From NCBI RefSeq assembly GCF_036010485.1, contig NZ_CP108568.1, positions 2,936,001 to 3,000,000 on the forward strand: DNA of 64,000 nucleotides. The letters are read 5' to 3'. The stretch's first letter is position 1. Each line of letters begins with the position of its first letter. Both the position numbers and the translations under genes were made by a program. Below are positions 1 through 64,000 of this stretch, in pieces. The DNA is from Streptomyces sp. NBC_01198 (GTDB lineage Bacteria > Actinomycetota > Actinomycetes > Streptomycetales > Streptomycetaceae). A model generated the notes under the pieces. That model saw only the letters and a program-made list of their open reading frames with translations, had not been told where the DNA came from and searched no databases.

Positions 1-60
1 CCCCTCGACACCCCCACCCTCACCCGCCTGGCGGCGACCCTGCCTCTGGCCTCGGCCTAG
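1..60 (+). CDS. C-terminal end of an upstream gene (partial)
   Basis: Frame 1 is open from the first base and ends at TAG 58-60, giving 19 residues that begin PLDTPTLTRL and end LASA. A repeat-filled stretch starts right after it, as expected at a gene boundary. Nothing can be said about function. The frame could also be open by chance in such GC-rich DNA, so this is tentative. Confidence 0.4.
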   Translation, partial: PLDTPTLTRLAATLPLASA

Positions 61-660
61 CCCGTGCGCTTCGCTGGCCGCTCTGGCTCGGAGGGGTGCA
101 CTTGCGGCGTGGCCGCACCCTTCCCGCCCCTCGGGCCACGCCCCCGGGGGGTGCCACTTGCGCTGGGCGCGCCGCTCTCCCGCCACGCGGGCTGGGCACG
201 CCGTTCCCCGCGCCCCTCAGGGGGTGCCACTTGCTGTCGGCGGGCTGCTTTCCCGCCGCTCGGGCTGGGCGCGCAGTTCCCCGCGCCCCTCCGGGGGGGG
301 TGCCACTTGCGGTGGCTTCGCACCTTGCGCTGCGTCGGGGCTTGTCGCGCCGTTCCTCGCGCCCCTGGAAAACGCTCACCCTCCGCTCAGGGGGCAAGCC
401 ATCAGGGGCGCGGGGAACTGCGCGACAAGCCCCCACCAGGCCGCAGGCAAGCACACCACCGCAAGGGGCAGCACCACAGGGGCGCGGGGAACTGCGCGAC
501 AAGCCCCCACAGGGGCGCGGGAAGTGCGCGTCGTCCAGCCACGGTGCGGTGGCACTGTGAACGCGACAGGACGGGACACCCACCCAAGGGCGCGGGGCAC
601 GGCGCGAAAGGCCACGACGTACGCGCGGCGTACACCGCACAACCGGACCGGAGGTACATC
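61..660. repeat. Intergenic repeat field in both orientations
   Basis: No convincing gene is seen; long open frames here are GC-driven. The core GTGCCACTTG recurs at 151, 224 and 300 (a diverged copy near 96), spaced about 75 bp, each preceded by a GTTCCCCGCGCCCCT-like block. From about 402 the same elements appear in the opposite orientation: CAGGGGCGCGGGGAACTGCG near 402 and 477, again about 75 bp apart. Related copies lie near 5.5, 23.1, 36.2 and 41.1 kb. The blocks can pair with each other and could form large hairpins. This looks like a dispersed streptomycete intergenic repeat family. Confidence 0.75.
619..633. promoter_or_regulatory. Inverted repeat upstream of the ROK regulator
   Basis: GTACGC-GCG-GCGTAC is a perfect 6-3-6 inverted repeat ending 27 bp before the GTG start of the ROK gene. 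A GGAGG ribosome site follows at 650-654. The position suits an autoregulatory operator, which is an inference. Confidence 0.4.
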
Positions 661-1887
661 GTGGGGAAGAGCACAGGCGCACAAGCCGGCCTTCGGCAGC
701 GGAACATGGCCCTGGTCATGCAGGCACTCGCCGCGGGCGAGAAGGTCACCCGGGCCGCGGTGGCCGCCGAGGTGGGGCTGACGCGGGCCACCGTGTCGAC
801 GCTCGTGGACGAGTTGCTGGCCGTCGGCCTCGTGGCGGAGCAGGGCGCGCAGCGCCCCGGCACGGTGGGCCGCCCCGGCACCGTGCTGGCGCTGGCCGAG
901 ACGGGCCCGGCCGGCATCGGGGCGGAGATCGGCGTGGACCACCTCGCCGCCTGCGCGGTGGACCTCACCGGCAGGGTGCGGGTCCGCGCCGATCGCCCGG
1001 CGGCGAACCGCGGCCGCCCGGCGGCGGCCGTCCTGGCCGAGCTCGCGGAGCTGACCGCCGGCGTGACCGCCGAGGCGGCGGCGGCCGGCCTGCACCCGGT
1101 GCGGACCACGGTCGCGGTCCCTGGCCTGATCGGCCCGGACCGCGGCACGGTGCTGCGCGCGCCGAACCTCGGCTGGGAGGACGTACCGCTGGCCGCGGCC
1201 TTCGGCGGGGGCGCGGCCACCGCGGTGGAGAACGAGGCCAACCTCGGCGCCCTGGCCGAGCTGTGGCTCGGCGGCCACGACGGCCGCCTCACCGACTTCG
1301 TCCACGTGTCCGCCGAGATCGGCATCGGCGCCGCCCTGGTCGTGGAGGGCCGCCTCTTCCGCGGTGCCCGCGGCTTCGCCGGCGAGCTGGGGCACGTGCC
1401 CGTACGCCCGGAGGGCCCCCGGTGCTCGTGCGGTGCGAACGGCTGTCTTGAGACCTACGCTGGCGAGGAGGCGCTGCTGCGGGCCGCGGGTGTGCGCACC
1501 GGACGCGGCCCGGCACTGAAAGCGGCGGCCGTCGCAGGCGACCCTGCGGCACTGCGTGCGCTGGAGGAGGCAGGCGCCGCCCTGGGCATAGCCCTCAGCG
1601 GTGCGGTCAACCTGCTCGACCCGCAGGCCGTGGTGGTCGGCGGCCCGCTCGCGGACCTTGCGCCCTGGCTGCTGCCGGGCGTGCGCCGCGAGCTCGCCGC
1701 CCGCGTCACCGACCGCCAGTGGCGCGCCCAGGACGTACTGATCTCCCGGCTCGGCCATGACGGCGTACTGCGCGGGGCCGCCTACAGCTCGGTGCGTACC
1801 GTGCTGGACGACCCCGCGACATGGATCCGTACCGTTACAGAGCCGAACCTGCCACCCACTGGCTCCACGTCATGTTCCAGCCGTTGA
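661..1887 (+). CDS. ROK-family transcriptional regulator
   Basis: This 408-aa protein has an N-terminal winged helix-turn-helix (about residues 5-70, with the recognition region EVGLTRATVSTLVDEL), followed by a ROK (repressor/ORF/kinase) fold. The ROK zinc motif CSCGANGCLE is complete (C255, C257, C262). The family usually represses sugar-uptake or sugar-use genes and responds to a sugar or sugar phosphate; the ligand cannot be predicted here. GTG at 661 was chosen because GGAGG lies 6 nt upstream and the conserved domain starts immediately; the frame is open far upstream but is repeat DNA there. Its 3' end overlaps the convergent L,D-transpeptidase gene by 53 bp. Confidence 0.88.
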   Translation: MGKSTGAQAGLRQRNMALVMQALAAGEKVTRAAVAAEVGLTRATVSTLVDELLAVGLVAEQGAQRPGTVGRPGTVLALAETGPAGIGAEIGVDHLAACAVDLTGRVRVRADRPAANRGRPAAAVLAELAELTAGVTAEAAAAGLHPVRTTVAVPGLIGPDRGTVLRAPNLGWEDVPLAAAFGGGAATAVENEANLGALAELWLGGHDGRLTDFVHVSAEIGIGAALVVEGRLFRGARGFAGELGHVPVRPEGPRCSCGANGCLETYAGEEALLRAAGVRTGRGPALKAAAVAGDPAALRALEEAGAALGIALSGAVNLLDPQAVVVGGPLADLAPWLLPGVRRELAARVTDRQWRAQDVLISRLGHDGVLRGAAYSSVRTVLDDPATWIRTVTEPNLPPTGSTSCSSR

Positions 1888-3187
1888 GGCCGTTGCTGGG
1901 CTGGATCGTCTTGTCGGGCGAGTTGACGACCGTGACGACGTCGCCGAGCAGCGAGTGGTTGTAGAACCACGCGGCGTCGGTGCTCGGGTCCTTGCCGCCC
2001 TTGAGGTCCTCCAGACCGATGCAGCCGTGGCTGGTGTTGGCGTGACCGAAGACCGAGGGGTCGCCCCAGTAGTTGCCGTGGATGAACGTGCCGGAGTTGC
2101 TCAGCCGCATGGCGTGCGGCACGTCGGGGATGTCGTACTCGCCCTTGCCGTCGTCGTCGGTGAAGCCGACCGTGGCACCGTTCATCCGGGTCGTCTGGTC
2201 CTTCTCCTCGATGACCATCTGACCGTTGTAGGTGGTGTGGCCGTCGCCGCCGGCGGAGATCGGGATGGTCCTGATGACCTGGCCGTCGCGGACCACGGTC
2301 ATCATGTGGGTCTTGGTGTCGACCGTGGAGACCTGCGAGCGGCCCACGTCGAAGCCCACGGTCTTGTCCTGGACGCCGTAGACGCCCGGGGCGCCCTTGA
2401 TGCCCTTGAGGTGCAGGTCGAGCGTGACGTGCGAGCCGGCCGTCCAGTACGTCTGCGGGCGCAGGTCGAGCCGCTTGGCGCTGAACCAGTGCCCGACCAC
2501 CTGCTGCCCGCTGCTCGACGTCACGGAGACGCCCCGCTGCACGGCGGCCCGGTCGGCCTTGGCTATCGACTTGTCGAAGTTCACCGACACCGGCATCCCG
2601 ACGCCGACGGTGGAGCCGTCCTCGGGCGTGAAGTAGCCGACGAAGGTGGACGGTTTGGCGGCGGCCGTGGCGAAGGTGGAGGTCGCGGCGACGGGCTGGC
2701 CCTTGGTGTCGGTGGCCGAGGCGGCGATCGCGTACTGGACGCTGTGCGCCAGCGAGCCGGACGGGGTCCAGCTCTTCTTGTCGGCGGACAGCTTGCCCGC
2801 GACCTTGTGCCCGGTCGCCTTGGACGTCATGGTCACCGAGGTCAGGGTGCCACCGCTGACGGAGACCTTGACGCTCCCGGTGACCTTGGCGCCGGTGCCG
2901 CCGTTCTGCGGAGTGATGGTGATCTTCGCCGCCGAGGTGTGCTTGGCCGCGGCCGCGTCCTGGCTGGACTGCGTGACGACGGGCTGCGTCGGCGAGGGCG
3001 CCGGCGCGGTGTGCGCGGCCGACGGCGACGAGCTCGCGGCGGACTTGCCGTCCGCGTGGGAGCCGCCACCGCTGCACGCGGCGAGGGCGATACTGCCGCC
3101 GATCAGCACCGCTGCGGCCGCGATGGTGCGGCGCCGGGTGATCCTGGGGTGCTTCTCCGGGGCAGATCCGTTCTCAGGCGGCGTCAC
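1835..3187 (-). CDS. L,D-transpeptidase lipoprotein (YkuD domain)
   Basis: This 450-aa lipoprotein should form 3-3 peptidoglycan crosslinks outside the membrane. A basic stretch and hydrophobic signal lead to a lipobox ending ALAAC (lipidated Cys38). A Ser/Ala-rich linker and two Ig-like beta domains come next, then the YkuD catalytic domain with FIHGNYW (His370) and SHGCIGL (His387, Cys389). The architecture resembles mycobacterial Ldt enzymes. GTG 3187 is preferred: GGAGAG lies just upstream and the signal peptide begins cleanly. A start at 3229 would add 14 unlikely residues. It is transcribed toward the ROK gene and overlaps it tail to tail. Confidence 0.9.
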   Translation of the reverse strand: MTPPENGSAPEKHPRITRRRTIAAAAVLIGGSIALAACSGGGSHADGKSAASSSPSAAHTAPAPSPTQPVVTQSSQDAAAAKHTSAAKITITPQNGGTGAKVTGSVKVSVSGGTLTSVTMTSKATGHKVAGKLSADKKSWTPSGSLAHSVQYAIAASATDTKGQPVAATSTFATAAAKPSTFVGYFTPEDGSTVGVGMPVSVNFDKSIAKADRAAVQRGVSVTSSSGQQVVGHWFSAKRLDLRPQTYWTAGSHVTLDLHLKGIKGAPGVYGVQDKTVGFDVGRSQVSTVDTKTHMMTVVRDGQVIRTIPISAGGDGHTTYNGQMVIEEKDQTTRMNGATVGFTDDDGKGEYDIPDVPHAMRLSNSGTFIHGNYWGDPSVFGHANTSHGCIGLEDLKGGKDPSTDAAWFYNHSLLGDVVTVVNSPDKTIQPSNGLNGWNMTWSQWVAGSAL

Positions 3188-3513
3188 GCATCTCTCCAAT
3201 GGGGCTGGGGTCCCCCGCGGATGCACCACGGGCTTCTTCCGTCCCCAATGGAAACAGCCCGGCCGGGCAAATCACCCTTTCCGGACCCAACTGTGGCCTT
3301 TCACACGCCGGCCGCCCGGACCGCCGGACCGTACGCATGTACGCCACCACGCACGGTGACCGTTCGGGCTCCGTGGCTGGCGGCCCGGCGACGGCGGCCG
3401 GGCCGCGCTTCCGTGCGCCCCCGCCGGTGCCCGGGAGTCGGCTTCCCAAGGAGTGGCCCCAGTCACTACCATCAGCCACCACGGTCAAGTCGTCGCAACC
3501 CCTGGGGGTTCCA

Positions 3514-3786
3514 TTGGCCTCGCCCCGCCCTTACGTCGCCGCAGCCGCCGCTTCCGTGCTGGCCGCGTTGTATTTCGTCCCGTCCGCGAGCGCCAGCCCC
3601 CAGCACGCGCCCGCCGCGAAGCCGGCCCACGCCACCGGCGCCGTACCCTCCTCGCAGCAGCTGGACCTCGCGGACACCGGCAGCATCGACACCACGCCGT
3701 ACGTGATCGGCGGCTCGGCCTTCCTGGTGGCCGGCGCCGCACTGGTCGTCGACGCGACCCGGCGGGCACGCCGGGCCGCGCTCTGA
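3514..3786 (+). CDS. Small LAXTG-anchored cell-wall protein
   Basis: This 90-aa protein combines a short Sec signal peptide (cleavage probably after SASA, about residue 27), a Pro/Ala-rich mature segment, the sorting motif LADTG (52-56), a hydrophobic span (about 63-79) and a basic tail, TRRARRAAL. That is a complete cell-wall sorting signal. LAXTG is the motif used by class E sortases in streptomycetes, for example on chaplins. TTG at 3514 is chosen because a G-rich ribosome site (GGGGG, 3504-3508) lies 5 nt upstream and the signal peptide starts there. There is no chaplin domain, so the role is unknown. It converges on hutH with a 9-bp gap. Confidence 0.72.
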   Translation: MASPRPYVAAAAASVLAALYFVPSASASPQHAPAAKPAHATGAVPSSQQLDLADTGSIDTTPYVIGGSAFLVAGAALVVDATRRARRAAL

Positions 3787-3795
3787 CCTGGCAGG

Positions 3796-5370
3796 TTACG
3801 CCAGCGGTCCGGTGACCGCCTCGGCCGCGCGGACCAGCGCGCCGGACCGTACGAAGGCGTGCGCCGCCTCCAGGTCCGGCGCCAGGAACCGGTCCCGGCC
3901 GGGGCCCGGCACGCCCGCGTCCCGTACGGCCGCGAGCACCGCGGCGGTGGCCAGAGCGGGCCTGCCGCCCGCGACCGCCCTGATCTCCAGCGCCCGGGTG
4001 GCGGCGAACATCTCCACGGCGATGATCCGCGCCAGCGCGTCGACCGCGGTCCGCAGCTTGCGTGCCGCCGACCAGCCCATCGACACGTGGTCCTCCTGCA
4101 TCGCGGAGGACGGGATCGAGTCGACCGAGGCCGGCACCGCGAGCCGCTTCATCTCGCTGACCAGCGCCGCCTGGGTGTACTGCGCGATCATCAGCCCGGA
4201 GTCGACCCCCGGGTCGTCGGCCAGGAACGGCGGCAGGCCGTGCGACCTGTTCTTGTCCAGCAGGCGGTCGGTGCGCCGCTCGGCGATCGACCCGAGGTCG
4301 GCGGCGGCGATCGCCAGGAAGTCCAGCACGTAGCCGACGGGGGCGCCGTGGAAGTTGCCGTTCGACTCCACCCGCCCTCCCCCAGGGGAGGTACCCCCCT
4401 CCAGGACGACGGGATTGTCGACGGCCGCGGCCAGTTCGCGCTCCGCGACCAGCCGGGCGTGCGCCAGGGTGTCCCGGCCCGCGCCTGCCACCTGCGGGGC
4501 GCAGCGGATGGAGTACGCGTCCTGCACCCGCGGGGCGTCGTCCTGGTGATGCCCCGTCAGGCCGGAACCGGCGAGCACCTTGGCCATGTTGGCCGCGCTG
4601 GCCGCCTGGCCCGGGTGCGGGCGGATGGCGTGCAGCTCGGGCGCGAGCACCCGCTCGGTGCCGAGCAGGGCCTCCAGCGACAGGGCGGCGGTGATGTCGG
4701 CCGCGGTGTACAGGCCCGCGAGGTCGGCGCAGGCCATCACCAGCATGCCGAGCATGCCGTCGGTGCCGTTGATGAGGGCCAGGCCCTCCTTCTCCCGCAG
4801 CTCCACCGGCTCGATGCCGTGCTCGGCGAGCAGCTCGGGCACCGGCCGCACCACACCGTCCGGGCCCTCCGCCTCGCCCTCGCCCATCAGCACCTGGGCG
4901 CAGTGCGCGAGCGGCGCGAGGTCGCCGGAGCAGCCGAGGCTGCCGTACTCGTGGACGACGGGGGTGATGCCCGCGTTCAGCAGCGCGGCCATCGTCTCCG
5001 CGACCAGCGGGCGCACGCCGGTGCGGCCGGACGCGAGCGTCTTGAGCCGCAGGAACATCAGCGCGCGGACGACCTCGCGCTCCACCTTCGGGCCCATCCC
5101 GGCGGCGTGCGACCGCACGAGGGAGCGCTGCAGCTGCGCTCTGAGCTCGGGGGAGATGTGGCGCACGGCGAGTGCGCCGAAGCCGGTGGAGACGCCGTAC
5201 ACCGGTTCCGGCCTGGCAGCCAGCGCCTCCACGGTGGCCCGTGCGGCGGCCATGCCGCTGGTCGCGGCGGCACTCAGCTCCACGACGGCGCCGGCGCGGG
5301 CCACGGCGAGGACGTCCTCCGGACCGGCCCCGTGCGGCCCGATCACCACGGTGTGCATATTCATATTCAC
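3796..5370 (-). CDS. hutH: Histidine ammonia-lyase
   Basis: HutH deaminates L-histidine to urocanate and ammonia, the first step of histidine use, in the cytoplasm. The 524-aa length is normal. The MIO prosthetic group should form from Cys147-Ser148-Gly149 within GSLGCSGDLAPL; many bacteria have Ala-Ser-Gly there, and I recall the Cys form from streptomycetes. Other conserved blocks are YGVSTGFG, NGTDGMLG, QDAYSIRC, ESNGNFHG and SSAMQEDHVSM. The start has several candidates (GTG AAT ATG AAT ATG). An extra GTSPGGG segment sits just before RVESNGNFHG and is encoded by a small inverted element (4377-4398). There is no other hut gene in the window. Confidence 0.96.
   Translation of the reverse strand: MNMNMHTVVIGPHGAGPEDVLAVARAGAVVELSAAATSGMAAARATVEALAARPEPVYGVSTGFGALAVRHISPELRAQLQRSLVRSHAAGMGPKVEREVVRALMFLRLKTLASGRTGVRPLVAETMAALLNAGITPVVHEYGSLGCSGDLAPLAHCAQVLMGEGEAEGPDGVVRPVPELLAEHGIEPVELREKEGLALINGTDGMLGMLVMACADLAGLYTAADITAALSLEALLGTERVLAPELHAIRPHPGQAASAANMAKVLAGSGLTGHHQDDAPRVQDAYSIRCAPQVAGAGRDTLAHARLVAERELAAAVDNPVVLEGGTSPGGGRVESNGNFHGAPVGYVLDFLAIAAADLGSIAERRTDRLLDKNRSHGLPPFLADDPGVDSGLMIAQYTQAALVSEMKRLAVPASVDSIPSSAMQEDHVSMGWSAARKLRTAVDALARIIAVEMFAATRALEIRAVAGGRPALATAAVLAAVRDAGVPGPGRDRFLAPDLEAAHAFVRSGALVRAAEAVTGPLA
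4377..4398. repeat. Short inverted element inserted in frame in hutH
   Basis: CTCCCC-CA-GGGGAG followed by GTACCCCC resembles the GGGGTACCCCCA-type elements found between genes at 5490-5519 and near 41340. In hutH it accounts for the extra residues GTSPGGG ahead of the conserved RVESNGNFHG block. The reading frame is kept. Confidence 0.5.
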
Positions 5371-5489
5371 GCACCCTAGGCACTGAATCCCTCCCTGTCA
5401 CCATCCCCCCGCCCCCTCCCCCCTCCGCCGGCCTTCGCACCCCGCAGCGCATCCTCCCTGGCCGCCCCCCCCCTGAACCAGGGGCGCGT

Positions 5490-5519
5490 GGGGGTACCCC
5501 CAGGCGAAGCGCTGGGGGG
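5490..5519. repeat. Short palindromic intergenic element
   Basis: GGGGGTACCCCCAGG, a short spacer and CGCTGGGGGG form an imperfect inverted repeat between the 5' end of hutH and the 3' end of the diguanylate cyclase gene. It is followed by a fragment of the GGGGAACGGCGCGCGA-type repeat. It could act as a transcript end hairpin for the minus-strand cyclase gene. Confidence 0.5.
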
Positions 5520-5602
5520 AACGGCGCGCGAAACCACGACGCACCGCAAGAGCGAAAGCCACCGCACGTGGCAGTCACCCCAGAGCCGCCGGCAGGCGGG
5601 AC

Positions 5603-6760
5603 TCACCCGGGCGCGCGCCCCCGCAGGTGGCGGCGTTCCGACTGCGGCACCGGTGGGGGGGAGTCGGCCAGGCGGAGGACCGGGTCCTCCGGGCCCTCGC
5701 GGCCGGCGACGATCGGCCGGGGCGAACGCAGCGCCTTCGCCCGGTACTGCGCGGCGTCGGCGAGCCGGAAGAGCCGCCGCGCCGACCGCACCGGCCCGAT
5801 CGGGTCGCCGGTGGACGCGACGCCGCAGGCGACCCCTTCGCCGACGTCGAACCTCGCCGCCCGCAGGCACAGTTCACCGGCCGCCCGGACCACCTCGTCC
5901 GCGCTGCTGCCCACCGCGAGGATGCAGAACTCGTCACCGCCCAGCCGCGCGGCGAGGCTGCCGGGCAGCATGGCACCGCACAGGGACAGCAGCGACCCGA
6001 AGCGTTCGAGCAGGCGGTCGCCGACCTCGTGGCCGAGCTGGTCGTTGACCTTCTTCAGGCCGTTGAGGTCGCAGACCACCAGGCTGACGGCCGTACCGTC
6101 CGCCCGATGCCGCTCCAGCGCTTCGTCGAGGCGCTGGTCGACAGCCCGGCGGTTGCCGAGGCCGGTGAGCGGGTCGGTGAAGGCCAGCTGCTGGACCTCG
6201 GCGAGCCGCTCGGTCTGGGCGATGCCGGACGCGATGACCGCGGCGAGCACGGTCGCGAAGTCCGCGTCGGGCCGGGCGAACTGCGGCTCGCCGTGGCCGC
6301 GGGCGACGTACACCTCGCCCCAGGCCCGCCCGTGCAGCACCAGCGGCGCGACCACGCAGCTGCCGCGGCCCCGCCGCCGCAGCGCCGCCGCCCGGCCCCA
6401 GCTGCTGCCACCCGGCGAGGCCCCGGTGCCCTCGGACGTCTCGACCCAGGCGTGCGGCTCGCCGCCGCGCGCCCAGCTGCCGTGCAGGAATTCGGCGATC
6501 TCCGGGAAGTCGCGCACCGAGTACGACTCGTCCGCCGGCTCCGGTTCCTCGCCGGGCGCGAGGTCGCCGTCGTTGACCAGCACCCGGAGCCGCCCGGTCT
6601 CCCGCTCCCACGCGGAGACCGCCGCGAAGGAGCCGCCCATCGCCAGCCGCGCCCGGTGCGCGCCGGCCCTGGCCGCGTCCTGCGGGGTCTGCGCGGTCGC
6701 GAGTGCCTGCGCCAGCTCGACGACGGCGCGCAGCCGCAGGTCGGCCGTCCCTTCCTCCAT
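5603..6760 (-). CDS. GAF-GGDEF diguanylate cyclase
   Basis: This is a soluble 385-aa protein. Residues about 1-175 form a GAF-like sensory domain; about 190-350 form a GGDEF domain starting at FTDPLTGLGNRRAVDQRL. The active-site loop RLGGDEFCIL is intact (GGDEF 274-278), so c-di-GMP synthesis is expected. No RxxD inhibitory site is seen just before GGDEF, so product feedback through the usual I-site is doubtful. There is no membrane segment or EAL domain. In streptomycetes c-di-GMP controls development through BldD and WhiG/RsiG. The signal bound by the GAF domain is unknown. Confidence 0.9.
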   Translation of the reverse strand: MEEGTADLRLRAVVELAQALATAQTPQDAARAGAHRARLAMGGSFAAVSAWERETGRLRVLVNDGDLAPGEEPEPADESYSVRDFPEIAEFLHGSWARGGEPHAWVETSEGTGASPGGSSWGRAAALRRRGRGSCVVAPLVLHGRAWGEVYVARGHGEPQFARPDADFATVLAAVIASGIAQTERLAEVQQLAFTDPLTGLGNRRAVDQRLDEALERHRADGTAVSLVVCDLNGLKKVNDQLGHEVGDRLLERFGSLLSLCGAMLPGSLAARLGGDEFCILAVGSSADEVVRAAGELCLRAARFDVGEGVACGVASTGDPIGPVRSARRLFRLADAAQYRAKALRSPRPIVAGREGPEDPVLRLADSPPPVPQSERRHLRGRAPG

Positions 6761-6829
6761 CGTCCCAGGTTAGAGAGCTTTCCCCGGGTTCGGGTGCTTG
6801 CTACGCCGAACGGCCGTCCGGCCCGCGCG

Positions 6830-7633
6830 CTACTCCCCCGGCCAGTCCGGAGTCCGCTTGTCGTTGAAGGCGGCCACGCCTTCTGCCCGGTCGCCGGAGA
6901 AGGCGACCGTGCGCCATGCCGCGTCCTCGACGTCGAGCCCGGCCCGCAGGTCCAGGCCGTGGCCCAGCCGCAGGGCGCGCTTGGCGGCGCGCAGGCCGAC
7001 GGGGCTGTTCCCGGCGACGCGCCCGGCCAGGGCGAGCGCTGCGGTGCGGGCGCTCTCGCCCTCCGGGGCGAGCTGATCGACCAGGCCGAGCGCGGCCGCC
7101 TCGTCGGCGGCGACCCGGCGCGCGGTGTAGATCAGCTCGGCCGCGCGGGCGGCGCCGACCCTGCGGGGCAGCAGCTGGGTGCCGCCGCCGCCGGGGATGA
7201 CGCCGACGGACACCTCGGGCAGGCCGACCACGGCCGTACGGTCGGCGACGATCAGGTCGCAGGCGAGCGCCAGCTCGAAGCCGCCGCCGAGGGCGTAACC
7301 GTGCACCGCGGCGACGGCCGGCATCGGCAGGTCGAGCACACCGGTGTACGCGGCGCGGGCGTACGGCCGCTGCCGGCCGAGTTCGGCGTCCGTCAGGGAG
7401 TTGCGCTCCTTGAGGTCGGCGCCGACGCAGAAGGCCTTCTCGCTGGATGAGCTGACGACGGTGACGCTCACCGTGCGGTCCGCCGCGAGCGCCGCGCAGG
7501 CCGCCGCGATGGCCTCGGCCATGGCCGTGGAGACGGCGTTCATGGCCTTGGGCCGGTCGAGCACCAGCTCGGCCACCCTCCCCCCGCCGTGCCGTTCGAC
7601 CCGCACCCACTCGCCGTACCGCGCCTCAGCCAT
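6830..7633 (-). CDS. Enoyl-CoA hydratase/isomerase family protein
   Basis: This is a 267-aa crotonase-fold protein. It shows the oxyanion-hole region GYALGGGFELALACDL and the conserved Glu-containing segment GLPEVSVGVIPGGGGTQLLPR, so hydration of a 2-enoyl-CoA is the likely reaction. Both catalytic glutamate positions appear filled. The N-terminal part AFCVGADLKER matches the CoA-binding loop. It stands alone between the diguanylate cyclase and adenylate cyclase genes, not in a beta-oxidation operon. The substrate is not evident; branched-chain acyl-CoA breakdown is one option given the nearby carboxylase genes. Confidence 0.9.
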   Translation of the reverse strand: MAEARYGEWVRVERHGGGRVAELVLDRPKAMNAVSTAMAEAIAAACAALAADRTVSVTVVSSSSEKAFCVGADLKERNSLTDAELGRQRPYARAAYTGVLDLPMPAVAAVHGYALGGGFELALACDLIVADRTAVVGLPEVSVGVIPGGGGTQLLPRRVGAARAAELIYTARRVAADEAAALGLVDQLAPEGESARTAALALAGRVAGNSPVGLRAAKRALRLGHGLDLRAGLDVEDAAWRTVAFSGDRAEGVAAFNDKRTPDWPGE

Positions 7634-7721
7634 CGACCCGCCTCCCGGTTAACGCCCGTGAACGGGCCTCATCCTGCCACGCGCCGCCGGCCGCCCGGCG
7701 GGTCAGGCCTGGGGGCGGGGG

Positions 7722-8837
7722 TCAGCCGCGGCGGGTGAGGAGCCAGGGTTCGACCACGCCGAGGCCGCGGACCGGGCGGCGCCACATCGGCTGGAGCGCG
7801 AAGCGGTACTTCTCCGCGTCCGCCGCGTCCACGTCCGCCTCGGACAGCGGCGCCTCCCCCGCCTCCGCGAGCGCCTCGGCGAAGTCGCCGTCGACCAGCA
7901 CGGCGTCCCGGGGAGCTATCGAGGTCAGGCGGGACGCCAGATTCACCGTCGTACCGAAGACATCGCCCATCCGGGTGGTCACCGTGCCGAAGGCCATGCC
8001 CACCCGGAGCGCCGGCATGGTCTCGTCGCCGGTCATCGTCTCGATGAGCCGTATGCCGATCTCGGAGGCCGTACCGGGGTCGTCGGCGACGAAGAGCACC
8101 TCGTCGCCGAGCGTCTTGATCAGCCGCCCCCCGTACGCGGCGACCTGGTCGGCGGCGGTGGTCTCGAAGGCCTCGACGAGCTCGCCGAGTTCCTCCTCCT
8201 CCAGCCGACGGGTGAGCCGGGTGAAGCCGACGAGGTCCGCGAAGCCGACGGCGAGGCGGCGGTCGACGGCCTCCTCGTCGTCGGACTGGACGACCCGGCT
8301 GGTGGCGGCCGCGACCTGGCGGCGCCACACGTAGATGAGGAATTCCTCCAGCTCCGGCAGCAGCAGCTCGACCAGCGGATAGGCGACCTCCGCGCGGGTC
8401 ATGCCGGGCTCGGGCGGCTCGGTCAGGCCTTCGAGGAAGGAGTCGGTCTGCCAGTCGGCGAGCCTGGCGGTGGTCTGGCCGGTGGAACGGGCCACCTGGA
8501 TGGCCATGGACTCCGAGAGCAGCCCCGCCTCGACCAGGCCCGCGAGACGCCGCAGCGCCAGCACGTCCGCCTCGGTGAGCGCCCTGGCCTGCCCGATGTC
8601 GGCGAAGCCCATGGCGCGCCAGAAGCGGGCGGCGAGGTCCATGGAGACGCCCGCGGCACGGGCCGCCTGGAAGGGGGTGTAGCGGCGGGGCGCGCCGAGG
8701 ATGAGCTCTTCGAGCCGCAGCGCCAGCGGATGCTCGCCGGTGTCCGTGACGGCCTCGCCGTCCGGGTCGGCTTCCGCACCCGGATCGGCCTCGGACGGCT
8801 CGTCCGGAACGGGTGGGCCCGGGTCGTCCACGGTCAC
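7722..8837 (-). CDS. cya: Class III adenylate cyclase
   Basis: This 371-aa cytosolic protein makes cAMP from ATP. An acidic N-terminal tail is followed by a regulatory helical region (about 40-200) and a class III cyclase catalytic domain. Visible catalytic elements are FADLVGFTRLTRR (metal Asp), IKTLGDEVLF (adenine-selecting Lys and Asp) and GTTVNLASRLTS (transition-state Asn and Arg). The order and neighbours fit the single streptomycete adenylate cyclase, implicated in S. coelicolor in germination and development. Start GTG 8837 is chosen because of a G-rich site upstream; GTG 8903 is in frame and would add 22 residues. Confidence 0.9.
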   Translation of the reverse strand: MTVDDPGPPVPDEPSEADPGAEADPDGEAVTDTGEHPLALRLEELILGAPRRYTPFQAARAAGVSMDLAARFWRAMGFADIGQARALTEADVLALRRLAGLVEAGLLSESMAIQVARSTGQTTARLADWQTDSFLEGLTEPPEPGMTRAEVAYPLVELLLPELEEFLIYVWRRQVAAATSRVVQSDDEEAVDRRLAVGFADLVGFTRLTRRLEEEELGELVEAFETTAADQVAAYGGRLIKTLGDEVLFVADDPGTASEIGIRLIETMTGDETMPALRVGMAFGTVTTRMGDVFGTTVNLASRLTSIAPRDAVLVDGDFAEALAEAGEAPLSEADVDAADAEKYRFALQPMWRRPVRGLGVVEPWLLTRRG

Positions 8838-9057
8838 CGCCCGGCCCCTGAATAATCCCTGCGCACAGCCCTTCCGATCATCGAGACGACGCAGCGAGTC
8901 CACGATACGGCAGGTGTGCCGCAGCTCACTCGCACCGGGAGGCCCCCGCCCACCGCGAGGACCGCCGCGTGGCCGCCGGCGGGGCTCGCCGCCGGGGACA
9001 GCCGAAGCCGCCCGCCGGGATCGACCGCGCGGGCCACCGCCGGGCCGGCCGGGGACG

Positions 9058-9966
9058 TCACCGGGCGGGCCGCAGGTGGACGACGTCGCCGGCGCCGACC
9101 GGCTGCTCGCCGTCGGGCCCGGCGATCACCAGCCGCCCGTCGCCGTCGACGGCGACCGCCGTGCCGGCCAGCTCCCGGCCGCCTGGCAGCTCCGCGCGCA
9201 CCTGGCGGCCGAGGGTCGCGCAGCCGGCCGCGTAGGTCTGCTGGAGCCGGGAGGCGGCCGGGTCGCCGCCGGCCGCGCGCCAGGCGTCGTACCAGTCGGC
9301 GAGGGAGCGCAGCACGGCCCGCAGCAGCGGGTCGCGGTCGGTGCCCTGGGCGCCGGCCAGGGCGAGGGAGGCGGCGGTGGGGACCGGCAGTTCCGCCGCG
9401 CGCAGCGAGACGTTGACGCCGATGCCGATGACGACGCTGCTCTCCCCGGTCCGCTCGGCCAGCATGCCGCCGGCCTTGCGCTCCTCGCCCTCGACGGTGA
9501 CCAGCAGGTCGTTGGGCCATTTGAGAGCCGTGTCGACACCGGCCGTGCGGGACAGCGCGGTGGCGGTGGCGACCCCGGCCAGCAGCGGCAGCCAGCCCCA
9601 GCGGTGCACCGGCACGGGCGCGAACACCCCGCCGGCCGCCGCCGCGTCACCCGCCGCACCGCGGCTGTCGGCGTCCGGCGCCGCCGCGCCGGGCCGCAGC
9701 AGCACCGAGAAGAACAGCCCGGAGCGCGCGGGCGCGCTCCAGCGCCGGTCCAGCCGGCCGCGCCCCGCGGTCTGCTCCTCGGCGACCAGCACCGTGCCCT
9801 CGGCGGCGCCCGCCGCGGCCCTGGCGGTGAGGTCGCTGTTGGTGGAGCCGGTGGCCTCCACAACGTCGAGCCCGCTCCACAGCGAGTCGGCGGTGACCAC
9901 CGCGCGGCGCAGCGCGGCGGCGTTGAGCGGCGGTCGGTCGAGGTCGGACCAGCGGCTGGACGTCAT
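9058..9966 (-). CDS. birA: Biotin--[acetyl-CoA-carboxylase] ligase
   Basis: BirA attaches biotin to the lysine of biotin carboxyl carrier domains. This 302-aa form has no N-terminal DNA-binding domain, so it is a monofunctional ligase. Key motifs are ATGSTNSDL, AEEQTAGRGRLDRRW (biotinyl-AMP loop), KWPNDLLV and KAGGMLAE, plus a small C-terminal SH3-like domain. An Ala/Asp-rich insertion (about 95-120) is unusual but outside the motifs. It is divergent from pccB, and its substrate is presumably the AccA2 biotin domain encoded 4 kb away. ATG 9966 is the only good start. Confidence 0.94.
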   Translation of the reverse strand: MTSSRWSDLDRPPLNAAALRRAVVTADSLWSGLDVVEATGSTNSDLTARAAAGAAEGTVLVAEEQTAGRGRLDRRWSAPARSGLFFSVLLRPGAAAPDADSRGAAGDAAAAGGVFAPVPVHRWGWLPLLAGVATATALSRTAGVDTALKWPNDLLVTVEGEERKAGGMLAERTGESSVVIGIGVNVSLRAAELPVPTAASLALAGAQGTDRDPLLRAVLRSLADWYDAWRAAGGDPAASRLQQTYAAGCATLGRQVRAELPGGRELAGTAVAVDGDGRLVIAGPDGEQPVGAGDVVHLRPAR

Positions 9967-10107
9967 ATGTCCACCCTACGAGCGCCGGCGGCGGTGACAC
10001 GCCGGGCCACGGGGGTGCCGCCGCCCGCGCGGCCCGGTGCTGGTGCAGTGTGGTGAACACCGCAGTGCCCGTACCCGAGAGTCGCCACTACGCTACGGAA
10101 CACAGCG

Positions 10108-10122
10108 TTACTCACGAGTTAA
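10108..10122. promoter_or_regulatory. Candidate operator upstream of pccB
   Basis: TTACTCACGAGTTAA is a near-perfect dyad (arms TTACTC / GAGTTAA around AC) in the birA-pccB intergenic region, 79 bp before the pccB start. The 10-mer ACTCACGAGT recurs at 13485-13494, and nine of its ten bases recur in inverted orientation near 13625 upstream of accA2. A shared regulator of the carboxylase genes is an inference. Confidence 0.45.
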
Positions 10123-10200
10123 GAAGCGTCCGTTCACCGGGGGGCGGCTCCAGCAGCCGTCGGGCGCGTCACCGCCGCCGAGAGCAGGAGAGCCGCCTCC

Positions 10201-11790
10201 ATGGCCGAGCCGGACTACGACATCCACACGACCGCGGGGAAGCTCGCGGACCTGCGCCGCCGTATCCAGGAGGCGAACCACGCGGGATCCGGGCGGGCGG
10301 TGGAGAAACAGCACGCCAAGGGCAAGCTGACCGCCCGTGAGCGGATCGAACTGCTGCTGGACGACGACTCCTTCACCGAACTGGACGAGCTGGCCCGGCA
10401 CCGCTCGACCAACTTCGGCCTGGAGGCCAACCGCCCCTACGGCGACGGCGTCATCACCGGCTACGGCACCGTCGAGGGCCGCCCGGTCGCGGTGTTCTCG
10501 CAGGACTTCACGGTCTTCGGCGGCGCGCTCGGCGAGGTCTACGGCGAGAAGATCGTCAAGGTGATGGACTTCGCACTGAAGACCGGCTGCCCGGTCATCG
10601 GCATCAACGACTCCGGCGGCGCCCGCATCCAGGAGGGCGTCACCTCGCTCGGGATGTACGGCGAGATCTTCCGCCGCAACACCCACGCCTCGGGCGTGAT
10701 CCCGCAGATCAGCCTGATCATGGGCCCGTGCGCGGGCGGCGCGGTCTACTCCCCCGCCATCACCGACTTCGTGGTGATGGTGGATCAGACCTCGCACATG
10801 TTCATCACCGGTCCCGATGTGATCAAGACGGTGACCGGCGAGGACGTCGGCATGGAGGAGCTGGGCGGCGCGCGCACCCACAACTCCACCTCGGGCAACG
10901 CCCACCACCTGGCCGGTGACGAGAAGGACGCCTTCGAGTACGTCAAGGCGCTGCTGTCCTACCTGCCGAGCAACAACCTGGAGGAGGCGCCCTCCTTCGC
11001 CGCTCCGGCGGACCTGGCGCCGACCCCGGAGGACCTGGAACTCGACACGCTGATCCCGGACTCGGCCAACCAGCCCTACGACATGCACCGGGTCATCGAG
11101 CATGTCCTGGACGACGGAGAATTCCTGGAGACCCAGGACCTCTTCGCGCCGAACATCATCACCGGTTACGGCCGTATCGAGGGCCGCCCGGTGGGCCTGG
11201 TGGCCAACCAGCCGCTGCAGTTCGCCGGCTGCCTGGACATCAACGCGTCCGAGAAGGCCGCGCGCTTCGTGCGCACCTGTGACAGCTTCAACATCCCCGT
11301 GGTCACTTTCGTCGACGTCCCCGGTTTCCTGCCCGGCACCAGCCAGGAGTGGGACGGCATCATCCGCCGCGGTGCCAAACTGATCTACGCGTACGCCGAG
11401 GCCACAGTTCCGCTGATCACGATCATCACCCGTAAGGCGTACGGCGGCGCCTACGACGTGATGGGCTCCAAGCACCTGGGCGCGGACCTCAACCTGGCCT
11501 GGCCCACGGCCCAGATCGCGGTGATGGGCGCGCAGGGCGCCGTCAACATCCTGCACCGCCGCACGCTGGCGGAGGCGGAGACCCCGGAGGCGGCCGAGGA
11601 GCTGCGTGGTCAGCTCATCACCGACTACGAGGACACCCTGCTCAACCCCTACATCGCCGCCGAGCGGGGGTATGTGGACGCGGTCATCCCGCCCTCGCAG
11701 ACCCGTTGCGAGCTGGTCAAGGCCCTGCGCACGCTGCGCAACAAGCGGGAGAGCCTGCCGCCGAAGAAGCACGGCAACATCCCGCTGTAG
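10201..11790 (+). CDS. pccB: Propionyl-CoA carboxylase beta (carboxyltransferase) subunit
   Basis: This 529-aa subunit transfers carboxyl from biotin to propionyl-CoA, making methylmalonyl-CoA for polyketide and fatty-acid synthesis. It closely follows the S. coelicolor PccB sequence as I remember it: [16 protein letters not shown], the oxyanion segments [13 protein letters not shown] / [13 protein letters not shown], and [20 protein letters not shown]. Asp419 in GGAYDVM corresponds to the Asp (422 in S. coelicolor) that selects propionyl- over acetyl-CoA. ATG 10201 follows GGAG in GAGCAGGAGAGCCGCC. pccE follows after 39 bp; the biotinylated alpha partner is AccA2 downstream. Confidence 0.97.
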
Positions 11791-11829
11791 CGGCCAGGGC
11801 ACGCCGGACGACCAGGAAGGAACGACACC

Positions 11830-12048
11830 GTGGTGATCAAGGTGGAGCGCGGCAGGCCGACGCCCGAGGAGCTGGCCGCTGTCGTGGCGCTGGTCCAGGC
11901 GCGGGCCGCGGCGGTCGAGGCGGCCGAGGACGGCCCCGCGGGCCGGGCGGCCGGCTGGTCCGCGCCGGCCCGCAACATCCCCCGGGCGATGCCCCGCCCG
12001 GCGCCCGGCGCGTGGCGGATGTCGGCCTGGCCCGGCGGCCCGGCCTGA
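11830..12048 (+). CDS. pccE: Acyl-CoA carboxylase epsilon subunit
   Basis: This 72-aa protein begins VVIKVERGRPTPEELAAVVA, the hallmark of actinobacterial carboxylase epsilon subunits, and ends in a Trp/Pro-rich tail (GAWRMSAWPGG). These subunits bind the alpha-beta complex and raise its activity; they have no catalytic residues. GTG 11830 sits after a GGAAGGA site. It lies directly behind pccB and is probably cotranscribed. Confidence 0.9.
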   Translation: MVIKVERGRPTPEELAAVVALVQARAAAVEAAEDGPAGRAAGWSAPARNIPRAMPRPAPGAWRMSAWPGGPA

Positions 12049-12108
12049 GCACGACGGCCCCGGGCCGGCCTGAGTGACCCGGGGCCGGCCGGGGCCGGAG
12101 CGTCCCGC

Positions 12109-12148
12109 CGCCGCGGCGCCTGAGTACGCGTACTCAGGCGCCGCGGCG
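12109..12148. repeat. Perfect 40-bp palindrome
   Basis: The left arm CGCCGCGGCGCCTGAGTACG is exactly complementary to the right arm CGTACTCAGGCGCCGCGGCG with no spacer. It follows pccE by 60 bp and precedes the small membrane gene by 24 bp. It could end pccBE transcripts, but a spacer-free palindrome with TGAGTACGCGTACTCA at its centre could equally bind a dimeric protein. Confidence 0.85.
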
Positions 12149-12172
12149 TTACCCAGGAGCAACCTGGGGTGC

Positions 12173-12307
12173 ATGTTGTGGCCGGACGACCAGCGCGAGG
12201 AGCACTCCGAGGAGATGCGCCACGCGCTGAAGATGCTGCGCAGGGCGATGGTGGTCGCCGCCCTGGTCGCGGGGGTGCTGATGGCCTTCGCCACCTGGCG
12301 GGTGTGA
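12173..12307 (+). CDS. Short single-span membrane protein
   Basis: This is a predicted 44-aa peptide: a charged start [20 protein letters not shown] followed by one hydrophobic span (about 24-40) and a C-terminal WRV. ATG 12173 was chosen because AGGAG at 12155-12159 and GGGG at 12167-12170 precede it and the upstream frame is palindrome DNA. No family recognised. It lies between pccE and maf, all on the same strand. Confidence 0.5.
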
Positions 12308-12393
12308 CCCGCCCTTCAAGGCCGTGCCCGGCGCTGGTTCCCGGATGCCGGGCGGGGCGCGGCGCTGTCGGTGGCGCTGCCTACGATGGTGCG

Positions 12394-13002
12394 ATGACGT
12401 CGAACCGCCGCGTGCTCGTGCTCGCCTCCGCATCCCCCGCCAGGCTCGGCCTGTTGAAGCAGGCCGGGTTCGACCCGCGGGTGCTGGTCAGCGGGGTGGA
12501 CGAGGACGCGATCAGCGCGGACAGCCCCGCCGAGCTGGCCAGGGTGCTCGCCGAGGCGAAGGCCACCGCGGTGGCGGCCGGCGGCATGCTGGAGGGCGGC
12601 GAGATCGTGATCGGCTGCGACTCGGTGCTCGACCTCGACGGTACGGCGCTGGGCAAGCCCGCCGACGCCGCCGAGGCCACCGCCCGCTGGCAGGAGATGC
12701 GCGGCCGCACCGGAGTGCTGCGCACCGGCCACTGCGTGATCGACACCGCGAGCGGCCGCCAGGTGTCGGCGACGGCGTCCACCACCGTACGGTTCGGCAC
12801 CCCGGACGACGCGGAGATCGCCGCCTACGTCGCCAGCGGCGAACCGCTGTATGTGGCGGGCTCCTTCACCCTCGACGGGCGCTCCGCGCCCTTCGTGGAC
12901 GGCGTGGACGGCAACCCGGGCACCGTGATCGGCCTGTCGCTGCCGCTGCTGCGCTCGCTGCTCTCCGACCTCGGGGTGCGGATCACGGACCTGTGGACGT
13001 AG
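12394..13002 (+). CDS. maf: Maf-family nucleoside triphosphate pyrophosphatase
   Basis: This 202-aa Maf/Ham1-fold protein hydrolyses non-canonical or methylated nucleotides to monophosphates. The family signature [16 protein letters not shown] is at the N terminus, followed by [10 protein letters not shown] (metal/substrate Asp), GKPADAAEA and the [19 protein letters not shown]-terminal block. ATG 12394 is well supported by the immediate start of the motif. Its 3' end overlaps the convergent membrane-protein gene by 20 bp. The usual bacterial function is nucleotide-pool house-cleaning and septum control. Confidence 0.93.
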
Positions 13003-13441
13003 CCGGCGCGCCGGACGGGGCCGGCGGGGCGGGCGCGGTAGCGGGCGAGCGGTCCTCGGGGGCGTAGAGGAGCAAGGTGCCGACCAGCAGGGCGAGGACG
13101 AGCATCAGCGCCACAAAGGCGTACCAGCCGACGAGGCCGACCACGACCGCGCCGAGCACGCCGTGGACCACCGCGCAGACGATGAGCACGATGCGGCCGA
13201 ACCGGCCGCACATCCGGTCGCGTGCGGCGATCCGGGCCACCAGCACCGCGCAGGCGACCAGGAAGAGGGCGAACAGGCCGCCGCCCACCCAGGATCCGGC
13301 GGCCATGGCGTCGGGGTCGAGGCCGCCCAGCGACATCCTCTGATGGCGTACGGCGAGGCCGAGTATCCAGTTCACGAAGGCGACCGTGAGCGCTTCGAGC
13401 ACCAGGACGACGGCCGTGCCGACGGCTATACCTCTGCGCAC
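12983..13441 (-). CDS. Four-span membrane protein of unknown function
   Basis: This 152-aa protein has four hydrophobic segments (about 7-28, 50-70, 82-101 and 103-124) with a Pro/Ala-rich cytoplasmic or external tail ([14 protein letters not shown]). The first span begins right after [11 protein letters not shown]. No catalytic motif is visible and no family is recognised. It converges on maf with a 20-bp overlap. The TACTCACGAGTA motif lies about 43 bp upstream of its start, so it may share control with the carboxylase genes. Confidence 0.7.
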
Positions 13442-13483
13442 GCTCGTCCCCCTCCAGTGGCCGAAACCCTGCGGGTCGCACGC

Positions 13484-13495
13484 TACTCACGAGTA
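13484..13495. promoter_or_regulatory. TACTC-N2-GAGTA dyad
   Basis: TACTCACGAGTA is a 5-2-5 inverted repeat containing the same ACTCACGAGT decamer as the pccB upstream site. It lies between the divergent membrane-protein gene and accA2. Confidence 0.45.
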
Positions 13496-13624
13496 AGACG
13501 ACGGGCAAGGGCCCGCACAACGGTCCGCGCCCGGCGGCCGCATGACGTCGCCGGGCGGTCCTCCCGGCGGTACCGATGGCGGTCCCCGGGCGGTCACCCG
13601 ACGGTCCGTCGGCGACGCGCCGTT

Positions 13625-13634
13625 CACTCGTGAG
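13625..13634. promoter_or_regulatory. Weaker copy of the carboxylase-region dyad
   Basis: CACTCGTGAG is the reverse complement of CTCACGAGTG, differing at one end from the decamer seen at 10109-10120 and 13485-13494. It lies 270 bp upstream of accA2. Confidence 0.35.
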
Positions 13635-13905
13635 AGGAGACTCGGCGGCAAACTTTGCGCACACTATTCGTGGAGTTCCCACAAAAGAACGTCGGCTCCG
13701 TGCGTGGACTTCGAGCGAGATGTCCCCCACACCCGGTAGTGCGGGACATCGGTGGGAGCAGGGCCGTACCGTGGACTGAGCAGGCGTTCACGGGTTGTTG
13801 TGGCCCATGGATCACCCTCCGTGTGGGCAAGCTCACGTGCAGGGGTGCCTCGGCACCAAGTGTGGCCAGTACCTAAACTCGGCTTGTTTCATGGAGGGAG
13901 CCATC

Positions 13906-15663
13906 GTGCGCAAGGTGCTCATCGCCAACCGCGGTGAAATCGCAGTACGCGTCGCCCGTGCCTGCCGGGATGCCGGGATCGCCAGCGTAGCCGTCTACGC
14001 GGACCCCGACCGGGACGCGCTGCATGTCCGCGCGGCCGACGAGGCGTACGCACTGGGCGGCGACACACCGGCCACCAGCTATCTGGACGTCGCCAAGGTG
14101 CTCTCGGCTGCGGCCGAGTCGGGGGCCGATGCCGTGCACCCAGGCTACGGCTTCCTGTCGGAGAACGCCGAGTTCGCGCAGGCGGTGCTGGACGCGGGCC
14201 TGAACTGGATCGGCCCGCCGCCGCAGGCCATCCGCGACCTGGGCGACAAGGTCGCCGCCCGGCACATCGCCCAGCGGGCCGGCGCACCGCTGGTCGCCGG
14301 CACGCCCGACCCGGTCTCGGGTGCGGAGGAGGTCGTCGCCTTCGCCAAGGAGCACGGCCTGCCGATCGCCATCAAGGCCGCCTTCGGCGGTGGCGGGCGC
14401 GGCCTGAAGGTCGCCCGCACCCTGGAGGAGGTCCCGGAGCTCTACGACTCCGCGGTGCGCGAGGCGGTCGCCGCCTTCGGGCGCGGCGAGTGCTTCGTGG
14501 AGCGGTATCTGGACCGGCCCCGGCATGTGGAGACGCAGTGCCTGGCCGACCGGCACGGCAACGTCGTGGTGGTCTCCACCCGCGACTGCTCGCTGCAGCG
14601 CCGGCACCAGAAGCTCGTCGAGGAGGCCCCGGCCCCCTATCTGACCGAGGACCAGAACGCCCAGCTGTACTCGGCGTCCAAGGCGATCCTGCGCGAGGCG
14701 GGCTACGTCGGCGCGGGCACCTGCGAGTTCCTGGTCGGCCAGGACGGCACGATCTCCTTCCTTGAGGTCAACACCCGCCTCCAGGTCGAGCACCCGGTCA
14801 CCGAGGAGGTCTCCGGCATCGACCTGGTGCGGGAGATGTTCCGGATCGCAGACGGCGAGGAGCTGGGGTACGACGACCCGCCGCTGCGCGGCCACTCCTT
14901 CGAGTTCCGCATCAACGGCGAGGACCCGGGGCGCAACTTCCTGCCCGCGCCTGGCATCGTGACCCGGTTCAGCGCGCCCTCCGGCCCCGGCGTGCGGCTG
15001 GACGCGGGCGTGGAGGCGGGCAGCGTGATCGGCCCGGCCTGGGACTCGCTGCTGGCCAAGCTGGTCATCACCGGCGCCACCCGGGAGCAGGCGCTCCAGC
15101 GGGCGGCCCGCGCGCTCGGCGAATTCCACGTCGAGGGCATGGCCACCGCGATCCCCTTCCACCGTGCGGTGGTCAAGGACCCGGCGTTCGCGCCGCCGCA
15201 GGGCCCCTTCACCATCCACACCCGGTGGATCGAGACCGAGTTCGTCAACACGATCCCGGCCTTCACCGGTCCCGCGGTGGACGAGGAGGAGGCCCAGGGC
15301 CGCGAGACGGTGGTGGTCGAGGTCGGCGGCAAGCGCCTTGAGGTGTCGCTGCCCGCGTCGCTGGGCATGACGCTGGCCCGTACCGGACTGGCCGCGGGCG
15401 CCAAGCCCAAGCGGCGGGCCGCGGTCAAGGCGGGGGTGGCCGTCTCCGGCGACTCGCTGGCCTCGCCGATGCAGGGCACCATCGTCAAGGTCGCGGTCGA
15501 GGAGAACCAGCAGGTGAGCGCGGGTGACCTGATCGTCGTCCTGGAGGCGATGAAGATGGAGCAGCCGCTCAACGCGCACCGCTCGGGCACCGTCATCGGC
15601 CTCAAGGCCGAGGTGGGCTCGTCGGTCTCCTCCGGCGCGGTCATCTGCGAGATCAAGGACTGA
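13906..15663 (+). CDS. accA2: Acyl-CoA carboxylase alpha subunit (biotin carboxylase + BCCP)
   Basis: This 585-aa subunit carboxylates its own biotin using ATP and bicarbonate. Residues 1-450 are the biotin carboxylase: [10 protein letters not shown], the glycine-rich loop [17 protein letters not shown] and the catalytic [15 protein letters not shown]. About 510-585 is the biotinyl domain with EAMKMEQ, whose lysine is modified by BirA. It should serve PccB-PccE and other beta subunits, making malonyl- and methylmalonyl-CoA. GTG 13906 is chosen because GGAGGGAG ends 5 nt before it and the conserved sequence begins there. A strong bidirectional hairpin follows. Confidence 0.95.
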
Positions 15664-15686
15664 GCCGGCACCGGCTCGGCGGCGAC

Positions 15687-15728
15687 AACGCGGCGCGGCA
15701 CCCCGAACGCGGGGTGCCGCGCCGCGTT
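15687..15728. terminator. Bidirectional hairpin between accA2 and the MFS gene
   Basis: An 18-bp perfect stem with a 6-base loop: left arm AACGCGGCGCGGCACCCC (15687-15704), loop GAACGC, right arm complementary (15711-15728). It sits between convergent genes. The arms begin with AA and end with TT, but there is no long T-run. Confidence 0.88.
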
Positions 15729-15755
15729 GCGGGCCGGCGGCGGGACAGGGCGGGG

Positions 15756-17189
15756 TCAGGCCAGCACGTGCCGGCGCGGCTGCTTGAGCGACAGCACCAG
15801 CAGCAGGGCGGTCGCGGTGAAGACCGCCGACAGGGTGAAGGCCGCGGTCGCGCCGTGGATGAACGGGTCCTGCCGGTGGTGCCGCGACACCGTGCCGAAG
15901 ACCGTGACCAGCACCGAAAGGCCCAGGCTGCCGCCGACCTGCTGCATGGTCTGCAGCAGCCCGGAGGCGGATCCGGCGTCCTTCGGCTCGACACCGGACA
16001 GGATGAAGGTGTTCAGCGGCATCATCGTCCAGCCCATGCCGACGCCCATCAGGATCAGCGTCGGCAGGATGCCCCTGGCGTAACCGTCGGAGGCGCTCAG
16101 CTGGGTGATCCAGATGGTGCCCACCAAGGTGAGCGACGCGCCCACGCTCGCCACCCGCTTGGCCCCGAAGCGGGCCAGCGCCCGCGGGGCGATCCTGGCG
16201 GCCACGAAGAGCGGCCCGGCCAGCGGCAGGAAGGCGAAGCCGGTCTTGAGCGGGCTGTAGCCGAGATACGTCTGCAGATACTGCGTCGAGAAGTAGAAGG
16301 TGCCGAACATCCCGGCCACCACCAGCAGCATCACCCCGTAGGCCAGTGCCCTGTTGCGGTCGGCGAACAGCCGCAGCACCACCAGCGGGCGCTCGACCCG
16401 GGTCTCGTTGACCAGGAACGCGGCGAGCAGGGCGACGGCGATCACGAAGGTGCTCACCGCGCGGGTGTCGCTCCAGCTGGTCTCGCCGACCCGGATGAAG
16501 GCGTAGACCAGCGAGGCCATGCCGAGGGTGCCGGTCAGTGCGCCCGCGACGTCGAAGCGGCCACCGCGGTGCCGTTCCGTCTCCTTGATGAAGCGCGGCG
16601 CGAGCAGCACGATGGCCACGCCGACCGGGACGTTGATGAAGAAGACCCACCGCCACGACCCCCAGTCGGTGAGCATGCCGCCCACCGTGAGGCCGACGGC
16701 GGACCCGGCGCCGGAGATCGCCGAGAAGACGCTGAGCGCGCGGTTGCGCTCGCTGCCCTCGCGGAAGGTCGTGGCGATCAGCGCGAGCGTGCTGGGCGCG
16801 GCGAGCGCGGCGGCCGCGCCCTGGAAGCCGCGGGCGACCAGCAAGGTGGTGGAGTCATTGGCGAGGCCGCCGGCTATCGAGGCAACGGTGAAGGCCATGA
16901 CGCCCCAGATCAGCGCGGTGCGCCGGCCGATCAGGTCGCCGATCCTGCTGCCGAGCAGCAGCAGGCCGCCGAAGGCGAGGGTGTAGACGTTGAGCACCCA
17001 GGACATGCCGGTGGGCGAGAAGCCGAGGTGGGTGCCGATGCCGGGCAGGGCCACGTTCACCACGGTCGCGTCGAGAAGCAGCATCAGCTGGGTACCGAGG
17101 ATGGCGGCGAGGGCGAAGAATGAACGCATGCCGGAGGGAGCCGGCACGCGGGTGGTCGAGGTCTGATCGCGCAGTACGTGCGTGGACAT
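15756..17189 (-). CDS. MFS drug exporter, DHA2 (14-TM) family
   Basis: This 477-aa transporter is likely a proton-driven multidrug or antibiotic exporter. About 14 hydrophobic spans are seen; the motif-A-like loop GSRIGDLIGRRTAL follows span 2 and the antiporter motif C region is GAGSAVGLTVGGML. The segment LDATVVNVALPGIG is typical of the QacA/EmrB group. ATG 17189 (MSTHVLRDQ) has GGAGG 10 nt upstream; an in-frame start at 17252 would cover the operators. It is divergent from a TetR gene, which probably represses it. Candidate promoter on the minus strand: TTGTAG (17267-17262), 18 bp, TATAGT (17243-17238). Confidence 0.92.
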   Translation of the reverse strand: MSTHVLRDQTSTTRVPAPSGMRSFFALAAILGTQLMLLLDATVVNVALPGIGTHLGFSPTGMSWVLNVYTLAFGGLLLLGSRIGDLIGRRTALIWGVMAFTVASIAGGLANDSTTLLVARGFQGAAAALAAPSTLALIATTFREGSERNRALSVFSAISGAGSAVGLTVGGMLTDWGSWRWVFFINVPVGVAIVLLAPRFIKETERHRGGRFDVAGALTGTLGMASLVYAFIRVGETSWSDTRAVSTFVIAVALLAAFLVNETRVERPLVVLRLFADRNRALAYGVMLLVVAGMFGTFYFSTQYLQTYLGYSPLKTGFAFLPLAGPLFVAARIAPRALARFGAKRVASVGASLTLVGTIWITQLSASDGYARGILPTLILMGVGMGWTMMPLNTFILSGVEPKDAGSASGLLQTMQQVGGSLGLSVLVTVFGTVSRHHRQDPFIHGATAAFTLSAVFTATALLLVLSLKQPRRHVLA

Positions 17190-17217
17190 GGCTGGTAAGC
17201 CTCCAGCGGAGAAGCCA

Positions 17218-17259
17218 AACGGAGGTCGTCTCCGGAAACTATACGGAGCCAACCTCCGG
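17218..17259. promoter_or_regulatory. Two tandem TetR operators
   Basis: Two copies of ACGGAG-N5-CTCCGG lie at 17219-17235 and 17243-17259, with centres 24 bp apart. The second overlaps the region between the candidate -10 and -35 of the MFS gene. Two full dyads in a divergent TetR/exporter region are the usual pattern for a TetR repressor controlling itself and its pump. Confidence 0.75.
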
Positions 17260-17311
17260 ATCTACAATATGATTCGGGGAGCTGATCCCCGGCACCGGGA
17301 GGCGGGACGGA

Positions 17312-17908
17312 ATGCGGGCAGACGCGCAGCGCAACTACGACCGGTTGCTCGAGGAGGCCAAGCAGGCCTTCATCGTGCACGGCACGGATGTCGCGCTGGA
17401 GGACATCGCCCGGCACGCGGGTGTCGGGATCGGCACGCTCTACCGGCACTTCCCCGACCGCTACTCGCTGATGAACGCGGTCTTCATCCGGGAGCTCGAC
17501 CAGCTCTCCGACCGGGCCGGGGAACTGATCGGCGCGGACGAACCCGCCGAGGCGCTCTTCTCCTGGCTGCGCGCGGTGGGCGCGCACTCCGGCATGTACC
17601 GCGGGCTGTCGGCCGCGATCCTCGCCCAGTCGGACGGGCGGATGCTGCAGTGCAAAGCGCGGCTGCGCGCGTCGGGGGAGACGCTGCTGACCCGCGCGAA
17701 GGAGGCCGGCGAGGTCAGGGACGGCATCGAGATCGGCGACCTGCTCAAGCTGACCTCGGCGATCGTGATGTGCGCGGAGAAGAACCCGGAGGACCGGAAG
17801 ACCTTCGAGCGGCTGATGTCGCTCGCCGTCAACGGCATCCTCGCCGCACCGGGCGCCGCTGACGCCCCCTCGGCCGGACTGAGCGGGCAGCCGCAGGCCA
17901 CGTCATGA
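17312..17908 (+). CDS. TetR-family transcriptional repressor
   Basis: This 198-aa regulator has an N-terminal TetR helix-turn-helix (about residues 10-55) with the typical EDIARHAGVGIGTLYRHFPDRYSLM. The C-terminal ligand-binding domain (about 70-180) is of the SbtR/type-13 kind often found next to MFS pumps. ATG 17312 follows GGGAGGCGGGACGGA. It is divergent from the MFS gene; the two ACGGAG-N5-CTCCGG dyads between them are its likely binding sites. The inducer is probably a pump substrate, unknown here. Confidence 0.92.
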   Translation: MRADAQRNYDRLLEEAKQAFIVHGTDVALEDIARHAGVGIGTLYRHFPDRYSLMNAVFIRELDQLSDRAGELIGADEPAEALFSWLRAVGAHSGMYRGLSAAILAQSDGRMLQCKARLRASGETLLTRAKEAGEVRDGIEIGDLLKLTSAIVMCAEKNPEDRKTFERLMSLAVNGILAAPGAADAPSAGLSGQPQATS

Positions 17909-17967
17909 CCGCAGCCGCGCTCCACGCCGCGACCGGCGGTCCCGGTCCCGGCCGTAACTGACCGGCC

Positions 17968-18876
17968 TCAGCGCGGCCGCAGGTCGGCCAGCCGTGGTAC
18001 GGACGGGGGCCGCAACGGGTGGGGGCGGCGCGGCCCCGGGAGCGGGGCCGCCGGCTCCCCGGGGCCTGCGGGCGCCACCACCAGCTGCACGCCGCGGTCG
18101 GCGAGCGCCTGGAGTTCGGTCCCGGCACGCTCGTCACCGGCCGGCGGCTCGTCCGTGACCAGATGCGTGATCAGGTCGGTCGGCACCGTCTGGAACATCG
18201 TGTCGGACCCCAGCTTGGTGTGGTCCGCGAGGACCACCACCTCCGCGGCGGCCTGCACCAGCGCCCGGTCCACGCTGGCGGACAGCATGTTGGACGTGGA
18301 CAGGCCGCGCTCCGCCGTGAGCCCGGCGCCTGACAGGAAGGCGCGGGAGACCCGCAGGCCGTGCAGCGACTGCTCGGCACCGCTGCCGACCAGGCCGTAG
18401 TTGGAGCCGCGCAGGGTGCCGCCGGTCATGACCACCTCGACCCGGTTGGCATGCGCCAGCGCCTGGGCGACCAGCAGCGAGTTGGTCACGACGGTGAGCC
18501 CGGGCACCCGGGCGAGCCGCCTGGCCAGCTCCTGCGTGGTCGTGCCCGCGCCCACCACGATGGCTTCGCCCTCCTCCACCAGCGAGGCGGCGAGGTCGGC
18601 GATCGCCGTCTTCTCGGCGGTCGCGAGATGGGATTTCTGCGGGAAGCCGGACTCACGGGTGAAACCACCCGGCAGGACCGCACCGCCGTGCCGGCGGTCG
18701 AGCAGTCCTTCTGCCTCCAGCGCCCGCACATCTCGGCGCACGGTCACTTCGGAGGTCTGGACGACGCGGGCGAGCTCACGGAGCGACACCGCTCCGTTGG
18801 CCCGCACCATTTCGAGGATCAATTGGCGACGTTCTGCAGCGAACACGGAACCGACAGTAACCCCAACGACCGCCAC
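17968..18876 (-). CDS. DeoR-family transcriptional regulator
   Basis: This is a 302-aa DeoR-type protein. The helix-turn-helix (about 15-65) contains SLRELARVVQTSEVTVRRDVRALEAEGLLDR, a classic DeoR reading head, here split for length: SLRELARVVQTSEV and TVRRDVRALEAEG. The C-terminal sugar-isomerase-like sensor domain includes GAGTTTQELAR and VMTGGTLRGSNYGLVG. Such proteins sense sugar phosphates or nucleoside-derived phosphates. GTG 18876 is the outer start; GTG 18846 (VFAAERRQLIL) fits the family N terminus as well. It lies 3.3 kb from the purine nucleoside phosphorylase gene and is one candidate for control of the nucleoside genes, unproven. Confidence 0.9.
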   Translation of the reverse strand: MAVVGVTVGSVFAAERRQLILEMVRANGAVSLRELARVVQTSEVTVRRDVRALEAEGLLDRRHGGAVLPGGFTRESGFPQKSHLATAEKTAIADLAASLVEEGEAIVVGAGTTTQELARRLARVPGLTVVTNSLLVAQALAHANRVEVVMTGGTLRGSNYGLVGSGAEQSLHGLRVSRAFLSGAGLTAERGLSTSNMLSASVDRALVQAAAEVVVLADHTKLGSDTMFQTVPTDLITHLVTDEPPAGDERAGTELQALADRGVQLVVAPAGPGEPAAPLPGPRRPHPLRPPSVPRLADLRPR

Positions 18877-19214
18877 TTTCAGCGTTTTGCACCAGATGAC
18901 GGAAGTTGCCCGTGAAACAGACCGTCAAGTGCTATACGCCGACCGTACGTTCGCCTGCACCGCTACCCCGCCCACTCGGCGGCAGCCGGTGCCGTACGCC
19001 GGAACAACCGCTCGTGATATTCGTCGCGGACACGGGAGACACGAACCTCGGATTGCGTATTTCCACCACATCACGGGGAATCCGTGCAGCCGCTTTGGTA
19101 CCGGCAACCCCGAATTCCGCGCAGTTCAGCCCTCCTCTAGGCTGGCCGTCACGCCACGCACCGCACACTCCCGAAATTCCTCTGTTCATGCGCGACGATC
19201 CCCCAGGAAATTTG
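18877..19214. other. Intergenic region, no gene seen
   Basis: 338 bp of somewhat lower G+C separate the DeoR regulator from the divergent lipoprotein gene. It should contain both promoters, but no clear -35/-10 pair, dyad or repeat was picked out. Confidence 0.5.
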
Positions 19215-19985
19215 ATGTCCATACGGAAAATGTCCGCCAGGGCCACGGTTCTGCTCGCCTGCGCGGTCGTGCTCACCGCCTGCAACTCCGGCGACGACAG
19301 CGACGCGTCCGACACCGCACCGCCGGCCACCACCGCGAGCCCGGCCACCTCGGCGCCCAGCACCCCGGCGGCCACCACCGCCGCGGCCGACGCCGCAGGA
19401 AGCGGTGGCGCCGTCGCCGACGGCAGCAAGCTCAAGACGCTGCTGCCGACCGCCGCCACCGCCCCCAAGGGCTGGAAGCTCGACGACAGCGCGGCCTACG
19501 ACACCGGCGCGAACGTGAAGTCGCCGACCTCCGCGCTGCTGCCCGACGACGACTGCTCGCAGGCACTGACCAACGGCGGGGCCAAGACGCTCACCTCGGA
19601 CTACAGCGCGGCCTACGCGATGGCCGGGCTGACCGGTCCCAACGACGGCTCCTCGACGGTGATCTTCAACAGCTACCAGCCGGGCGCCGCGGCCAAGCAG
19701 ATGGCCGAGGTCACCGCGCTGGCCAAGCGGTGCGCCACCTTCAGCGCCCAGGACATGTCCGGCAAGAACGTCAAGCTGACCGTCACCGCGACCCCGGTCG
19801 CCGGCGCCGGCGACCAGTCGCTGGACCTCAAGATCCAGCCCGCGGGCAAGTACGTCGGCTCCGAGATCGTGCTGATCGCGTCGGGCAACGTCATCATGGG
19901 CGTCGACGAGGCCGACGCGGCGGGCGCGATGACGCCGCTGGCGCCGGTGGCCGAGCAGCTCGCCGCCGGGCTGCCGCTCAAGTAG
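19215..19985 (+). CDS. Lipoprotein of unknown function
   Basis: This 256-aa predicted lipoprotein has the lipobox VVLTAC (Cys23), a long Thr/Ser/Ala/Pro linker (about 25-65) and a globular domain of about 190 residues beginning KLKTLLPTAATAPKGWKL. The globular part resembles PknH-sensor-like extracellular domains in tone (LLPDDDCSQAL, FNSYQPGAAAKQM), but no motif proves it. ATG 19215 has AGGAA upstream; ATG 19188 is an in-frame alternative that would lengthen the signal peptide. It probably sits on the outer face of the membrane. Confidence 0.8.
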   Translation: MSIRKMSARATVLLACAVVLTACNSGDDSDASDTAPPATTASPATSAPSTPAATTAAADAAGSGGAVADGSKLKTLLPTAATAPKGWKLDDSAAYDTGANVKSPTSALLPDDDCSQALTNGGAKTLTSDYSAAYAMAGLTGPNDGSSTVIFNSYQPGAAAKQMAEVTALAKRCATFSAQDMSGKNVKLTVTATPVAGAGDQSLDLKIQPAGKYVGSEIVLIASGNVIMGVDEADAAGAMTPLAPVAEQLAAGLPLK

Positions 19986-20061
19986 CCGCCGGCCCGCCGG
20001 ACGACAGCGGGCCGGCCGGGACCGGGGCCGGGCCGGGTCCGACCGATGTGTCAGACCCGGC

Positions 20062-21522
20062 CTACGACAGGCCCTGGTCCTGGCCGCCCGCCTTGCGGTT
20101 GTGCAGCTGGCGGGCCACCTCGGCGATCGAGCCGGACAGCGACGGGTAGACGGTGAAGGTGTTGGCGATCTGCTCGACCGTCAGGTTGTTGTCCACCGCG
20201 ATGGAGATCGGGTGGATCAGCTCGCTCGCCTTGGGCGCGACGACCACCCCGCCGACCACGATGCCGGTGCCCGGCCGGCAGAAGATCTTGACGAAGCCGT
20301 CCCTGATGCCCTGCATCTTGGCCCGCGGATTGCGCAGCAGCGGCAGCTTCACCACCCGCGCGTCGATCCGGCCGCCGTCGACGTCGGCCTGCGAGTAGCC
20401 GACGGTGGCGATCTCCGGGTCGGTGAAGACGTTGGAGGACACCGTCTTGAGGTTCAGCGGGGCGACCGCGTCGCCGAGGAAGTGGTACATCGCGATCCGG
20501 CCCTGCATGGCCGCGACCGAGGCGAGCGCGAAGATGCCGGTCACGTCCCCGGCCGCGTAGACGCCGGAGGCGCTGGTACGGGAGACCTTGTCGGTCCAGA
20601 TGTGGCCGGACTCGGTGAGCTTCACGCCCGCCTCCTCCAGCCCCATCCCGGAGGTGTTCGGGATCGCGCCGACCGCCATCAGGCAGTGCGTGCCGGTGAT
20701 CACCCGGCCGTCGGTCAGCGTCGCCTCGACACCGTCGCCGACCCGCTTGACGCTCTCGGCGCGCGAGCGCGACATCACGTTCATGCCGCGCCGCCGGAAG
20801 ACGTCCTCCAGGACCGCGGCGGCGTCCGGGTCCTCGCCGGGCAGCACCCGGTCGCGGGACGAGACGAGAGTCACGGTCGAGCCGAGCGCCTGGTAGGCGC
20901 CGGCGAACTCGGCGCCGGTGACGCCGGAGCCGACCACGATCAGCTCGCGCGGCAGCTCGTCCAGGTCGTAGACCTGGGTCCAGTTCAGGATCCGCTCGCC
21001 GTCCGGCATCGCGTCGGGCAGTTCGCGCGGGCGCGCCCCGGTGGCGACCAGCACCGCCTCGGCGGTGAGCCGCTGCTCGGTGCCGTCGGCCGCGGTGACC
21101 ACGACCGTACGGGTGCCCTCGGCGGTCTGCGGCCCTTCGAGCCGGCCGCGGCCGCGCATCACGGCGGCGCCCGCCCTGGTCACCGAGGCGGTGATGTCGT
21201 GCGACTGGGCCAGCGCGAGCCGCTTGACCCGGCGGTTGACCTTGCCCAGGTCCACCCCCACGACACGCGCGGAGCGCTCCAGCGGAGGGGTGTCGTCGGC
21301 CACGATGATGCCGAGCTCTTCGTAGGACGAGTCGAAGGTCGTCATCACCTCGGCGGTGGCGATGAGCGTCTTGGACGGCACGCAGTCGGTCAGCACCGAC
21401 GCACCGCCCAGCCCGTCGCAGTCGACGACGGTCACCTCCGCACCGAGCTGCGCTGCCACCAGCGCCGCCTCGTAGCCGCCGGGTCCGCCACCGATGATCA
21501 CGATCCTTGTCACGTACCCCAT
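20062..21522 (-). CDS. LpdA-like NAD(P)H-quinone/disulfide-type flavoprotein
   Basis: This is a 486-aa flavoprotein of the dihydrolipoamide dehydrogenase fold. The N-terminal FAD motif IVIIGGGPGGYEAALVAA, NAD site VVGSGVTGAEFAGAYQALG, FAD site GVYAAGDVTG and a dimerisation domain are all present. The redox pair CxxxxC is missing: GGASVLTDCVPSKTL keeps only the second Cys, and the usual C-terminal HxxxxE pair is altered. This matches M. tuberculosis LpdA (Rv3303c), an NAD(P)H-quinone reductase and not a lipoamide dehydrogenase. Start ATG 21522 or GTG 21513. Confidence 0.88.
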   Translation of the reverse strand: MGYVTRIVIIGGGPGGYEAALVAAQLGAEVTVVDCDGLGGASVLTDCVPSKTLIATAEVMTTFDSSYEELGIIVADDTPPLERSARVVGVDLGKVNRRVKRLALAQSHDITASVTRAGAAVMRGRGRLEGPQTAEGTRTVVVTAADGTEQRLTAEAVLVATGARPRELPDAMPDGERILNWTQVYDLDELPRELIVVGSGVTGAEFAGAYQALGSTVTLVSSRDRVLPGEDPDAAAVLEDVFRRRGMNVMSRSRAESVKRVGDGVEATLTDGRVITGTHCLMAVGAIPNTSGMGLEEAGVKLTESGHIWTDKVSRTSASGVYAAGDVTGIFALASVAAMQGRIAMYHFLGDAVAPLNLKTVSSNVFTDPEIATVGYSQADVDGGRIDARVVKLPLLRNPRAKMQGIRDGFVKIFCRPGTGIVVGGVVVAPKASELIHPISIAVDNNLTVEQIANTFTVYPSLSGSIAEVARQLHNRKAGGQDQGLS

Positions 21523-21619
21523 TGTCCCGCACGCGCCAAGCACTCACCGCCACGGGGCACCGCTGCCCCCCGCGCGCTTCCTTACGCCGGGCCCAGGCTG
21601 CTCCCGTACCCTCGTCCTC

Positions 21620-22057
21620 ATGTCGCTCTACGCCGCTTATGCAGGCAACCTCGACGCGCGGCTGATGACCCGCCGCGCCCCGCACTCCCCGCTGCGCGGC
21701 ACCGGCTGGCTGGACGGCTGGCGGCTCACCTTCGGCGGCGAGCAGATGGGCTGGGAGGGCGCGCTCGCGACGCTGGTCGAGGACCCGGGCAGCCAGGTCT
21801 TCGTCGGGCTGTACGACATCGCGCCGGTCGACGAGGAGTCGATGGACCGCTGGGAGGGCGTACCCCTGCAGATCTACCGGCGTACGACCGTACGGGTACA
21901 CACCCTGGACGGCGACCTGGCGGCGTGGCTCTACGTGCTCAACGACTACGAGGGCGGGCTGCCCTCGGCTCGCTACCTGGGCGAGATCGCGGACGCCGCG
22001 GAGTCGGCGGGGGCGCCGCACGACTATGTGATGGGGCTGCGCAAGCGTCCCTGCTGA
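21620..22057 (+). CDS. Gamma-glutamylcyclotransferase-like (AIG2 fold) protein
   Basis: This 145-aa protein starts SLYAAYAGNLDARLM, matching the YGSNL-type substrate loop of the gamma-glutamylcyclotransferase fold, and contains FVGLYDIAPVDEESMDRWEGVP, where the acidic catalytic residue is expected. It ends with a GLPSARYLGEIADAAESAG helix. The enzyme class cyclises gamma-glutamyl amines to 5-oxoproline, but the substrate is uncertain. ATG 21620 lies in a short divergent gap from lpdA. Confidence 0.78.
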   Translation: MSLYAAYAGNLDARLMTRRAPHSPLRGTGWLDGWRLTFGGEQMGWEGALATLVEDPGSQVFVGLYDIAPVDEESMDRWEGVPLQIYRRTTVRVHTLDGDLAAWLYVLNDYEGGLPSARYLGEIADAAESAGAPHDYVMGLRKRPC

Positions 22058-22167
22058 GGGCGGGTACGGCCGGCGCGCCGGTGCTTTCCGGCCAATTCCG
22101 CGGCGGCGCCGGGCGGGCCGTCAATTGTCGGATGCTCCGATTTACGGAGGAGTCGTTGTCAGGCCGT

Positions 22168-22179
22168 CTACGCGCGTAG
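22168..22179. promoter_or_regulatory. CTACGCGCGTAG operator, purine nucleoside phosphorylase
   Basis: A perfect 12-bp palindrome, CTACGCGCGTAG, ends 12 bp before a candidate -10 TACGCT (22192-22197), which is itself 6 nt before the GTG start at 22204. The operator therefore covers the -35 zone of a leaderless promoter. Identical palindromes stand before deoC, add and the nucleoside ABC operon. Confidence 0.75.
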
Positions 22180-22203
22180 GCCATGACAGGTTACGCTCAG
22201 CGC

Positions 22204-23013
22204 GTGAACGCTTCTGTGAACCCCGACCCCTATGCCGCGGCCGACGCCGCCGCCGCCCGTCTGCGCGAGCTGACCGGTGCGCAGACGCACGACGTCGCCC
22301 TGGTCATGGGCTCGGGCTGGGTGCCCGCCGCCGACCAGTTGGGCACCGCGGACGCCGAGCTGCCGATCACCGAGCTGCCCGGCTTCCCGGCCCCCTCGGT
22401 AGCCGGCCACGCCGGCCGGGTGCGCTCGGTGCAGGTCGGAGGCGTCCGCGCCCTGGTCTTCCTGGGCCGCACCCACCTCTACGAGGGCCGGGGCGTCGCG
22501 AGCGTCGCGCACGGGGTACGCACGTCGGTGGCTGCGGGCTGCAAGACGGTCGTCCTCACCAACGGTTGCGGCGGCCTGCGCCCCGGCTACCGCCCCGGCC
22601 AGCCGGTGCTGATCAGCGACCACATCAACCTGACGGCGACCTCGCCGATCGCCGGCGCGAACTTCGTCGACCTCACCGACCTCTACTCCCCCAGGCTGCG
22701 CGCCCTGTGCCGCGAGATCGACCCCACCCTGGAGGAGGGTGTCTACGTCCAGCTGCCCGGCCCGCACTACGAGACGCCGGCGGAGATCGGCATGGTCCGC
22801 GCCATAGGCGGTGACCTGGTCGGCATGTCCACCACGCTGGAGGCGATCGCCGCGCGCGAGGCGGGTGCGGAGGTCCTGGGCATCTCCCTGGTCACCAACC
22901 TCGCCGCCGGTATGACCGGCGAGCCCCTCAACCACGAGGAAGTCCTGGCGGCGGGCCACGAGTCCGCGACCCGGATGGGCACGCTGCTGGCCGGCCTGCT
23001 GGCCCGCCTGTGA
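22204..23013 (+). CDS. Purine nucleoside phosphorylase
   Basis: This enzyme cleaves purine (deoxy)nucleosides with phosphate, giving the base and (deoxy)ribose-1-phosphate. The 269-aa protein belongs to the trimeric NP-II class: VMGSGW, the phosphate loop with [31 protein letters not shown] and [15 protein letters not shown] plus [11 protein letters not shown] 22204 is preferred over ATG 22183 because TACGCT lies 6 nt upstream, the spacing of a leaderless promoter, and the ATG would fall 3 bp from the operator. It is monocistronic and probably under the CTACGCGCGTAG regulator. Confidence 0.94.
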
Positions 23014-23356
23014 CCCCGTTTGACCCCGTTCCCCCGGCCCTCGCGCCCGAGCGCGGACCCGTCTGCCCCCTGCGGCCGGACCGCGCCCACCGGTCCGTGG
23101 TGGCCGGGCGCATGCCGTCTGTGCCGGGGGCGAGCGTTTTTCAGGGGCGCGGCGAACCGCGCGGCCGGCCCCCGCGGGCCGCAGGCAAGCACGCCACCGC
23201 AAGTGGCAGCCACCCAGGGGTGCGGGGAACTGCGCGGCCAGCCCCCGCCATGGTGAAGGCGGCAGACCACCGCAAGTGGCAGCCTCGTAAGGGCGCGGGG
23301 AATGGCGCGCCACGGCTCGACGTACCGGCACCAGCCACCGCAGGAGGACGCACCCC
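23014..23356. repeat. Intergenic repeat field before manB
   Basis: No gene is seen. From about 23125 the region carries two or three diverged copies of the element family found at 1-560: CAGGGGCGCGGCGAACCGCG, CCACCGCAAGTGGCAGCC and GGGGTGCGGGGAACTGCGCG. The promoter of manB must lie in the last part, but no clear box was found. Confidence 0.7.
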
Positions 23357-25012
23357 ATGGAAGACCTGTTCGCCCGGGCCCAGGCATGGGCCGACGAGGA
23401 CCCGGACCCGCAGACCCGCGCGGAGCTCACCGCGCTGCTCGCCGAGCGCGACCTCCCCGAGCTGACCGCCCGCTTCGGCGGCACGCTGGAGTTCGGCACC
23501 GCGGGCCTGCGCGGAGCCCTGGGCGCGGGCCCGATGCGGATGAACCGCGCCGTGGTGATCCGCGCGGCCGCCGGCCTCGCGGCCTACCTGCGCAAGAACG
23601 CCGGCGCAGCCACCGTCATCGGTTACGACGCGCGCCACAAGTCGTACGACTTCGCCCGCGACACCGCCGCGGTGATGACCGCGGCCGGCCTGCGCGCGTA
23701 CCTGCTGCCGCGGCCGCTCCCCACGCCCGTACTGGCCTACGCCATCCGCCATCTCGGCGCCGACGCGGGCGTGATGGTGACCGCCAGCCACAACCCCCCG
23801 CAGGACAACGGCTACAAGGTCTACCTGGGCGACGGCTCGCAGATCGTGCCGCCCGCCGACGCGGAGATCGCCGCCGAGATCGCGGCGATCGGCCCGCTCG
23901 CGTCCGTAACGCTGGCCGCGGACGGCTGGGAGGTGCTCGGCGAGGACGTCGTCACGGCGTATCTGCACCGGGCAGTGGGCGTCCTCGCGCCGGGCGGCCC
24001 GCGCGAACTGTCCACCGTCTACACCCCGATGCACGGCGTCGGCCTCGGCACCCTCAACGCGGCCTTCGCGCTGGCAGGCTTCGCCGAGCCGCTGGCCGTC
24101 GCCGAACAGGCCGCGCCCGACCCGGACTTCCCCACCGTCGCCTTCCCCAACCCGGAGGAACCCGGCGCGATGGACCTGGCGTTCAAGACGGCCAGGGACG
24201 CGAACCCCGACCTGGTCATCGCCAACGACCCGGACGCGGACCGCTGCGCGGTCGCCGTACCCGACCCCGCCGCCGACGCGGGCTGGCGGATGCTGCGCGG
24301 CGACGAACTGGGCGCGCTGCTCGCCGCGCACCTCGTACGGCGCGGCGCCGCCGTACCCGGCCAGGACGTCTTCGCGGCGAGCATCGTCTCGTCCTCGCTG
24401 CTGTCGAAGATCGCGGCCGCCGCCGGGCTCGGCTATGAGGACACCCTCACCGGCTTCAAGTGGATCGCCCGCGTACCGGGGCTGCGCTACGGCTACGAGG
24501 AGGCGCTCGGCTACTGCGTCGACCCCGCCGGGGTCAGGGACAAGGACGGCATCAGCGCCGCACTGCTCATCGCCGAACTCGCCGCGGAGCTGCGGCAGGA
24601 GGGCCGCACGCTCGCCGACGTCCTGGACGAACTCGCCGTCGCGCACGGCCTGCACGCCACGGACCAGCTCTCGGCCCGGGTCGCCGACGTGTCGCTGATC
24701 GCGGACGTGATGGCGCGACTGCGCTCCCACCCTCCGGAGCGGCTGGCCGGCCTCGACGTCGTCTCGGCCGAGGACCTCCTCGACGGCGCCGGCGGTCTGC
24801 CGCCCACCGACGGCCTCCGCTACCGCCTGGCCGGCGACGCCGTCTCCGCCGCCCGGATCGTGGTCCGCCCGAGCGGCACCGAGCCCAAGCTGAAGTGCTA
24901 CCTGGAGGTCGTCGTCCCCGTCCCCCCGGCCGCCCCCGCCACCGCCCGCACCACAGCCACAACACTCCTGACCGCCCTGAAATCCGCCCTCGCCTCAACG
25001 GCGGGCCTCTAG
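23357..25012 (+). CDS. manB: Phosphohexomutase (phosphomannomutase/phosphoglucomutase)
   Basis: This 551-aa alpha-D-phosphohexomutase interconverts hexose (or pentose) 1- and 6-phosphates. The phosphoserine loop is TASHNPPQDNGYK with Ser144; the metal loop DPDADRCAV, the sugar loop GYEEALGY and the phosphate-binding loop RPSGTEPKLKCYLE are all present. Next to purine nucleoside phosphorylase it may act on (deoxy)ribose-1-phosphate (phosphopentomutase activity), linking PNP to DeoC; that is inference. Its TAG stop lies inside the CTAG target duplicated by the IS element, so the protein stays full length. Confidence 0.92.
   Translation: MEDLFARAQAWADEDPDPQTRAELTALLAERDLPELTARFGGTLEFGTAGLRGALGAGPMRMNRAVVIRAAAGLAAYLRKNAGAATVIGYDARHKSYDFARDTAAVMTAAGLRAYLLPRPLPTPVLAYAIRHLGADAGVMVTASHNPPQDNGYKVYLGDGSQIVPPADAEIAAEIAAIGPLASVTLAADGWEVLGEDVVTAYLHRAVGVLAPGGPRELSTVYTPMHGVGLGTLNAAFALAGFAEPLAVAEQAAPDPDFPTVAFPNPEEPGAMDLAFKTARDANPDLVIANDPDADRCAVAVPDPAADAGWRMLRGDELGALLAAHLVRRGAAVPGQDVFAASIVSSSLLSKIAAAAGLGYEDTLTGFKWIARVPGLRYGYEEALGYCVDPAGVRDKDGISAALLIAELAAELRQEGRTLADVLDELAVAHGLHATDQLSARVADVSLIADVMARLRSHPPERLAGLDVVSAEDLLDGAGGLPPTDGLRYRLAGDAVSAARIVVRPSGTEPKLKCYLEVVVPVPPAAPATARTTATTLLTALKSALASTAGL
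25009..25012. repeat. Target-site duplication, left copy (CTAG)
   Basis: CTAG here and at 26022-26025 flank the IS element. The last three bases are the stop codon of manB. Confidence 0.75.
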
Positions 25013-25038
25013 GTTCTGTTTCTCGGATCGCCTGACGT

Positions 25039-25530
25039 GTGCTGGTTTGCTGGTCCAGGCTGTGTGGTGTGGGTGGTCGAGGAGCTTTGACGAACGCGGA
25101 GTGGGAGCGGCTTGAGCCGCTCCTCCCTGGTGGTGGGACGCGTGGCGGTCGGTGGAGTGATCATCGCAGGGTGATCGACGGTGTGCTGTTCCGGGTTCGT
25201 ACCGGGGTGCAGTGGCGTGATCTGCCGGAGCGTTTCGGGCCGTGGATGACGGTCTACAAGCGGCATCGGCGCTGGTCGGCGGATGGTACGTGGGAGCGTC
25301 TGCTGACGCGGGTGCAGGCGGAGCAGGACGCCGAAGGCCGGATCGACTGGGATGTGTCGGTGGACTCCACCACTGCACGGGCCCATCAGCATGCGGCCGG
25401 TGCGCCGAAGGCCGCGCCGCCGGTGTTTCCTGCGCCAAAGGGGGCCCGCGGCCGGACGAAAAGGGGCGATCCGGTATGGCGGAGCCTGTCCGTCCGCCTG
25501 GCGGAGGTGATCAGGCAGGCGAGTGCTTAG
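25039..25530 (+). CDS. IS5-family transposase, upstream frame (OrfA)
   Basis: 163 aa carry the N-terminal transposase region: LTNAEWERLEPLLPGG, RVIDGVLFRVRTGVQWRDLPERFGPW and the first catalytic Asp in WDVSVDSTTARAHQH. The frame ends at TAG 25528-25530. Continuation of the transposase is in the -1 frame (OrfB). A run AAAAGGGG at 25459-25466 within the overlap is a candidate slip site. The true start could lie a few codons after GTG 25039. Confidence 0.85.
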   Translation: MLVCWSRLCGVGGRGALTNAEWERLEPLLPGGGTRGGRWSDHRRVIDGVLFRVRTGVQWRDLPERFGPWMTVYKRHRRWSADGTWERLLTRVQAEQDAEGRIDWDVSVDSTTARAHQHAAGAPKAAPPVFPAPKGARGRTKRGDPVWRSLSVRLAEVIRQASA

Positions 25531-26006
25531 GGCGCTCGCGAGGTGGGTTCAGCACCAAGATCCACCTGTCCGCCGAGGGACGGTGCCGCGCGCTTTCCCT
25601 GCTGCTGACTCCCGGTCAATACGGCGACAGCCCGCAGTTCGAGGCGGTGCTGGAGAAGATTCGTGTCCCCCGCCTCGGGGCGGGCCGGCCTCGGACCAGG
25701 CCCGGCAGTGTGAGCGCGGACAAGGCCTACAGTTCCCGTGGCAACCGGGCCTACCTGCGTAGACGCAAGATCCGGCACACCATTCCCGAACCCCGCGACC
25801 AGCGGGCCCATCGCCACAGACGTGGCTCGGCCGGCGGGCGGCCGACCGGCTTCGACAAGGAGCGGTACAGAAAGCGCAACGTCGTCGAGCGGGCGATCAA
25901 CCGCCTCAAAAACCACCGGGCCGTGGCCACCCGCTACGACAAACGCGCCTACGTCTACCTCGGCACTGTCACCGTCGCCGCACTGATCATCTGGCTCCGC
26001 ACTTGA
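25242..26006 (+). CDS. IS5-family transposase, downstream frame (OrfB)
   Basis: The meaningful part begins about 25515 with ECLGRSRGGFSTKIHLSAEG and runs to WLRT before TGA 26004-26006. It holds the second Asp (VSADKAYSS) and the Glu region YRKRNVVERAINRLKNHR, with the Y-(2)-R-(3)-E-(6)-K spacing of IS5 transposases. The earlier part of this frame is a shadow of OrfA. A fused product needs a -1 shift; if none occurs the element is dead. Confidence 0.82.
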   Translation: MDDGLQAASALVGGWYVGASADAGAGGAGRRRPDRLGCVGGLHHCTGPSACGRCAEGRAAGVSCAKGGPRPDEKGRSGMAEPVRPPGGGDQAGECLGRSRGGFSTKIHLSAEGRCRALSLLLTPGQYGDSPQFEAVLEKIRVPRLGAGRPRTRPGSVSADKAYSSRGNRAYLRRRKIRHTIPEPRDQRAHRHRRGSAGGRPTGFDKERYRKRNVVERAINRLKNHRAVATRYDKRAYVYLGTVTVAALIIWLRT

Positions 26007-26021
26007 TCCGAGAAACAGGCC

Positions 26022-26025
26022 CTAG
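26022..26025. repeat. Target-site duplication, right copy (CTAG)
   Basis: Second CTAG flanking the IS element. Removing the element and one copy restores manB with its stop followed by GCGCCGCCACC. Confidence 0.75.
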
Positions 26026-26029
26026 GCGC

Positions 26030-26046
26030 CGCCACCCGCGGTGGCG
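26030..26046 (+). terminator. Original manB transcript-end hairpin, displaced by the IS
   Basis: CGCCACC-CGC-GGTGGCG forms a 7-bp stem with a 3-base loop. Without the IS it would lie 5 bp after the manB stop codon. Confidence 0.5.
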
Positions 26047-26210
26047 TTGCTCACCCGCGGCGTCTGGTGCAACCGCTTGACGACCTCTACATCGCCGAAA
26101 CCTGGCCCGACCCCTTCGCCGCGCCCGACGACGGATGGTGGGCAGGACGCTGTTGGGGATAGTCCTACGTCGATCACTGACCCAGCATCGTTGCCTGCCT
26201 GGCGGAGACG
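26047..26210. other. Gene debris between the IS and the intron
   Basis: The plus strand reads LVQPLDDLYIAETWPDPF-AAPDDGWW in frame from about 26067 before a stop at 26156-26158. Its composition looks like real coding sequence, but there is no start, and the frame fails before the intron. It may be the remnant of a gene lost through the IS and intron insertions. No family is recognised. Confidence 0.3.
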
Positions 26211-26249
26211 GTCGGGTGGCCCGGAGGATCTCACCCCCGGGCTCCCACA

Positions 26250-26283
26250 GAACGGAGCGTGACAGTCTCCCGTCACTCCGCTC
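26250..26283 (-). ncRNA. Group II intron domain V
   Basis: A 34-nt segment reading GAGCGGAGTGAC, then GGGAGACTG, then TCACGCTCCGTTC on the minus strand. It has the GAGC...GTTC ends, the central GGGAGA-type loop and complementary arms of a catalytic domain V, placed 3 nt after the stop codon of the intron protein. Confidence 0.85.
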
Positions 26284-26286
26284 TTC

Positions 26287-27543
26287 TCATCGAGTCCACA
26301 CGAACTCACGGTCCCACGCCCAGTGCTTGAAGAGGCCCGGCGCTCGTTGCACGAGTCCGGTCCACCATGCACGAAAACGCTTATAGCCCCGCAGCCGTTT
26401 GTACTTCTTCCGCGCCCATCGCATCAGGTAGGTGTTGATGCGTCGTAGGAAGGGATACAACTGCGACCGGTAGAATCGGCCGTAGTACGTCATCCAGCCT
26501 GACACGATCGGATTGATCCAATCGGCAAGCTCGATGAGTTCGAGTCTGGTGCGTCGGTGAAGTCGCCATTCGCGGACCTGCTGGCCCATGGCTTTGAGGG
26601 CCTCCGGACTGACCGCGGGCAGGAACGACGTAAATGCTTTGCCGTCCGGATACCGCGCCTTCCGAGGGGCGAACGTATACCCAAGGAATTTGAACGACGT
26701 GTGCTCTGCCGAGCTTCGCCGCCTGGTGTCCTTGCAGTAGACGAGCTTGGTCTTGTCGGGATGCAGCCGCAGCCCGACCTCCTCCATCCTCGCTTCGAGC
26801 GCCGCCCACACCTGCCGGGCCTGGCGCTCGGTCACACAGTGCACCACCGCGTCATCCGCATAGCGTTCAAAGTCCACCGACGGGAACTCTCGCGCCAGGA
26901 ACTGGTCGAACGCATAGTGCATGAAGAGGTTGGCGAGCACAGGCGAGACCGCAGATCCCTGTGGGGTCCCCCGGTCCCGCTCTTGAAGGGTCCCATCGGG
27001 CAGCTGAAGCGGAGCAACGAGCCACCGCTTCACATACAGCACCACCCAACGCTGGTCGGTGTTCGCCTCCACAGCCTTGACCATGAGGGCGTGATCCACG
27101 GAGTCGAAGAACTTCTGGACATCGAGGTCCAGGACCCAGTCCTTCTTCCAGCACCGCTGTCGGCACCGCTCGACCGCCTGCAACGCCGACCGCCTGGGCC
27201 GATACCCGTAGGAGTCGTCGTGAAAGATCGACTCCGTCCTGGGCTCCAGCGTCAGAGCGACCACCGTCTGAGCTATTCGATCGGCCACCGTCGGCACCCC
27301 GAGGATTCTCGTTCCCCCGGGCTTTGGGATCTCGACCGCCTTCACCGGAGGAGGAAAGTACGTGCCCGAGGACATCCGGTTCCAGATCTTGTACAGGTTC
27401 CCCCGCAGATCCTTCTCGAAGTCCTCGATCGAGCACCCGTCCACTCCGGCCGCACCCTTATTGGCCTTGACTCTCTCGTATGCCTCCCACACCAGCAGCT
27501 TCGAAATAGCGAACGGCTTGTCCGCCAGACCTGACATGCTCAC
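26287..27543 (-). CDS. ltrA: Group II intron reverse transcriptase/maturase
   Basis: 418 aa. The reverse-transcriptase domain (about 30-290) shows KANKGAAGVDGCSIEDFE, GGTRILGVPTVADRIAQ, SYGYRPRRSALQAVE, GTPQGSAVSPVLANL and the catalytic FERYADDAVVHC. The maturase X domain follows (about 320-410: WINPIVSGWMTYYGRFYRS). There is no HNH endonuclease domain, and the protein ends soon after domain X; intron mobility would therefore use nicked or replicating DNA ends. It lies inside domain IV of the intron. G+C is lower than in the flanking genes, which suggests transfer. Confidence 0.95.
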   Translation of the reverse strand: MSMSGLADKPFAISKLLVWEAYERVKANKGAAGVDGCSIEDFEKDLRGNLYKIWNRMSSGTYFPPPVKAVEIPKPGGTRILGVPTVADRIAQTVVALTLEPRTESIFHDDSYGYRPRRSALQAVERCRQRCWKKDWVLDLDVQKFFDSVDHALMVKAVEANTDQRWVVLYVKRWLVAPLQLPDGTLQERDRGTPQGSAVSPVLANLFMHYAFDQFLAREFPSVDFERYADDAVVHCVTERQARQVWAALEARMEEVGLRLHPDKTKLVYCKDTRRRSSAEHTSFKFLGYTFAPRKARYPDGKAFTSFLPAVSPEALKAMGQQVREWRLHRRTRLELIELADWINPIVSGWMTYYGRFYRSQLYPFLRRINTYLMRWARKKYKRLRGYKRFRAWWTGLVQRAPGLFKHWAWDREFVWTR

Positions 27544-28189
27544 CCGCTTCCTCCCGGAGTAAATCCGGTTGTTCGCGCGAACAGATCACCAATGAGCCGG
27601 CCCCTTCGCTCCACCCCGATTACCAGGGCTTCATCACTACTACGGGCCGGTCCGCCAGCGCGTGCCGCATCGGTACTCAACGCCTCACGGTTTCCGCCGC
27701 CCGGCGCACTCCCTCTCGCCGCCTGAGCCATTCGAGGCCCAGACGGCCGTATCGGCACTCGCCTTCCCACGTTCCATGCAGAAGCCGCAGACCGGACTCG
27801 CGCCGCCTCCATGCCGGACACCACCTGGCCAATAGACGGGCTCCCGCCAGGCTCATCCCGGCGCCATTTAACCGCTCCGGTTTTGATGTCAGTTGCTTGT
27901 TTCGACACGTCGTCAGCGGTTCGCTCTCGCTCGCCTTTCCGATCCCCACCTGACGCCTCATGGACGCCTTTTCCTCAACGCTCACCACGACGGTCTTCAG
28001 CCAACGCAGCTTGAGGTGGTTTGACGCCTCCCCCCGAGGGCGACGCCGAAGGGCCACAAAACCTTCATCATCTGCACAGCACCGCATCAAGTGGGCTTAC
28101 CTACATCAACCTCACTCTCTGCGCTCGTGGCGCACTCAAACGACAAGGTGAGTACCCGTTTCTGATTTCGGAGCGGACGGTGCGAGCTG

Positions 28190-28238
28190 TCCCGATCGGG
28201 AGTCCGCGTCGTGGGAGTCGGTGTCCGGACCGTAGATT
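28190..28238 (+). promoter_or_regulatory. Promoter region of the murJ-like gene
   Basis: A perfect palindrome TCCCGATCGGGA (28190-28201) lies upstream of a candidate -10 TAGATT (28233-28238). TAGATT is exactly 6 nt before ATG 28245, the leaderless arrangement. The palindrome would sit near -50 and could be an operator. Confidence 0.4.
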
Positions 28239-28244
28239 GTGACC

Positions 28245-29954
28245 ATGGTCGAGGGAACGTCGCAGGAATCGTTGGAGCGGTTGCGTGCGGGCCGGGGACG
28301 GCATGCCGCTCGGGGACGACGGTTGCATGCCGCCCCCGGTGGGGCCGCCAGCGGGGGTGGGGGGCTGCTGCGTTCGTCGGCGCTGATGGCGGCGGGGACG
28401 GTGGTTTCGCGCGCCACCGGGCTGATCCGGCAGATGCTGCAGGCCGCCGCGCTCGGCACCGGCCTGCTGGCCACCACCTACAATCAGGCCAACACGGTGC
28501 CCACCAGTCTGTACTTCCTGCTCATCGGCGGTGCGCTGAACTCCGTTCTGGTCCCCCAACTGGTCCGGGCCCGCGCGGCGCACTCTGACGGCGGGGCGGC
28601 GTTCGAGCAGCGGCTGGTCACCCTCGTGCTGTGCGTGCTCGGCGCCGGCACCGCGCTGGCCGTGTGGGCCGCGCCGGAGATCATCAGCCTCTACCAGCGG
28701 GATACGCCCGACACGCACAACGCGTTCGAGCTGACGGTGGTCTTCGCCCGCTTCCTGCTCCCGCAGATCTTCTTCTACGGCCTGTTCAGCATCTTCGGCC
28801 AGGTACTCAACGCCCGGGCCAAGTTCGGGGCGATGATGTGGACCCCGGTACTCAACAACGTCATCCTGACCACCATGTTCGGCCTCTACCTCGGCATGAT
28901 GACGGTCCCCGACCAGGTTGCGGACATCACCTCGGCCCAGGTCAGACTGCTCGGCATCGGCACCACTCTCGCGCTGGCCGTGCAGGCGCTCGCCCTCATC
29001 CCGTACGCGAACGAGGCCGGATTCCGGCTGCGGCCGCGCTTCGACTGGCGGGGCGCCGGCCTGCGCAAGAGCGTGAGCGCCGCCCGGTGGACGCTGCTGT
29101 TCGTACTGGTCAACCTTGTTGGCAGCACTCTGGTCACCCGCTTCGCCTCAGACGCCGACGCGGCCCTTCCTGACGGCGGCGTCGGCTTCACCGCGTACAG
29201 CTACGCCCAGCAGATATGGACCCTCCCCCAATCGATCGTCACCGTCTCCCTGGTCACGGCTCTGCTTCCCCGGATGAGCCGGGCGGTGGCCGAGCACCGG
29301 GTCCAGGACCTGCGCGCCGACCTGTCCCGCGCGCTCCGCGTCAGTGGTGTCGTCATCGTCCCGGCCGCGTTCTTTTTCGTGGCGTTCGGTCCGCAGATCG
29401 CGCAACTACTGTTCGCCCACGGCGCCGCCGACGCCGCGGCCACCGCACCACTGGGCCGCATGCTGCAGGCTTTCGGTCTCGGCCTGATCCCGTTCTCCGC
29501 GCAATACCTGCTACTGCGGGGCTTCTACGCCTTCGAGGACACCCGCACGCCCTTCCGGCTCGCCCTGTGCATCAGCGGGGTCAATATCGGCCTCGCGACG
29601 GCCTGCCACTTCCTGTTGCCGCCACGTTGGGCGGTCACCGGCATGGCCGGCGCGTACGCCGCGTCCTACGGGATCGGGATGGTGCTGACAGCGCTGCGGC
29701 TGCGGCAGCTCACCGAAGGGCTCCTCGACGGCCGCCGGATCTGCCGCACCTACGGCAGGCTCACTGCGGCCGCGCTGTCTGCCGGGACCGTCGGCTGGGC
29801 CGTCGCCCGGTCCTGCGCTCACGGTCAGACGGCAGATGTCTGGACGCCTGCCCTTGCACTGGCTGCCGGCGGGATCACCATGGCTCTGCTGTTCCTGTTC
29901 CTCGCCCGCGCCTTCAGAATCGGGGAGCTGCGCAATCTGCCGGGACTGAGGTGA
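28245..29954 (+). CDS. murJ: MurJ-family lipid II flippase (second-copy type)
   Basis: This is a 569-aa MOP-superfamily membrane protein with about 14 spans. Motifs of MurJ are present: RSSALMAAGTVVSRATGLIRQ near the N terminus, LYFLLIGGALNSVLVPQL, FFYGLFSIFGQVLNARAKFG and LLRGFYAFEDTRTPF. MurJ moves lipid II across the membrane for peptidoglycan synthesis. Streptomycetes carry their essential murJ near the parAB/origin region, so a copy here beside an IS and an intron is probably an extra paralogue. A basic N-terminal extension (about 45 residues) precedes span 1. GTG 28239 is an alternative start. Confidence 0.9.
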   Translation: MVEGTSQESLERLRAGRGRHAARGRRLHAAPGGAASGGGGLLRSSALMAAGTVVSRATGLIRQMLQAAALGTGLLATTYNQANTVPTSLYFLLIGGALNSVLVPQLVRARAAHSDGGAAFEQRLVTLVLCVLGAGTALAVWAAPEIISLYQRDTPDTHNAFELTVVFARFLLPQIFFYGLFSIFGQVLNARAKFGAMMWTPVLNNVILTTMFGLYLGMMTVPDQVADITSAQVRLLGIGTTLALAVQALALIPYANEAGFRLRPRFDWRGAGLRKSVSAARWTLLFVLVNLVGSTLVTRFASDADAALPDGGVGFTAYSYAQQIWTLPQSIVTVSLVTALLPRMSRAVAEHRVQDLRADLSRALRVSGVVIVPAAFFFVAFGPQIAQLLFAHGAADAAATAPLGRMLQAFGLGLIPFSAQYLLLRGFYAFEDTRTPFRLALCISGVNIGLATACHFLLPPRWAVTGMAGAYAASYGIGMVLTALRLRQLTEGLLDGRRICRTYGRLTAAALSAGTVGWAVARSCAHGQTADVWTPALALAAGGITMALLFLFLARAFRIGELRNLPGLR

Positions 29955-30556
29955 GGTCCGCTGCTGGCGGGTGTCCAAGCACATTGGGGGACAGCCGTTG
30001 TGGCCGGCCGTCCTCGTCTACAGCCACCGAAAATGGACCGGAGTCCTCGAAGTCGACGACCCCGTACCCGAACGCCGTCCCACAGATGGTTGGCGAGGTT
30101 GCCGTCCCCCGGGCCAGAGGCCATCGGACGTCCGGTCTGCCGACTCGCTCCATGCGTGAACGAGCAAGCCGCTCAAGCCCGCGGTCCATGGCCTCCCCCA
30201 TCGCACCGCCGACTCGCGGTCGAACGTGTACCGCCCATGAGCGGGTCTGAGCGATGAGCTGATGTTGCAGGCCAGGCCGGACGGGAACCTCAGCAAGAAC
30301 ATCCGCCGGCACGGCCCCGTGAGGGGATCGGGAAACTCCTGTGGGCCGAGTGTGCAGCCGACGGCGGCAGCGGGGAATCGGTGGGTGGAGTACGGAGTGG
30401 GGCGTAGGCGGGAACGACGCAAGCGAGGCACGACGCCGCCGCAGACGAGCCACGCCACACCAAGGGGCCCCGGGGGCGTGGGAACCACGCGCACCACGGG
30501 GCAGGCGGGGCGCCGCGGGTGGTGTTCGGGGTTGCCCCGCGCGGGAGGCGCGTTGT
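29955..30556. other. 602 bp with decayed coding remnants
   Basis: No intact gene is supported. On the minus strand one frame reads MGEAMDRGLERLARSRMERV and later GYGVVDFEDSGPFSVAVDED (about 30030-30210), which looks like real protein sequence. The stretch that would precede it, GRYTFDRESAVRW, is in another frame. This suggests a frameshifted or truncated gene. The rest has no features, and the promoter and end signals of the neighbouring genes were not resolved. Confidence 0.35.
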
Positions 30557-31276
30557 TCAGCCGATCGCCAGCAGCACGATGAGCACGACCGCCCCGGCCG
30601 CCGCGGGGGCCAGGACCTCCCAGCACCAGCGGACCACCGGCGCGGTGGACTCACCGTCGGCGGTGGGGGTGGCGCCCGGCGGCGTCAGCGCCTCGTGGCG
30701 CTCCGCGAGCTCGCGGAGTTCGGACAGGGCCTGGTCGGACCAGGCCCGGATGGTCGGGTCGGCGCCGGGGATGGGGGTCGTGCGCCGGTAGGTCGGGCGC
30801 CGCCCCGCGCCGGGGGTGAAGTCGCTGTCACCCGCCGCCTTCATCTTGGCGTCCTGCCTGGCCGCCCGCTTGCGCGCGCGGAGCGAGACAGGGATGGCCC
30901 AGAGCTGGTACTTCTTGCCGCCGGCCAGCAACTCGGTGGAGTACGAGGAGCGCACCGCGTCCACCCCGGCCCACGGCACGGTGATCGTACGGAACGGGTT
31001 GCGCACCCGGATGCGCTCGGAGTTGGCGAAGACGGCGGGCCGCAGCGTGAGCGCCACGATCACCGGCAGCGCCAGCAGCAGGGCCGCCAGGGCCAGCCAG
31101 GGCGTGTGGCCCTTTCCCTTGGCGATGGCGTCGCCGCCCAGCCAGCACGCGACCAGGACCAGGCCCACCCCGCCGACCATGCCGGCCATCGAGCGGTAGG
31201 CGCGGTCGGCGTACTTCGGCTGCCCGGGGCCGCTGCTTCCCGGCGGCGTCGGGCTGTCGGACCTCGGACTCGTCAT
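30557..31276 (-). CDS. PH-domain-like membrane protein
   Basis: This 239-aa protein has two N-proximal hydrophobic spans (about 29-47 and 58-78) followed by a bacterial PH-like module: LRPAVFANSERIRVRNPFRT, VPWAGVDAVRSSYSTELLAG and QLWAIPVSLRARKRA. A linker with PGAGRRPTYRRTTPIPG and a C-terminal hydrophobic span (about 217-237) complete it. The role is unknown; it is probably membrane-anchored with the PH-like domain in the cytosol. ATG 31276 is chosen; the open frame upstream is repeat DNA. It is divergent from deoC. Confidence 0.78.
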   Translation of the reverse strand: MTSPRSDSPTPPGSSGPGQPKYADRAYRSMAGMVGGVGLVLVACWLGGDAIAKGKGHTPWLALAALLLALPVIVALTLRPAVFANSERIRVRNPFRTITVPWAGVDAVRSSYSTELLAGGKKYQLWAIPVSLRARKRAARQDAKMKAAGDSDFTPGAGRRPTYRRTTPIPGADPTIRAWSDQALSELRELAERHEALTPPGATPTADGESTAPVVRWCWEVLAPAAAGAVVLIVLLAIG

Positions 31277-31592
31277 AACGACCGATTGTGCACGACGCCC
31301 GCAACCGCCCGGGCCACGACCCGGTTGCGTTCCCGTCTCGGCTGCGCCGCCCGCAGCCGCCACAGCCTGTCCGGGCAGGCCACCGCCGCCCGTCCTGGCT
31401 GGGCAGCCTGCCGCCCGTCCCGGCGGCGCGGGCCGCCGGCCCCGGTCCACGCAGGCCACCGCCCGCGCAGGCCACCACCCATCCCGGCTGCGCCGCCACC
31501 GCCCGTCCCGGCCGGGCAGCCGCGCCGCCAGCGCCCCGGTCCGCCCCAGCAGGCGCTGGCCGCCCAGGCCCACCCCGGGTAGTGACACGCTG
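31277..31592. repeat. Degenerate GC-rich repeats upstream of deoC
   Basis: About 250 bp consist of diverged copies of a unit such as GCCACCGCCCGTCCTGGCTG followed by GGCAGCC (near 31380, 31410, 31465 and 31500). No gene is seen although frames are open. The deoC operator and promoter follow at the right end. Confidence 0.55.
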
Positions 31593-31604
31593 CTACGCGC
31601 GTAG
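31593..31604. promoter_or_regulatory. CTACGCGCGTAG operator, deoC
   Basis: A perfect CTACGCGCGTAG ends 1 bp before a candidate -10 TATGCT (31606-31611), which is 6 nt before GTG 31618. This is a leaderless promoter with the operator directly over the -35/-10 spacer, as at the purine nucleoside phosphorylase gene. Confidence 0.78.
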
Positions 31605-31617
31605 ATATGCTGGGCTG

Positions 31618-32622
31618 GTGACCATGTCCTCAGTTGTTCCCGCATACGGCCCCGACGCCCCCGGGCGGCTGGCCGGCCTGGCCGACGTCACGGCCTCGGA
31701 CGCCGCCCTGCGGCGCTTCCTGCACGGCCTGCCCGGCGTCGACGCCGTCGGCCTGGAAGCCAGAGCCGCCGGCCTCGGCACCCGGTCGGTCAAGACGACC
31801 GCCAAAGCGTACGCCATCGACCTGGCGATCTCGATGATCGACCTGACGACCCTGGAAGGCTCCGACACGGCCGGCAAGGTCAGAGCGCTGTGCGCCAAGG
31901 GCCGCAGGCCCGACCCGACCGACCCCGCCACCCCGCACGTCGCCGCGATCTGCGTGTATCCCGACATGGTCGCGGTGGCACGCGAGGCGCTGGGCGACGG
32001 CTCAGGCATCAGCATCGCCTCGGTGGCGACGGCCTTCCCGGCCGGCCGGGTCGCGCTGCCGGTCAAGCTCGCCGACACCGCGGACGCGGTCGCCGCGGGG
32101 GCCGACGAGATCGACATGGTCATCGACCGCGGCGCGTTCCTCTCCGGCCGGTACATGGACGTCTTCGACGAGATCAGGGCCGTCAAGCAGGCCTGCGCGC
32201 GCCCGGACAACAGCGCCGCCCACCTCAAGGTGATCTTCGAGAACGGCGAGCTGTCGACGTACGACAACATCCGCCGCTGCTCGTGGCTGGCGATGCTGGC
32301 CGGCGCCGACTTCATCAAGACCTCGACCGGCAAGGTCGCGGTCAACGCCACCCCGCCGAACACCCTGCTGATGCTGGAGGCGGTGCGCGACTTCCGCGAC
32401 GCGGTCGGCGTCCAGGTCGGGGTCAAGCCGGCCGGCGGCATCCGCACGTCGAAGGACGCGATCAAGTACCTGGTGATGGTGAACGAGACGCTCGGCGACG
32501 ACTGGCTCTCGCCCGACTGGTTCCGCTTCGGCGCCTCCAGCCTGCTCAATGATCTGCTGATGCAGCGGCAGAAGCTCAGCACCGGCCGGTACTCCGGTCC
32601 CGACTACGTCACGGTGGACTGA
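31618..32622 (+). CDS. deoC: Deoxyribose-phosphate aldolase
   Basis: DeoC splits 2-deoxyribose-5-phosphate into glyceraldehyde-3-phosphate and acetaldehyde. The 334-aa class I aldolase shows ICVYPDMV, KVIFENGEL, the Schiff-base lysine in DFIKTSTGK (Lys234) and GVKPAGGIRT. GTG 31618 is chosen because TATGCT stands 6 nt upstream (leaderless); ATG 31624 is an alternative. It heads an operon with two aldehyde dehydrogenase genes (5-bp gap, then an overlap), which could oxidise the acetaldehyde. It is longer than E. coli DeoC, as usual for actinobacteria and the eukaryote-like form. Confidence 0.95.
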   Translation: MTMSSVVPAYGPDAPGRLAGLADVTASDAALRRFLHGLPGVDAVGLEARAAGLGTRSVKTTAKAYAIDLAISMIDLTTLEGSDTAGKVRALCAKGRRPDPTDPATPHVAAICVYPDMVAVAREALGDGSGISIASVATAFPAGRVALPVKLADTADAVAAGADEIDMVIDRGAFLSGRYMDVFDEIRAVKQACARPDNSAAHLKVIFENGELSTYDNIRRCSWLAMLAGADFIKTSTGKVAVNATPPNTLLMLEAVRDFRDAVGVQVGVKPAGGIRTSKDAIKYLVMVNETLGDDWLSPDWFRFGASSLLNDLLMQRQKLSTGRYSGPDYVTVD

Positions 32623-32627
32623 TCGTC

Positions 32628-34067
32628 ATGGCCAATGAGAAATTCGCCTACGCGCCCGCACCCGAGTCCCGGGCGATCGTGGATCTGGCGCCGTCCTACG
32701 GGCTGTTCATCGACGGCGAGTTCACCGACGCCGCCGACGGCACCGTCTTCAAGACCGTGTCGCCGTCGAGCGAGGAGGTGCTCGCCGAGGTCGCCAGGGC
32801 CGGCGAGGCCGACGTGGACCGCGCGGTGAAGGCGGCCCGCAAGGCGTTCCAGAGCTGGGGCGCGCTGCCCGGCGCCGAACGCGGCAAGTACCTGTTCCGT
32901 ATCGCCCGCATCCTCCAGGAGCGGGCCCGCGAACTGGCCGTGCTGGAGACGCTGGACAACGGCAAGCCGATCCGCGAGACCCGCGACGTCGACCTCCCCC
33001 TGGTCGCCGCGCACTTCTTCTACTACGCGGGCTGGGCGGACAAGCTGGCGCACGCCGGTTACGGTCCCGACCCGCGCCCGCTGGGAGTGGCCGGGCAGGT
33101 CATCCCGTGGAACTTCCCGCTGCTGATGCTGGCCTGGAAGATCGCGCCCGCGCTGGCCGCCGGCAACACGGTCGTGCTCAAGCCGGCCGAGACCACGCCG
33201 CTGTCGGCGCTGTTCTTCGCCGATGTGTGCCGGCAGGCCGGACTGCCGCGCGGGGTCGTCAACATCCTCACCGGCCACGGTGACGCGGGCGCCGCGCTGG
33301 TCGCCCACCCCGACGTGGACAAGGTCGCCTTCACCGGCTCCACGGAGGTCGGCCGGGCCATCGCGCGTACGGTCGCCGGCTCGCGCAAGAAGGTCACGCT
33401 CGAACTGGGCGGCAAGGCGGCGAACATCGTCTTCGACGACGCGCCCCTGGACCAGGCCGTCGAGGGCATCGTCAACGGCATCTTCTTCAACCAGGGCCAT
33501 GTGTGCTGCGCCGGTTCGCGGCTGCTGGTGCAGGAGTCGGTGCACGACGAGGTGCTGGACGCGCTCAAGCGGCGGATGGGCACGCTGCGGGTCGGCGACC
33601 CGCTGGACAAGAACACCGACATCGGGGCGATCAACTCCGCCGAGCAGCTGTCCAGGATCACCGCCCTGGCCGAGGCAGGCGAGGCGGAGGGCGCCGAGCG
33701 CTGGGCGCCGGCCTGCGAACTGCCCTCGTCGGGCTACTGGTTCGCGCCGACGCTCTTCACCGGCGTCACCCAGGCCCACCGGATCGCCCGCGAGGAGATC
33801 TTCGGCCCGGTGCTGTCCGTGCTGACCTTCCGCACTCCGGCGGAGGCGGTCGAGAAGGCCAACAACACGCCGTACGGGCTGTCGGCGGGCATCTGGACCG
33901 AGAAGGGCTCGCGCATCCTGTCGATGGCGAACAAGCTGCGGGCCGGCGTGGTGTGGGCCAACACCTTCAACAAGTTCGACCCGACCTCGCCGTTCGGCGG
34001 TTACAAGGAGTCCGGTTACGGCCGGGAAGGCGGCCGGCACGGCCTGGAAGGTTACCTCGATGTCTGA
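32628..34067 (+). CDS. Aldehyde dehydrogenase (NAD(P)+)
   Basis: This is a 479-aa full-length aldehyde dehydrogenase. The cofactor site is visible (QVIPWNFPLLMLAWKIAPAL, FTGSTEVGR), as are the general base region ELGGKAANIVF and the catalytic Cys293 in FFNQGHVCCAGSR. The C-terminal NPTPF-equivalent EEIFGPVLSVLTF and the oligomerisation tail SPFGGYKESGYGREGG are intact. It sits 5 bp behind deoC; oxidation of the acetaldehyde released by DeoC to acetate is the simplest role. It overlaps the next gene by 8 bp. Confidence 0.94.
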   Translation: MANEKFAYAPAPESRAIVDLAPSYGLFIDGEFTDAADGTVFKTVSPSSEEVLAEVARAGEADVDRAVKAARKAFQSWGALPGAERGKYLFRIARILQERARELAVLETLDNGKPIRETRDVDLPLVAAHFFYYAGWADKLAHAGYGPDPRPLGVAGQVIPWNFPLLMLAWKIAPALAAGNTVVLKPAETTPLSALFFADVCRQAGLPRGVVNILTGHGDAGAALVAHPDVDKVAFTGSTEVGRAIARTVAGSRKKVTLELGGKAANIVFDDAPLDQAVEGIVNGIFFNQGHVCCAGSRLLVQESVHDEVLDALKRRMGTLRVGDPLDKNTDIGAINSAEQLSRITALAEAGEAEGAERWAPACELPSSGYWFAPTLFTGVTQAHRIAREEIFGPVLSVLTFRTPAEAVEKANNTPYGLSAGIWTEKGSRILSMANKLRAGVVWANTFNKFDPTSPFGGYKESGYGREGGRHGLEGYLDV

Positions 34068-34935
34068 GCAGTCGCGTCTTGCCGTGTTCAAGACCTACAA
34101 GCTGTACGTGGGGGGCGCGTTCCCCCGTTCCGAGAGCGGCCGGGTGTACGAGGTGACGGACTCCAAGGGCGGGAACCGGCTGGCCAACGCGCCGCTGTCG
34201 TCCCGCAAGGACGCGCGCGACGCGGTGGTCGCGGCCCGCAAGGCGGTGCCCGGCTGGTCGGGCGCGACCGCGTACAACCGCGGGCAGGTGCTCTACCGCG
34301 TCGCGGAGATGCTGGAGGGGCGCCGCGAGCAGTTCGCCCGCGAGGTCGCGGAAGCCGACGGGCTGTCGAAGTCCAAGGCCGCGGCCGCGGTGGACGCGGC
34401 GGTCGACCGCTGGGTCTGGTACGCGGGCTGGACCGACAAGATCGCCCAGGTGGTGGGCGGCGCCAACCCGGTGGCCGGCCCCTTCTTCAACCTCTCCACG
34501 CCCGAGCCGACCGGCGTGGTCGCGGTGCTGGCCCCGCAGGACTCGTCACTGCTCGGCCTGGTCTCGGTACTGGCCCCGGTGATCGCCACCGGCAACGCGG
34601 CCGTGGTGGTCGCAGCCGAGCGCGCGCCGCTGCCGGCGCTGTCCTTCGGCGAGGTGCTGGCCTCCTCCGACGTCCCCGCCGGCGTGGTCAACATCCTCTC
34701 CGGCCGCACCGCGGAACTGTCCGCCCCGCTGGCCGCCCACCAGGACGTCAACGGCCTCGACCTGACCGGGGCCGCGGGGGACCTGGCGGTGGACCTGGAG
34801 GTCGCGGCGGCCGACACCCTCAAGCGTGTCCGCCGCCCGTCGGCCACCGCCGAGGACTGGACCGCCGACCCCGGCACGGACCGGCTGACGGCCTGGCTGG
34901 AGACGAAGACGGTCTGGCACCCGATCGGCGTCTGA
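34060..34935 (+). CDS. Half-length aldehyde dehydrogenase lacking the catalytic domain
   Basis: This 291-aa protein resembles the N-terminal, cofactor-binding half of an aldehyde dehydrogenase: KLYVGGAFPRSESGRVYEV, ARKAVPGWSGATAYNRGQVL, TGVVAVLAPQDSSLLGLVSV and PAGVVNILSGR. The catalytic Cys and Glu region is absent; the tail after residue 245 is unrelated. The gene overlaps the full-length enzyme by 8 bp, which implies translational coupling and perhaps a hetero-oligomer. The clean ends and coupling argue against a decayed gene. Activity by itself is unlikely. Confidence 0.85.
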   Translation: MSEQSRLAVFKTYKLYVGGAFPRSESGRVYEVTDSKGGNRLANAPLSSRKDARDAVVAARKAVPGWSGATAYNRGQVLYRVAEMLEGRREQFAREVAEADGLSKSKAAAAVDAAVDRWVWYAGWTDKIAQVVGGANPVAGPFFNLSTPEPTGVVAVLAPQDSSLLGLVSVLAPVIATGNAAVVVAAERAPLPALSFGEVLASSDVPAGVVNILSGRTAELSAPLAAHQDVNGLDLTGAAGDLAVDLEVAAADTLKRVRRPSATAEDWTADPGTDRLTAWLETKTVWHPIGV

Positions 34936-34963
34936 CCCGCCGCCGGACCGGGCGGCCCGCTGG

Positions 34964-35341
34964 TCAGCCGGACAGCAGGCCGCTCGCCGGGCCGACGAGC
35001 GGAAGGGTGGCCAGCGTGCCGCCGCGGGTGATCGGGTCGGTGGCCATGGTGGTCGACAGCGGCTGGAAGTCGGCGACCTGAGAGCCGAGGCCGTTGTCCA
35101 GCGGGTCCACGCCGGTGTTCGCCAGCGGGTCGATGGTCAGGTGCCGCACCGGGTCCACGCCGGCGGACAGCGCGCCGGTCACGCTCTGCGTCGGCAGGGC
35201 GTCCAGCGGCAGCGCGGCGTCCGGCGCGGACGTCCCGGGCGCGGTGTGCGCCGGGGTGGCCGCCACCGCGGCGGCGGCCGGCACGAGGGTCGCCGCGGCG
35301 GCGGTCAGGGTGAGGGCGAGAGCGGTACGCAGGGAAGGCAT
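34964..35341 (-). CDS. Small secreted protein
   Basis: This 125-aa protein has a clear signal peptide (MPSLRTALALTLTAAAATLV, cleavage after AAVAA). The mature part is low in charged residues and has repeated Asp-Pro-Leu segments (IDPLANTG, VDPLDNG). No family recognised. ATG 35341 is preferred; an in-frame start at 35371 would add ten residues before the signal peptide. It resembles the protein at 41370-41672 in size and composition. Confidence 0.7.
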   Translation of the reverse strand: MPSLRTALALTLTAAAATLVPAAAAVAATPAHTAPGTSAPDAALPLDALPTQSVTGALSAGVDPVRHLTIDPLANTGVDPLDNGLGSQVADFQPLSTTMATDPITRGGTLATLPLVGPASGLLSG

Positions 35342-35465
35342 GGGCACCTGGGCTTTGTCGGGGGCGGTCACGTGCTGACCGGCTCAGCGTAACGGAACGA
35401 GCGCGCTGCGTAGTTGTCCGACGGCGGGGGATCACCCGCGCGGGGATGCGGGAGAATGGTCTCCC

Positions 35466-36080
35466 GTGAGTTCACTTCCCGCCCGCGTGATCCTGCTGGC
35501 CGGGCCTTCCGGCTCGGGCAAGTCCTCGCTCGCCACCCGCACCGGACTGCCGGTGCTCGCGCTCGACGACTTCTACAAGGACGGCGACGACCCGTCGCTG
35601 CCGGTCCTGCCCGGGGGCGCCGGGACCGACTGGGACGCGCCGCAGTCCTGGAACGCGGACGCGGCGGTCGCGGCGATCGCCGCGCTGTGCGCGGAGGGCG
35701 CCGCGGACACGCCGGTCTACGACATCAGCGCCAGCGCCGCGAGTGGCTGCGCCCGGCTGGACCTGGGCGGTGCGCCGCTCTTCGTGGCCGAAGGGATCTT
35801 CGCCGCGGAGATCGTCGTACGCTGCCGCGAGCTGGGTCTGGTCGCCGACGCGGTGTGCCTGCGCGGGCGCCCGTCCACCACGGCCCGCCGCCGCTTCCTG
35901 CGCGACCTCCGCGAGGGCCGGAAGGCGGCGCCCTTCCTCCTGCGGAGGGGCTGGCACCTGATGCGCGCGGAGCGCGCCATCGTCGCCCGCCAAGTCGCTC
36001 TGGGCTGCGCCCCTTGCGACGCCCCGACCGCCCTCTCCCGCATCCTCACCCTCCCCCTCGCGACCCCGGTCGCCCCGTAG
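35466..36080 (+). CDS. Uridine kinase-like P-loop protein
   Basis: This 204-aa P-loop kinase has the Walker A motif LLAGPSGSGKSSLA near residue 10 and the substrate acidic segment LALDDFYKDGDD, as in uridine kinases. The remaining parts (VAEGIFAAEIV, LRGRPSTTARRRFLRDL) fit the UMP/uridine kinase fold, with the Arg-rich lid. It would phosphorylate uridine or cytidine, which fits the nucleoside genes around it. GTG 35466 follows a GGGAGA-ATGG-TCTCCC dyad. Confidence 0.8.
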   Translation: MSSLPARVILLAGPSGSGKSSLATRTGLPVLALDDFYKDGDDPSLPVLPGGAGTDWDAPQSWNADAAVAAIAALCAEGAADTPVYDISASAASGCARLDLGGAPLFVAEGIFAAEIVVRCRELGLVADAVCLRGRPSTTARRRFLRDLREGRKAAPFLLRRGWHLMRAERAIVARQVALGCAPCDAPTALSRILTLPLATPVAP

Positions 36081-36580
36081 CACCCCACACGCCCTGCGGG
36101 CGAGCCACGCCCTGCCGGGCGAGCGAGTCCTTTGGGCACACGGCGCCGCACGTGCACTCCCGGCCGAGCGAGTCCTTCGGGGGCGCGGGGCCGCACGTGC
36201 TCTCCCGGGCGGGCAATTCCGGAGGGCGCGGTGGTCGGCGGGTCCCCTTTCGGCAAGGGGTGCCCCTCAGGGGCGCGGGGAAATGCGCGACCAGCCCCCC
36301 ACCGGCCGGTGGTCCGGATCGGACCGAACAGCCCCTTCGGGCCGGTGACGACGTGCAGCCCGTCGACGGCTGGTCGCGCAGTTCCGCCCCCAGAGCTACG
36401 CCTGGGGGGACCCCCAGCGCCTCCTGGGCGTGGTGGCCGTCCGTCGCCACACGGCGGTCGTGGATGGTTGCGCGCGCCGTTCCCCGCGCCCCCGGAGGGC
36501 GCCGACCTCCGCAGACGCGGCGCCGGGGCGGCGGGAAGGTGCCGGGTTGCGGGGAGGCCCGCGCCGCTGGGCGCGAAGAA
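36081..36580. repeat. Intergenic repeat field before sigQ
   Basis: No gene is seen. The first part has three diverged copies of GAGCGAGTCCTTCGGGGGCG-type units (near 36120, 36165 and 36195). From about 36262 a long element follows (GGGGCGCGGGGAAATGCGCG, CCACCGGCCGGTGGTCCGGA, GAACAGCCCCTTCGGG) that recurs near 41117-41200. A GGGGGGACCCCCAGCG-type palindrome is at about 36400. Confidence 0.75.
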
Positions 36581-36611
36581 GGGCTGGACGGCACCCCCTG
36601 CCGTCCAGCCC
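36581..36611. terminator. Hairpin downstream of sigQ
   Basis: GGGCTGGACGGCA-CCCCC-TGCCGTCCAGCCC is a perfect 13-bp stem with a 5-base loop, 27 bp beyond the sigQ stop codon. Confidence 0.88.
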
Positions 36612-36638
36612 TTCGTGCCCCCCGTACGCCCCCCTGGT

Positions 36639-37376
36639 CTAGGCGACGAGCTCGCCGAAAGCCGAGTCCTCGTCGCGGCCGAAGCTCAGGGCCTCGTCGT
36701 CGCGCATCCGGCGCAGGGAGCGCCAGATGCTGCTCTTCACCGTGCCGACGCTTATGCCGAGTATCTCGGCGATCTCCGGGTCGGTGCGGCCCTCGTAGTA
36801 GCGGAGCACCAGCATGGTGCGCTGCTGCTCGGGCAGCCTGGCGAGCGCCTGCCACAGCACGGCGCGCAGCTCGGTGCCGCCCATCTCGTCGGTGTCGCCG
36901 ACCGTCTCGGGCAGCTCCTCCGTCGGGTACTCGCTGAGCTTGCGCCGCCGCCAGGCGCTGATGTGCAGGTTGGTCATGGTGCGGCGCAGGTACCCGCCGA
37001 CGGCTGCCTTGTCGCTGATCCGGTCCCACGCCCGGTATGTGGAGAACAGGGCGCTCTGCAGCAGGTCCTCGGCCGCGAACCGGTCACCGGTGAGGTGGTA
37101 CGCGGTCGCGTAGAGCGAGGCGCGGCGCTCCTGGACGTACGCGGTGAACTCCGCTTCCGCGTCGACGGAGGGGGCCGGCGCCGCCGAGGGCGCGGCTGGT
37201 TCCAGCGGCGTGATGTACGCGGGCCGCTGCTTGACGACCGTGCTGCCCGAGGTGCGTACGGCGCCGCGGGCGTACCCCCGTCCGCTCGCGGCGCCGGACA
37301 TCTCGGTGGTCCTGGCAACGGAGTGCGCACGCGGCGAGTGGATCGCGGCGGTGGTGGTGCCGAGCAGTGCGTTCAT
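36639..37376 (-). CDS. sigQ: ECF-type RNA polymerase sigma factor SigQ
   Basis: This 245-aa sigma factor of the SigE/SigQ-like extracytoplasmic group has a disordered N-terminal extension (about 75 residues), region 2 (YVQERRASLYATAYHLTGD and AEDLLQSALFSTYRAWDRI) and region 4 (LPEQQRTMLVLRYYEGRT, EIAEILGISVGTVKSSIWRSL). Its place, divergent from afsQ1 with an AfsQ1 box between, matches S. coelicolor SigQ (SCO4908), which AfsQ1 activates and which influences antibiotic production. ATG 37376 follows a G-rich site. A terminator hairpin lies 27 bp downstream. Confidence 0.93.
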   Translation of the reverse strand: MNALLGTTTAAIHSPRAHSVARTTEMSGAASGRGYARGAVRTSGSTVVKQRPAYITPLEPAAPSAAPAPSVDAEAEFTAYVQERRASLYATAYHLTGDRFAAEDLLQSALFSTYRAWDRISDKAAVGGYLRRTMTNLHISAWRRRKLSEYPTEELPETVGDTDEMGGTELRAVLWQALARLPEQQRTMLVLRYYEGRTDPEIAEILGISVGTVKSSIWRSLRRMRDDEALSFGRDEDSAFGELVA

Positions 37377-37495
37377 GTCGCGCCCCCGTCGAAGGAACCT
37401 GCAGCGTGGTTTCCGGCGTCGCAGCCTGTGCGGCGTGCGCTCTTCCGATGTGGGTCAAGACTGCCGGGGCAGTTTCATGGGGCTGTCCGCCAAGT

Positions 37496-37511
37496 GTCAC
37501 AGGCCCGTCAC
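37496..37511. promoter_or_regulatory. AfsQ1 binding box
   Basis: GTCAC-AGGCCC-GTCAC matches the published AfsQ1 consensus GTnAC-N6-GTnAC exactly. It lies between the divergent sigQ and afsQ1 genes, 120 bp upstream of the sigQ start and 77 bp upstream of the afsQ1 start. Confidence 0.85.
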
Positions 37512-37587
37512 AGAGGTCCCGCCGCGCGCGGGTGCCGAGGTCACGAGTTGTCCCCGCACTTCATCAGGCCACCCGAGGTAGGCAACA

Positions 37588-38274
37588 ATGTCCGGCGTGC
37601 CCTTCCTGTTGCTGATCGAGGATGACGACGCCATCCGCACCGGTCTCGAACTCGGACTGTCCCGCCAGGGTCACCGCGTGGTGGCCGCGGCGACGGGCGA
37701 GGACGGCCTGAAGCTCCTCAAGGAGCAGCGTCCCGACCTGATCGTGCTCGACGTGATGCTGCCGGGGATCGACGGCTTCGAGGTGTGCCGGCGGATCCGG
37801 CGCACCGATCAGCTGCCGATCATCCTGCTCACCGCGCGCAGTGACGACATCGACGTGGTGGTCGGGCTGGAGTCCGGCGCCGACGACTACGTGATCAAGC
37901 CCGTGCAGCCGCGGGTGCTCGACGCGCGGATCCGGGCGGTGCTGCGCCGCGGTGAGCGGGACAGCACCGATTCCGCCGCGTTCGGGTCGATCGTCATCGA
38001 CCGCAACGCGATGACGGTGACCAAGGACGGCGAGGACCTGCAGCTCACCCCGACCGAGCTGCGGCTGCTGCTGGAGCTGAGCCGCCGGCCGGGCCAGGCG
38101 CTGTCCCGCCAGCAGTTGCTGCGGCTGGTGTGGGAGCACGACTACCTGGGCGACTCGCGCCTGGTGGACGCGTGCGTGCAGCGGCTGCGCGCCAAGATCG
38201 AGGACGTGCCGTCGTCGCCGGCGCTGATCCGTACCGTCCGCGGGGTCGGCTACCGCCTGGACACGCCGCAGTGA
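37588..38274 (+). CDS. afsQ1: Response regulator AfsQ1
   Basis: This 228-aa OmpR/PhoB-type regulator has a receiver domain (1-120) with acidic pocket EDDD, phosphoacceptor Asp55 in LIVLDVMLPG and Lys in YVIKP. Its winged-helix DNA-binding domain (about 130-225) contains LTPTELRLLLELSRRPG and SRLVDACVQRLRAKIED. With AfsQ2 it forms the system that in S. coelicolor controls antibiotic synthesis and nitrogen genes in cross-talk with GlnR. ATG 37588 follows GAGGTAGGC. The stop overlaps the afsQ2 start (GTGA), so the genes are translationally coupled. Confidence 0.96.
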   Translation: MSGVPFLLLIEDDDAIRTGLELGLSRQGHRVVAAATGEDGLKLLKEQRPDLIVLDVMLPGIDGFEVCRRIRRTDQLPIILLTARSDDIDVVVGLESGADDYVIKPVQPRVLDARIRAVLRRGERDSTDSAAFGSIVIDRNAMTVTKDGEDLQLTPTELRLLLELSRRPGQALSRQQLLRLVWEHDYLGDSRLVDACVQRLRAKIEDVPSSPALIRTVRGVGYRLDTPQ

Positions 38275-39815
38275 CCTCTGGCCCAGGTGGTAAGTGGGGC
38301 TCCGGCATATTGCGCTGGACGAGCCTGCGGCTCCGGCTCGTCGCCGTCTTCGCGGCCGTCGCGCTGACCGCCGCGGTGTCGGTGTCCGGCATCGCCTACT
38401 GGCTGAACCGGGACGCCGTGCTGACCCGGGCGCAGAACAGCGCGCTGAGCGACTTCAGCGACTCGCTGCAGCGCAACGCCGCGTCGCTGCCGGTGCGTCC
38501 CACCTGCGAGTCGCTGGAGACCACGGCGAGCCGGATCGGCGGTCCTGACACGTATCAGGTGGTGCTGATCAGCACCGAGCCGGACGGCCAGGAGTGTGCG
38601 AAGTCCTCGAACCTCGACCAGTTCACCCTGGACGACGTGCCGGCCACGCTGCAGAAGGCCGTCAACACCATGGACAAGAAGACCCACCAGTACCACCTGG
38701 TGTGGGAGCGGATCTCGCTGCAGGGGCGGCCCTACCTGGTGGCGGGGGCGCGGATCAACGGTGACGGGCCGACCGGCTACCTGCTCAAGTCGCTGGAGGC
38801 CGAGCGCAAGGACCTCAACTCGCTGGCCTGGTCGCTCGGCATCGCGACGCTGCTCGCGCTGATCGGCTCGGCGCTGCTCGCGCAGGCCGCCGGGGCCGCG
38901 GTGCTGCGGCCGGTGCGGCGACTCGGCGAGGCCGCGCAGCGGCTGGGCGAGGGCCATCTGGACACCCGGCTGAAGGTGTCGGGCACCGACGAGCTGGCCG
39001 AGATGTCGCGTACGTTCAACAACGCGGCGGAGGCGCTGGAGACCCGGGTCGAGGAGCTGAGCGCCCGGGAGGCGGCCAGCCGCCGCTTCGTCGCGGACAT
39101 GTCGCACGAGCTGCGGACCCCGCTGACCGCGATCACCGCGGTCAGCGACGTGCTGGAGGACGAGGCGGAGGCGCTCGACCCGATGATCGCGCCGGCCGTA
39201 CGCCTGGTGGTCAGCGAGACCCGGCGGCTGAACGAACTGGTGGAGACGCTGATGGAGGTCACCCGCTTCGACGCGGGTACCGCGAAGCTGCGGGTGGACG
39301 AGGTGGACGTCGGTGAGCAGGTGATGGCCTGCATGGACGCCAGGGCCTGGCTGGACTCGGTGGAGCTGGACGCGCCCCGCGGCGTGCTGGCCACGCTCGA
39401 CCCCCGCCGGCTGGACGTCATCATGGCGAACCTGATCGGCAACGCCCTCAAGCACGGCGGTTCGCCGGTACGCGTCGCCGTCCGCGGCACGGGCACGAAG
39501 GCGGACGGCGACATCGAGGTCGCGGTCTCCGACCGCGGTCCCGGCATCCCCGAGGACGTGCTGCCGCACGTCTTCGACCGCTTCTACAAGGCCGACGCCT
39601 CGCGGGCCCGCTCCGAGGGCAGCGGGCTCGGCCTGTCCATCGCGATGGAGAACGCCCACATCCACGGCGGCGACATCACCGCCGCGAACGACCCCTCCGG
39701 CGGCGCGGTCTTCACGCTGCGGCTGCCCCGCCACCCGCGCGAGGAGGAGGCGTCCGACGCGGTCAACGGCGGCGGCCCGTCCGGCGCCGGCGGGCCCGCG
39801 GGCGGTGCGCGATGA
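38271..39815 (+). CDS. afsQ2: Sensor histidine kinase AfsQ2
   Basis: 514 aa. A first span (about 19-42) and a second (about 184-212) enclose a 140-residue extracellular sensor with Cys83 and Cys109. HAMP (RPVRRLGEAAQRLGEGHLD), the dimerisation H-box DMSHELRTPLTA (His279) and the ATPase boxes follow: N-box NLIGNALKHG, G1 DRGPGIPE, F-box FDRFYKAD and G2 GSGLGLSIA. GTG 38271 overlaps the afsQ1 stop by 4 bp. It phosphorylates AfsQ1. A lipoprotein gene follows with overlapping stop/start, suggesting an accessory sensor. Confidence 0.95.
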   Translation: MTSGPGGKWGSGILRWTSLRLRLVAVFAAVALTAAVSVSGIAYWLNRDAVLTRAQNSALSDFSDSLQRNAASLPVRPTCESLETTASRIGGPDTYQVVLISTEPDGQECAKSSNLDQFTLDDVPATLQKAVNTMDKKTHQYHLVWERISLQGRPYLVAGARINGDGPTGYLLKSLEAERKDLNSLAWSLGIATLLALIGSALLAQAAGAAVLRPVRRLGEAAQRLGEGHLDTRLKVSGTDELAEMSRTFNNAAEALETRVEELSAREAASRRFVADMSHELRTPLTAITAVSDVLEDEAEALDPMIAPAVRLVVSETRRLNELVETLMEVTRFDAGTAKLRVDEVDVGEQVMACMDARAWLDSVELDAPRGVLATLDPRRLDVIMANLIGNALKHGGSPVRVAVRGTGTKADGDIEVAVSDRGPGIPEDVLPHVFDRFYKADASRARSEGSGLGLSIAMENAHIHGGDITAANDPSGGAVFTLRLPRHPREEEASDAVNGGGPSGAGGPAGGAR

Positions 39816-40444
39816 CCCGGCATCCCCGCCTGCGGGGCTCCCGGCGCTCCCGCGCGCTCGCCGCGGGCGGCGCCCTGCTGCTCGCGGTGCTGCCGGCCGC
39901 CGCCGGCTGCGGCATCCGTACGACCACGGTGCCGGTCGACGCCGGGCCCGCGCCCGCACGGGTGTCCTGCGCGGTGCCCAAACCGCAGGACTCGCCCGGT
40001 GTCGCCGACGCGCACGTCGAGCAGGTCTACCTGGTGTGCGGGATGCAGACCACGCCGGTGCCGCGGACGGTGCAGGTGCGGCCGCACCCGGCCGACCGGG
40101 TCGAGCAGGTCAGGGAGCTGGTCGCGCAGTTGCAGCGCAGCGTGCTCGGCCCCGAGGCGAAGGCCGGCTTCGCCACCACGGTCCCCGGCACGCTGGAGGT
40201 CGCGGGTCCTGACCCGGGCGACCCGGCCGGCGCGCTGCGGCTGGGGCAGCCGGTCGAGGACCTGCCGTCCTTCGCGCTGGCGCAGATCGTCTGCACGATC
40301 GCGGCGAGCCCGCTGGCCTCCGCCGGCCACGGCGTGATCCTCGGCGGCGCGGAACACGGCAGCAAGGTGCGCCGCTACACCTGCACCGCCGACCTGCGCA
40401 CCCGCCCGCAGGCCGCCGACACCGCCGGCACGGAAGTGCCCTGA
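39812..40444 (+). CDS. Lipoprotein coupled to the AfsQ system
   Basis: 210 aa with a lipobox ending PAAAGC (Cys33). The mature domain has two Cys-containing segments (RVSCAVPKPQDS, VYLVCGMQTTPVPR) and VEQVRELVAQLQRSVLGPEA. Its ATG overlaps the afsQ2 stop (ATGA). In S. coelicolor a lipoprotein gene (SCO4905) follows afsQ2 in the same way. An anchored partner that tunes the AfsQ2 sensor is a reasonable inference; no enzymatic motif is seen. Confidence 0.85.
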   Translation: MTRHPRLRGSRRSRALAAGGALLLAVLPAAAGCGIRTTTVPVDAGPAPARVSCAVPKPQDSPGVADAHVEQVYLVCGMQTTPVPRTVQVRPHPADRVEQVRELVAQLQRSVLGPEAKAGFATTVPGTLEVAGPDPGDPAGALRLGQPVEDLPSFALAQIVCTIAASPLASAGHGVILGGAEHGSKVRRYTCTADLRTRPQAADTAGTEVP

Positions 40445-40520
40445 CCCGGCGGGGTCACGTGCGGGGCGTCACACCCCGGGTACGGGAACCGCGCGGCGAC
40501 CGGTACGCGTCTTGGCCGTT

Positions 40521-41024
40521 GTGCAGCACGAAGGCTCCATGTACCGGGTGCGCGCGGCCGGGCTCCTGCTGACCGCCGCGTACCTCGCTCTCACCGCCTG
40601 GCTGCTGCTCCGCCCGCACTACGTGGCGTGGGTGCCGTCGCCGAACCTGCGGCCGTTCGGCACCATCAGGGCGGACCTGCGGATGGGCCCCGAGCAGGCG
40701 GCCCGCCATCTGCTGGCGGGTCTGGGCCTGCTGGCCCCGCTCGGCGTGCTGCTGCCGATGGCCGGCGGCCGGGTCGAGGCGTCGGGCCTGGCGTCCTTCA
40801 TCCGTACCGTCTTCGCGGGGCTGATGGTCTCGATCTCGGTCGAGTTCACCCAGACCATGGTCCCGGGCCAGCTCTTCGACGTCGACGCGCTGATCCTCAA
40901 CACGGCGGGCGTGGCCCTGGCCCACCTGCTCGTGGTCCCGGCCACCCGCCACCGCCTCCGCCGGGTCGCTCCGCTCCGGCCCGAGGACGCCCGCCTCACC
41001 CCAAAGGAAGTGGCCGCCCCCTGA
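40521..41024 (+). CDS. VanZ-like membrane protein
   Basis: This 167-aa protein has four hydrophobic spans (about 9-28, 54-73, 85-107 and 118-136). VanZ-type features are a first span with a short RPH-VAWVPSPNLRPFGTI loop and VSISVEFTQTMVPGQLFDVDALILNTAGVALAHLL, split here as VSISVEFTQTMVPGQ and FDVDALILNTAG. The family is linked to glycopeptide tolerance, but the mechanism is not known. GTG 40521 is chosen; ATG 40539 and TTG 40512 are also possible. Confidence 0.82.
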   Translation: MQHEGSMYRVRAAGLLLTAAYLALTAWLLLRPHYVAWVPSPNLRPFGTIRADLRMGPEQAARHLLAGLGLLAPLGVLLPMAGGRVEASGLASFIRTVFAGLMVSISVEFTQTMVPGQLFDVDALILNTAGVALAHLLVVPATRHRLRRVAPLRPEDARLTPKEVAAP

Positions 41025-41369
41025 GGCTCCCGCTACCGCGGGGGTATCGCTGCGGCCAGCGGTGCCATTCCGCTGGCTCGGGCTGGGGGTATCGCTGCGG
41101 CCAGCGGTGCCCATCAGGGGCGCGGGGAACTGCGCGCGCGACCACCCACCGGCCGGTGGTCCGGACCGGACAGAACAGCCCCTTCGGGTCGGTGACGACC
41201 CGCGCCCCCGGGTGGGGGCTGGTCGCGCAGTTCCCCGCGCCCCTGGGGGTGGTGGCGGTCCGTCGCCGCACAACGGCCGGCGGGGGCTGGGGCGCCGTTC
41301 CCGCGCCCGCGGTGGCAGAGGGGTGCCCGTCAGGGGGCATGGGGGTACCCCCAAGGGGGCCGGGTGGCG
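41025..41369. repeat. Intergenic repeat field
   Basis: No gene is seen. The unit GGGTATCGCTGCGGCCAGCG occurs twice in tandem (about 41041 and 41087). A long element follows (GGGGCGCGGGGAACTGCGCG, CCACCGGCCGGTGGTCCGGA, GAACAGCCCCTTCGGG) that duplicates the one near 36262-36350. The inverse, GCGCAGTTCCCCGCGCCCCT, is at 41226-41245, so this forms a large imperfect inverted repeat. A GGGGGTACCCCCAAGGGGG element is at 41341. Confidence 0.78.
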
Positions 41370-41672
41370 TCAGCCGCCGAGGGGGAGGCCTCCGAGGAGC
41401 CCCGAGACGGGAGCGATCTGGTTGCCGTCGAGGTGGTTGCCGGACGGCAGCAGGCTCGCGGGGTTGCCGGGCAGCGCCGACGTCCCGTGGCTCAGCGCGG
41501 TCTGGGCGCCGGCAGCGGAGTTGCCGGCCCCCGGCACGAGGTTGGCGGCGGAGCCGACGGGGAGGGAGCCGAGCACATCGGTGGGGGCGGCGGACGCACT
41601 GCCGGCCGCCGCCGCGGCGAAGGCCAGGCCGAGCGCGGTGGTCGCGAGAGTCTTCTTCGTTCGGGTCTGCAT
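41370..41672 (-). CDS. Small secreted protein
   Basis: 100 aa with an evident signal peptide (TKKTLATTALGLAFAAAAAG, cleavage near SASA-A). The mature part is about 70 residues, nearly free of charge and rich in Gly, Ala, Ser, Leu and Asn (SLPVGSAANLVPGAGNSAAG). ATG 41672 follows GTTGTC and an upstream AACG; no strong ribosome site. No family recognised; a surface or extracellular structural peptide is possible. Confidence 0.65.
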   Translation of the reverse strand: MQTRTKKTLATTALGLAFAAAAAGSASAAPTDVLGSLPVGSAANLVPGAGNSAAGAQTALSHGTSALPGNPASLLPSGNHLDGNQIAPVSGLLGGLPLGG

Positions 41673-41763
41673 GACAACGGAACGTAGTCAGTCGTTCACC
41701 CGCCGCGCAAACGGCGTGGCGCGCCCGCGCCGCCTCCCCCGCTGCGCCCGCCGCGACCCGCGC

Positions 41764-42930
41764 TCAGACCTCGCCGAGAGCGGAACCGCTGGCCAGCGGC
41801 CTTTCCGCGGTCGCCTGCTCGAAGAGCCATTCGGCCTTGAGCTCGGCATAACCCGGCTTGATCACCTCGTTGATCATGGCCAGACGTTCATCGAAAGGGA
41901 TGAACGCTGATTTCATCCCATTGACGGTGAACCACTGCATGTCGTCGAGCGTGTATCCGAACGCCTCGACCAGGTGCTCGAACTCGCGGCTCAGGCTGGT
42001 CCCCGACATGAGGCGGTTGTCCGTGTTGACCGTGACCCGGAAGTACAGCCGCCGCAGCAGCCCGATCGGATGTTCGGCGTACGAACTGGCGGCGCCCGTC
42101 TGCAGGTTGGAGGTCGGGCACATCTCCAGCGGCACGCGCTTGTCGCGGACGTACGACGCCAGCCGGCCGAGCGAGACCTGACCGCCGGGGCCGACCTCGA
42201 TGTCGTCGATGATCCGCACCCCGTGGCCGAGGCGGTCGGCGCCGCACCACTGGAGCGCCTGCCAGATCGAGGGCAGGCCGAACGCCTCGCCGGCGTGGAT
42301 GGTGAAGTGGTTGTTCTCCCGCTTCAGATACTCGAACGCGTCGAGGTGCCGGGTGGGCGGGTAACCGGCCTCCGCGCCCGCGATGTCGAAGCCCGCGACG
42401 CCCGAGTCGCGGTAGGTGTTGGCCAGTTCGGCGATCTCCTGCGACCGGGCGGCGTGCCGCATCGCGGTGAGCAGCGCGCCGACCCTGATCCGGTTGCCGT
42501 CCTCACGGGCCCGCCGCTCCCCCTCGCGGAAGCCGGTGTTGACCGCTTCCACCACCTCTTCGAGGGTGAGCCCGGCCTCCAGGTGCTGCTCGGGCGCGTA
42601 ACGCACCTCGGCGTAGACCACGCCGTCCGCCGCCAGGTCCTCGGCGCACTCGGCGGCGACCCGGATCAGCGCGTCACGTGTCTGCATCACCGCGCAGGTG
42701 TGCGCGAAGGTCTCCAGGTACCGTTCGAGCGAGCCGGAGTCGGCGGCCTGCCTGAACCACGTCCCGAGCTTGTCGGGGTCGGTCTCGGGCAGCCCGTCGT
42801 AGCCGGTCTCACGTGCGATGTCGACGACGGTGCCGGGGCGCAGGCCACCGTCCAGGTGGTCGTGCAGCAGCACCTTGGGGGCACGTCGGATCTGTTCCCG
42901 GGTCGGAACGCCCGGTTTCGGGTTCTGCAT
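41764..42930 (-). CDS. add: Adenosine deaminase
   Basis: This 388-aa metallo-dependent hydrolase converts (deoxy)adenosine to (deoxy)inosine. Zinc and catalytic residues are seen in [28 protein letters not shown], and the TDN of [25 protein letters not shown] is typical of actinobacterial enzymes. ATG 42930 ([13 protein letters not shown]) is chosen: a candidate -10 TATCGT lies 7 nt upstream and the CTACGCGCGTAG operator just beyond it. The longer frame to 43047 would cover the operator and is rejected. The product feeds purine nucleoside phosphorylase. Confidence 0.95.
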
Positions 42931-42947
42931 GGTCGAAACGATACGCC

Positions 42948-42959
42948 CTACGCGCGTAG
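42948..42959. promoter_or_regulatory. CTACGCGCGTAG operator, add
   Basis: A perfect CTACGCGCGTAG lies 17 bp upstream of the add start codon. On the minus strand it is followed by GGCG and the candidate -10 TATCGT, then 7 nt and ATG: again a near-leaderless promoter with the operator next to the -10. Confidence 0.76.
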
Positions 42960-43031
42960 AACTCGCGGACGGGGCAAATATTTTCCGCCCGGCCATACTG
43001 TGCACACCCTTGCGTCTGCCATCGTTGCGCC

Positions 43032-43820
43032 ATGGCTTCACAAGCATTACCGGCGCGTGGCGCCCGGCTCGGGCGCCAGGTCGCGCCCGGCCTGGTGCCG
43101 GCGCCGCGCTCGCGGGAACAGCCCGACGACGGCGCCACAGTACGCGCCGTCGTGCTCGCGCTGCCCGGTGGGGACGCGCTGAGCACGCGGCGCCGCTCCC
43201 CGATGGCTGCGGCCGTGATGTGGCCGCTGGCCAGGCACTTGGTACGCCACGGAATGGCCGACGGGGTGGCCGCGCATGTCGTCCACTACCGCTTCCGCGG
43301 CTGGAACGGCGGCCACGCGCACCCGGCGGAGGACGCGGAGTGGGCCGTCGGCGAGGCGGTCAGGCGCTACGGCGACGTGCCGGTGTGCCTGGTCGGGCTG
43401 GACATGGGCGCGCGGGCCGCGCTGCACGCCGCCGGGCACCCCGCGGTGAGCTCGGTGGTGGCCCTCTCCCCGTGGCTGCCGGGCGGCCCGGAGCCGGAGC
43501 CGGTCAAGCAGTTGATCGGGCGCCGGGTGATGCTCGTGCACGGGACGCAGGACGACTCCACCGACCCGGACCTCTCCTACCGGTTCGCGGAGCGCGCGAA
43601 GAAGGTGAACCGGGAGGTGTGCCGGTTCGAAGTGCACTCCGACGGGCACGGGTTGCATCAGCACCGGGCCGAAGTCTTCGCCCTCACCACCGACTTCGTC
43701 CTCGGCTCCCTCCTCGACCGGCCGTACGCCCGGCCGGTCGCCGACGCGCTGGCGGCTCCGCCGCCGCTGGGCCTGCGCATGCCCCTGGCCACCGGCTTCG
43801 GCCGCGCGCTGCGCGCGTAG
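43032..43820 (+). CDS. Alpha/beta hydrolase-fold protein with Asp at the nucleophile elbow
   Basis: 262 aa. The fold is shown by [13 protein letters not shown] (first strands), the elbow [18 protein letters not shown], the acid loop [12 protein letters not shown] and the late histidine in [10 protein letters not shown]. The elbow reads GLDMG instead of GxSxG, so Asp replaces the usual Ser, as in dehalogenase- or epoxide-hydrolase-like members, or the protein may be non-catalytic. It is not linked to an operon; add is divergent. Substrate unknown. Confidence 0.8.
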
Positions 43821-44193
43821 CGCGCAGCTGCGGCCCAAGTCCGCCTCAAAGCGGGGCCCAAGCGCGCCTCAAGCGCGCCTCAAATCTGCGCGCATGGCGC
43901 GACCACGCAACGAGTAACTCCTTGCCTGTTCTCAGCGACTGCGGCACAATCCCCGCTGAAACTACTATGAGTCTCAAACTACAATTACCCTCTTCTGTCC
44001 TGCCCTCACAGGCCCGTGCCTATCCGGCGCGAGCCTGTCCTGACGTGGATCCGCCCGCCGACGCCTGACCACTCACCGCGGGCGACTCAGCTCAAGTCAC
44101 GCCCTAAGCCGACGAGTTGACTAATTTGTCGGTCCCTAATCTCCATTCATCCACCACGACAGACCGTCAACCGTGGAGATCGGTGAGGCATCT
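43821..44193. other. Intergenic region upstream of the large secreted enzyme
   Basis: 373 bp without a gene. The left end holds short direct repeats of CGCGCCTCAAG. From about 43920 the DNA is notably A+T-richer than the rest of the window and should hold the promoter of the gene at 44194. TTGACT (44117-44122) and TAATCT (44137-44142) are present but only 14 bp apart. Confidence 0.5.
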
Positions 44194-47100
44194 ATGCGCA
44201 TCAGACAAAAAGCCGCCGTCGCGGGAATCTTCACCCTGCTGTCGGCGGTGATCGTGGCGGGTCCCGCAAGCGCCGCACCCGGCGCGCAGGCAGGCGTACC
44301 GCCCCGAGGTGATCCGTCGGCGGCATCGGGCGCACCGGCGCAGCCGCAGGCCGCGCCGAAGGACCAGGGTCCCGCCGACCGGGCCACCACGCCGAACCGC
44401 GATCTGGCCAAGGGCTGGAAGAGCTCCCAGGACCGGGCGGTGACCCTCGCACCCGACGCGGACGGCCTGCACGTACTGGTCGCCGACAGCAAGGACGCGT
44501 ACGCCTGGCACACCGTCACCACCCTGTCGGAGGCCGGCTTCGACACCGATCTGTGGATCGGCAACTCCTGCCTGGCCGACCGTGCGCACGCCTTCGTGGT
44601 CTACGCGCCGCGGGGGTTCACCAACACCGAGAACCTGATGGAGCGTGGCGCCTTCACCGCGGTCGTCGACCTCGACACCGGGGCCGTGCGCAAGCTGCCG
44701 CTCAACGGGACGCTGGCGTACTTCGACCCGACCTGCGACACCGCCTCGCACACCGCGGTCTTCACCCAGGTCGCGGATGACAGTACCCGCCTGGTCACCG
44801 TCGGCACCGACGGCAGGACCGTGGCCACCACCACAGCCGCGGGCGAGATCACCTCCGCCGTACCGTCGGGTGACGGCCTACTGGCCGCCGACGGGCACCA
44901 CGTGGTGCGGATCGACCGGCAGGGCCGCAAGACCACCGTGGCGACCACCTCGGGTGTCCCGTCGGCGATCCACCAGGACTCCGGCGGCGGCGTCGACTTC
45001 CTCGACCAGACCGCGACCGTCCAGTCCGCCCGTCGCACGGCGGGAGGCAGGACCCGCGTACTGGCCACCGGCGCGACCGGCGCGCTGGGGCTGAACCAGG
45101 GCCTGGCGGGGCAGGTGTTCCTGACCGGCACGCCCAGGACCACCGCCGCGCTGCCCTCCCAGATACGACGGGTGGCGGCCCCGGCCGGCACGGACCTGTC
45201 CACCGAGGGGCGGCTCTCGGTGGCCCAGGCCGTCTCCCCCGGCCTGCACACGCACGTCGAGCACCCCATCGCCGGCACCGGCACACCGTCCGCGGACGGC
45301 AGCCTGCAGATCGCGGCGAAGGTCACCGGCACCGGCAAGACGCTGGACTTCTCGGCGGACCCCCACGCGGCCACCGCCAAGGCCGCGGGGAGCGGCAACG
45401 CGCAGTCCCCGTCGCTGGCCGGCGGCCCGGGCACCGGCCAGGCGGCAAGCGCGTCGCCGAAGGCCGCCTCGCCCTCCTCGCCGGTGGACACCGACCGCAC
45501 CTGCGCCATCGCACGCAACGATCCGACGCTGCAGGCGTATCAGCCGACGCCCAACCAGGTGGAGTGGGCCGTCGACATGGCGGTCCGCGGGGACCTGACC
45601 TCGGCCTACCTCCAGGAGACCGACTGGCGTGCCCGCGAGGGACTGAGCAGCTCCAACCCGCAGGGGATGTTCCCGCTGCCCTCGCTGACCGGTGGCGGAC
45701 GCATCCCCGCGCAGGTGCTGCTCGGCATCCTCACCCAGGAGTCCAACCTGTGGCAGGCCGAGGGCGGCGCGCTGCCCGGCCAGTCGTCCAGCCCGATCAC
45801 CGGCAACTTCTACGGCCATGACAACGACGCGACCGGCCAGGACGCCTGGAAGATCGACTGGTCCAAGACCGACTGCGGTTACGGCATCGGGCAGATCACC
45901 GACGGCATGAAGCTCGGCCCGGTCTCGCTGCCCGCCGACCAGCAGAAGGCGGTGGCGCTCGACTACGCCGCCAACATCGCGGAGGCCGCCCGGATCCTGG
46001 CCACCAAGTGGAACGAACTCCAGGCCCCGTCGGTCGGCATCACCATCAACAACAACAGCGCCTCGGCGATCGAGGACTGGTTCGCGGCGGTGTGGGACTA
46101 CAACTCGGGATTCAACCCGCCGGGCCAGGACGCCTCAGGGCACTGGGGTCTGGGCTGGCTGAACAACCCGGCCAACCCGCTCTACCCGGCCGGCCGGCAC
46201 GCGTTCCTCGACGGCAACACCTACGCCGACGCGGCACACCCCGGGAACTGGCCCTACCAGGAGAAGGTGATGGGCTGGGCAGCCTGGCCGATCGATACCG
46301 GCCACTCCTACACCAGCGACGGACACGAGCAGTTGCCCACCGACTCCGGCTACGGCAGCGCCGGCTACACGGCCGCCTGGTGGGCCGGGGACAACGGTGA
46401 CATCGCCAACTACAACCGCAGCATGGTCAAGCCGCCGCTCGACACCTTCTGCCAGCAGAGCGTCAACGCCTGCGTCGTCAGCAGCCCGCCCACCTGCGAG
46501 ACCGACGGGCTGCACGACAAGACCTGCGATCCGAAGCACTGGTGGGCCGCACCCGCCACCTGGAAGACGGACTGCGCCACCACCTGCGGCCACGAGAACC
46601 TCAAGTACGTGACGCTGCGGACCGAGCCGGGCAACGCCGACAGCGCCACCCCTGACTGCAATCCCAGCCGGATTCCGGCCAACTCGCTGCTCATCGACTC
46701 GGTCTCCGGCAGCGTGCCACCGCTGCGCAGCGGCTGCACCAAGACCTGGACCGACGCCGGCGCCCTGTCGTTCAGTTTTGACGCGGACAGCGACAGCCAC
46801 TACGAGGCCAAGGCGGATCTGCACCAGATCGGCGGCGGCTTCGGCGACCACTTCTGGTACGCCCACACCCGGAACGGCGACACCGGGGTGGCCAAGACCA
46901 ACGATCCGATCACCGACTACTCCCTGCCGCCGACGGCCCAGGGCGACATGGCCGTCCGCGGCACCTGGAAGCTGTCGCAGAACATCAACAAGTGGGCCAG
47001 GGTCTGGGTGCACATCCCCGCCACCGGTGCCACCAGCCAGCAGGCCATCTACGCCATCGACACCGGCACGACAGGGCCGACTAGCACCCCGCCCAAGTAC

Positions 47101-48309
47101 CGCATGGTGAACCAGTCCGAGCGCAAGAACGTGTGGGTGCAGCTCGGCGTGTTCCAGTTCTCCGGCACGGGGCCGCAGGGTGTGGAGCTGAGCAACTGGA
47201 CGTTCGACGGCACCGCCGACGACGACATCGCCTGGGACGCGGTGGACATCCAGCCGCTGCCGGGCAAGCCCGCCAACTTCGTGGTCTCGATGGGCGACTC
47301 GTACTCCTCCGGCGAGGGCGCGGCCGACGGCGACGGCGACTACTACTCCGAGACCGACTGGCGCACCAGCACCGACGCCAACGGCTGCCACCGCTCGGTC
47401 TACTCCTGGGCGCGCAACGCGATACTGCCCGGCACCTCGGCCAACGTGGGCCACCTCGCGGACTCGGCCGACCCCGGCATGGACTTCCACCAGGTGGCCT
47501 GCTCCGGCGCGCAGTCACCGAGCCTGTCGTCGCTGGACACCTCCGAGACCTACGACCTCACCGCCAACGAGGACTTCAACGGAAGGTTCTACGGCGAACT
47601 TCCACAGATCCATCAGGGCTACCTCGATGAGAACACCACCCTGGTGACCCTGACGATCGGCGGCAACGACGCACGGTTCGGCCCGGTCCTGGCGCAGTGC
47701 ATGATCGCGACCGCGGCCACCAACTGCGCCAACAGTTCCTTCAAGCCGCCCAACGCGACCGAGAACGAGCAGCAGACCGACCGCTGGCGGACCGGCTACT
47801 TCATCGTGAACGGCGAGCCGCTGAGCGACGCGCTGCCGCTGGTCATCGACAACGTGGCAGTGGAAGGCGCGTCGGAGGCGCTCGGCATGATCAGGTCGCA
47901 GGCCCCGAACGCGAAGATCGTGATTCTCGGCTATCCGCGACTGTTCGAGAACCAGGGGTCCTGTGTACGCAGCGGACCCGGCATTCTCAGCCCGCTCGGG
48001 CTCTCCGCCAACTCCGTGGCCTTCCTCAACGAGATGGGCGACTATCTGAACGCCCAGCTCAAGGCGATGGTCGCGAAGTTCGACCACGACGCCGGGGAGC
48101 ACTTCGTGTTCGCCGATCCGACCTCCGCCTTCGCGGGCAAGGGAGTCTGCTCCGCGGCCCCGGCCATCAACAGCTTCCGCACCACGCTGACAGCCAGCGA
48201 CACCTCCTCGCTCTTCGGGCTGATCAAGATGTCCGCCGAGTCCTTCCACCCCAACAAGACCGGCACCCAGATCTACGCACAAGTCCTGGAGGACGCCTTG
48301 AACCAGTGA
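44194..48309 (+). CDS. Secreted multidomain enzyme: lysozyme-like, golvesin-like and SGNH hydrolase
   Basis: 1371 aa with a signal peptide (IRQKAAVAGIFTLLSAVIVA, cleavage near GPASAA). About 65-400 resembles a beta-propeller. About 500-720 is a lysozyme-like transglycosylase domain (LLGILTQESNLWQ with probable catalytic Glu516; CGYGIGQITDGM). About 880-1025 is a golvesin/xly-like beta domain (WTDAGALSFSFDADSD to WTFDGTADDDIAWDAVDI, shown by ends). About 1028-1371 is an SGNH/GDSL hydrolase: MGDSYSSGEG (Ser1036), TIGGNDARF (Asn1158) and ESFHPN (His1352), with Glu1349 where DxxH is usual. It probably cleaves glycan strands and esters in a cell envelope. GGTGAGG lies 5 nt before ATG 44194. Confidence 0.85.
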   Translation: MRIRQKAAVAGIFTLLSAVIVAGPASAAPGAQAGVPPRGDPSAASGAPAQPQAAPKDQGPADRATTPNRDLAKGWKSSQDRAVTLAPDADGLHVLVADSKDAYAWHTVTTLSEAGFDTDLWIGNSCLADRAHAFVVYAPRGFTNTENLMERGAFTAVVDLDTGAVRKLPLNGTLAYFDPTCDTASHTAVFTQVADDSTRLVTVGTDGRTVATTTAAGEITSAVPSGDGLLAADGHHVVRIDRQGRKTTVATTSGVPSAIHQDSGGGVDFLDQTATVQSARRTAGGRTRVLATGATGALGLNQGLAGQVFLTGTPRTTAALPSQIRRVAAPAGTDLSTEGRLSVAQAVSPGLHTHVEHPIAGTGTPSADGSLQIAAKVTGTGKTLDFSADPHAATAKAAGSGNAQSPSLAGGPGTGQAASASPKAASPSSPVDTDRTCAIARNDPTLQAYQPTPNQVEWAVDMAVRGDLTSAYLQETDWRAREGLSSSNPQGMFPLPSLTGGGRIPAQVLLGILTQESNLWQAEGGALPGQSSSPITGNFYGHDNDATGQDAWKIDWSKTDCGYGIGQITDGMKLGPVSLPADQQKAVALDYAANIAEAARILATKWNELQAPSVGITINNNSASAIEDWFAAVWDYNSGFNPPGQDASGHWGLGWLNNPANPLYPAGRHAFLDGNTYADAAHPGNWPYQEKVMGWAAWPIDTGHSYTSDGHEQLPTDSGYGSAGYTAAWWAGDNGDIANYNRSMVKPPLDTFCQQSVNACVVSSPPTCETDGLHDKTCDPKHWWAAPATWKTDCATTCGHENLKYVTLRTEPGNADSATPDCNPSRIPANSLLIDSVSGSVPPLRSGCTKTWTDAGALSFSFDADSDSHYEAKADLHQIGGGFGDHFWYAHTRNGDTGVAKTNDPITDYSLPPTAQGDMAVRGTWKLSQNINKWARVWVHIPATGATSQQAIYAIDTGTTGPTSTPPKYRMVNQSERKNVWVQLGVFQFSGTGPQGVELSNWTFDGTADDDIAWDAVDIQPLPGKPANFVVSMGDSYSSGEGAADGDGDYYSETDWRTSTDANGCHRSVYSWARNAILPGTSANVGHLADSADPGMDFHQVACSGAQSPSLSSLDTSETYDLTANEDFNGRFYGELPQIHQGYLDENTTLVTLTIGGNDARFGPVLAQCMIATAATNCANSSFKPPNATENEQQTDRWRTGYFIVNGEPLSDALPLVIDNVAVEGASEALGMIRSQAPNAKIVILGYPRLFENQGSCVRSGPGILSPLGLSANSVAFLNEMGDYLNAQLKAMVAKFDHDAGEHFVFADPTSAFAGKGVCSAAPAINSFRTTLTASDTSSLFGLIKMSAESFHPNKTGTQIYAQVLEDALNQ

Positions 48310-48365
48310 CACGGTGAGCGGTGCCGCGCCGACAGTAAGCACGTTCGGGGACCGGAGGAGGGGCG

Positions 48366-49052
48366 ATGCGATCAGCGCAGGCGGTGCGGGAGAAGGCTCT
48401 CGGGCTGTTCGGCCTGCTGCTGATCCACGGCCGTGCGGCCTGGGAGGCCGCCGTCTGCGGCATCCCGAGCAACGCCCGGCTGCACTGTACGGTCCGGTCA
48501 CGGCGAATCCGCCGGGACCGGACCAGGGCCGCCGCGGAGTTGCACGAGCGCATCGCGGCGGCCGCCGCCGCGGTTCCGTCGGCCCGGATGCTGTGCGTCC
48601 GCATCGACGACCGCGCGCTGCGTCCTGCGCGTTACGTCCCGAGGATCGACCGTCCGCCCGGCGGCCCCGAGGGGCCGGCCCTGACCGGCACCGTCTTCGC
48701 CGAGGCATACTTCGGCACGGACGCGGACCCCGGACAGGTGACAGCGGAACTCGTCGCCGGCGCCACCGGCTCCTGGCGGCCCCGCGCGGCCTCCTGGATC
48801 TGCGAGCCCTTCGCCCAGTGGGAGCAGGACCTGCCCCACCGCCCGCTGCGATGGCGCCCCGGCCCCGGTCCGCACGCTGTCGCCGTCATCCGGCGCGACG
48901 AACGGACGGTACCCGCCGTCTGGTCGCTCGCGGACGCCCGTACGCAATACGGCACACTGCTGCGCTGGAGTTCGCACACCCGCTATCTCACCGTACCCCG
49001 CCACCCGTGGACACATCGCCTTGAATCCCTTGTCCACCGCCCAATCCCGTAA
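48366..49052 (+). CDS. Hypothetical protein, 228 aa
   Basis: A cytoplasmic protein, Arg- and Ala-rich, starting MRSAQAVREKALGLFGLLLI. Two features stand out: a basic N-terminal third (RSRRIRRDRTRAAAELHERI) and a Trp-rich C-terminal half (GSWRPRAASWICEPFAQW, RRWRP-type segments). No signal peptide or known motif. ATG 48366 follows a strong GGAGGAGGGGCG site, which supports translation. It stands 56 bp behind the large secreted enzyme gene and may be cotranscribed. Confidence 0.6.
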   Translation: MRSAQAVREKALGLFGLLLIHGRAAWEAAVCGIPSNARLHCTVRSRRIRRDRTRAAAELHERIAAAAAAVPSARMLCVRIDDRALRPARYVPRIDRPPGGPEGPALTGTVFAEAYFGTDADPGQVTAELVAGATGSWRPRAASWICEPFAQWEQDLPHRPLRWRPGPGPHAVAVIRRDERTVPAVWSLADARTQYGTLLRWSSHTRYLTVPRHPWTHRLESLVHRPIP

Positions 49053-49141
49053 ACAGCGGACGGGTATTGCGGTCGACGGAAATTCGCAATACGATCCCAT
49101 GTCAACAATCAATCGGCCCGCCCGTACGAAATGAGGATACT

Positions 49142-49699
49142 ATGCGTTCCAAAGCACCAAAGGTCGGTTATCTCGTCGCCGCAGCGGCTGCGGCCATCGC
49201 CGTACCGATGGCCGTCGCCCCACCGAGCAGCGCGGCTCCCGGAGACGTCGCCTCCCCTTCGTCCATCGTCACGTACAACGTGTGGAACGACTGTGCCGTC
49301 TGGTCGGGGAACTGCAACGGCGACAAGAACGGAGAGCCGACCGACTCCCTGTGGATCCTCTATCACTCGACGGCCTACAAGGACTCATCGCTCGCCATGA
49401 TGTACGGAAACATCTCGAATTACGACTACAGCGAGGTGGCGGACCACGGCACGACCTACCACTACCACTACGTCTTCAAGCAGGGTGCCCCCACAACGGA
49501 TGGGGGGAAAGGCGCGGGCCAGGCGATCAAGAACAACGCCGCCGCCGTGATGCAGTGCGGCTACGACAATTACCGGGTCTACTACAACTCCGGCTGGACA
49601 GGGCCCTCCCAGAATTTCCCCTGGAACAACTACTGCAACAAAAAGGTCAACCTCAACTCCACCCTCCTGAACGAGGACGCCTCCCAGCACTTCTCCTGA
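49142..49699 (+). CDS. Secreted beta/gamma-crystallin-like (peptidase-inhibitor I36-type) protein
   Basis: 185 aa with a long signal peptide (KAPKVGYLVAAAAAAIAVPM, cleavage near PSSAA). The mature part (about 150 residues) has four Cys, is rich in Tyr, Asn and Ser, and ends with IKNNAAAVMQCGYDNYRVYY and GWTGPSQNF. That pattern resembles the NNAxS...VYYNSxYxGPSQ repeat of beta/gamma-crystallin and I36-type secreted proteins of actinobacteria. Inhibitor activity is not shown. ATG 49142 follows TGAGGA; an upstream in-frame start at 49067 has no signal logic. It is followed by a lipoprotein and an export system. Confidence 0.65.
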   Translation: MRSKAPKVGYLVAAAAAAIAVPMAVAPPSSAAPGDVASPSSIVTYNVWNDCAVWSGNCNGDKNGEPTDSLWILYHSTAYKDSSLAMMYGNISNYDYSEVADHGTTYHYHYVFKQGAPTTDGGKGAGQAIKNNAAAVMQCGYDNYRVYYNSGWTGPSQNFPWNNYCNKKVNLNSTLLNEDASQHFS

Positions 49700-49754
49700 C
49701 CCCGCCACGCGCCAGACCCCCCGCCGCACCCACCGCGTAGGAAGTCCGCACCTC

Positions 49755-50750
49755 ATGCACAACGCCACAGTGATGCCCGGGCGTACCGCCGGCTGCCCGG
49801 ACCGGCGGCGCCGTCCGGGCATCGCTGCCGCCCTGTCCCTCCTTGCCGCCGTGCTCATCGGGTCGGCGCTCACCGGCTGCTCGACGGCGGGCGGGGACAC
49901 GGGGGACGCCGCGTCCGGGAAGAAGACCGCCGCGAACGCCGGTTGGCCGGACGCCGTGCCGAAGACCGGGCTCGCCAAGGGAATGGTGCTGCCCCTTGAG
50001 GCCTACATGGAGACGTATCCGGAGACGGTGACGATCCAGCGGGCGGTCATCCGGCTGGAGACGCAGTGCATGGCCGGATACGGTTTCCACGTCTCGCTGC
50101 CGCCGGCCGGCATGACTCCCCCGCCGAACAACGACGACTCCAACATGGCGCGCCGCTACGGGATCACCGACCGCGACGCGGCCGCCAAGCTGGCGTACTC
50201 CATCGGCGACGACGACCGGACCCCGCCGCCGGCGCCGAAGCTCACCGGCGCCGAGGTCGCCGTACTGACCGGGCATGTCGCGATGAAGCCCGACGCGGCC
50301 AAGGCGCCGTCCACCTTCCACGGCAAGGCGGTGCCGGACGGCGGCTGCGGCCAACAGGCCATGGACAAGGTCGGCTTGGGACGGATCGACACCAGCGTGG
50401 CCGGGCGGCTCGACGCGGACAGCATGAGCACATCGCAGGCCGATCCGCGGGTGCAGGCGGTCATCGCCGCCTGGTCGCAGTGCATGAAGCGCAGCGGATA
50501 CAGCGTCGACAGCCCGCTGCACGCCGCCGATCTGGCGCGGACCGCGACGGGCGGGCACCCCACCGCCGCCAGTGTCCAGGTCGCCACCACCGACATCGAC
50601 TGCAAGGCGCGGACGGGGCTGGTGAAGACCTGGTTCGACGTCGAGTCGGCTGTTCAGCGACAGCAGGTCGAGCAGAACCAGTTCGCGCTGCAGGACGCCC
50701 GCGACCGGATCACCGCCACCGTCAAGACGGCTGCCGCGGTGACCAGTTGA
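49755..50750 (+). CDS. Lipoprotein of the export cluster
   Basis: 331 aa with a twin-basic start (DRRRRPGIAAALSLLAAVL) and a lipobox ending SALTGC (Cys42). The mature domain contains two CM-type segments (TQCMAGYGFHV, SQCMKRSGYSVD) and C-terminal VQRQQVEQNQFALQDARDRI, which may be a coiled coil. This is a common partner of actinobacterial membrane-fusion/MacB clusters. It is followed at 11 bp by the membrane-fusion protein gene, which has a GAGGAGG ribosome site overlapping its stop region. Function beyond transport accessory is unknown. Confidence 0.8.
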   Translation: MHNATVMPGRTAGCPDRRRRPGIAAALSLLAAVLIGSALTGCSTAGGDTGDAASGKKTAANAGWPDAVPKTGLAKGMVLPLEAYMETYPETVTIQRAVIRLETQCMAGYGFHVSLPPAGMTPPPNNDDSNMARRYGITDRDAAAKLAYSIGDDDRTPPPAPKLTGAEVAVLTGHVAMKPDAAKAPSTFHGKAVPDGGCGQQAMDKVGLGRIDTSVAGRLDADSMSTSQADPRVQAVIAAWSQCMKRSGYSVDSPLHAADLARTATGGHPTAASVQVATTDIDCKARTGLVKTWFDVESAVQRQQVEQNQFALQDARDRITATVKTAAAVTS

Positions 50751-50761
50751 GGAGGCGTCCG

Positions 50762-52051
50762 GTGAGCGGGGACGAGAGCGGCGCCTCGGCCGCGGCGGCG
50801 TCGCGGCTGGTACGGCGCCGGCGGACGGTCCTCGGCACGGCCGCGGTGGCGGTCGCGCTGTCCGTGGGCGGCCTGCTGGGGTCGAGTTGGGTGCAGTCGC
50901 CGTCGCAGGCCGCGGCCGACACCCGGCCGCCCCGCGCGAGTGTGATCACCGCGCCCGTGGTCGAGCGGGTGCTGCGCTCGACGGTGGTACTGCGCGGCAC
51001 CTTCTCCGACGGCCGTACGGTGTCGGCCGTGCCCACCTCGGTGGCGCTGACCAGGGCCACCTCGCAGCCTTCACAGCTGATGGTGACCGGTGTCTACGCA
51101 CACGCCGGGCAGAGCGTCCGCGCCGCCCAGGTGCTGGTGGAATACTCGGGCCGCCCGGTCTTCGCCCTCAAGGGCACGCTGCCCGCCTACCGCGACCTCA
51201 CCTTCGGCGAAGAGGGCAAGGACGTCGCCCAACTCCAGGACGCCCTGCGGTCCTCGGGGCATCCGACCGGGTCCGACGCCAAGGGCGTCTTCGGCACCGG
51301 CACCGAGCACGCGGTGGAGCGGCTGTACGCGAAGCTGGGTTATCCGGTGCCGGTCAACGCGGCAGGTCCGCAGTCCGGAAGCGGCACGGCGGTGGACGGC
51401 GGGGACGGTGCCGCCGGCGCCGCGGCGCCGCCCGCCGCGCCTGCGGCCCATGCGATGGTGCCCGCCTCCGAGGTGGTCTTCATCCCGTCGCTGCCCGCCA
51501 GGGTGGTGTCGGTGCCGGTGCGGGTCGGCGACCCGGTCAAGGGCAGCGTCGTGACGCTGGCCCGCGGCGGCATGACGCTCACCGGCTATCTGGACCCGTC
51601 GCAGGCGGGCCTGGTGACAGCAGGGATGAGGGCGCAGGTGCTGGCCGAGGCGACCGGCGCGCAGGCCGACGGGACGGTCGAGTCCGTGGGCGCGCCGGTG
51701 ACCCCGGACAGCGGCGGAGCAGGCGACAGCGACAGCCAGAAAACAGCCGGCGGCGCCGCGTACCTGCCGCTGGCGATCCGCCCGGCCGCCGCGTGGGACA
51801 CCAGGTTCGCCGGGCAGGACGTACGGATCACCATCACCGCCGCGGCCACCGACAAGGCCGTACTCGCCGTCCCGCAAGCGGCGATCTCGGCGGGCGCCGA
51901 CGCCAGGACCACCGTGACGGTCGTCGCCCCCTCCGGTGTGCAGCACGTCGTCCCGGTCAGGGCGGGTGTCTCGGCCGACGGCATGGTCGAGGTGACACCG
52001 CTGGACGGCGGCAGGCTCGCCGCGGGCGAGAAGGTCGTGGTCGGCCAGTGA
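50762..52051 (+). CDS. Membrane-fusion/adaptor protein with peptidoglycan-binding motif
   Basis: 429 aa. One N-terminal span (about 23-44) anchors the protein. The extracellular part has a peptidoglycan-binding-like segment (LTFGEEGKDVAQLQDALRSSG), a lipoyl/barrel-sandwich region (FIPSLPARVVSVPVRVGDPV) and HlyD-type beta-barrel parts (VPQAAISAGADARTTVTVV). In Gram-positives such adaptors work with MacB-type transporters or link export to the wall. GTG 50762 follows GAGGAGG by 6 nt. The stop overlaps the start of the ABC gene (GTGA). Confidence 0.87.
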   Translation: MSGDESGASAAAASRLVRRRRTVLGTAAVAVALSVGGLLGSSWVQSPSQAAADTRPPRASVITAPVVERVLRSTVVLRGTFSDGRTVSAVPTSVALTRATSQPSQLMVTGVYAHAGQSVRAAQVLVEYSGRPVFALKGTLPAYRDLTFGEEGKDVAQLQDALRSSGHPTGSDAKGVFGTGTEHAVERLYAKLGYPVPVNAAGPQSGSGTAVDGGDGAAGAAAPPAAPAAHAMVPASEVVFIPSLPARVVSVPVRVGDPVKGSVVTLARGGMTLTGYLDPSQAGLVTAGMRAQVLAEATGAQADGTVESVGAPVTPDSGGAGDSDSQKTAGGAAYLPLAIRPAAAWDTRFAGQDVRITITAAATDKAVLAVPQAAISAGADARTTVTVVAPSGVQHVVPVRAGVSADGMVEVTPLDGGRLAAGEKVVVGQ

Positions 52052-54078
52052 GGCCGCCGTGGCGCCGGCAGCGCGAGGCCGCATCCGTGCAGCGCGGGGA
52101 CGAACAGGCTGACCTGGTGCTGGAGTTGGCGGGGGCCGCCAAGACCTACGACGGTGTGCGGCCGGTGCACGCGCTGCGTCCCGTGGACCTGCGCGTACGG
52201 TCGGGCGACTACCTCGCGGTGGTCGGCCCTTCCGGTTCCGGCAAGTCGACGCTGCTGAACCTGCTGGGCCTGCTGGACCGGCCCACCTCCGGGGGCTACC
52301 GGCTCGGCGGCACCGACGTCGGCAGCATCGGCGAGCGCGAACGGGCCGCGCTGCGCGGCCGCCGGGTGGGCTTCGTCTTCCAGTCCTTCCATCTGCTGCC
52401 GTACCGCACCGCGTTGGAGAACGTCGCCCTCGCGCAGCTGTACGTCACGCCACGGTCGGCGCCGCGTACCGAGGCTGCGGCCGACGCCCTGCGCCGAGTA
52501 GGCCTCGCGCACCGGATGCACGCGCTGCCGACGACGCTGTCGGGCGGCGAGCGGCAGCGGGTGGCGATCGCCCGCGCCCTGGTCAACTCCCCCGACCTGC
52601 TGCTGTGCGACGAGCCGACCGGCAACCTGGACTCGGCGACCGCGGCCTCCGTCATGGACCTGCTTGACCGGCTCAACGCCTCGGGCGTGACGGTGGTCGT
52701 CATCACCCACGACCCGGTGGTCGCCGCCCGCGCCCGGCGCCGGGTCACCATCCTGGACGGGACCCTCACCGAGACCGATCACGGCCGGGAACAACCGCCC
52801 GCCGCACGCCGGTCCGCCGCGTCGGACCGGCCCGCGGCCCGGCGCACCCGGCTGACCCGGCGGGACACCCTCACGGAAGCGCTGGCCGGGGTCGTGCAGC
52901 GGCCCGGCCGCTCGGTGCTGACGATGCTCGGGACCGTGCTCGGCGTCGGGGCCTTCGTCGCCGTACTCGGCCTGACGTCGACCGCGACCGGGCAGATCGG
53001 CAAGTCCTTCAGCCTGCTGCAGGACACCACGGTCACCGTACAGGACCTCGGCACCCGAGGTGCGGCGGACAGCGGGGCGCCGCCCCCCATGGACTTCCCC
53101 GCGGACAGCGACAGCCGGCTCGACGTGCTCAACGGTGTGACCGACGCGGGCGTCTGGTGGCAGGTGCCGGTACGCAACCCGCTGACCTCGCAGCGCCCCG
53201 ACGTCACCGCCGCGGCCCTGGAAGGCGGTTCTGGCGGCGGCTCCGACATCGCGCTGTTCGCCGCGTCACCCGGCGCGGTGCGCGCGATGGAGCCGACGCT
53301 GCTGACCGGAACCCTCTTCAACGACTTCCACCAGAAGCGCGGTGAACGCGTGTGCCTGCTCGGGGCGTCGGCGGCCCGGCGACTCGGCATCACCCGCACC
53401 GACAACCAGCCCGCGGTCTTCGTCAACGGCACCGCCTACACGGTGGTCGGCATCGTCTCCGACGTGCGGCGGCTCCCGCAGACGCTGCTCGGCATGGTCA
53501 TCCCGTCGGCCACCGCGCTGCGCGCCTACGGGCCGCCGGCCGACTCGCCCGCGCAGGCGCTCATCCGCACCCGGCCGGGCGCCGGGCAACTCATCGCCCG
53601 GCAGGCGCCGTTGGCGCTGCGGCCCGACAAGCCGGCGCTCTTCACCGCGATTCCGCCGCCGGACCCGCACGCGCTGCGCGACCAGGTCGGCACCGACCTG
53701 TCCGGCCTGTTCCTCGTCCTGGCGGCGATCTGCCTGGTGGTGGGCGCGGTCGGGATCGCCAACACCACGCTGGTGGCGGTCCTTGAGCGTACCGGCGAGA
53801 TCGGTCTGCGCCGGGCGCTGGGCGCACGCCCCCGGCACATCACCGCGCAATTCCTCACCGAGTCCACGGCGTTGGGCGCGCTCGGCGGTCTGGTCGGCAC
53901 CAGCCTGGGCGTGGCGACCGTCCTCGGTACGGCACTGGCCCGGCACTGGACGGCCGTCCTCCAGCCGTACGCGGTGCTGCCCGCCCCGCTGATCGGGATG
54001 CTCACCGGCTTCGCGGCCGGCCTCTACCCCGCCCTGCGAGCCGCGAGAACCGAACCGCTTGAGGCCCTGCGCCGCTGA
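52048..54078 (+). CDS. MacB-type ABC transporter, ATPase and permease fused
   Basis: 676 aa. The N-terminal ATPase (about 22-245) has Walker A GPSGSGKST (60-68), signature LSGGERQR, Walker B LLLCDEPTGNLD and the H-loop VVITHD. A linker leads to a four-span MacB/FtsX permease (about 290-676) with a large extracellular domain between span 1 and spans 2-4. This mechanotransmission type exports peptides, lipids or antibiotics. GTG 52048 overlaps the adaptor stop by 4 bp. Many actinobacterial systems split ATPase and permease, so the fusion is worth noting. The cargo is unknown; neighbouring secreted proteins have their own Sec signals. Confidence 0.93.
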   Translation: MRPPWRRQREAASVQRGDEQADLVLELAGAAKTYDGVRPVHALRPVDLRVRSGDYLAVVGPSGSGKSTLLNLLGLLDRPTSGGYRLGGTDVGSIGERERAALRGRRVGFVFQSFHLLPYRTALENVALAQLYVTPRSAPRTEAAADALRRVGLAHRMHALPTTLSGGERQRVAIARALVNSPDLLLCDEPTGNLDSATAASVMDLLDRLNASGVTVVVITHDPVVAARARRRVTILDGTLTETDHGREQPPAARRSAASDRPAARRTRLTRRDTLTEALAGVVQRPGRSVLTMLGTVLGVGAFVAVLGLTSTATGQIGKSFSLLQDTTVTVQDLGTRGAADSGAPPPMDFPADSDSRLDVLNGVTDAGVWWQVPVRNPLTSQRPDVTAAALEGGSGGGSDIALFAASPGAVRAMEPTLLTGTLFNDFHQKRGERVCLLGASAARRLGITRTDNQPAVFVNGTAYTVVGIVSDVRRLPQTLLGMVIPSATALRAYGPPADSPAQALIRTRPGAGQLIARQAPLALRPDKPALFTAIPPPDPHALRDQVGTDLSGLFLVLAAICLVVGAVGIANTTLVAVLERTGEIGLRRALGARPRHITAQFLTESTALGALGGLVGTSLGVATVLGTALARHWTAVLQPYAVLPAPLIGMLTGFAAGLYPALRAARTEPLEALRR

Positions 54079-54126
54079 CCCGCACCCCGGCGCGGGCAGC
54101 CCACCGCCGCCGGCGGCGGGCCGAAA

Positions 54127-54158
54127 GGCCTGCGGGACGCGTGCGCGTCCTGCAGGCC
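54127..54158. terminator. Hairpin between the MacB-type gene and deoA
   Basis: GGCCTGCGGGACGCG-TG-CGCGTCCTGCAGGCC is a 15-bp stem with one G-T pair and a 2-base loop, placed between convergent genes. Confidence 0.8.
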
Positions 54159-54171
54159 GCGGCCGTCCGGG

Positions 54172-55449
54172 TCAGGCGATCCGGTCCAGCACGATCGGGC
54201 CGGGCGTGAAGTCCGTCCCCTCCGGCGCGACCGTGACGGCGCCCTCCAGCGCCTCCTCGGCGTAGCCGAAGCGCTCGGGCGTGTCCGTGTGGAGGGTCAG
54301 CAGCGGGGCGCCCTCCGTGACCCGGTCGCCCGGGCGGGCGTGCCACTCGACACCCGCTCCCGCCTGGACGGAGTCCTCCTTGCGGGCGCGGCCCGCGCCG
54401 AGCCGCCAGGCGGCGACGCCGACCGCGTAGGCGTCGAGCGCGGTCAGCACCCCGGTGGCGGGCGCCATGACGACGTGCTGCTCGCGGGCGGTGGGCAGGG
54501 CGGCGTCCGGGTCGCCGCCCTGGGCGCGGATCATGCGCCGCCAGGCGTCCATCGCGGAGCCGTCGGCGAGGGCCTTGGCCGGGTCGGCGTCCGGCAGGCC
54601 CGCCGCGGTGAGCATCTCGCGGGCCAGCGCGAGGGTGAGGTCGACGACGTCGGCGGGGCCGCCGCCCGCCAGCACCTCGACGGATTCGCGGACTTCGAGC
54701 GCGTTGCCCGCGGTCAGCCCGAGCGGTACGGACATGTCGGTGAGCAGCGCGACCGTGCGCACCCCGTGGTCGGAGCCGAGCCCGACCATCGTGGCGGCCA
54801 GTTCCCGTGCGTCGTCCAGGGACTTCATGAAGGCCCCGGAGCCGACCTTCACGTCGAGCACCAGCGAGCCGGTGCCCTCGGCGATCTTCTTGGACATGAT
54901 GGACGAGGCGATCAGCGGGATCGCTTCGACCGTGCCGGTGACGTCACGCAGCGCGTAGAGCTTCTTGTCGGCGGGCGCGAGGCCGTCGCCGGCCGCGCAG
55001 ACGACCGCGCCGACGTCGCCGAGCACGGCGAGCATCTCCTCGTTGGACAGCGACGCCCGCCAGCCGGGGATGGACTCCAGCTTGTCGAGCGTGCCGCCGG
55101 TGTGGCCGAGGCCGCGCCCGGACAGCTGCGGCACGGCCGCACCGCACGCGGCGACCAGCGGGGCCAGCGGGAGGGTGATCTTGTCGCCGACCCCGCCGGT
55201 GGAGTGCTTGTCGGCGGTGGGCCGGTCCAGGGACGAGAAGTCCATCCGCTCGCCGGAGTCGATCATCGCGGCGGTCCAGCGGGCGATCTCGGCGCGGTCC
55301 ATGCCGTTGAGCAGGATCGCCATGGCGAGCGCCGACATCTGCTCGTCGGCGACCGTGCCCCGGGTGTAGGCGTCCACCACCCAGTCGATCTGCTCGTCGC
55401 TGAGCCGCCCTCGGTCGCGCTTGGTGCGGATGACGGAAATGACGTCCAT
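54172..55449 (-). CDS. deoA: Thymidine phosphorylase (pyrimidine-nucleoside phosphorylase)
   Basis: This 425-aa enzyme cleaves thymidine or uridine with phosphate. Motifs include the phosphate loop DKHSTGGVGDKITLPLAPL, SGRGLGHTGGTLDKLESIPG, SSIMSKKIAEG and VLDVKVGSGAFMK. It is the last gene of the minus-strand nucleoside operon (permeases, cdd, deoA), 76 bp after cdd. Deoxyribose-1-phosphate made here would reach DeoC after mutase action. ATG 55449 follows GGAAGCAGAGCACC. Confidence 0.95.
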   Translation of the reverse strand: MDVISVIRTKRDRGRLSDEQIDWVVDAYTRGTVADEQMSALAMAILLNGMDRAEIARWTAAMIDSGERMDFSSLDRPTADKHSTGGVGDKITLPLAPLVAACGAAVPQLSGRGLGHTGGTLDKLESIPGWRASLSNEEMLAVLGDVGAVVCAAGDGLAPADKKLYALRDVTGTVEAIPLIASSIMSKKIAEGTGSLVLDVKVGSGAFMKSLDDARELAATMVGLGSDHGVRTVALLTDMSVPLGLTAGNALEVRESVEVLAGGGPADVVDLTLALAREMLTAAGLPDADPAKALADGSAMDAWRRMIRAQGGDPDAALPTAREQHVVMAPATGVLTALDAYAVGVAAWRLGAGRARKEDSVQAGAGVEWHARPGDRVTEGAPLLTLHTDTPERFGYAEEALEGAVTVAPEGTDFTPGPIVLDRIA

Positions 55450-55525
55450 GGTGCTCTGCTTCCTTGCGTGTCTGTGAGGGGCGGCCCGGGCCCCGGGCGG
55501 GCGGTGGGGCGGGTGCGTACCCGCC

Positions 55526-55924
55526 CTACCGCCGCAGGTCGTCCGCCCCGAAGGCGTCCGGCAGGATCTCGCGCATCGGGCGCACCCCGGCCGCGGTGTC
55601 GACCAGCAGCGCGGGGCCGCCGTTCTCCCACAGCAGCTGGCGGCAGCGCCCGCACGGCATCAGCAGGTCGCCGTGCCGGTCCACGCAGCTGAACGCGGTG
55701 AGCCGGCCGCCGCCCGAGGCGTGCAGGGCGGAGACCAGGCCGCATTCGGCGCACAGCGCGACCCCGTAGGCCGCGTTCTCGACGTTGCAGCCGACGACGG
55801 TGCGCCCGTCGTCGACCAGCGCCGCGGCGCCGACCGGGAAGCCGGAGTAGGGCGCGTAGGCCCGCTCCATGACCTCCCGGGCGGCGGCGCGCAGCGCCTC
55901 CCAGTCAACGGCCTGGGCCGTCAT
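55526..55924 (-). CDS. cdd: Cytidine deaminase
   Basis: This 132-aa homotetrameric-type enzyme converts (deoxy)cytidine to (deoxy)uridine. The zinc site is NVENAAYGVALCAE (Cys and catalytic Glu) and PCGRCRQ; AYAPYSGFPVGAAAL is the substrate loop. ATG 55924 overlaps the upstream permease stop by 4 bp (ATGA), showing operon membership. Its product is the substrate of DeoA, the next gene. Confidence 0.95.
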   Translation of the reverse strand: MTAQAVDWEALRAAAREVMERAYAPYSGFPVGAAALVDDGRTVVGCNVENAAYGVALCAECGLVSALHASGGGRLTAFSCVDRHGDLLMPCGRCRQLLWENGGPALLVDTAAGVRPMREILPDAFGADDLRR

Positions 55925-57207
55925 CCGCCTTGCCCCTTCCGGTACGGCAGCCCGTCGGCCTTCGGCATCCGCAGCCGTTGTGCGGACAGGCCCATCACCA
56001 GCAGCGTGGCCACGTAAGGCGACGCCTGGACGATCTCGTCGGCGACGGTGTCGGTGGCGAAGTACCAGACGGCGAGCAACACCGCGAAGGCGAGCGCGAA
56101 GCCGGCCGACACGTACGCCTTGCGCAGGTACTTCCAGACCGCCATCGCCACCAGCAGCACCGCGAGCAGCAGGAGCAGCGCGTGCACCGAGTCGCTGCCG
56201 CTGCGCAGCTGGAGGCTGTCGGCGTAGCCGAACAGGCCGGCGCCCATGGCGAGTCCGCCGGGCCGCCAGTTGCCGAAGATCATCGCTGCCAGGCCGATGT
56301 AGCCGCGGCCGCTGGTCTGGCCTTCGAGGTAGAAGTGCGTGCCGATGGCCAGGAACACGCCGCCGAGCCCGGCCAGGCCGCCGGAGACCATCACGGCCAC
56401 GTACTTGTACAGGTAGACGTTGACGCCGAGGGATTCCGCGGCGACCGGGTTCTCACCGCAGGAGCGCAGCCGCAGGCCGAAGGAGGTGCGCCACAGCACG
56501 AAGAAGGTGCCGATGAAGAGCGCCACGGCCAGCAGGGTCAGCGAGGAGATGTTGGTGACCAGGCCGCCGACGATGCCGGCCAGGTCGGAGATCAGGAACC
56601 AGTGGTGCTTCTCCAGGCTCGCCAGCCAGTGCGACAGGCCTGGCGCGGTGAAGGACTTGATGTCCCCGATGGGTGGCGACTGCTTGGGGGTGCCGCCCTC
56701 GGTGGCCGCCTTGCCGACGTTGAAGATGCGCTTGGCGAGATACGCGGTGACGCCGGCGGCGAGGATGTTGATCGCCACACCGGCGATGATCTGGTCGACG
56801 CCGAAGGTCACGGTGACGATCGCGTGCAGCAGGCCGCCCGCCATCCCGCCGAGTATGCCGGCCAGCACGCCCATCCACGGGTTGAGGCTCCAGCCGGCCC
56901 AGGCGCCGAAGAAGGTACCGAGGATCATCATGCCTTCGAGGCCGATGTTGACCACGCCCGCCCGCTCCGACCACAGGCCGCCGAGACCGGCGAGCGCGAT
57001 CGGTACGGCGCCGGTCAGCGCGCCGGCGACCTGCCCCGAGGAGGTGACGTCGTCGGCGCCCGCGATGGCGCGGACCGCGGAGACCACGACCAGCGCGGCC
57101 GCCACGATGAGCAGGATCACCGGGACGGAGAGCCGGGTCCTGCCGCCCTTGGCGCCCGCCTTCGGGGGTGCGGCGGGCGGCGGGGTCTGGGTAGCGGTGG
57201 CAGTCAC
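55921..57207 (-). CDS. Nucleoside ABC transporter permease 2
   Basis: 428-aa permease of the BmpA/NupQ (YufQ) type with about 10 spans. Conserved parts: GLGGLWSERAGVVNIGLEGMM, DQIIAGVAINILA, LRSCGENPVAAESLGVNVY and SGGLAGLGGVFLAIG. It pairs with permease 1 to move nucleosides. GTG 57207 overlaps the permease 1 stop by 4 bp. An Ala/Pro-rich N-terminal tail precedes span 1, and the C terminus extends past the usual family end with two extra spans. Confidence 0.92.
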   Translation of the reverse strand: MTATATQTPPPAAPPKAGAKGGRTRLSVPVILLIVAAALVVVSAVRAIAGADDVTSSGQVAGALTGAVPIALAGLGGLWSERAGVVNIGLEGMMILGTFFGAWAGWSLNPWMGVLAGILGGMAGGLLHAIVTVTFGVDQIIAGVAINILAAGVTAYLAKRIFNVGKAATEGGTPKQSPPIGDIKSFTAPGLSHWLASLEKHHWFLISDLAGIVGGLVTNISSLTLLAVALFIGTFFVLWRTSFGLRLRSCGENPVAAESLGVNVYLYKYVAVMVSGGLAGLGGVFLAIGTHFYLEGQTSGRGYIGLAAMIFGNWRPGGLAMGAGLFGYADSLQLRSGSDSVHALLLLLAVLLVAMAVWKYLRKAYVSAGFALAFAVLLAVWYFATDTVADEIVQASPYVATLLVMGLSAQRLRMPKADGLPYRKGQGG

Positions 57208-58313
57208 GCCGTCACCTCCTGCTTGTCGGCGGTGCCGGCCGCGGCGAGTTCCGCTCCGACCTGGCGCTGCTGCCGTGCGAGGCCGTAGCGGCGTACGAGC
57301 TCGTAGGCGATGACGACGGCGAGCACGATGGCGCCCTGGATCACGCCGACGATCTCCTTGTCGTAACCTTCGAACTCCAGGCCGTTGGAGGCCCGTTCGA
57401 GGAAGGCCCAGAGCAGCGCGCCGACCGCGATACCGATCGGGTTGTTGCGGCCGAGCAGGGCCACCGCGATACCGGTGAAGCCGATGCCGGCCGGGAAGTC
57501 GGTGCTGAACTGGTAGGACTGGTTGAGCAGCGTCGACATGCCGACCAGGCCGGCCATCGCGCCGGAGATCAGCATGCTGACGATCACCATCTTCTTCACG
57601 CTGACCCCGCTGGCCTGCGCCGCGGACTCCGAGCGGCCCACCGAGCGCAGGTCGAAGCCGAAGCGGGTGCGGGACAGCACGAACCAGTAGACGACGCCGG
57701 CCAGGCCGGCGAAGACGATGAAGCCGACCACCGGGTCGGTCTGGGTGGTGAAGTTGAACAGGTGGCTGCCGGACGGGATCGGCTTGGTGGTGACCGTGTT
57801 GGCCAGCTTGTCGGTCACGCCGAGTCTGCCGTCCTGCAGGAAGTAGCCGATGACGATGCCCGCGATCGAGTTGAGCATGATCGTCGAGATGACCTCGCTG
57901 ACCCCGCGGGTGACCTTCAGCACACCGGCGATCGCCGCCCACGCGGCGCCCACCACCATCGCGGTCAGGATGATGATCGGGATCTGGATGACGCCCGGAA
58001 TCGACATCGACCCGCCGACGGCGGCCGCGAAGAAGGCGGCGAGCCGGTACTGCCCGTCGACGCCGATGTTGAACAGGTTCATCCGGAAGCCGATGGCCAC
58101 CGCGAGCCCCGACAGGTAGTAGGGAGTCGCCTTGTTGAGGATGTAGACCTGGCTGTCGGACTTGCTGCCGTAGGTCAGCATCACGTTGAAGGCGTGGAAG
58201 GGCTCCTTGCCGCTGGCCAGCAGCACCAGCCCGGTGACGATCAGCGCGCCCAGCACGGAGAGCACCGGGGCGGCGAGGCCGAGCAGCACCCGGTCCTTGT
58301 CGAACTTCTTCAT
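57204..58313 (-). CDS. Nucleoside ABC transporter permease 1
   Basis: 369-aa permease of the NupP (YufP) type with about 9 spans: ALIVTGLVLLASGKEPFHAF, TPYYLSGLAVAIGFRMNLFN, IGVDGQYRLAAFFAA and GVSEVISTIMLNSIAGIVIG. The ATG overlaps the stop of the ATPase gene (ATGA). Together with permease 2, the ATPase and the Bmp binding lipoprotein it forms a complete importer for nucleosides (guanosine and others in the NupNOPQ system of B. subtilis). Confidence 0.93.
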   Translation of the reverse strand: MKKFDKDRVLLGLAAPVLSVLGALIVTGLVLLASGKEPFHAFNVMLTYGSKSDSQVYILNKATPYYLSGLAVAIGFRMNLFNIGVDGQYRLAAFFAAAVGGSMSIPGVIQIPIIILTAMVVGAAWAAIAGVLKVTRGVSEVISTIMLNSIAGIVIGYFLQDGRLGVTDKLANTVTTKPIPSGSHLFNFTTQTDPVVGFIVFAGLAGVVYWFVLSRTRFGFDLRSVGRSESAAQASGVSVKKMVIVSMLISGAMAGLVGMSTLLNQSYQFSTDFPAGIGFTGIAVALLGRNNPIGIAVGALLWAFLERASNGLEFEGYDKEIVGVIQGAIVLAVVIAYELVRRYGLARQQRQVGAELAAAGTADKQEVTA

Positions 58314-59926
58314 CGGTCCTCTCCCGCGGACTCGACCGGCTCCTGCGGTGCCAGCGGCGCCGGCACGGCCGGCGGTGCTTCCGGTTCGTGTGCGAGGTGG
58401 CCCGCGGCCGCTCCGGTCATGGCCGAACCCAGCTCCTCAGGGGTGATGGTGGCAGGGTCGGCGTCCGCGACCAGCCTGCCGCGGTACATCACCCGCAGCG
58501 TGTCGGACAGGCCGATCAGCTCGTCGAGGTCGGCGGAGATCAGCAGCACCGCGAGGCCCTCCCGGCGGGCGGCCCGTATCTGGTCCCAGATCTGCGCCTG
58601 CGCGCCGACGTCCACGCCCCGGGTGGGGTGCGCGGCTATCAGCAGTTTCGGCAGGTGGCTCATCTCGCGGCCGACGATCAGCTTCTGCTGGTTGCCGCCG
58701 GACAGCGACGCGGCCGGCACCTCGATACCGGGGGTGCGGACGTCGTACTCCTGGACGATCCGCTCGGTGTCGCGGCGGGCGGCGCCCGGGTCGATCAGGA
58801 AGCCGCGGCTGTTGGGGCGCTCGGTGACGTGGCCGAGGATGCGGTTCTCCCACAGCGGCGCTTCGAGCAGCAGCCCGTGCCGGTGGCGGTCCTCGGGGAT
58901 GTAGCCGATGCCGTCCTCGCGGCGGCCGCGGGTGGGTGTCCGGGTGATGTCCCGGCCGTCCAGCGTGAGCACGCCGGCGTTCAGCGCGCGCATGCCCATC
59001 ACGGCCTCGACCAGTTCGGCCTGCCCGTTGCCCTCGACGCCGGCGATGCCGAGCACTTCGCCCTTGTGGATGGTGAAGCCGACGTCGTCAAGGACGATGC
59101 GCTCGACGCCCTCGGAGTCGGTCTCGGACATCCGCAGGCCGTCCACGGTGAGCATCGGCTCGGTCGTGACGGTCGACTCGCGGGTCTCCGGCGAGGGCAG
59201 TTCGCTGCCGACCATCAGCTCGGCGAGCTGCTTGGCGGTGGTCGTCCTCGGGTCGGCGTCGCCGACGGTGGTGCCACGCCTGATGACGGTGATCTCGTCG
59301 GCGACCGACAGCACCTCGCCGAGCTTGTGCGAGATGAAGATCACCGTCAGGCCCTCGGACTTCAGCCCGCGCAGGTTCTCGAAGAGCGCGTCGACCTCCT
59401 GCGGCACCAGCACCGCGGTCGGCTCGTCGAGGATCAGGATGCGGGCGCCGCGGTAGAGGACCTTCAGGATCTCCACCCGCTGCCGGTCGGCGACGCCCAG
59501 GTCCTCGACCAGCACGTCGGGCCGGACGCCGAGGCCGTAGGAGTCGGAGATCTCCTTGATACGCGCGCGGGCGCGTCCGCCGATGCCGTACGCCTTCTCG
59601 CTGCCGAGGACGACGTTCTCCAGCACGGTGAGGTTGTCGGCGAGCATGAAGTGCTGGTGCACCATGCCGATACCGCGGGCGATGGCGTCGCCAGGGTCGC
59701 CGAAGACGGCCGGCTCGCCGTGGATCGCGATGCTGCCCTCGTCCGGCTTCTGCATGCCGTAGAGGATCTTCATCAGGGTGGACTTGCCGGCGCCGTTCTC
59801 GCCCACGAGGGCGTGCACGGTGCCGCTGCGCACGGTGATGTCGATGTCGTGGTTGGCGACGACACCGGGGAACCGTTTGGTGATGCCGCGCAGCTCGACG
59901 GCGGGTGGACTCGTGGACGCGTTGAT
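58310..59926 (-). CDS. Nucleoside ABC transporter ATPase, probable ATC start
   Basis: 538 aa if ATC 59926 is the start. Two ABC domains: the first has GENGAGKST and VADRQRVEILKVLYRGARIL (signature in a divergent form), Walker B LILDEPTAVL; the second lacks a normal Walker A (GVEGNGQAE), as typical of NupO/RbsA-like proteins, with LSGGNQQK. No ATG, GTG or TTG lies in frame upstream of GTG 59833, yet 31 codons before it encode the conserved first strand VELRGITKRFPGVVANHDID. ATC 59926 follows GAGGAG at a normal distance. Starting at GTG 59833 would cut off that strand. Confidence 0.88.
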   Translation of the reverse strand: MNASTSPPAVELRGITKRFPGVVANHDIDITVRSGTVHALVGENGAGKSTLMKILYGMQKPDEGSIAIHGEPAVFGDPGDAIARGIGMVHQHFMLADNLTVLENVVLGSEKAYGIGGRARARIKEISDSYGLGVRPDVLVEDLGVADRQRVEILKVLYRGARILILDEPTAVLVPQEVDALFENLRGLKSEGLTVIFISHKLGEVLSVADEITVIRRGTTVGDADPRTTTAKQLAELMVGSELPSPETRESTVTTEPMLTVDGLRMSETDSEGVERIVLDDVGFTIHKGEVLGIAGVEGNGQAELVEAVMGMRALNAGVLTLDGRDITRTPTRGRREDGIGYIPEDRHRHGLLLEAPLWENRILGHVTERPNSRGFLIDPGAARRDTERIVQEYDVRTPGIEVPAASLSGGNQQKLIVGREMSHLPKLLIAAHPTRGVDVGAQAQIWDQIRAARREGLAVLLISADLDELIGLSDTLRVMYRGRLVADADPATITPEELGSAMTGAAAGHLAHEPEAPPAVPAPLAPQEPVESAGEDR

Positions 59927-59986
59927 GGCGCACTCTCCTCGGGGGAAAGGCTCGGGGGGTGGTGGTGAAAGTATCGCGGTAACGAA

Positions 59987-60004
59987 ACGCTACGCGCGTA
60001 GCGT
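59987..60004. promoter_or_regulatory. Extended CTACGCGCGTAG operator, nucleoside ABC operon
   Basis: ACGCTACGCGCGTAGCGT is an 18-bp perfect palindrome containing the CTACGCGCGTAG core at 59990-60001. It lies about 60 bp upstream of the ATPase start. It is the longest of the five copies in the window. Confidence 0.78.
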
Positions 60005-60116
60005 CGGCTTTTCACAGCACGGATTCGTCACGACCGGCACGGCGGCGGTACAGCGCGGGCCGGAGCCCGGCGCCGTACCGGGACAGGCCGGGACCAAACG
60101 GACCCGGACCGTGACC

Positions 60117-60158
60117 GAGGCCCGGCGGGGCTGCCGCAGCATCCCCCCGCCGGGCCTC
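60117..60158. terminator. Hairpin between bmp and the ABC operon
   Basis: Left arm GAGGCCCGGCGGGG (60117-60130) and right arm CCCCGCCGGGCCTC (60145-60158) form a 14-bp stem with a 14-base loop, 24 bp after the bmp stop. It should end or attenuate bmp transcripts before the ATPase gene. Confidence 0.82.
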
Positions 60159-60181
60159 GCAGGCCGTACCGCCTCACCCGG

Positions 60182-61264
60182 TCAGGGGGTGGAGCTCACC
60201 TTGATCTGGCCCGAGACGATCTTCTGCTTGGCCGCGTCGATCTGCGACTGGATGCCGGCGATGAAGCCGCCCGAGGTCGCCAGCGACACACCGTTGTTGG
60301 CGAGGTCGTAGGAGTTGGTGCCGACCTTCGGCTTGTTGTCCTTCTTCACCGAGTTGATCAGGTCGTAGACCGCCACGTCGACGTTCTTGATCGCCGAGGT
60401 GAGGATGCTGTTCTTGTACTTCGCCAGCGCCGGGTCCTGGAACTGGTCGGAGTCGACACCTATCGCCCAGGCGCCGGACTTGCCCGCGACCTTCTGGATC
60501 GAGCCGTCACCGGACAGGCCGGCGGCGGTGTAGATGACGTCGGTGCCCTTGTCGAGCATGCCTTGGGCCTTGGCCGCGGCCGACGTCGCGTCGTTGAAGC
60601 CGCGCGGGTCGGTCTTGTACAGGTACTCGCGGGTCACCTGGACGCTGGACTTGGTGTCCTTGACGCCCTGCGCGAAGCCGGCGTCGAAGGTGCCTATCAG
60701 GGTGTTCTGCACACCGCCGATGAAGCCGACCTTGCCGGTCTTGGTCTTCAGCGCGGCGGCGACACCGGCCAGGTAGGAGCTCTGCTCGGTGGCGAAGACC
60801 ATGCTGTCGACGTTCGGGGCGTCGACGACCGAGTCGACCAGGCCGAAGGTGACGTTCGGGTACTTCTTGGCCACCGTGGTCACCGACGGGCCGTAGGTGT
60901 AGCCGACCGCGACGACGGGGTTGTAGCCGGCCGCCGCGAGCGAGTCCAGCCGCTGCACGCGGTCCGACTCGGTCTCGCCGTTGCTGGCGGTAAGCTCCTT
61001 GGAGTCGAGCTTGAGCTCGCCGTCGGCCTTGTCCAGGCCGCGGGCGGCGGAGTCGTTGAACGAGTGGTCGCCGCGGCCGCCGACGTCGTACGCGATACCG
61101 ACGCCCTTGGTCTTGCCGCCGCCACCGGACGAGCTGCTGCTCGCGCTGCCGCTGCCGCCCGTCGAGCCGCTGTCCGACGTGGTGCTGCTGCCGCACGCGG
61201 TCGCGGTCAGCGCGAGAGCCGCGGACACCACACCCGCGGCAGCGATCTTGGATACCCGGCGCAA
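60182..61264 (-). CDS. Bmp-family nucleoside-binding lipoprotein
   Basis: 360 aa. Lipobox LTATAC (Cys24) and a Ser/Gly linker precede a periplasmic-binding-protein type I domain of the Bmp family (GIAYDVGGRGDHSFNDSAAR, VVAVGYTYGPSVTTVAKKYP, VGFIGGVQNTLIGTFDAGFA). It should capture nucleosides for the permease genes downstream. TTG 61264 is chosen because AAGGGGA lies 5 nt upstream and the signal peptide begins there; the longer frame to 61411 would cover the operator. A hairpin separates it from the ATPase gene, so the binding protein is probably made in excess. Confidence 0.93.
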   Translation of the reverse strand: MRRVSKIAAAGVVSAALALTATACGSSTTSDSGSTGGSGSASSSSSGGGGKTKGVGIAYDVGGRGDHSFNDSAARGLDKADGELKLDSKELTASNGETESDRVQRLDSLAAAGYNPVVAVGYTYGPSVTTVAKKYPNVTFGLVDSVVDAPNVDSMVFATEQSSYLAGVAAALKTKTGKVGFIGGVQNTLIGTFDAGFAQGVKDTKSSVQVTREYLYKTDPRGFNDATSAAAKAQGMLDKGTDVIYTAAGLSGDGSIQKVAGKSGAWAIGVDSDQFQDPALAKYKNSILTSAIKNVDVAVYDLINSVKKDNKPKVGTNSYDLANNGVSLATSGGFIAGIQSQIDAAKQKIVSGQIKVSSTP

Positions 61265-61317
61265 GAGGGTCCCCTTCGGTTCGAAGCGCCCCGTCCGGCG
61301 CTGGCTAAGCGGGAGCT

Positions 61318-61329
61318 TAACGCGCGTAG
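61318..61329. promoter_or_regulatory. Degenerate CTACGCGCGTAG operator, bmp
   Basis: TAACGCGCGTAG differs from the palindrome only in the first two bases; the core ACGCGCGTAG is intact. It lies 54 bp upstream of the bmp start. Confidence 0.6.
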
Positions 61330-61417
61330 ATGTCAGGTAAAGACCGTATGAAGGCCTGTTATCGGATCGACGCATTTCCGTCAGGTGAAACCCGCGTAGC
61401 CGAGGACTCACCCGGTG

Positions 61418-62626
61418 TCAGACCAGCAGCGCAACCCCGGTGAAGAGCTCCACACCGACCGCGATCGCGCCCTCGTCGGCGTCGAAGTCGCCCTGGTGCA
61501 GATCACGCTTGGTCGTATCGCCCACCGGCCGCACACCGAGCCGGGCGAGCGCGCCGGGCACCTGCTCCAGATACCAGGAGAAGTCCTCGCCGCCGAGGCT
61601 CTGCTCGGTGTCCTCCACCGCGTGCAGGCCGTGCCTGGCCGACATCGCGTCCCGCAGCAGCTCGGTCGACACCGCCTCGTTCACCACCGGCGGCACCCCG
61701 CGCTGGTAGGTGATCTCGCACTTGGCGCGGTACATCGCCGCCACCTGGTCGATCACCTCGTGCACCAGGTCGGGCGCCTCGTGCCAGGCCGCCAGGTCCA
61801 GGCAGCGGACGGTGCCCTCGAGCTCGGCGTGCTGCGGGATGACGTTCGCCGCGTGGCCCGCCTCGATCCGGCCCCACACCACGCTCAGACCCGAGCGCGG
61901 GTCGGCGCGGCGGGTCAGCACGACCGGCAGTTCGGTGGCCAGCTTGGCGGTGGCCATCACCAGGTCGGTGGTCAGATGCGGGCGGGCGCTGTGGCCGCCG
62001 GGACCGTCCAGGGTGAGCAGCAGCTTGTCGGCCGCCGAGGTGATCGGGCCCTGCCGCAGGCCGATCCTGCCGACCTCGACCTTCGGGTCGCAGTGGACGG
62101 CGAAGATACGTTCCACCCCGTCGAGCACGCCGGCCTTCACCGCGTCGAGCGCGCCGCCCGGCATGACCTCCTCGGCCGCCTGGAAGACCAGCCGCACCGG
62201 CCGGGGCAGCCGGCCCTGGGCCGCCAGGTCCGCGAGCACCAGGCCCGCGCCCAGCACGACGGAGGTGTGCACGTCGTGCCCGCAGGCGTGCGCGCGTCCC
62301 TCGACGGTCGAGCGGTACTCCACGTTCTTGGTGTCCGGCACCGGCAGCGCGTCGATGTCGGCCCGCAGCGCGAGGCGCCCGCGCACCGGGTCGTCCGGCC
62401 CGATGTCGCACATCAGACCGGTCCCGCCGGGCAGCACCACCGGGCTCAGCCCGGCCAGCTCCAGCCGGGCCCTGATCTTCTCGGTGGTCCTGAACTCCTG
62501 TCGGCTCAACTCCGGGTGCCGGTGCAGGTCGCGGCGGAACGCGATGAGTTCGTTGCGCAGTTCTTCGGACAGCGCACCGGACGGCGCTGTGGGTGAGTGG
62601 TTCACCCCAGTCAGGGTAGGCCCCAT
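61418..62626 (-). CDS. M20D-type amidohydrolase
   Basis: 402-aa peptidase M20 amidohydrolase, the group that removes acyl or amino-acid parts from amides (IAA-amino acid hydrolase, N-acyl amino acid hydrolase). Metal ligands are in HACGHDVHTS, FQAAEEVMPGG (catalytic Glu) and IFAVHCDP; GPGGHSARPH marks the lid domain. ATG 62626 has AGAGGAG upstream; GTG 62605 is possible. It ends just before the bmp promoter region, on the same strand. Substrate not evident. Confidence 0.9.
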   Translation of the reverse strand: MGPTLTGVNHSPTAPSGALSEELRNELIAFRRDLHRHPELSRQEFRTTEKIRARLELAGLSPVVLPGGTGLMCDIGPDDPVRGRLALRADIDALPVPDTKNVEYRSTVEGRAHACGHDVHTSVVLGAGLVLADLAAQGRLPRPVRLVFQAAEEVMPGGALDAVKAGVLDGVERIFAVHCDPKVEVGRIGLRQGPITSAADKLLLTLDGPGGHSARPHLTTDLVMATAKLATELPVVLTRRADPRSGLSVVWGRIEAGHAANVIPQHAELEGTVRCLDLAAWHEAPDLVHEVIDQVAAMYRAKCEITYQRGVPPVVNEAVSTELLRDAMSARHGLHAVEDTEQSLGGEDFSWYLEQVPGALARLGVRPVGDTTKRDLHQGDFDADEGAIAVGVELFTGVALLV

Positions 62627-62941
62627 GACCGGCTCCTCTGGGCTGATCGGACAAAAATAAGTGCGGCACGAGGAGAAGAAGTCGCCTGATCGGCGCATAC
62701 CCGGTCATCCTCAGGGGTATGCCCACCCTTTTGGGGCTCGGGCATGCACACACCCATACTCGCTCAACGAGCAGCCACCCGCGAGGCAACGCGACCGGGG
62801 TGCGACCGGTGCCTCACGCGACTGCTGATCCAAACCTACGCCTCCGGTGTGACGAGGACGTGAAGCACGCGGAGCCGCGCGATCACGGGGCCTCACGGGG
62901 CCGGCGGGATCGGCACGCCGAGGACTGGGCCGGCAGCCGGC
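62627..62941. other. Intergenic region
   Basis: 315 bp with no gene seen. GCATACC (62695-62701) and GGTATGC (62714-62720) form a 7-bp inverted repeat about 70-95 bp upstream of the amidohydrolase start, a possible operator. The left part, near 62650, is A+T-richer and should hold the amidohydrolase promoter. Confidence 0.4.
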
Positions 62942-64000
62942 CTAGGGACCCAGAAGGCGGGTGTAGAGGTCGAGGAGGGGGGCGGACTCGGTCTGCCAGG
63001 ACCATTCGCGCAGGACGTCCACCCGGTCGTACGCCTTGCGGTAGCGGCGCGGATTGGTCAGCACCGCGCCGACCGCGCGCACGAAGTCGGCGGTGTCGCC
63101 GGCGCGGAAGACCTCGCCGTTGCCCAGTTCCAGCGTCGCCGCGGCCATCGCGCGGACATCGCTGACCACAACGGGCAGCCGGGCGTGCGCGTACTCGAAA
63201 TACCGGGTGGCCAGTACCGACTGGTGGTGCGGGAGCTTGTGCACCGGCAGCACGCCGATGTCGGCCGAGGCCAGGAAGGCGGGGATCTCCGCGACCGGGA
63301 CGTACGGCAGCACGTGCAGCCGGGCGTGCACGCCGAGCTCGGCGGCACGCCGGCGCAGCGGGGCCAGGTCGGGGTGGGCCGGATCGGGGACCAGGAAGGC
63401 CGCGTGCAGGTCGTAGAGCTTGGGCAGCGCCTCGATCACGGTGGCAGGACCGCGGTCGGGCGTGACCGGCCCCGCGTGCACCAGCAGTGGCACGTCGGGC
63501 GCCAGCCGGCACCGGTCGCGTACGCCCCGCGGGTGCGGGGTCGCCGCCGTGGCCAGCGGCGGCGCGTTGCGCACCACCGCGGGGGTCGCCGCCAGCCGGT
63601 GCCTGGCCCGCAGCTCGCGGGCCAGGCCCTCGCCGACGGTGACGACGCCGTCCGCCTCGCGGGCGAACGACCGCTCGTGCGCCTCGCCCGCGACGGTGGC
63701 CCTGCGGGTCGGGGCCGGGGTGCGCGGCGGCACGTCCCACACCACCTCGATCCGGTGCCCGCCGCCCTCCGCGCGCAGGGCGGCCCTGATCGCCACGCCC
63801 AGGGCGCGGTGGCCCAGCGCGTGGATCAGGTGCGGGCGCACCTCGTCAAGCACCGGGCCGTAGGCGACCTCCTCGTCGAGCAGGCCCGGGTCGAGCCGGC
63901 GCCAGGCCCGGCGGCCGAGCAGCAGGCGGGTGACGTCGGTCATCAGGTTGTCGAGCCGCGCGTCGGGGCTGCGCCGGCGGCGTACCGCGGCCTGATACTG
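62942..64000 (-). CDS. GT4-type glycosyltransferase (5' end beyond the window)
   Basis: A retaining GT-B glycosyltransferase. The acceptor half is partial; the donor half shows PLLVHAGPVTPDRGPATVIEA (GT4 start), AFLVPDPAHPDL, LPYVPVAEIPAFLASADIGVLP and HHQSVLATRYFEYAHARLPVV, where the nucleotide-sugar Glu is expected. An ATG at 63943 exists, but the frame stays open to 64000 with 19 more codons of protein-like sequence, so the gene very likely continues. Sugar donor and acceptor are unknown. Confidence 0.82.
   Translation of the reverse strand, partial: QYQAAVRRRRSPDARLDNLMTDVTRLLLGRRAWRRLDPGLLDEEVAYGPVLDEVRPHLIHALGHRALGVAIRAALRAEGGGHRIEVVWDVPPRTPAPTRRATVAGEAHERSFAREADGVVTVGEGLARELRARHRLAATPAVVRNAPPLATAATPHPRGVRDRCRLAPDVPLLVHAGPVTPDRGPATVIEALPKLYDLHAAFLVPDPAHPDLAPLRRRAAELGVHARLHVLPYVPVAEIPAFLASADIGVLPVHKLPHHQSVLATRYFEYAHARLPVVVSDVRAMAAATLELGNGEVFRAGDTADFVRAVGAVLTNPRRYRKAYDRVDVLREWSWQTESAPLLDLYTRLLGP

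What the first reader, a model, noticed from the sequence alone, without database searches (positions are those of the whole stretch)
44194..48309. 1371-aa secreted protein joining lysozyme-like, golvesin-like and SGNH domains
One protein combines a probable glycan-cleaving domain (Glu516), a golvesin/xly-type beta domain and an SGNH hydrolase (Ser1036, Asn1158, His1352) after a propeller-like region. In the SGNH part Glu1349 stands where Asp is usual. This could be an enzyme that cleaves glycan strands and removes O-acyl groups in the same step, for self wall remodelling or attack on competitors.
Basis: partly seen in the sequence, partly recalled or inferred. Interest (0 to 1): 0.7.

Follow-up and report, generated by a model that had tools for sequence, protein, structure and literature searches.

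The report
Wall-cutting core with swappable C-terminal payload
A soil actinomycete gene encodes a large, probably secreted protein whose predicted wall-cutting front part is kept among relatives while its tail (here a lipase-like enzyme) is swapped for DNA-cutting or toxin-like tails, which suggests a modular weapon or scavenging tool rather than a one-off double enzyme.

Summary
The observation mostly holds. The 1371-aa protein has a signal peptide, an SLT (lytic transglycosylase-like) domain with Glu516 at the catalytic place, a golvesin-type domain, and an SGNH domain with Ser1036, Asn1158 and His1352. The 'propeller' is unsupported. Glu1349 is not special: that position varies, as in the Ser-His dyad SGNH enzymes of Streptomyces. 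The SGNH profile's only solved matches are a phospholipase A1, a lipase and an esterase.

The new point is the family. The core (N-terminal domain, SLT, golvesin) was found in 37 of 150 sampled Streptomyces and 16 of 35 same-genus genomes. In 112 core-bearing ORFs it carries different tails: SGNH 55, NucA/NucB-type nuclease 20, an unknown domain 15, RHS/YD cage 7, other 2, nothing further 13 (3 of these cut or split). On the core's tree the tails are partly intermixed (26 changes; minimum 4; shuffled 50). In four RHS members the tips are 20-39% identical while SLT-golvesin is 83-92%. This is the pattern of a polymorphic effector family, possibly including the uncharacterised NocE proteins of beta-lactam producers. 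Weapon versus scavenging is undecided. Two structure predictions failed (pLDDT 36 and 41), so the SLT call rests on sequence.

The parts
44194..48309 (+). CDS, 1371 aa, predicted secreted: N-terminal domain, SLT-like, Cys-rich linker, golvesin-type, SGNH
44194..44277 (+). Sec-type signal peptide, residues 1-28 (by eye)
   Evidence: sequence; no predictor was run
44377..45483 (+). conserved N-terminal domain, residues 62-430, fold unknown
   Evidence: alignment A3; found in 106 of 112 core ORFs; no repeat or known fold
45529..46308 (+). SLT-like domain, about residues 446-705; Glu516 codon 45739-45741
46309..46656 (+). Cys-rich linker, residues 706-821
   Evidence: sequence; cysteine positions
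46657..47256 (+). golvesin-type region, residues 822-1021 (Pfam match 922-1017)
   Evidence: found in 109 of 112 core ORFs
47272..48306 (+). SGNH hydrolase, residues 1027-1371; Ser1036 47299-47301, Asn1158 47665-47667, Glu1349 48238-48240, His1352 48247-48249
49142..49699 (+). small predicted secreted protein (185 aa), related to small proteins beside other core genes
   Evidence: 24.4 bits to a profile of neighbours' small proteins, best of 200 shuffles 8.8; no Pfam match
49755..50750 (+). 331-aa lipoprotein-like protein, recurrent neighbour of core genes with different tails
   Evidence: beside 10 of 23 close SGNH-type loci and 21 of 112 core ORFs; about 4 places in the own genome

Best explanation
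The gene encodes a secreted, modular effector. A constant core (N-terminal domain, SLT transglycosylase-like domain, golvesin-type domain) binds and locally opens peptidoglycan; the C-terminal module is the exchangeable payload. Here the payload is an SGNH hydrolase of the Streptomyces phospholipase A1/lipase type, with Ser1036 and His1352 as a dyad, most likely acting on membrane lipid or another ester that the opened wall exposes. In relatives the payload is a NucA/NucB-like nuclease, an RHS/YD cage with a variable tip, or an unknown domain. The likeliest role is antagonism towards competing bacteria, as in polymorphic toxin systems. Shown by sequence: domain order, conserved catalytic residues, tail exchange on one core, tip divergence in the RHS members. 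Inferred: that the SLT domain cuts peptidoglycan, that the golvesin domain binds glycan, that the payload acts on a target cell, and that the SGNH substrate is lipid.
For: Core and tails: 112 core-bearing ORFs carry SGNH 55, NucA/NucB-type 20, unknown CTD-X 15, RHS 7, other 2, nothing further 13. The tree of the SLT domain needs 26 tail changes (minimum 4); branches of high support force at least 13 for SGNH, 8 for CTD-X, 6 for the nuclease; the smallest well-supported set beyond the window and its near copy holds 33 rows with SGNH 18, nuclease 7, CTD-X 6. RHS members: RHS_repeat 5.1e-61 and DUF6531 1.6e-15 in L124, Rhs_assc_core 3.9e-21; in four of them SLT-golvesin is 83-92% identical, the last 900 residues of the RHS part 67-82%, the tips 20-39%. 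NucA/NucB Pfam match in 4 of 7 nuclease-class members at E <= 0.05, best 3.7e-7, over the cut-off. SLT: 13 of 23 diverse members at E <= 0.05; Glu516, Asp560, Tyr636 and Asn637 kept wherever the column is present. SGNH: phospholipase A1/lipase are the best solved matches; SrL, SaPLA1 and SsEst are described as Ser-His dyads lacking the acid (passages of PMC10779480). Up to 9 matches in one genome. The own genome has a copy with tail CTD-X (44% identity over residues 29-1024) and a copy that lacks the golvesin part and half of SGNH.
Against: Tails are more clustered on the tree than shuffled labels (26 against a mean of 50.1), and RHS forms one clade, so exchange is not free; 3 of the 13 'nothing further' rows are contig-cut or split genes and may add changes. 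The SGNH tail is well conserved, not hypervariable as toxin tips are. No immunity gene was identified: only ORFs shared by at least 4 loci were listed and six clusters were read. No activity is known. A nocE deletion in S. clavuligerus slowed the producer's own growth (PMC6856088 section 14), which fits scavenging better. Wall and lipid hydrolysis are ordinary secreted activities in Streptomyces (general knowledge).
Confidence: 0.48

Rival explanations
1. Scavenging enzyme family: a secreted multi-domain hydrolase that dismantles dead or lysing cells for nutrients, with wall, lipid (SGNH) and DNA (NucA/NucB) activities spread over family members.
For: The nocE deletion in S. clavuligerus reduced growth in all three broths tested, constitutive expression improved it in one, and the authors suggest nutrient acquisition (PMC6856088 section 14). 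Lipase and nuclease tails fit a digestion kit. No immunity gene stood out (limited screen).
Against: RHS cages with divergent tips on a nearly identical SLT-golvesin part are hard to explain by digestion. That S. clavuligerus NocE belongs to this family was not tested by sequence.
Confidence: 0.27
2. Self wall remodelling: the SLT core acts on the producer's own wall in growth, sporulation or lysis, and the tails tune location or secondary activity.
For: SLT domains commonly act on the cell's own wall (general knowledge); the growth defect of the nocE mutant would fit.
Against: Patchy distribution: 37 of 150 Streptomyces and 16 of 35 same-genus genomes, plasmid copies (46 plasmid records match, 20 over at least 80% of the query), and toxin-type tails; a housekeeping wall enzyme would be near-universal.
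Confidence: 0.12
3. One reading: one enzyme that cleaves glycan strands and removes O-acyl groups from the same substrate.
For: Both domains lie in one chain in the window and in 22 of 23 relatives (L021 is cut by its contig end).
Against: SGNH matches phospholipase A1 and lipases and no peptidoglycan O-acetylesterase among solved chains at E <= 0.01; the tail is exchanged for nucleases and RHS; 10 ORFs with the core end after golvesin without reaching a contig end or split.
Confidence: 0.06

Closest known systems
NocE of the nocardicin cluster and of S. clavuligerus (function unknown)
   Same: Described as secreted by Sec with a C-terminal SGNH/GDSL domain (passages and section 14 of PMC6856088).
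   Different: No NocE sequence could be fetched here, so identity of the SLT-golvesin core is a guess from the description and from recalled annotation.
Polymorphic toxin systems (Zhang et al. 2012, PMC3482391, passages only)
   Same: Constant N-terminal part, exchangeable C-terminal modules, RHS repeats with variable tips, NucA-type nuclease tails, Sec export.
   Different: SLT-golvesin core as the shared part; 'transglycosylase', 'SGNH' and 'GDSL' have no match in the held part of that paper's main text; no immunity gene shown here.
Streptomyces phospholipase A1 SaPLA1 (4hyq) and lipase SrL (5mal)
   Same: SGNH fold family, Ser-Asn-His blocks, missing or variable acid.
   Different: Those are single-domain enzymes of about 235 residues (chain lengths); here the domain is the tail of a 1371-aa protein.
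SLT (PF01464) lytic transglycosylases
   Same: Glu in an ES motif, GxGxxQ-type motif, YN motif in the same order.
   Different: Long insertions, additional invariant acids (Asp560, Asp590, Glu627), weak profile score; hydrolase or transglycosylase chemistry cannot be told.
Streptomyces umbrella toxins (PMC11062931, one passage)
   Same: Secreted antibacterial polymorphic toxins of Streptomyces.
   Different: 'transglycosylase', 'lysozyme', 'RHS' and 'phospholipase' do not occur in that text.

Membership tests
SLT / GH23-type lytic transglycosylase | catalytic Glu and the ES, GxGxxQ, YN motifs in order | tested here: met
   Glu516 109 of 109, Gln567 109 of 109, Tyr636 and Asn637 110 of 110 with the column; order as in SLT
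SLT / GH23-type lytic transglycosylase | profile score over Pfam's cut-off | tested here: inconclusive
   window protein: no match at E <= 10; 3 of 24 relatives over the cut-off; 13 of 23 diverse members at E <= 0.05; profile-profile P 0.032
SLT / GH23-type lytic transglycosylase | lysozyme-like fold | tested here: inconclusive
   models of pLDDT 36 and 41; no fold match
SGNH hydrolase | Ser (GDS), Asn (GGND) and His (HP) blocks | tested here: met
   54 of 54 with each column; PDB matches
SGNH hydrolase | Asp three before the His (classical triad) | tested here: not met
   Glu1349 here; no Asp in 54 of 54. Known dyad members lack it, so this does not exclude membership
Peptidoglycan O-acetylesterase | closest relatives are such enzymes | tested here: inconclusive
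   only three solved matches at E <= 0.01, none such; substrate untested
Polymorphic toxin system | constant N-terminal part with exchangeable C-terminal modules | tested here: met
Polymorphic toxin system | known toxin-type modules in the family (RHS with variable tips, NucA nuclease) | tested here: met
   not in the window's own protein
Polymorphic toxin system | adjacent immunity gene | tested here: inconclusive
   small secreted and lipoprotein-like neighbours recur but with any tail
Polymorphic toxin system | toxicity to target cells | not testable with these tools
   needs experiment
NocE | secreted, C-terminal SGNH | tested here: met
   by description only
NocE | sequence identity to S. 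clavuligerus or N. uniformis NocE | not tested
   no such sequence was fetched
beta-propeller protein | repeated blades in residues 62-430 | tested here: not met
   no internal repeat by profile self-comparison; a weak test

The most novel reading that the evidence does not exclude
The N-terminal-SLT-golvesin core is a dedicated wall-piercing delivery module of an undescribed polymorphic toxin class in filamentous actinomycetes. It carries lipase, nuclease, RHS-caged and unknown payloads into competing Gram-positive cells, and it would explain the long-unassigned NocE proteins beside beta-lactam clusters.
Probability: 0.35. Interest if true: 0.75.

Novelty: new variant of a known kind. Interest (0 to 1): 0.55.

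Why it matters
If right, it shows how a Gram-positive bacterium could bring large protein effectors through a competitor's thick wall without an injection machine, by fusing a wall-cutting core to the payload. It would also turn NocE, whose deletion gave growth effects but no role in antibiotic synthesis (PMC6856088), into a testable effector, and gives one unknown ~410-aa tail (CTD-X) as a candidate new effector domain.

Tried and rejected
Structure: AlphaFold on residues 430-822 (24 rows; pLDDT 35.8) and on the trimmed SLT region of relative L018 (24 rows, window among them; pLDDT 41.1, pTM 0.49); Foldseek on the second: no match at E <= 10. Deeper alignment from viral contigs: 62 pattern matches, no relative. 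PDB profile search with the SLT region: nothing at E <= 10. PHROGs, NCBIfam and PADLOC gave nothing for the window protein.

Propeller: rejected for lack of evidence. Small neighbour as a peptidase-inhibitor I36 relative: profile comparison gave no link (P 0.2), although a different small neighbour in seven loci matches I36 (L011, E 1.1e-9). MacB-type transporter as a conserved neighbour: most links are generic ABC similarity; only L130 is close (81% over 227 residues). NocE hits in PMC3124536 and PMC1779556 are other things (a thiopeptide gene, a species abbreviation).

Sampling limits: the 23 close relatives were found by peptide patterns of the window protein, so they favour SGNH tails. Census: own genus 20 of 22 non-own places fetched; Streptomyces 68 of 75 listed places fetched (3 already held, 4 fragments left out); class sample 23 ORFs, two of them own-genome copies, with one broken place (L078) left out. 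The 112 ORFs include one split gene counted as two (L206). Profiles for SGNH, CTD-X, nuclease and RHS tails were built from members of these same sets. The SLT comparison used 20 of 30 loci; 10 were dropped because my motif pattern found nothing in them, which favours motif agreement. The tree left out rows with under 250 aligned residues and identical rows (111 rows, quick search, no bootstrap).
Full report
Observation. The ORF at 44194-48309 (+) encodes 1371 residues with a signal peptide by eye. One scan of bacterial genomes returned 23 relatives, L001 (Actinacidiphila bryophytorum) at 85% and the rest Streptomyces at 38-47% best-segment identity. All 24 rows keep Glu516; all 23 rows that reach the SGNH part keep Ser1036 and His1352, and 22 keep Asn1158. 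The genus of the window is inferred to be Actinacidiphila, because a same-genus genome holds a contig of the same length as the L001 record.

SLT domain. The window protein has no Pfam SLT match even at E <= 10. Relatives do: 4 of 24, three over the cut-off, and 13 of 23 in a more diverse set (E <= 0.05, best 5.7e-5). A profile comparison places Glu516 on the SLT catalytic Glu and aligns the later motifs in order, with a modest P of 0.032 (the SLT rows were preselected by motif, 20 of 30). In 112 core ORFs Glu516, Asp560, Gln567, Asp590, Glu627, Tyr636 and Asn637 never differ where present. Structure prediction did not help. I hold the SLT assignment as probable, not proven.

Golvesin and SGNH. 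Both Pfam families match the window protein just under cut-off and all 23 members of the alignment at E <= 1. The golvesin-SGNH profile finds phospholipase A1 4hyq, lipase 5mal and esterase 1esc, and no other solved sequence at E <= 0.01. Position 1349 varies. Passages of PMC10779480 describe SrL, SaPLA1 and SsEst as Ser-His dyads without the acid, so Glu1349 is an ordinary variant.

Family. In the own genome two further copies exist: one at 834 kb with the same core and a different tail (44% over residues 29-1024), one at 882 kb that matches residues 62-811 and 1227-1369 only, so it lacks the golvesin part and the first half of SGNH. The core model hits 14 of 296 genomes of the class, 16 of 35 of the genus and 37 of 150 Streptomyces, with up to 9 matches in one genome (that this genus is Streptomyces is inferred from a contig of the same length as a named Streptomyces plasmid). 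46 plasmid records match, 20 over at least 80% of the query.

Tails. Among 112 ORFs the N-terminal domain is found in 106 and golvesin in 109, and the tails are SGNH 55, nuclease-type 20, CTD-X 15, RHS 7, other 2, nothing further 13, of which two reach a contig end and one is half of a split gene. By sample: class 23 (SGNH 15, CTD-X 4, none 4), own genus 20 (nuclease 9, RHS 4, SGNH 3, CTD-X 3, other 1), Streptomyces 69 (SGNH 37, nuclease 11, none 9, CTD-X 8, RHS 3, other 1). The nuclease tail matches Pfam NucA/NucB in 4 of 7 members scanned. RHS was confirmed by Pfam and NCBIfam in L124; the others by a profile built from four of them. The four same-genus RHS members differ at their tips (20-39% identity) far more than in SLT-golvesin (83-92%) or the last 900 residues of the RHS part (67-82%).

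Exchange. On a tree of the SLT domain (111 rows) the five labels need 26 changes, minimum 4, shuffled mean 50.1; well-supported branches force at least 13 changes for SGNH. So tails have been swapped repeatedly, but not at random, and RHS arose once in this sample.

Neighbours. A lipoprotein-like gene lies beside 10 of 23 close SGNH-type loci and an I36-inhibitor-like gene beside 7 others; in the wider census the lipoprotein-like gene lies beside 21 of 112 ORFs, with all five tail groups represented, and the I36-like gene beside 4. In the own genome the lipoprotein-like family has about 4 places and Pfam I36 2 matches (39 in 21 genomes), so the linkage is not chance; its meaning is open. Loci are not independent, and several have short flanks.

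Reading. A constant wall-cutting core with exchangeable tails, some of toxin type, works like a polymorphic toxin system; this is the explanation I prefer. The main rival is a scavenging enzyme family, favoured by the growth defect of the S. clavuligerus nocE mutant (PMC6856088 section 14), if NocE belongs here, which I could not test.

Literature. Searches for golvesin, NocE, polymorphic toxins with Streptomyces, transglycosylase and RHS, umbrella toxins, GDSL effectors and a last combined search showed, in their listings, no paper describing this core; the library holds open-licence papers only. Papers were seen as passages, except section 14 of PMC6856088.

Noticed in passing
50743-54075: ABC transporter with MacB core and FtsX domains (Pfam E 9.5e-31, 3.7e-16, 3.9e-16), preceded by an HlyD-like ORF (by eye), directly after the lipoprotein-like gene.
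   Followed up: partly
48366-49052: 228-aa ORF between the large gene and the small secreted gene; weak DUF6541 match under the cut-off.
   Followed up: no
41764-55924: The large gene sits among nucleoside-salvage genes recognised by eye (adenosine deaminase, thymidine phosphorylase, cytidine deaminase), all on the other strand.
   Followed up: no
L062:5396-9730: Own-genome copy with a ~410-aa tail (CTD-X) without match in Pfam, NCBIfam, PHROGs or PADLOC; related tails in 15 of 112 core ORFs.
   Followed up: partly
L061:5894-8731: Own-genome copy that lacks the golvesin part and the first half of SGNH, including the Ser and Asn blocks, with an open frame.
   Followed up: partly
own genome C1:4336169-4337264: A lipoprotein-like homologue lies next to an I36 inhibitor match away from any core gene found, so this pair also exists on its own.
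   Followed up: no
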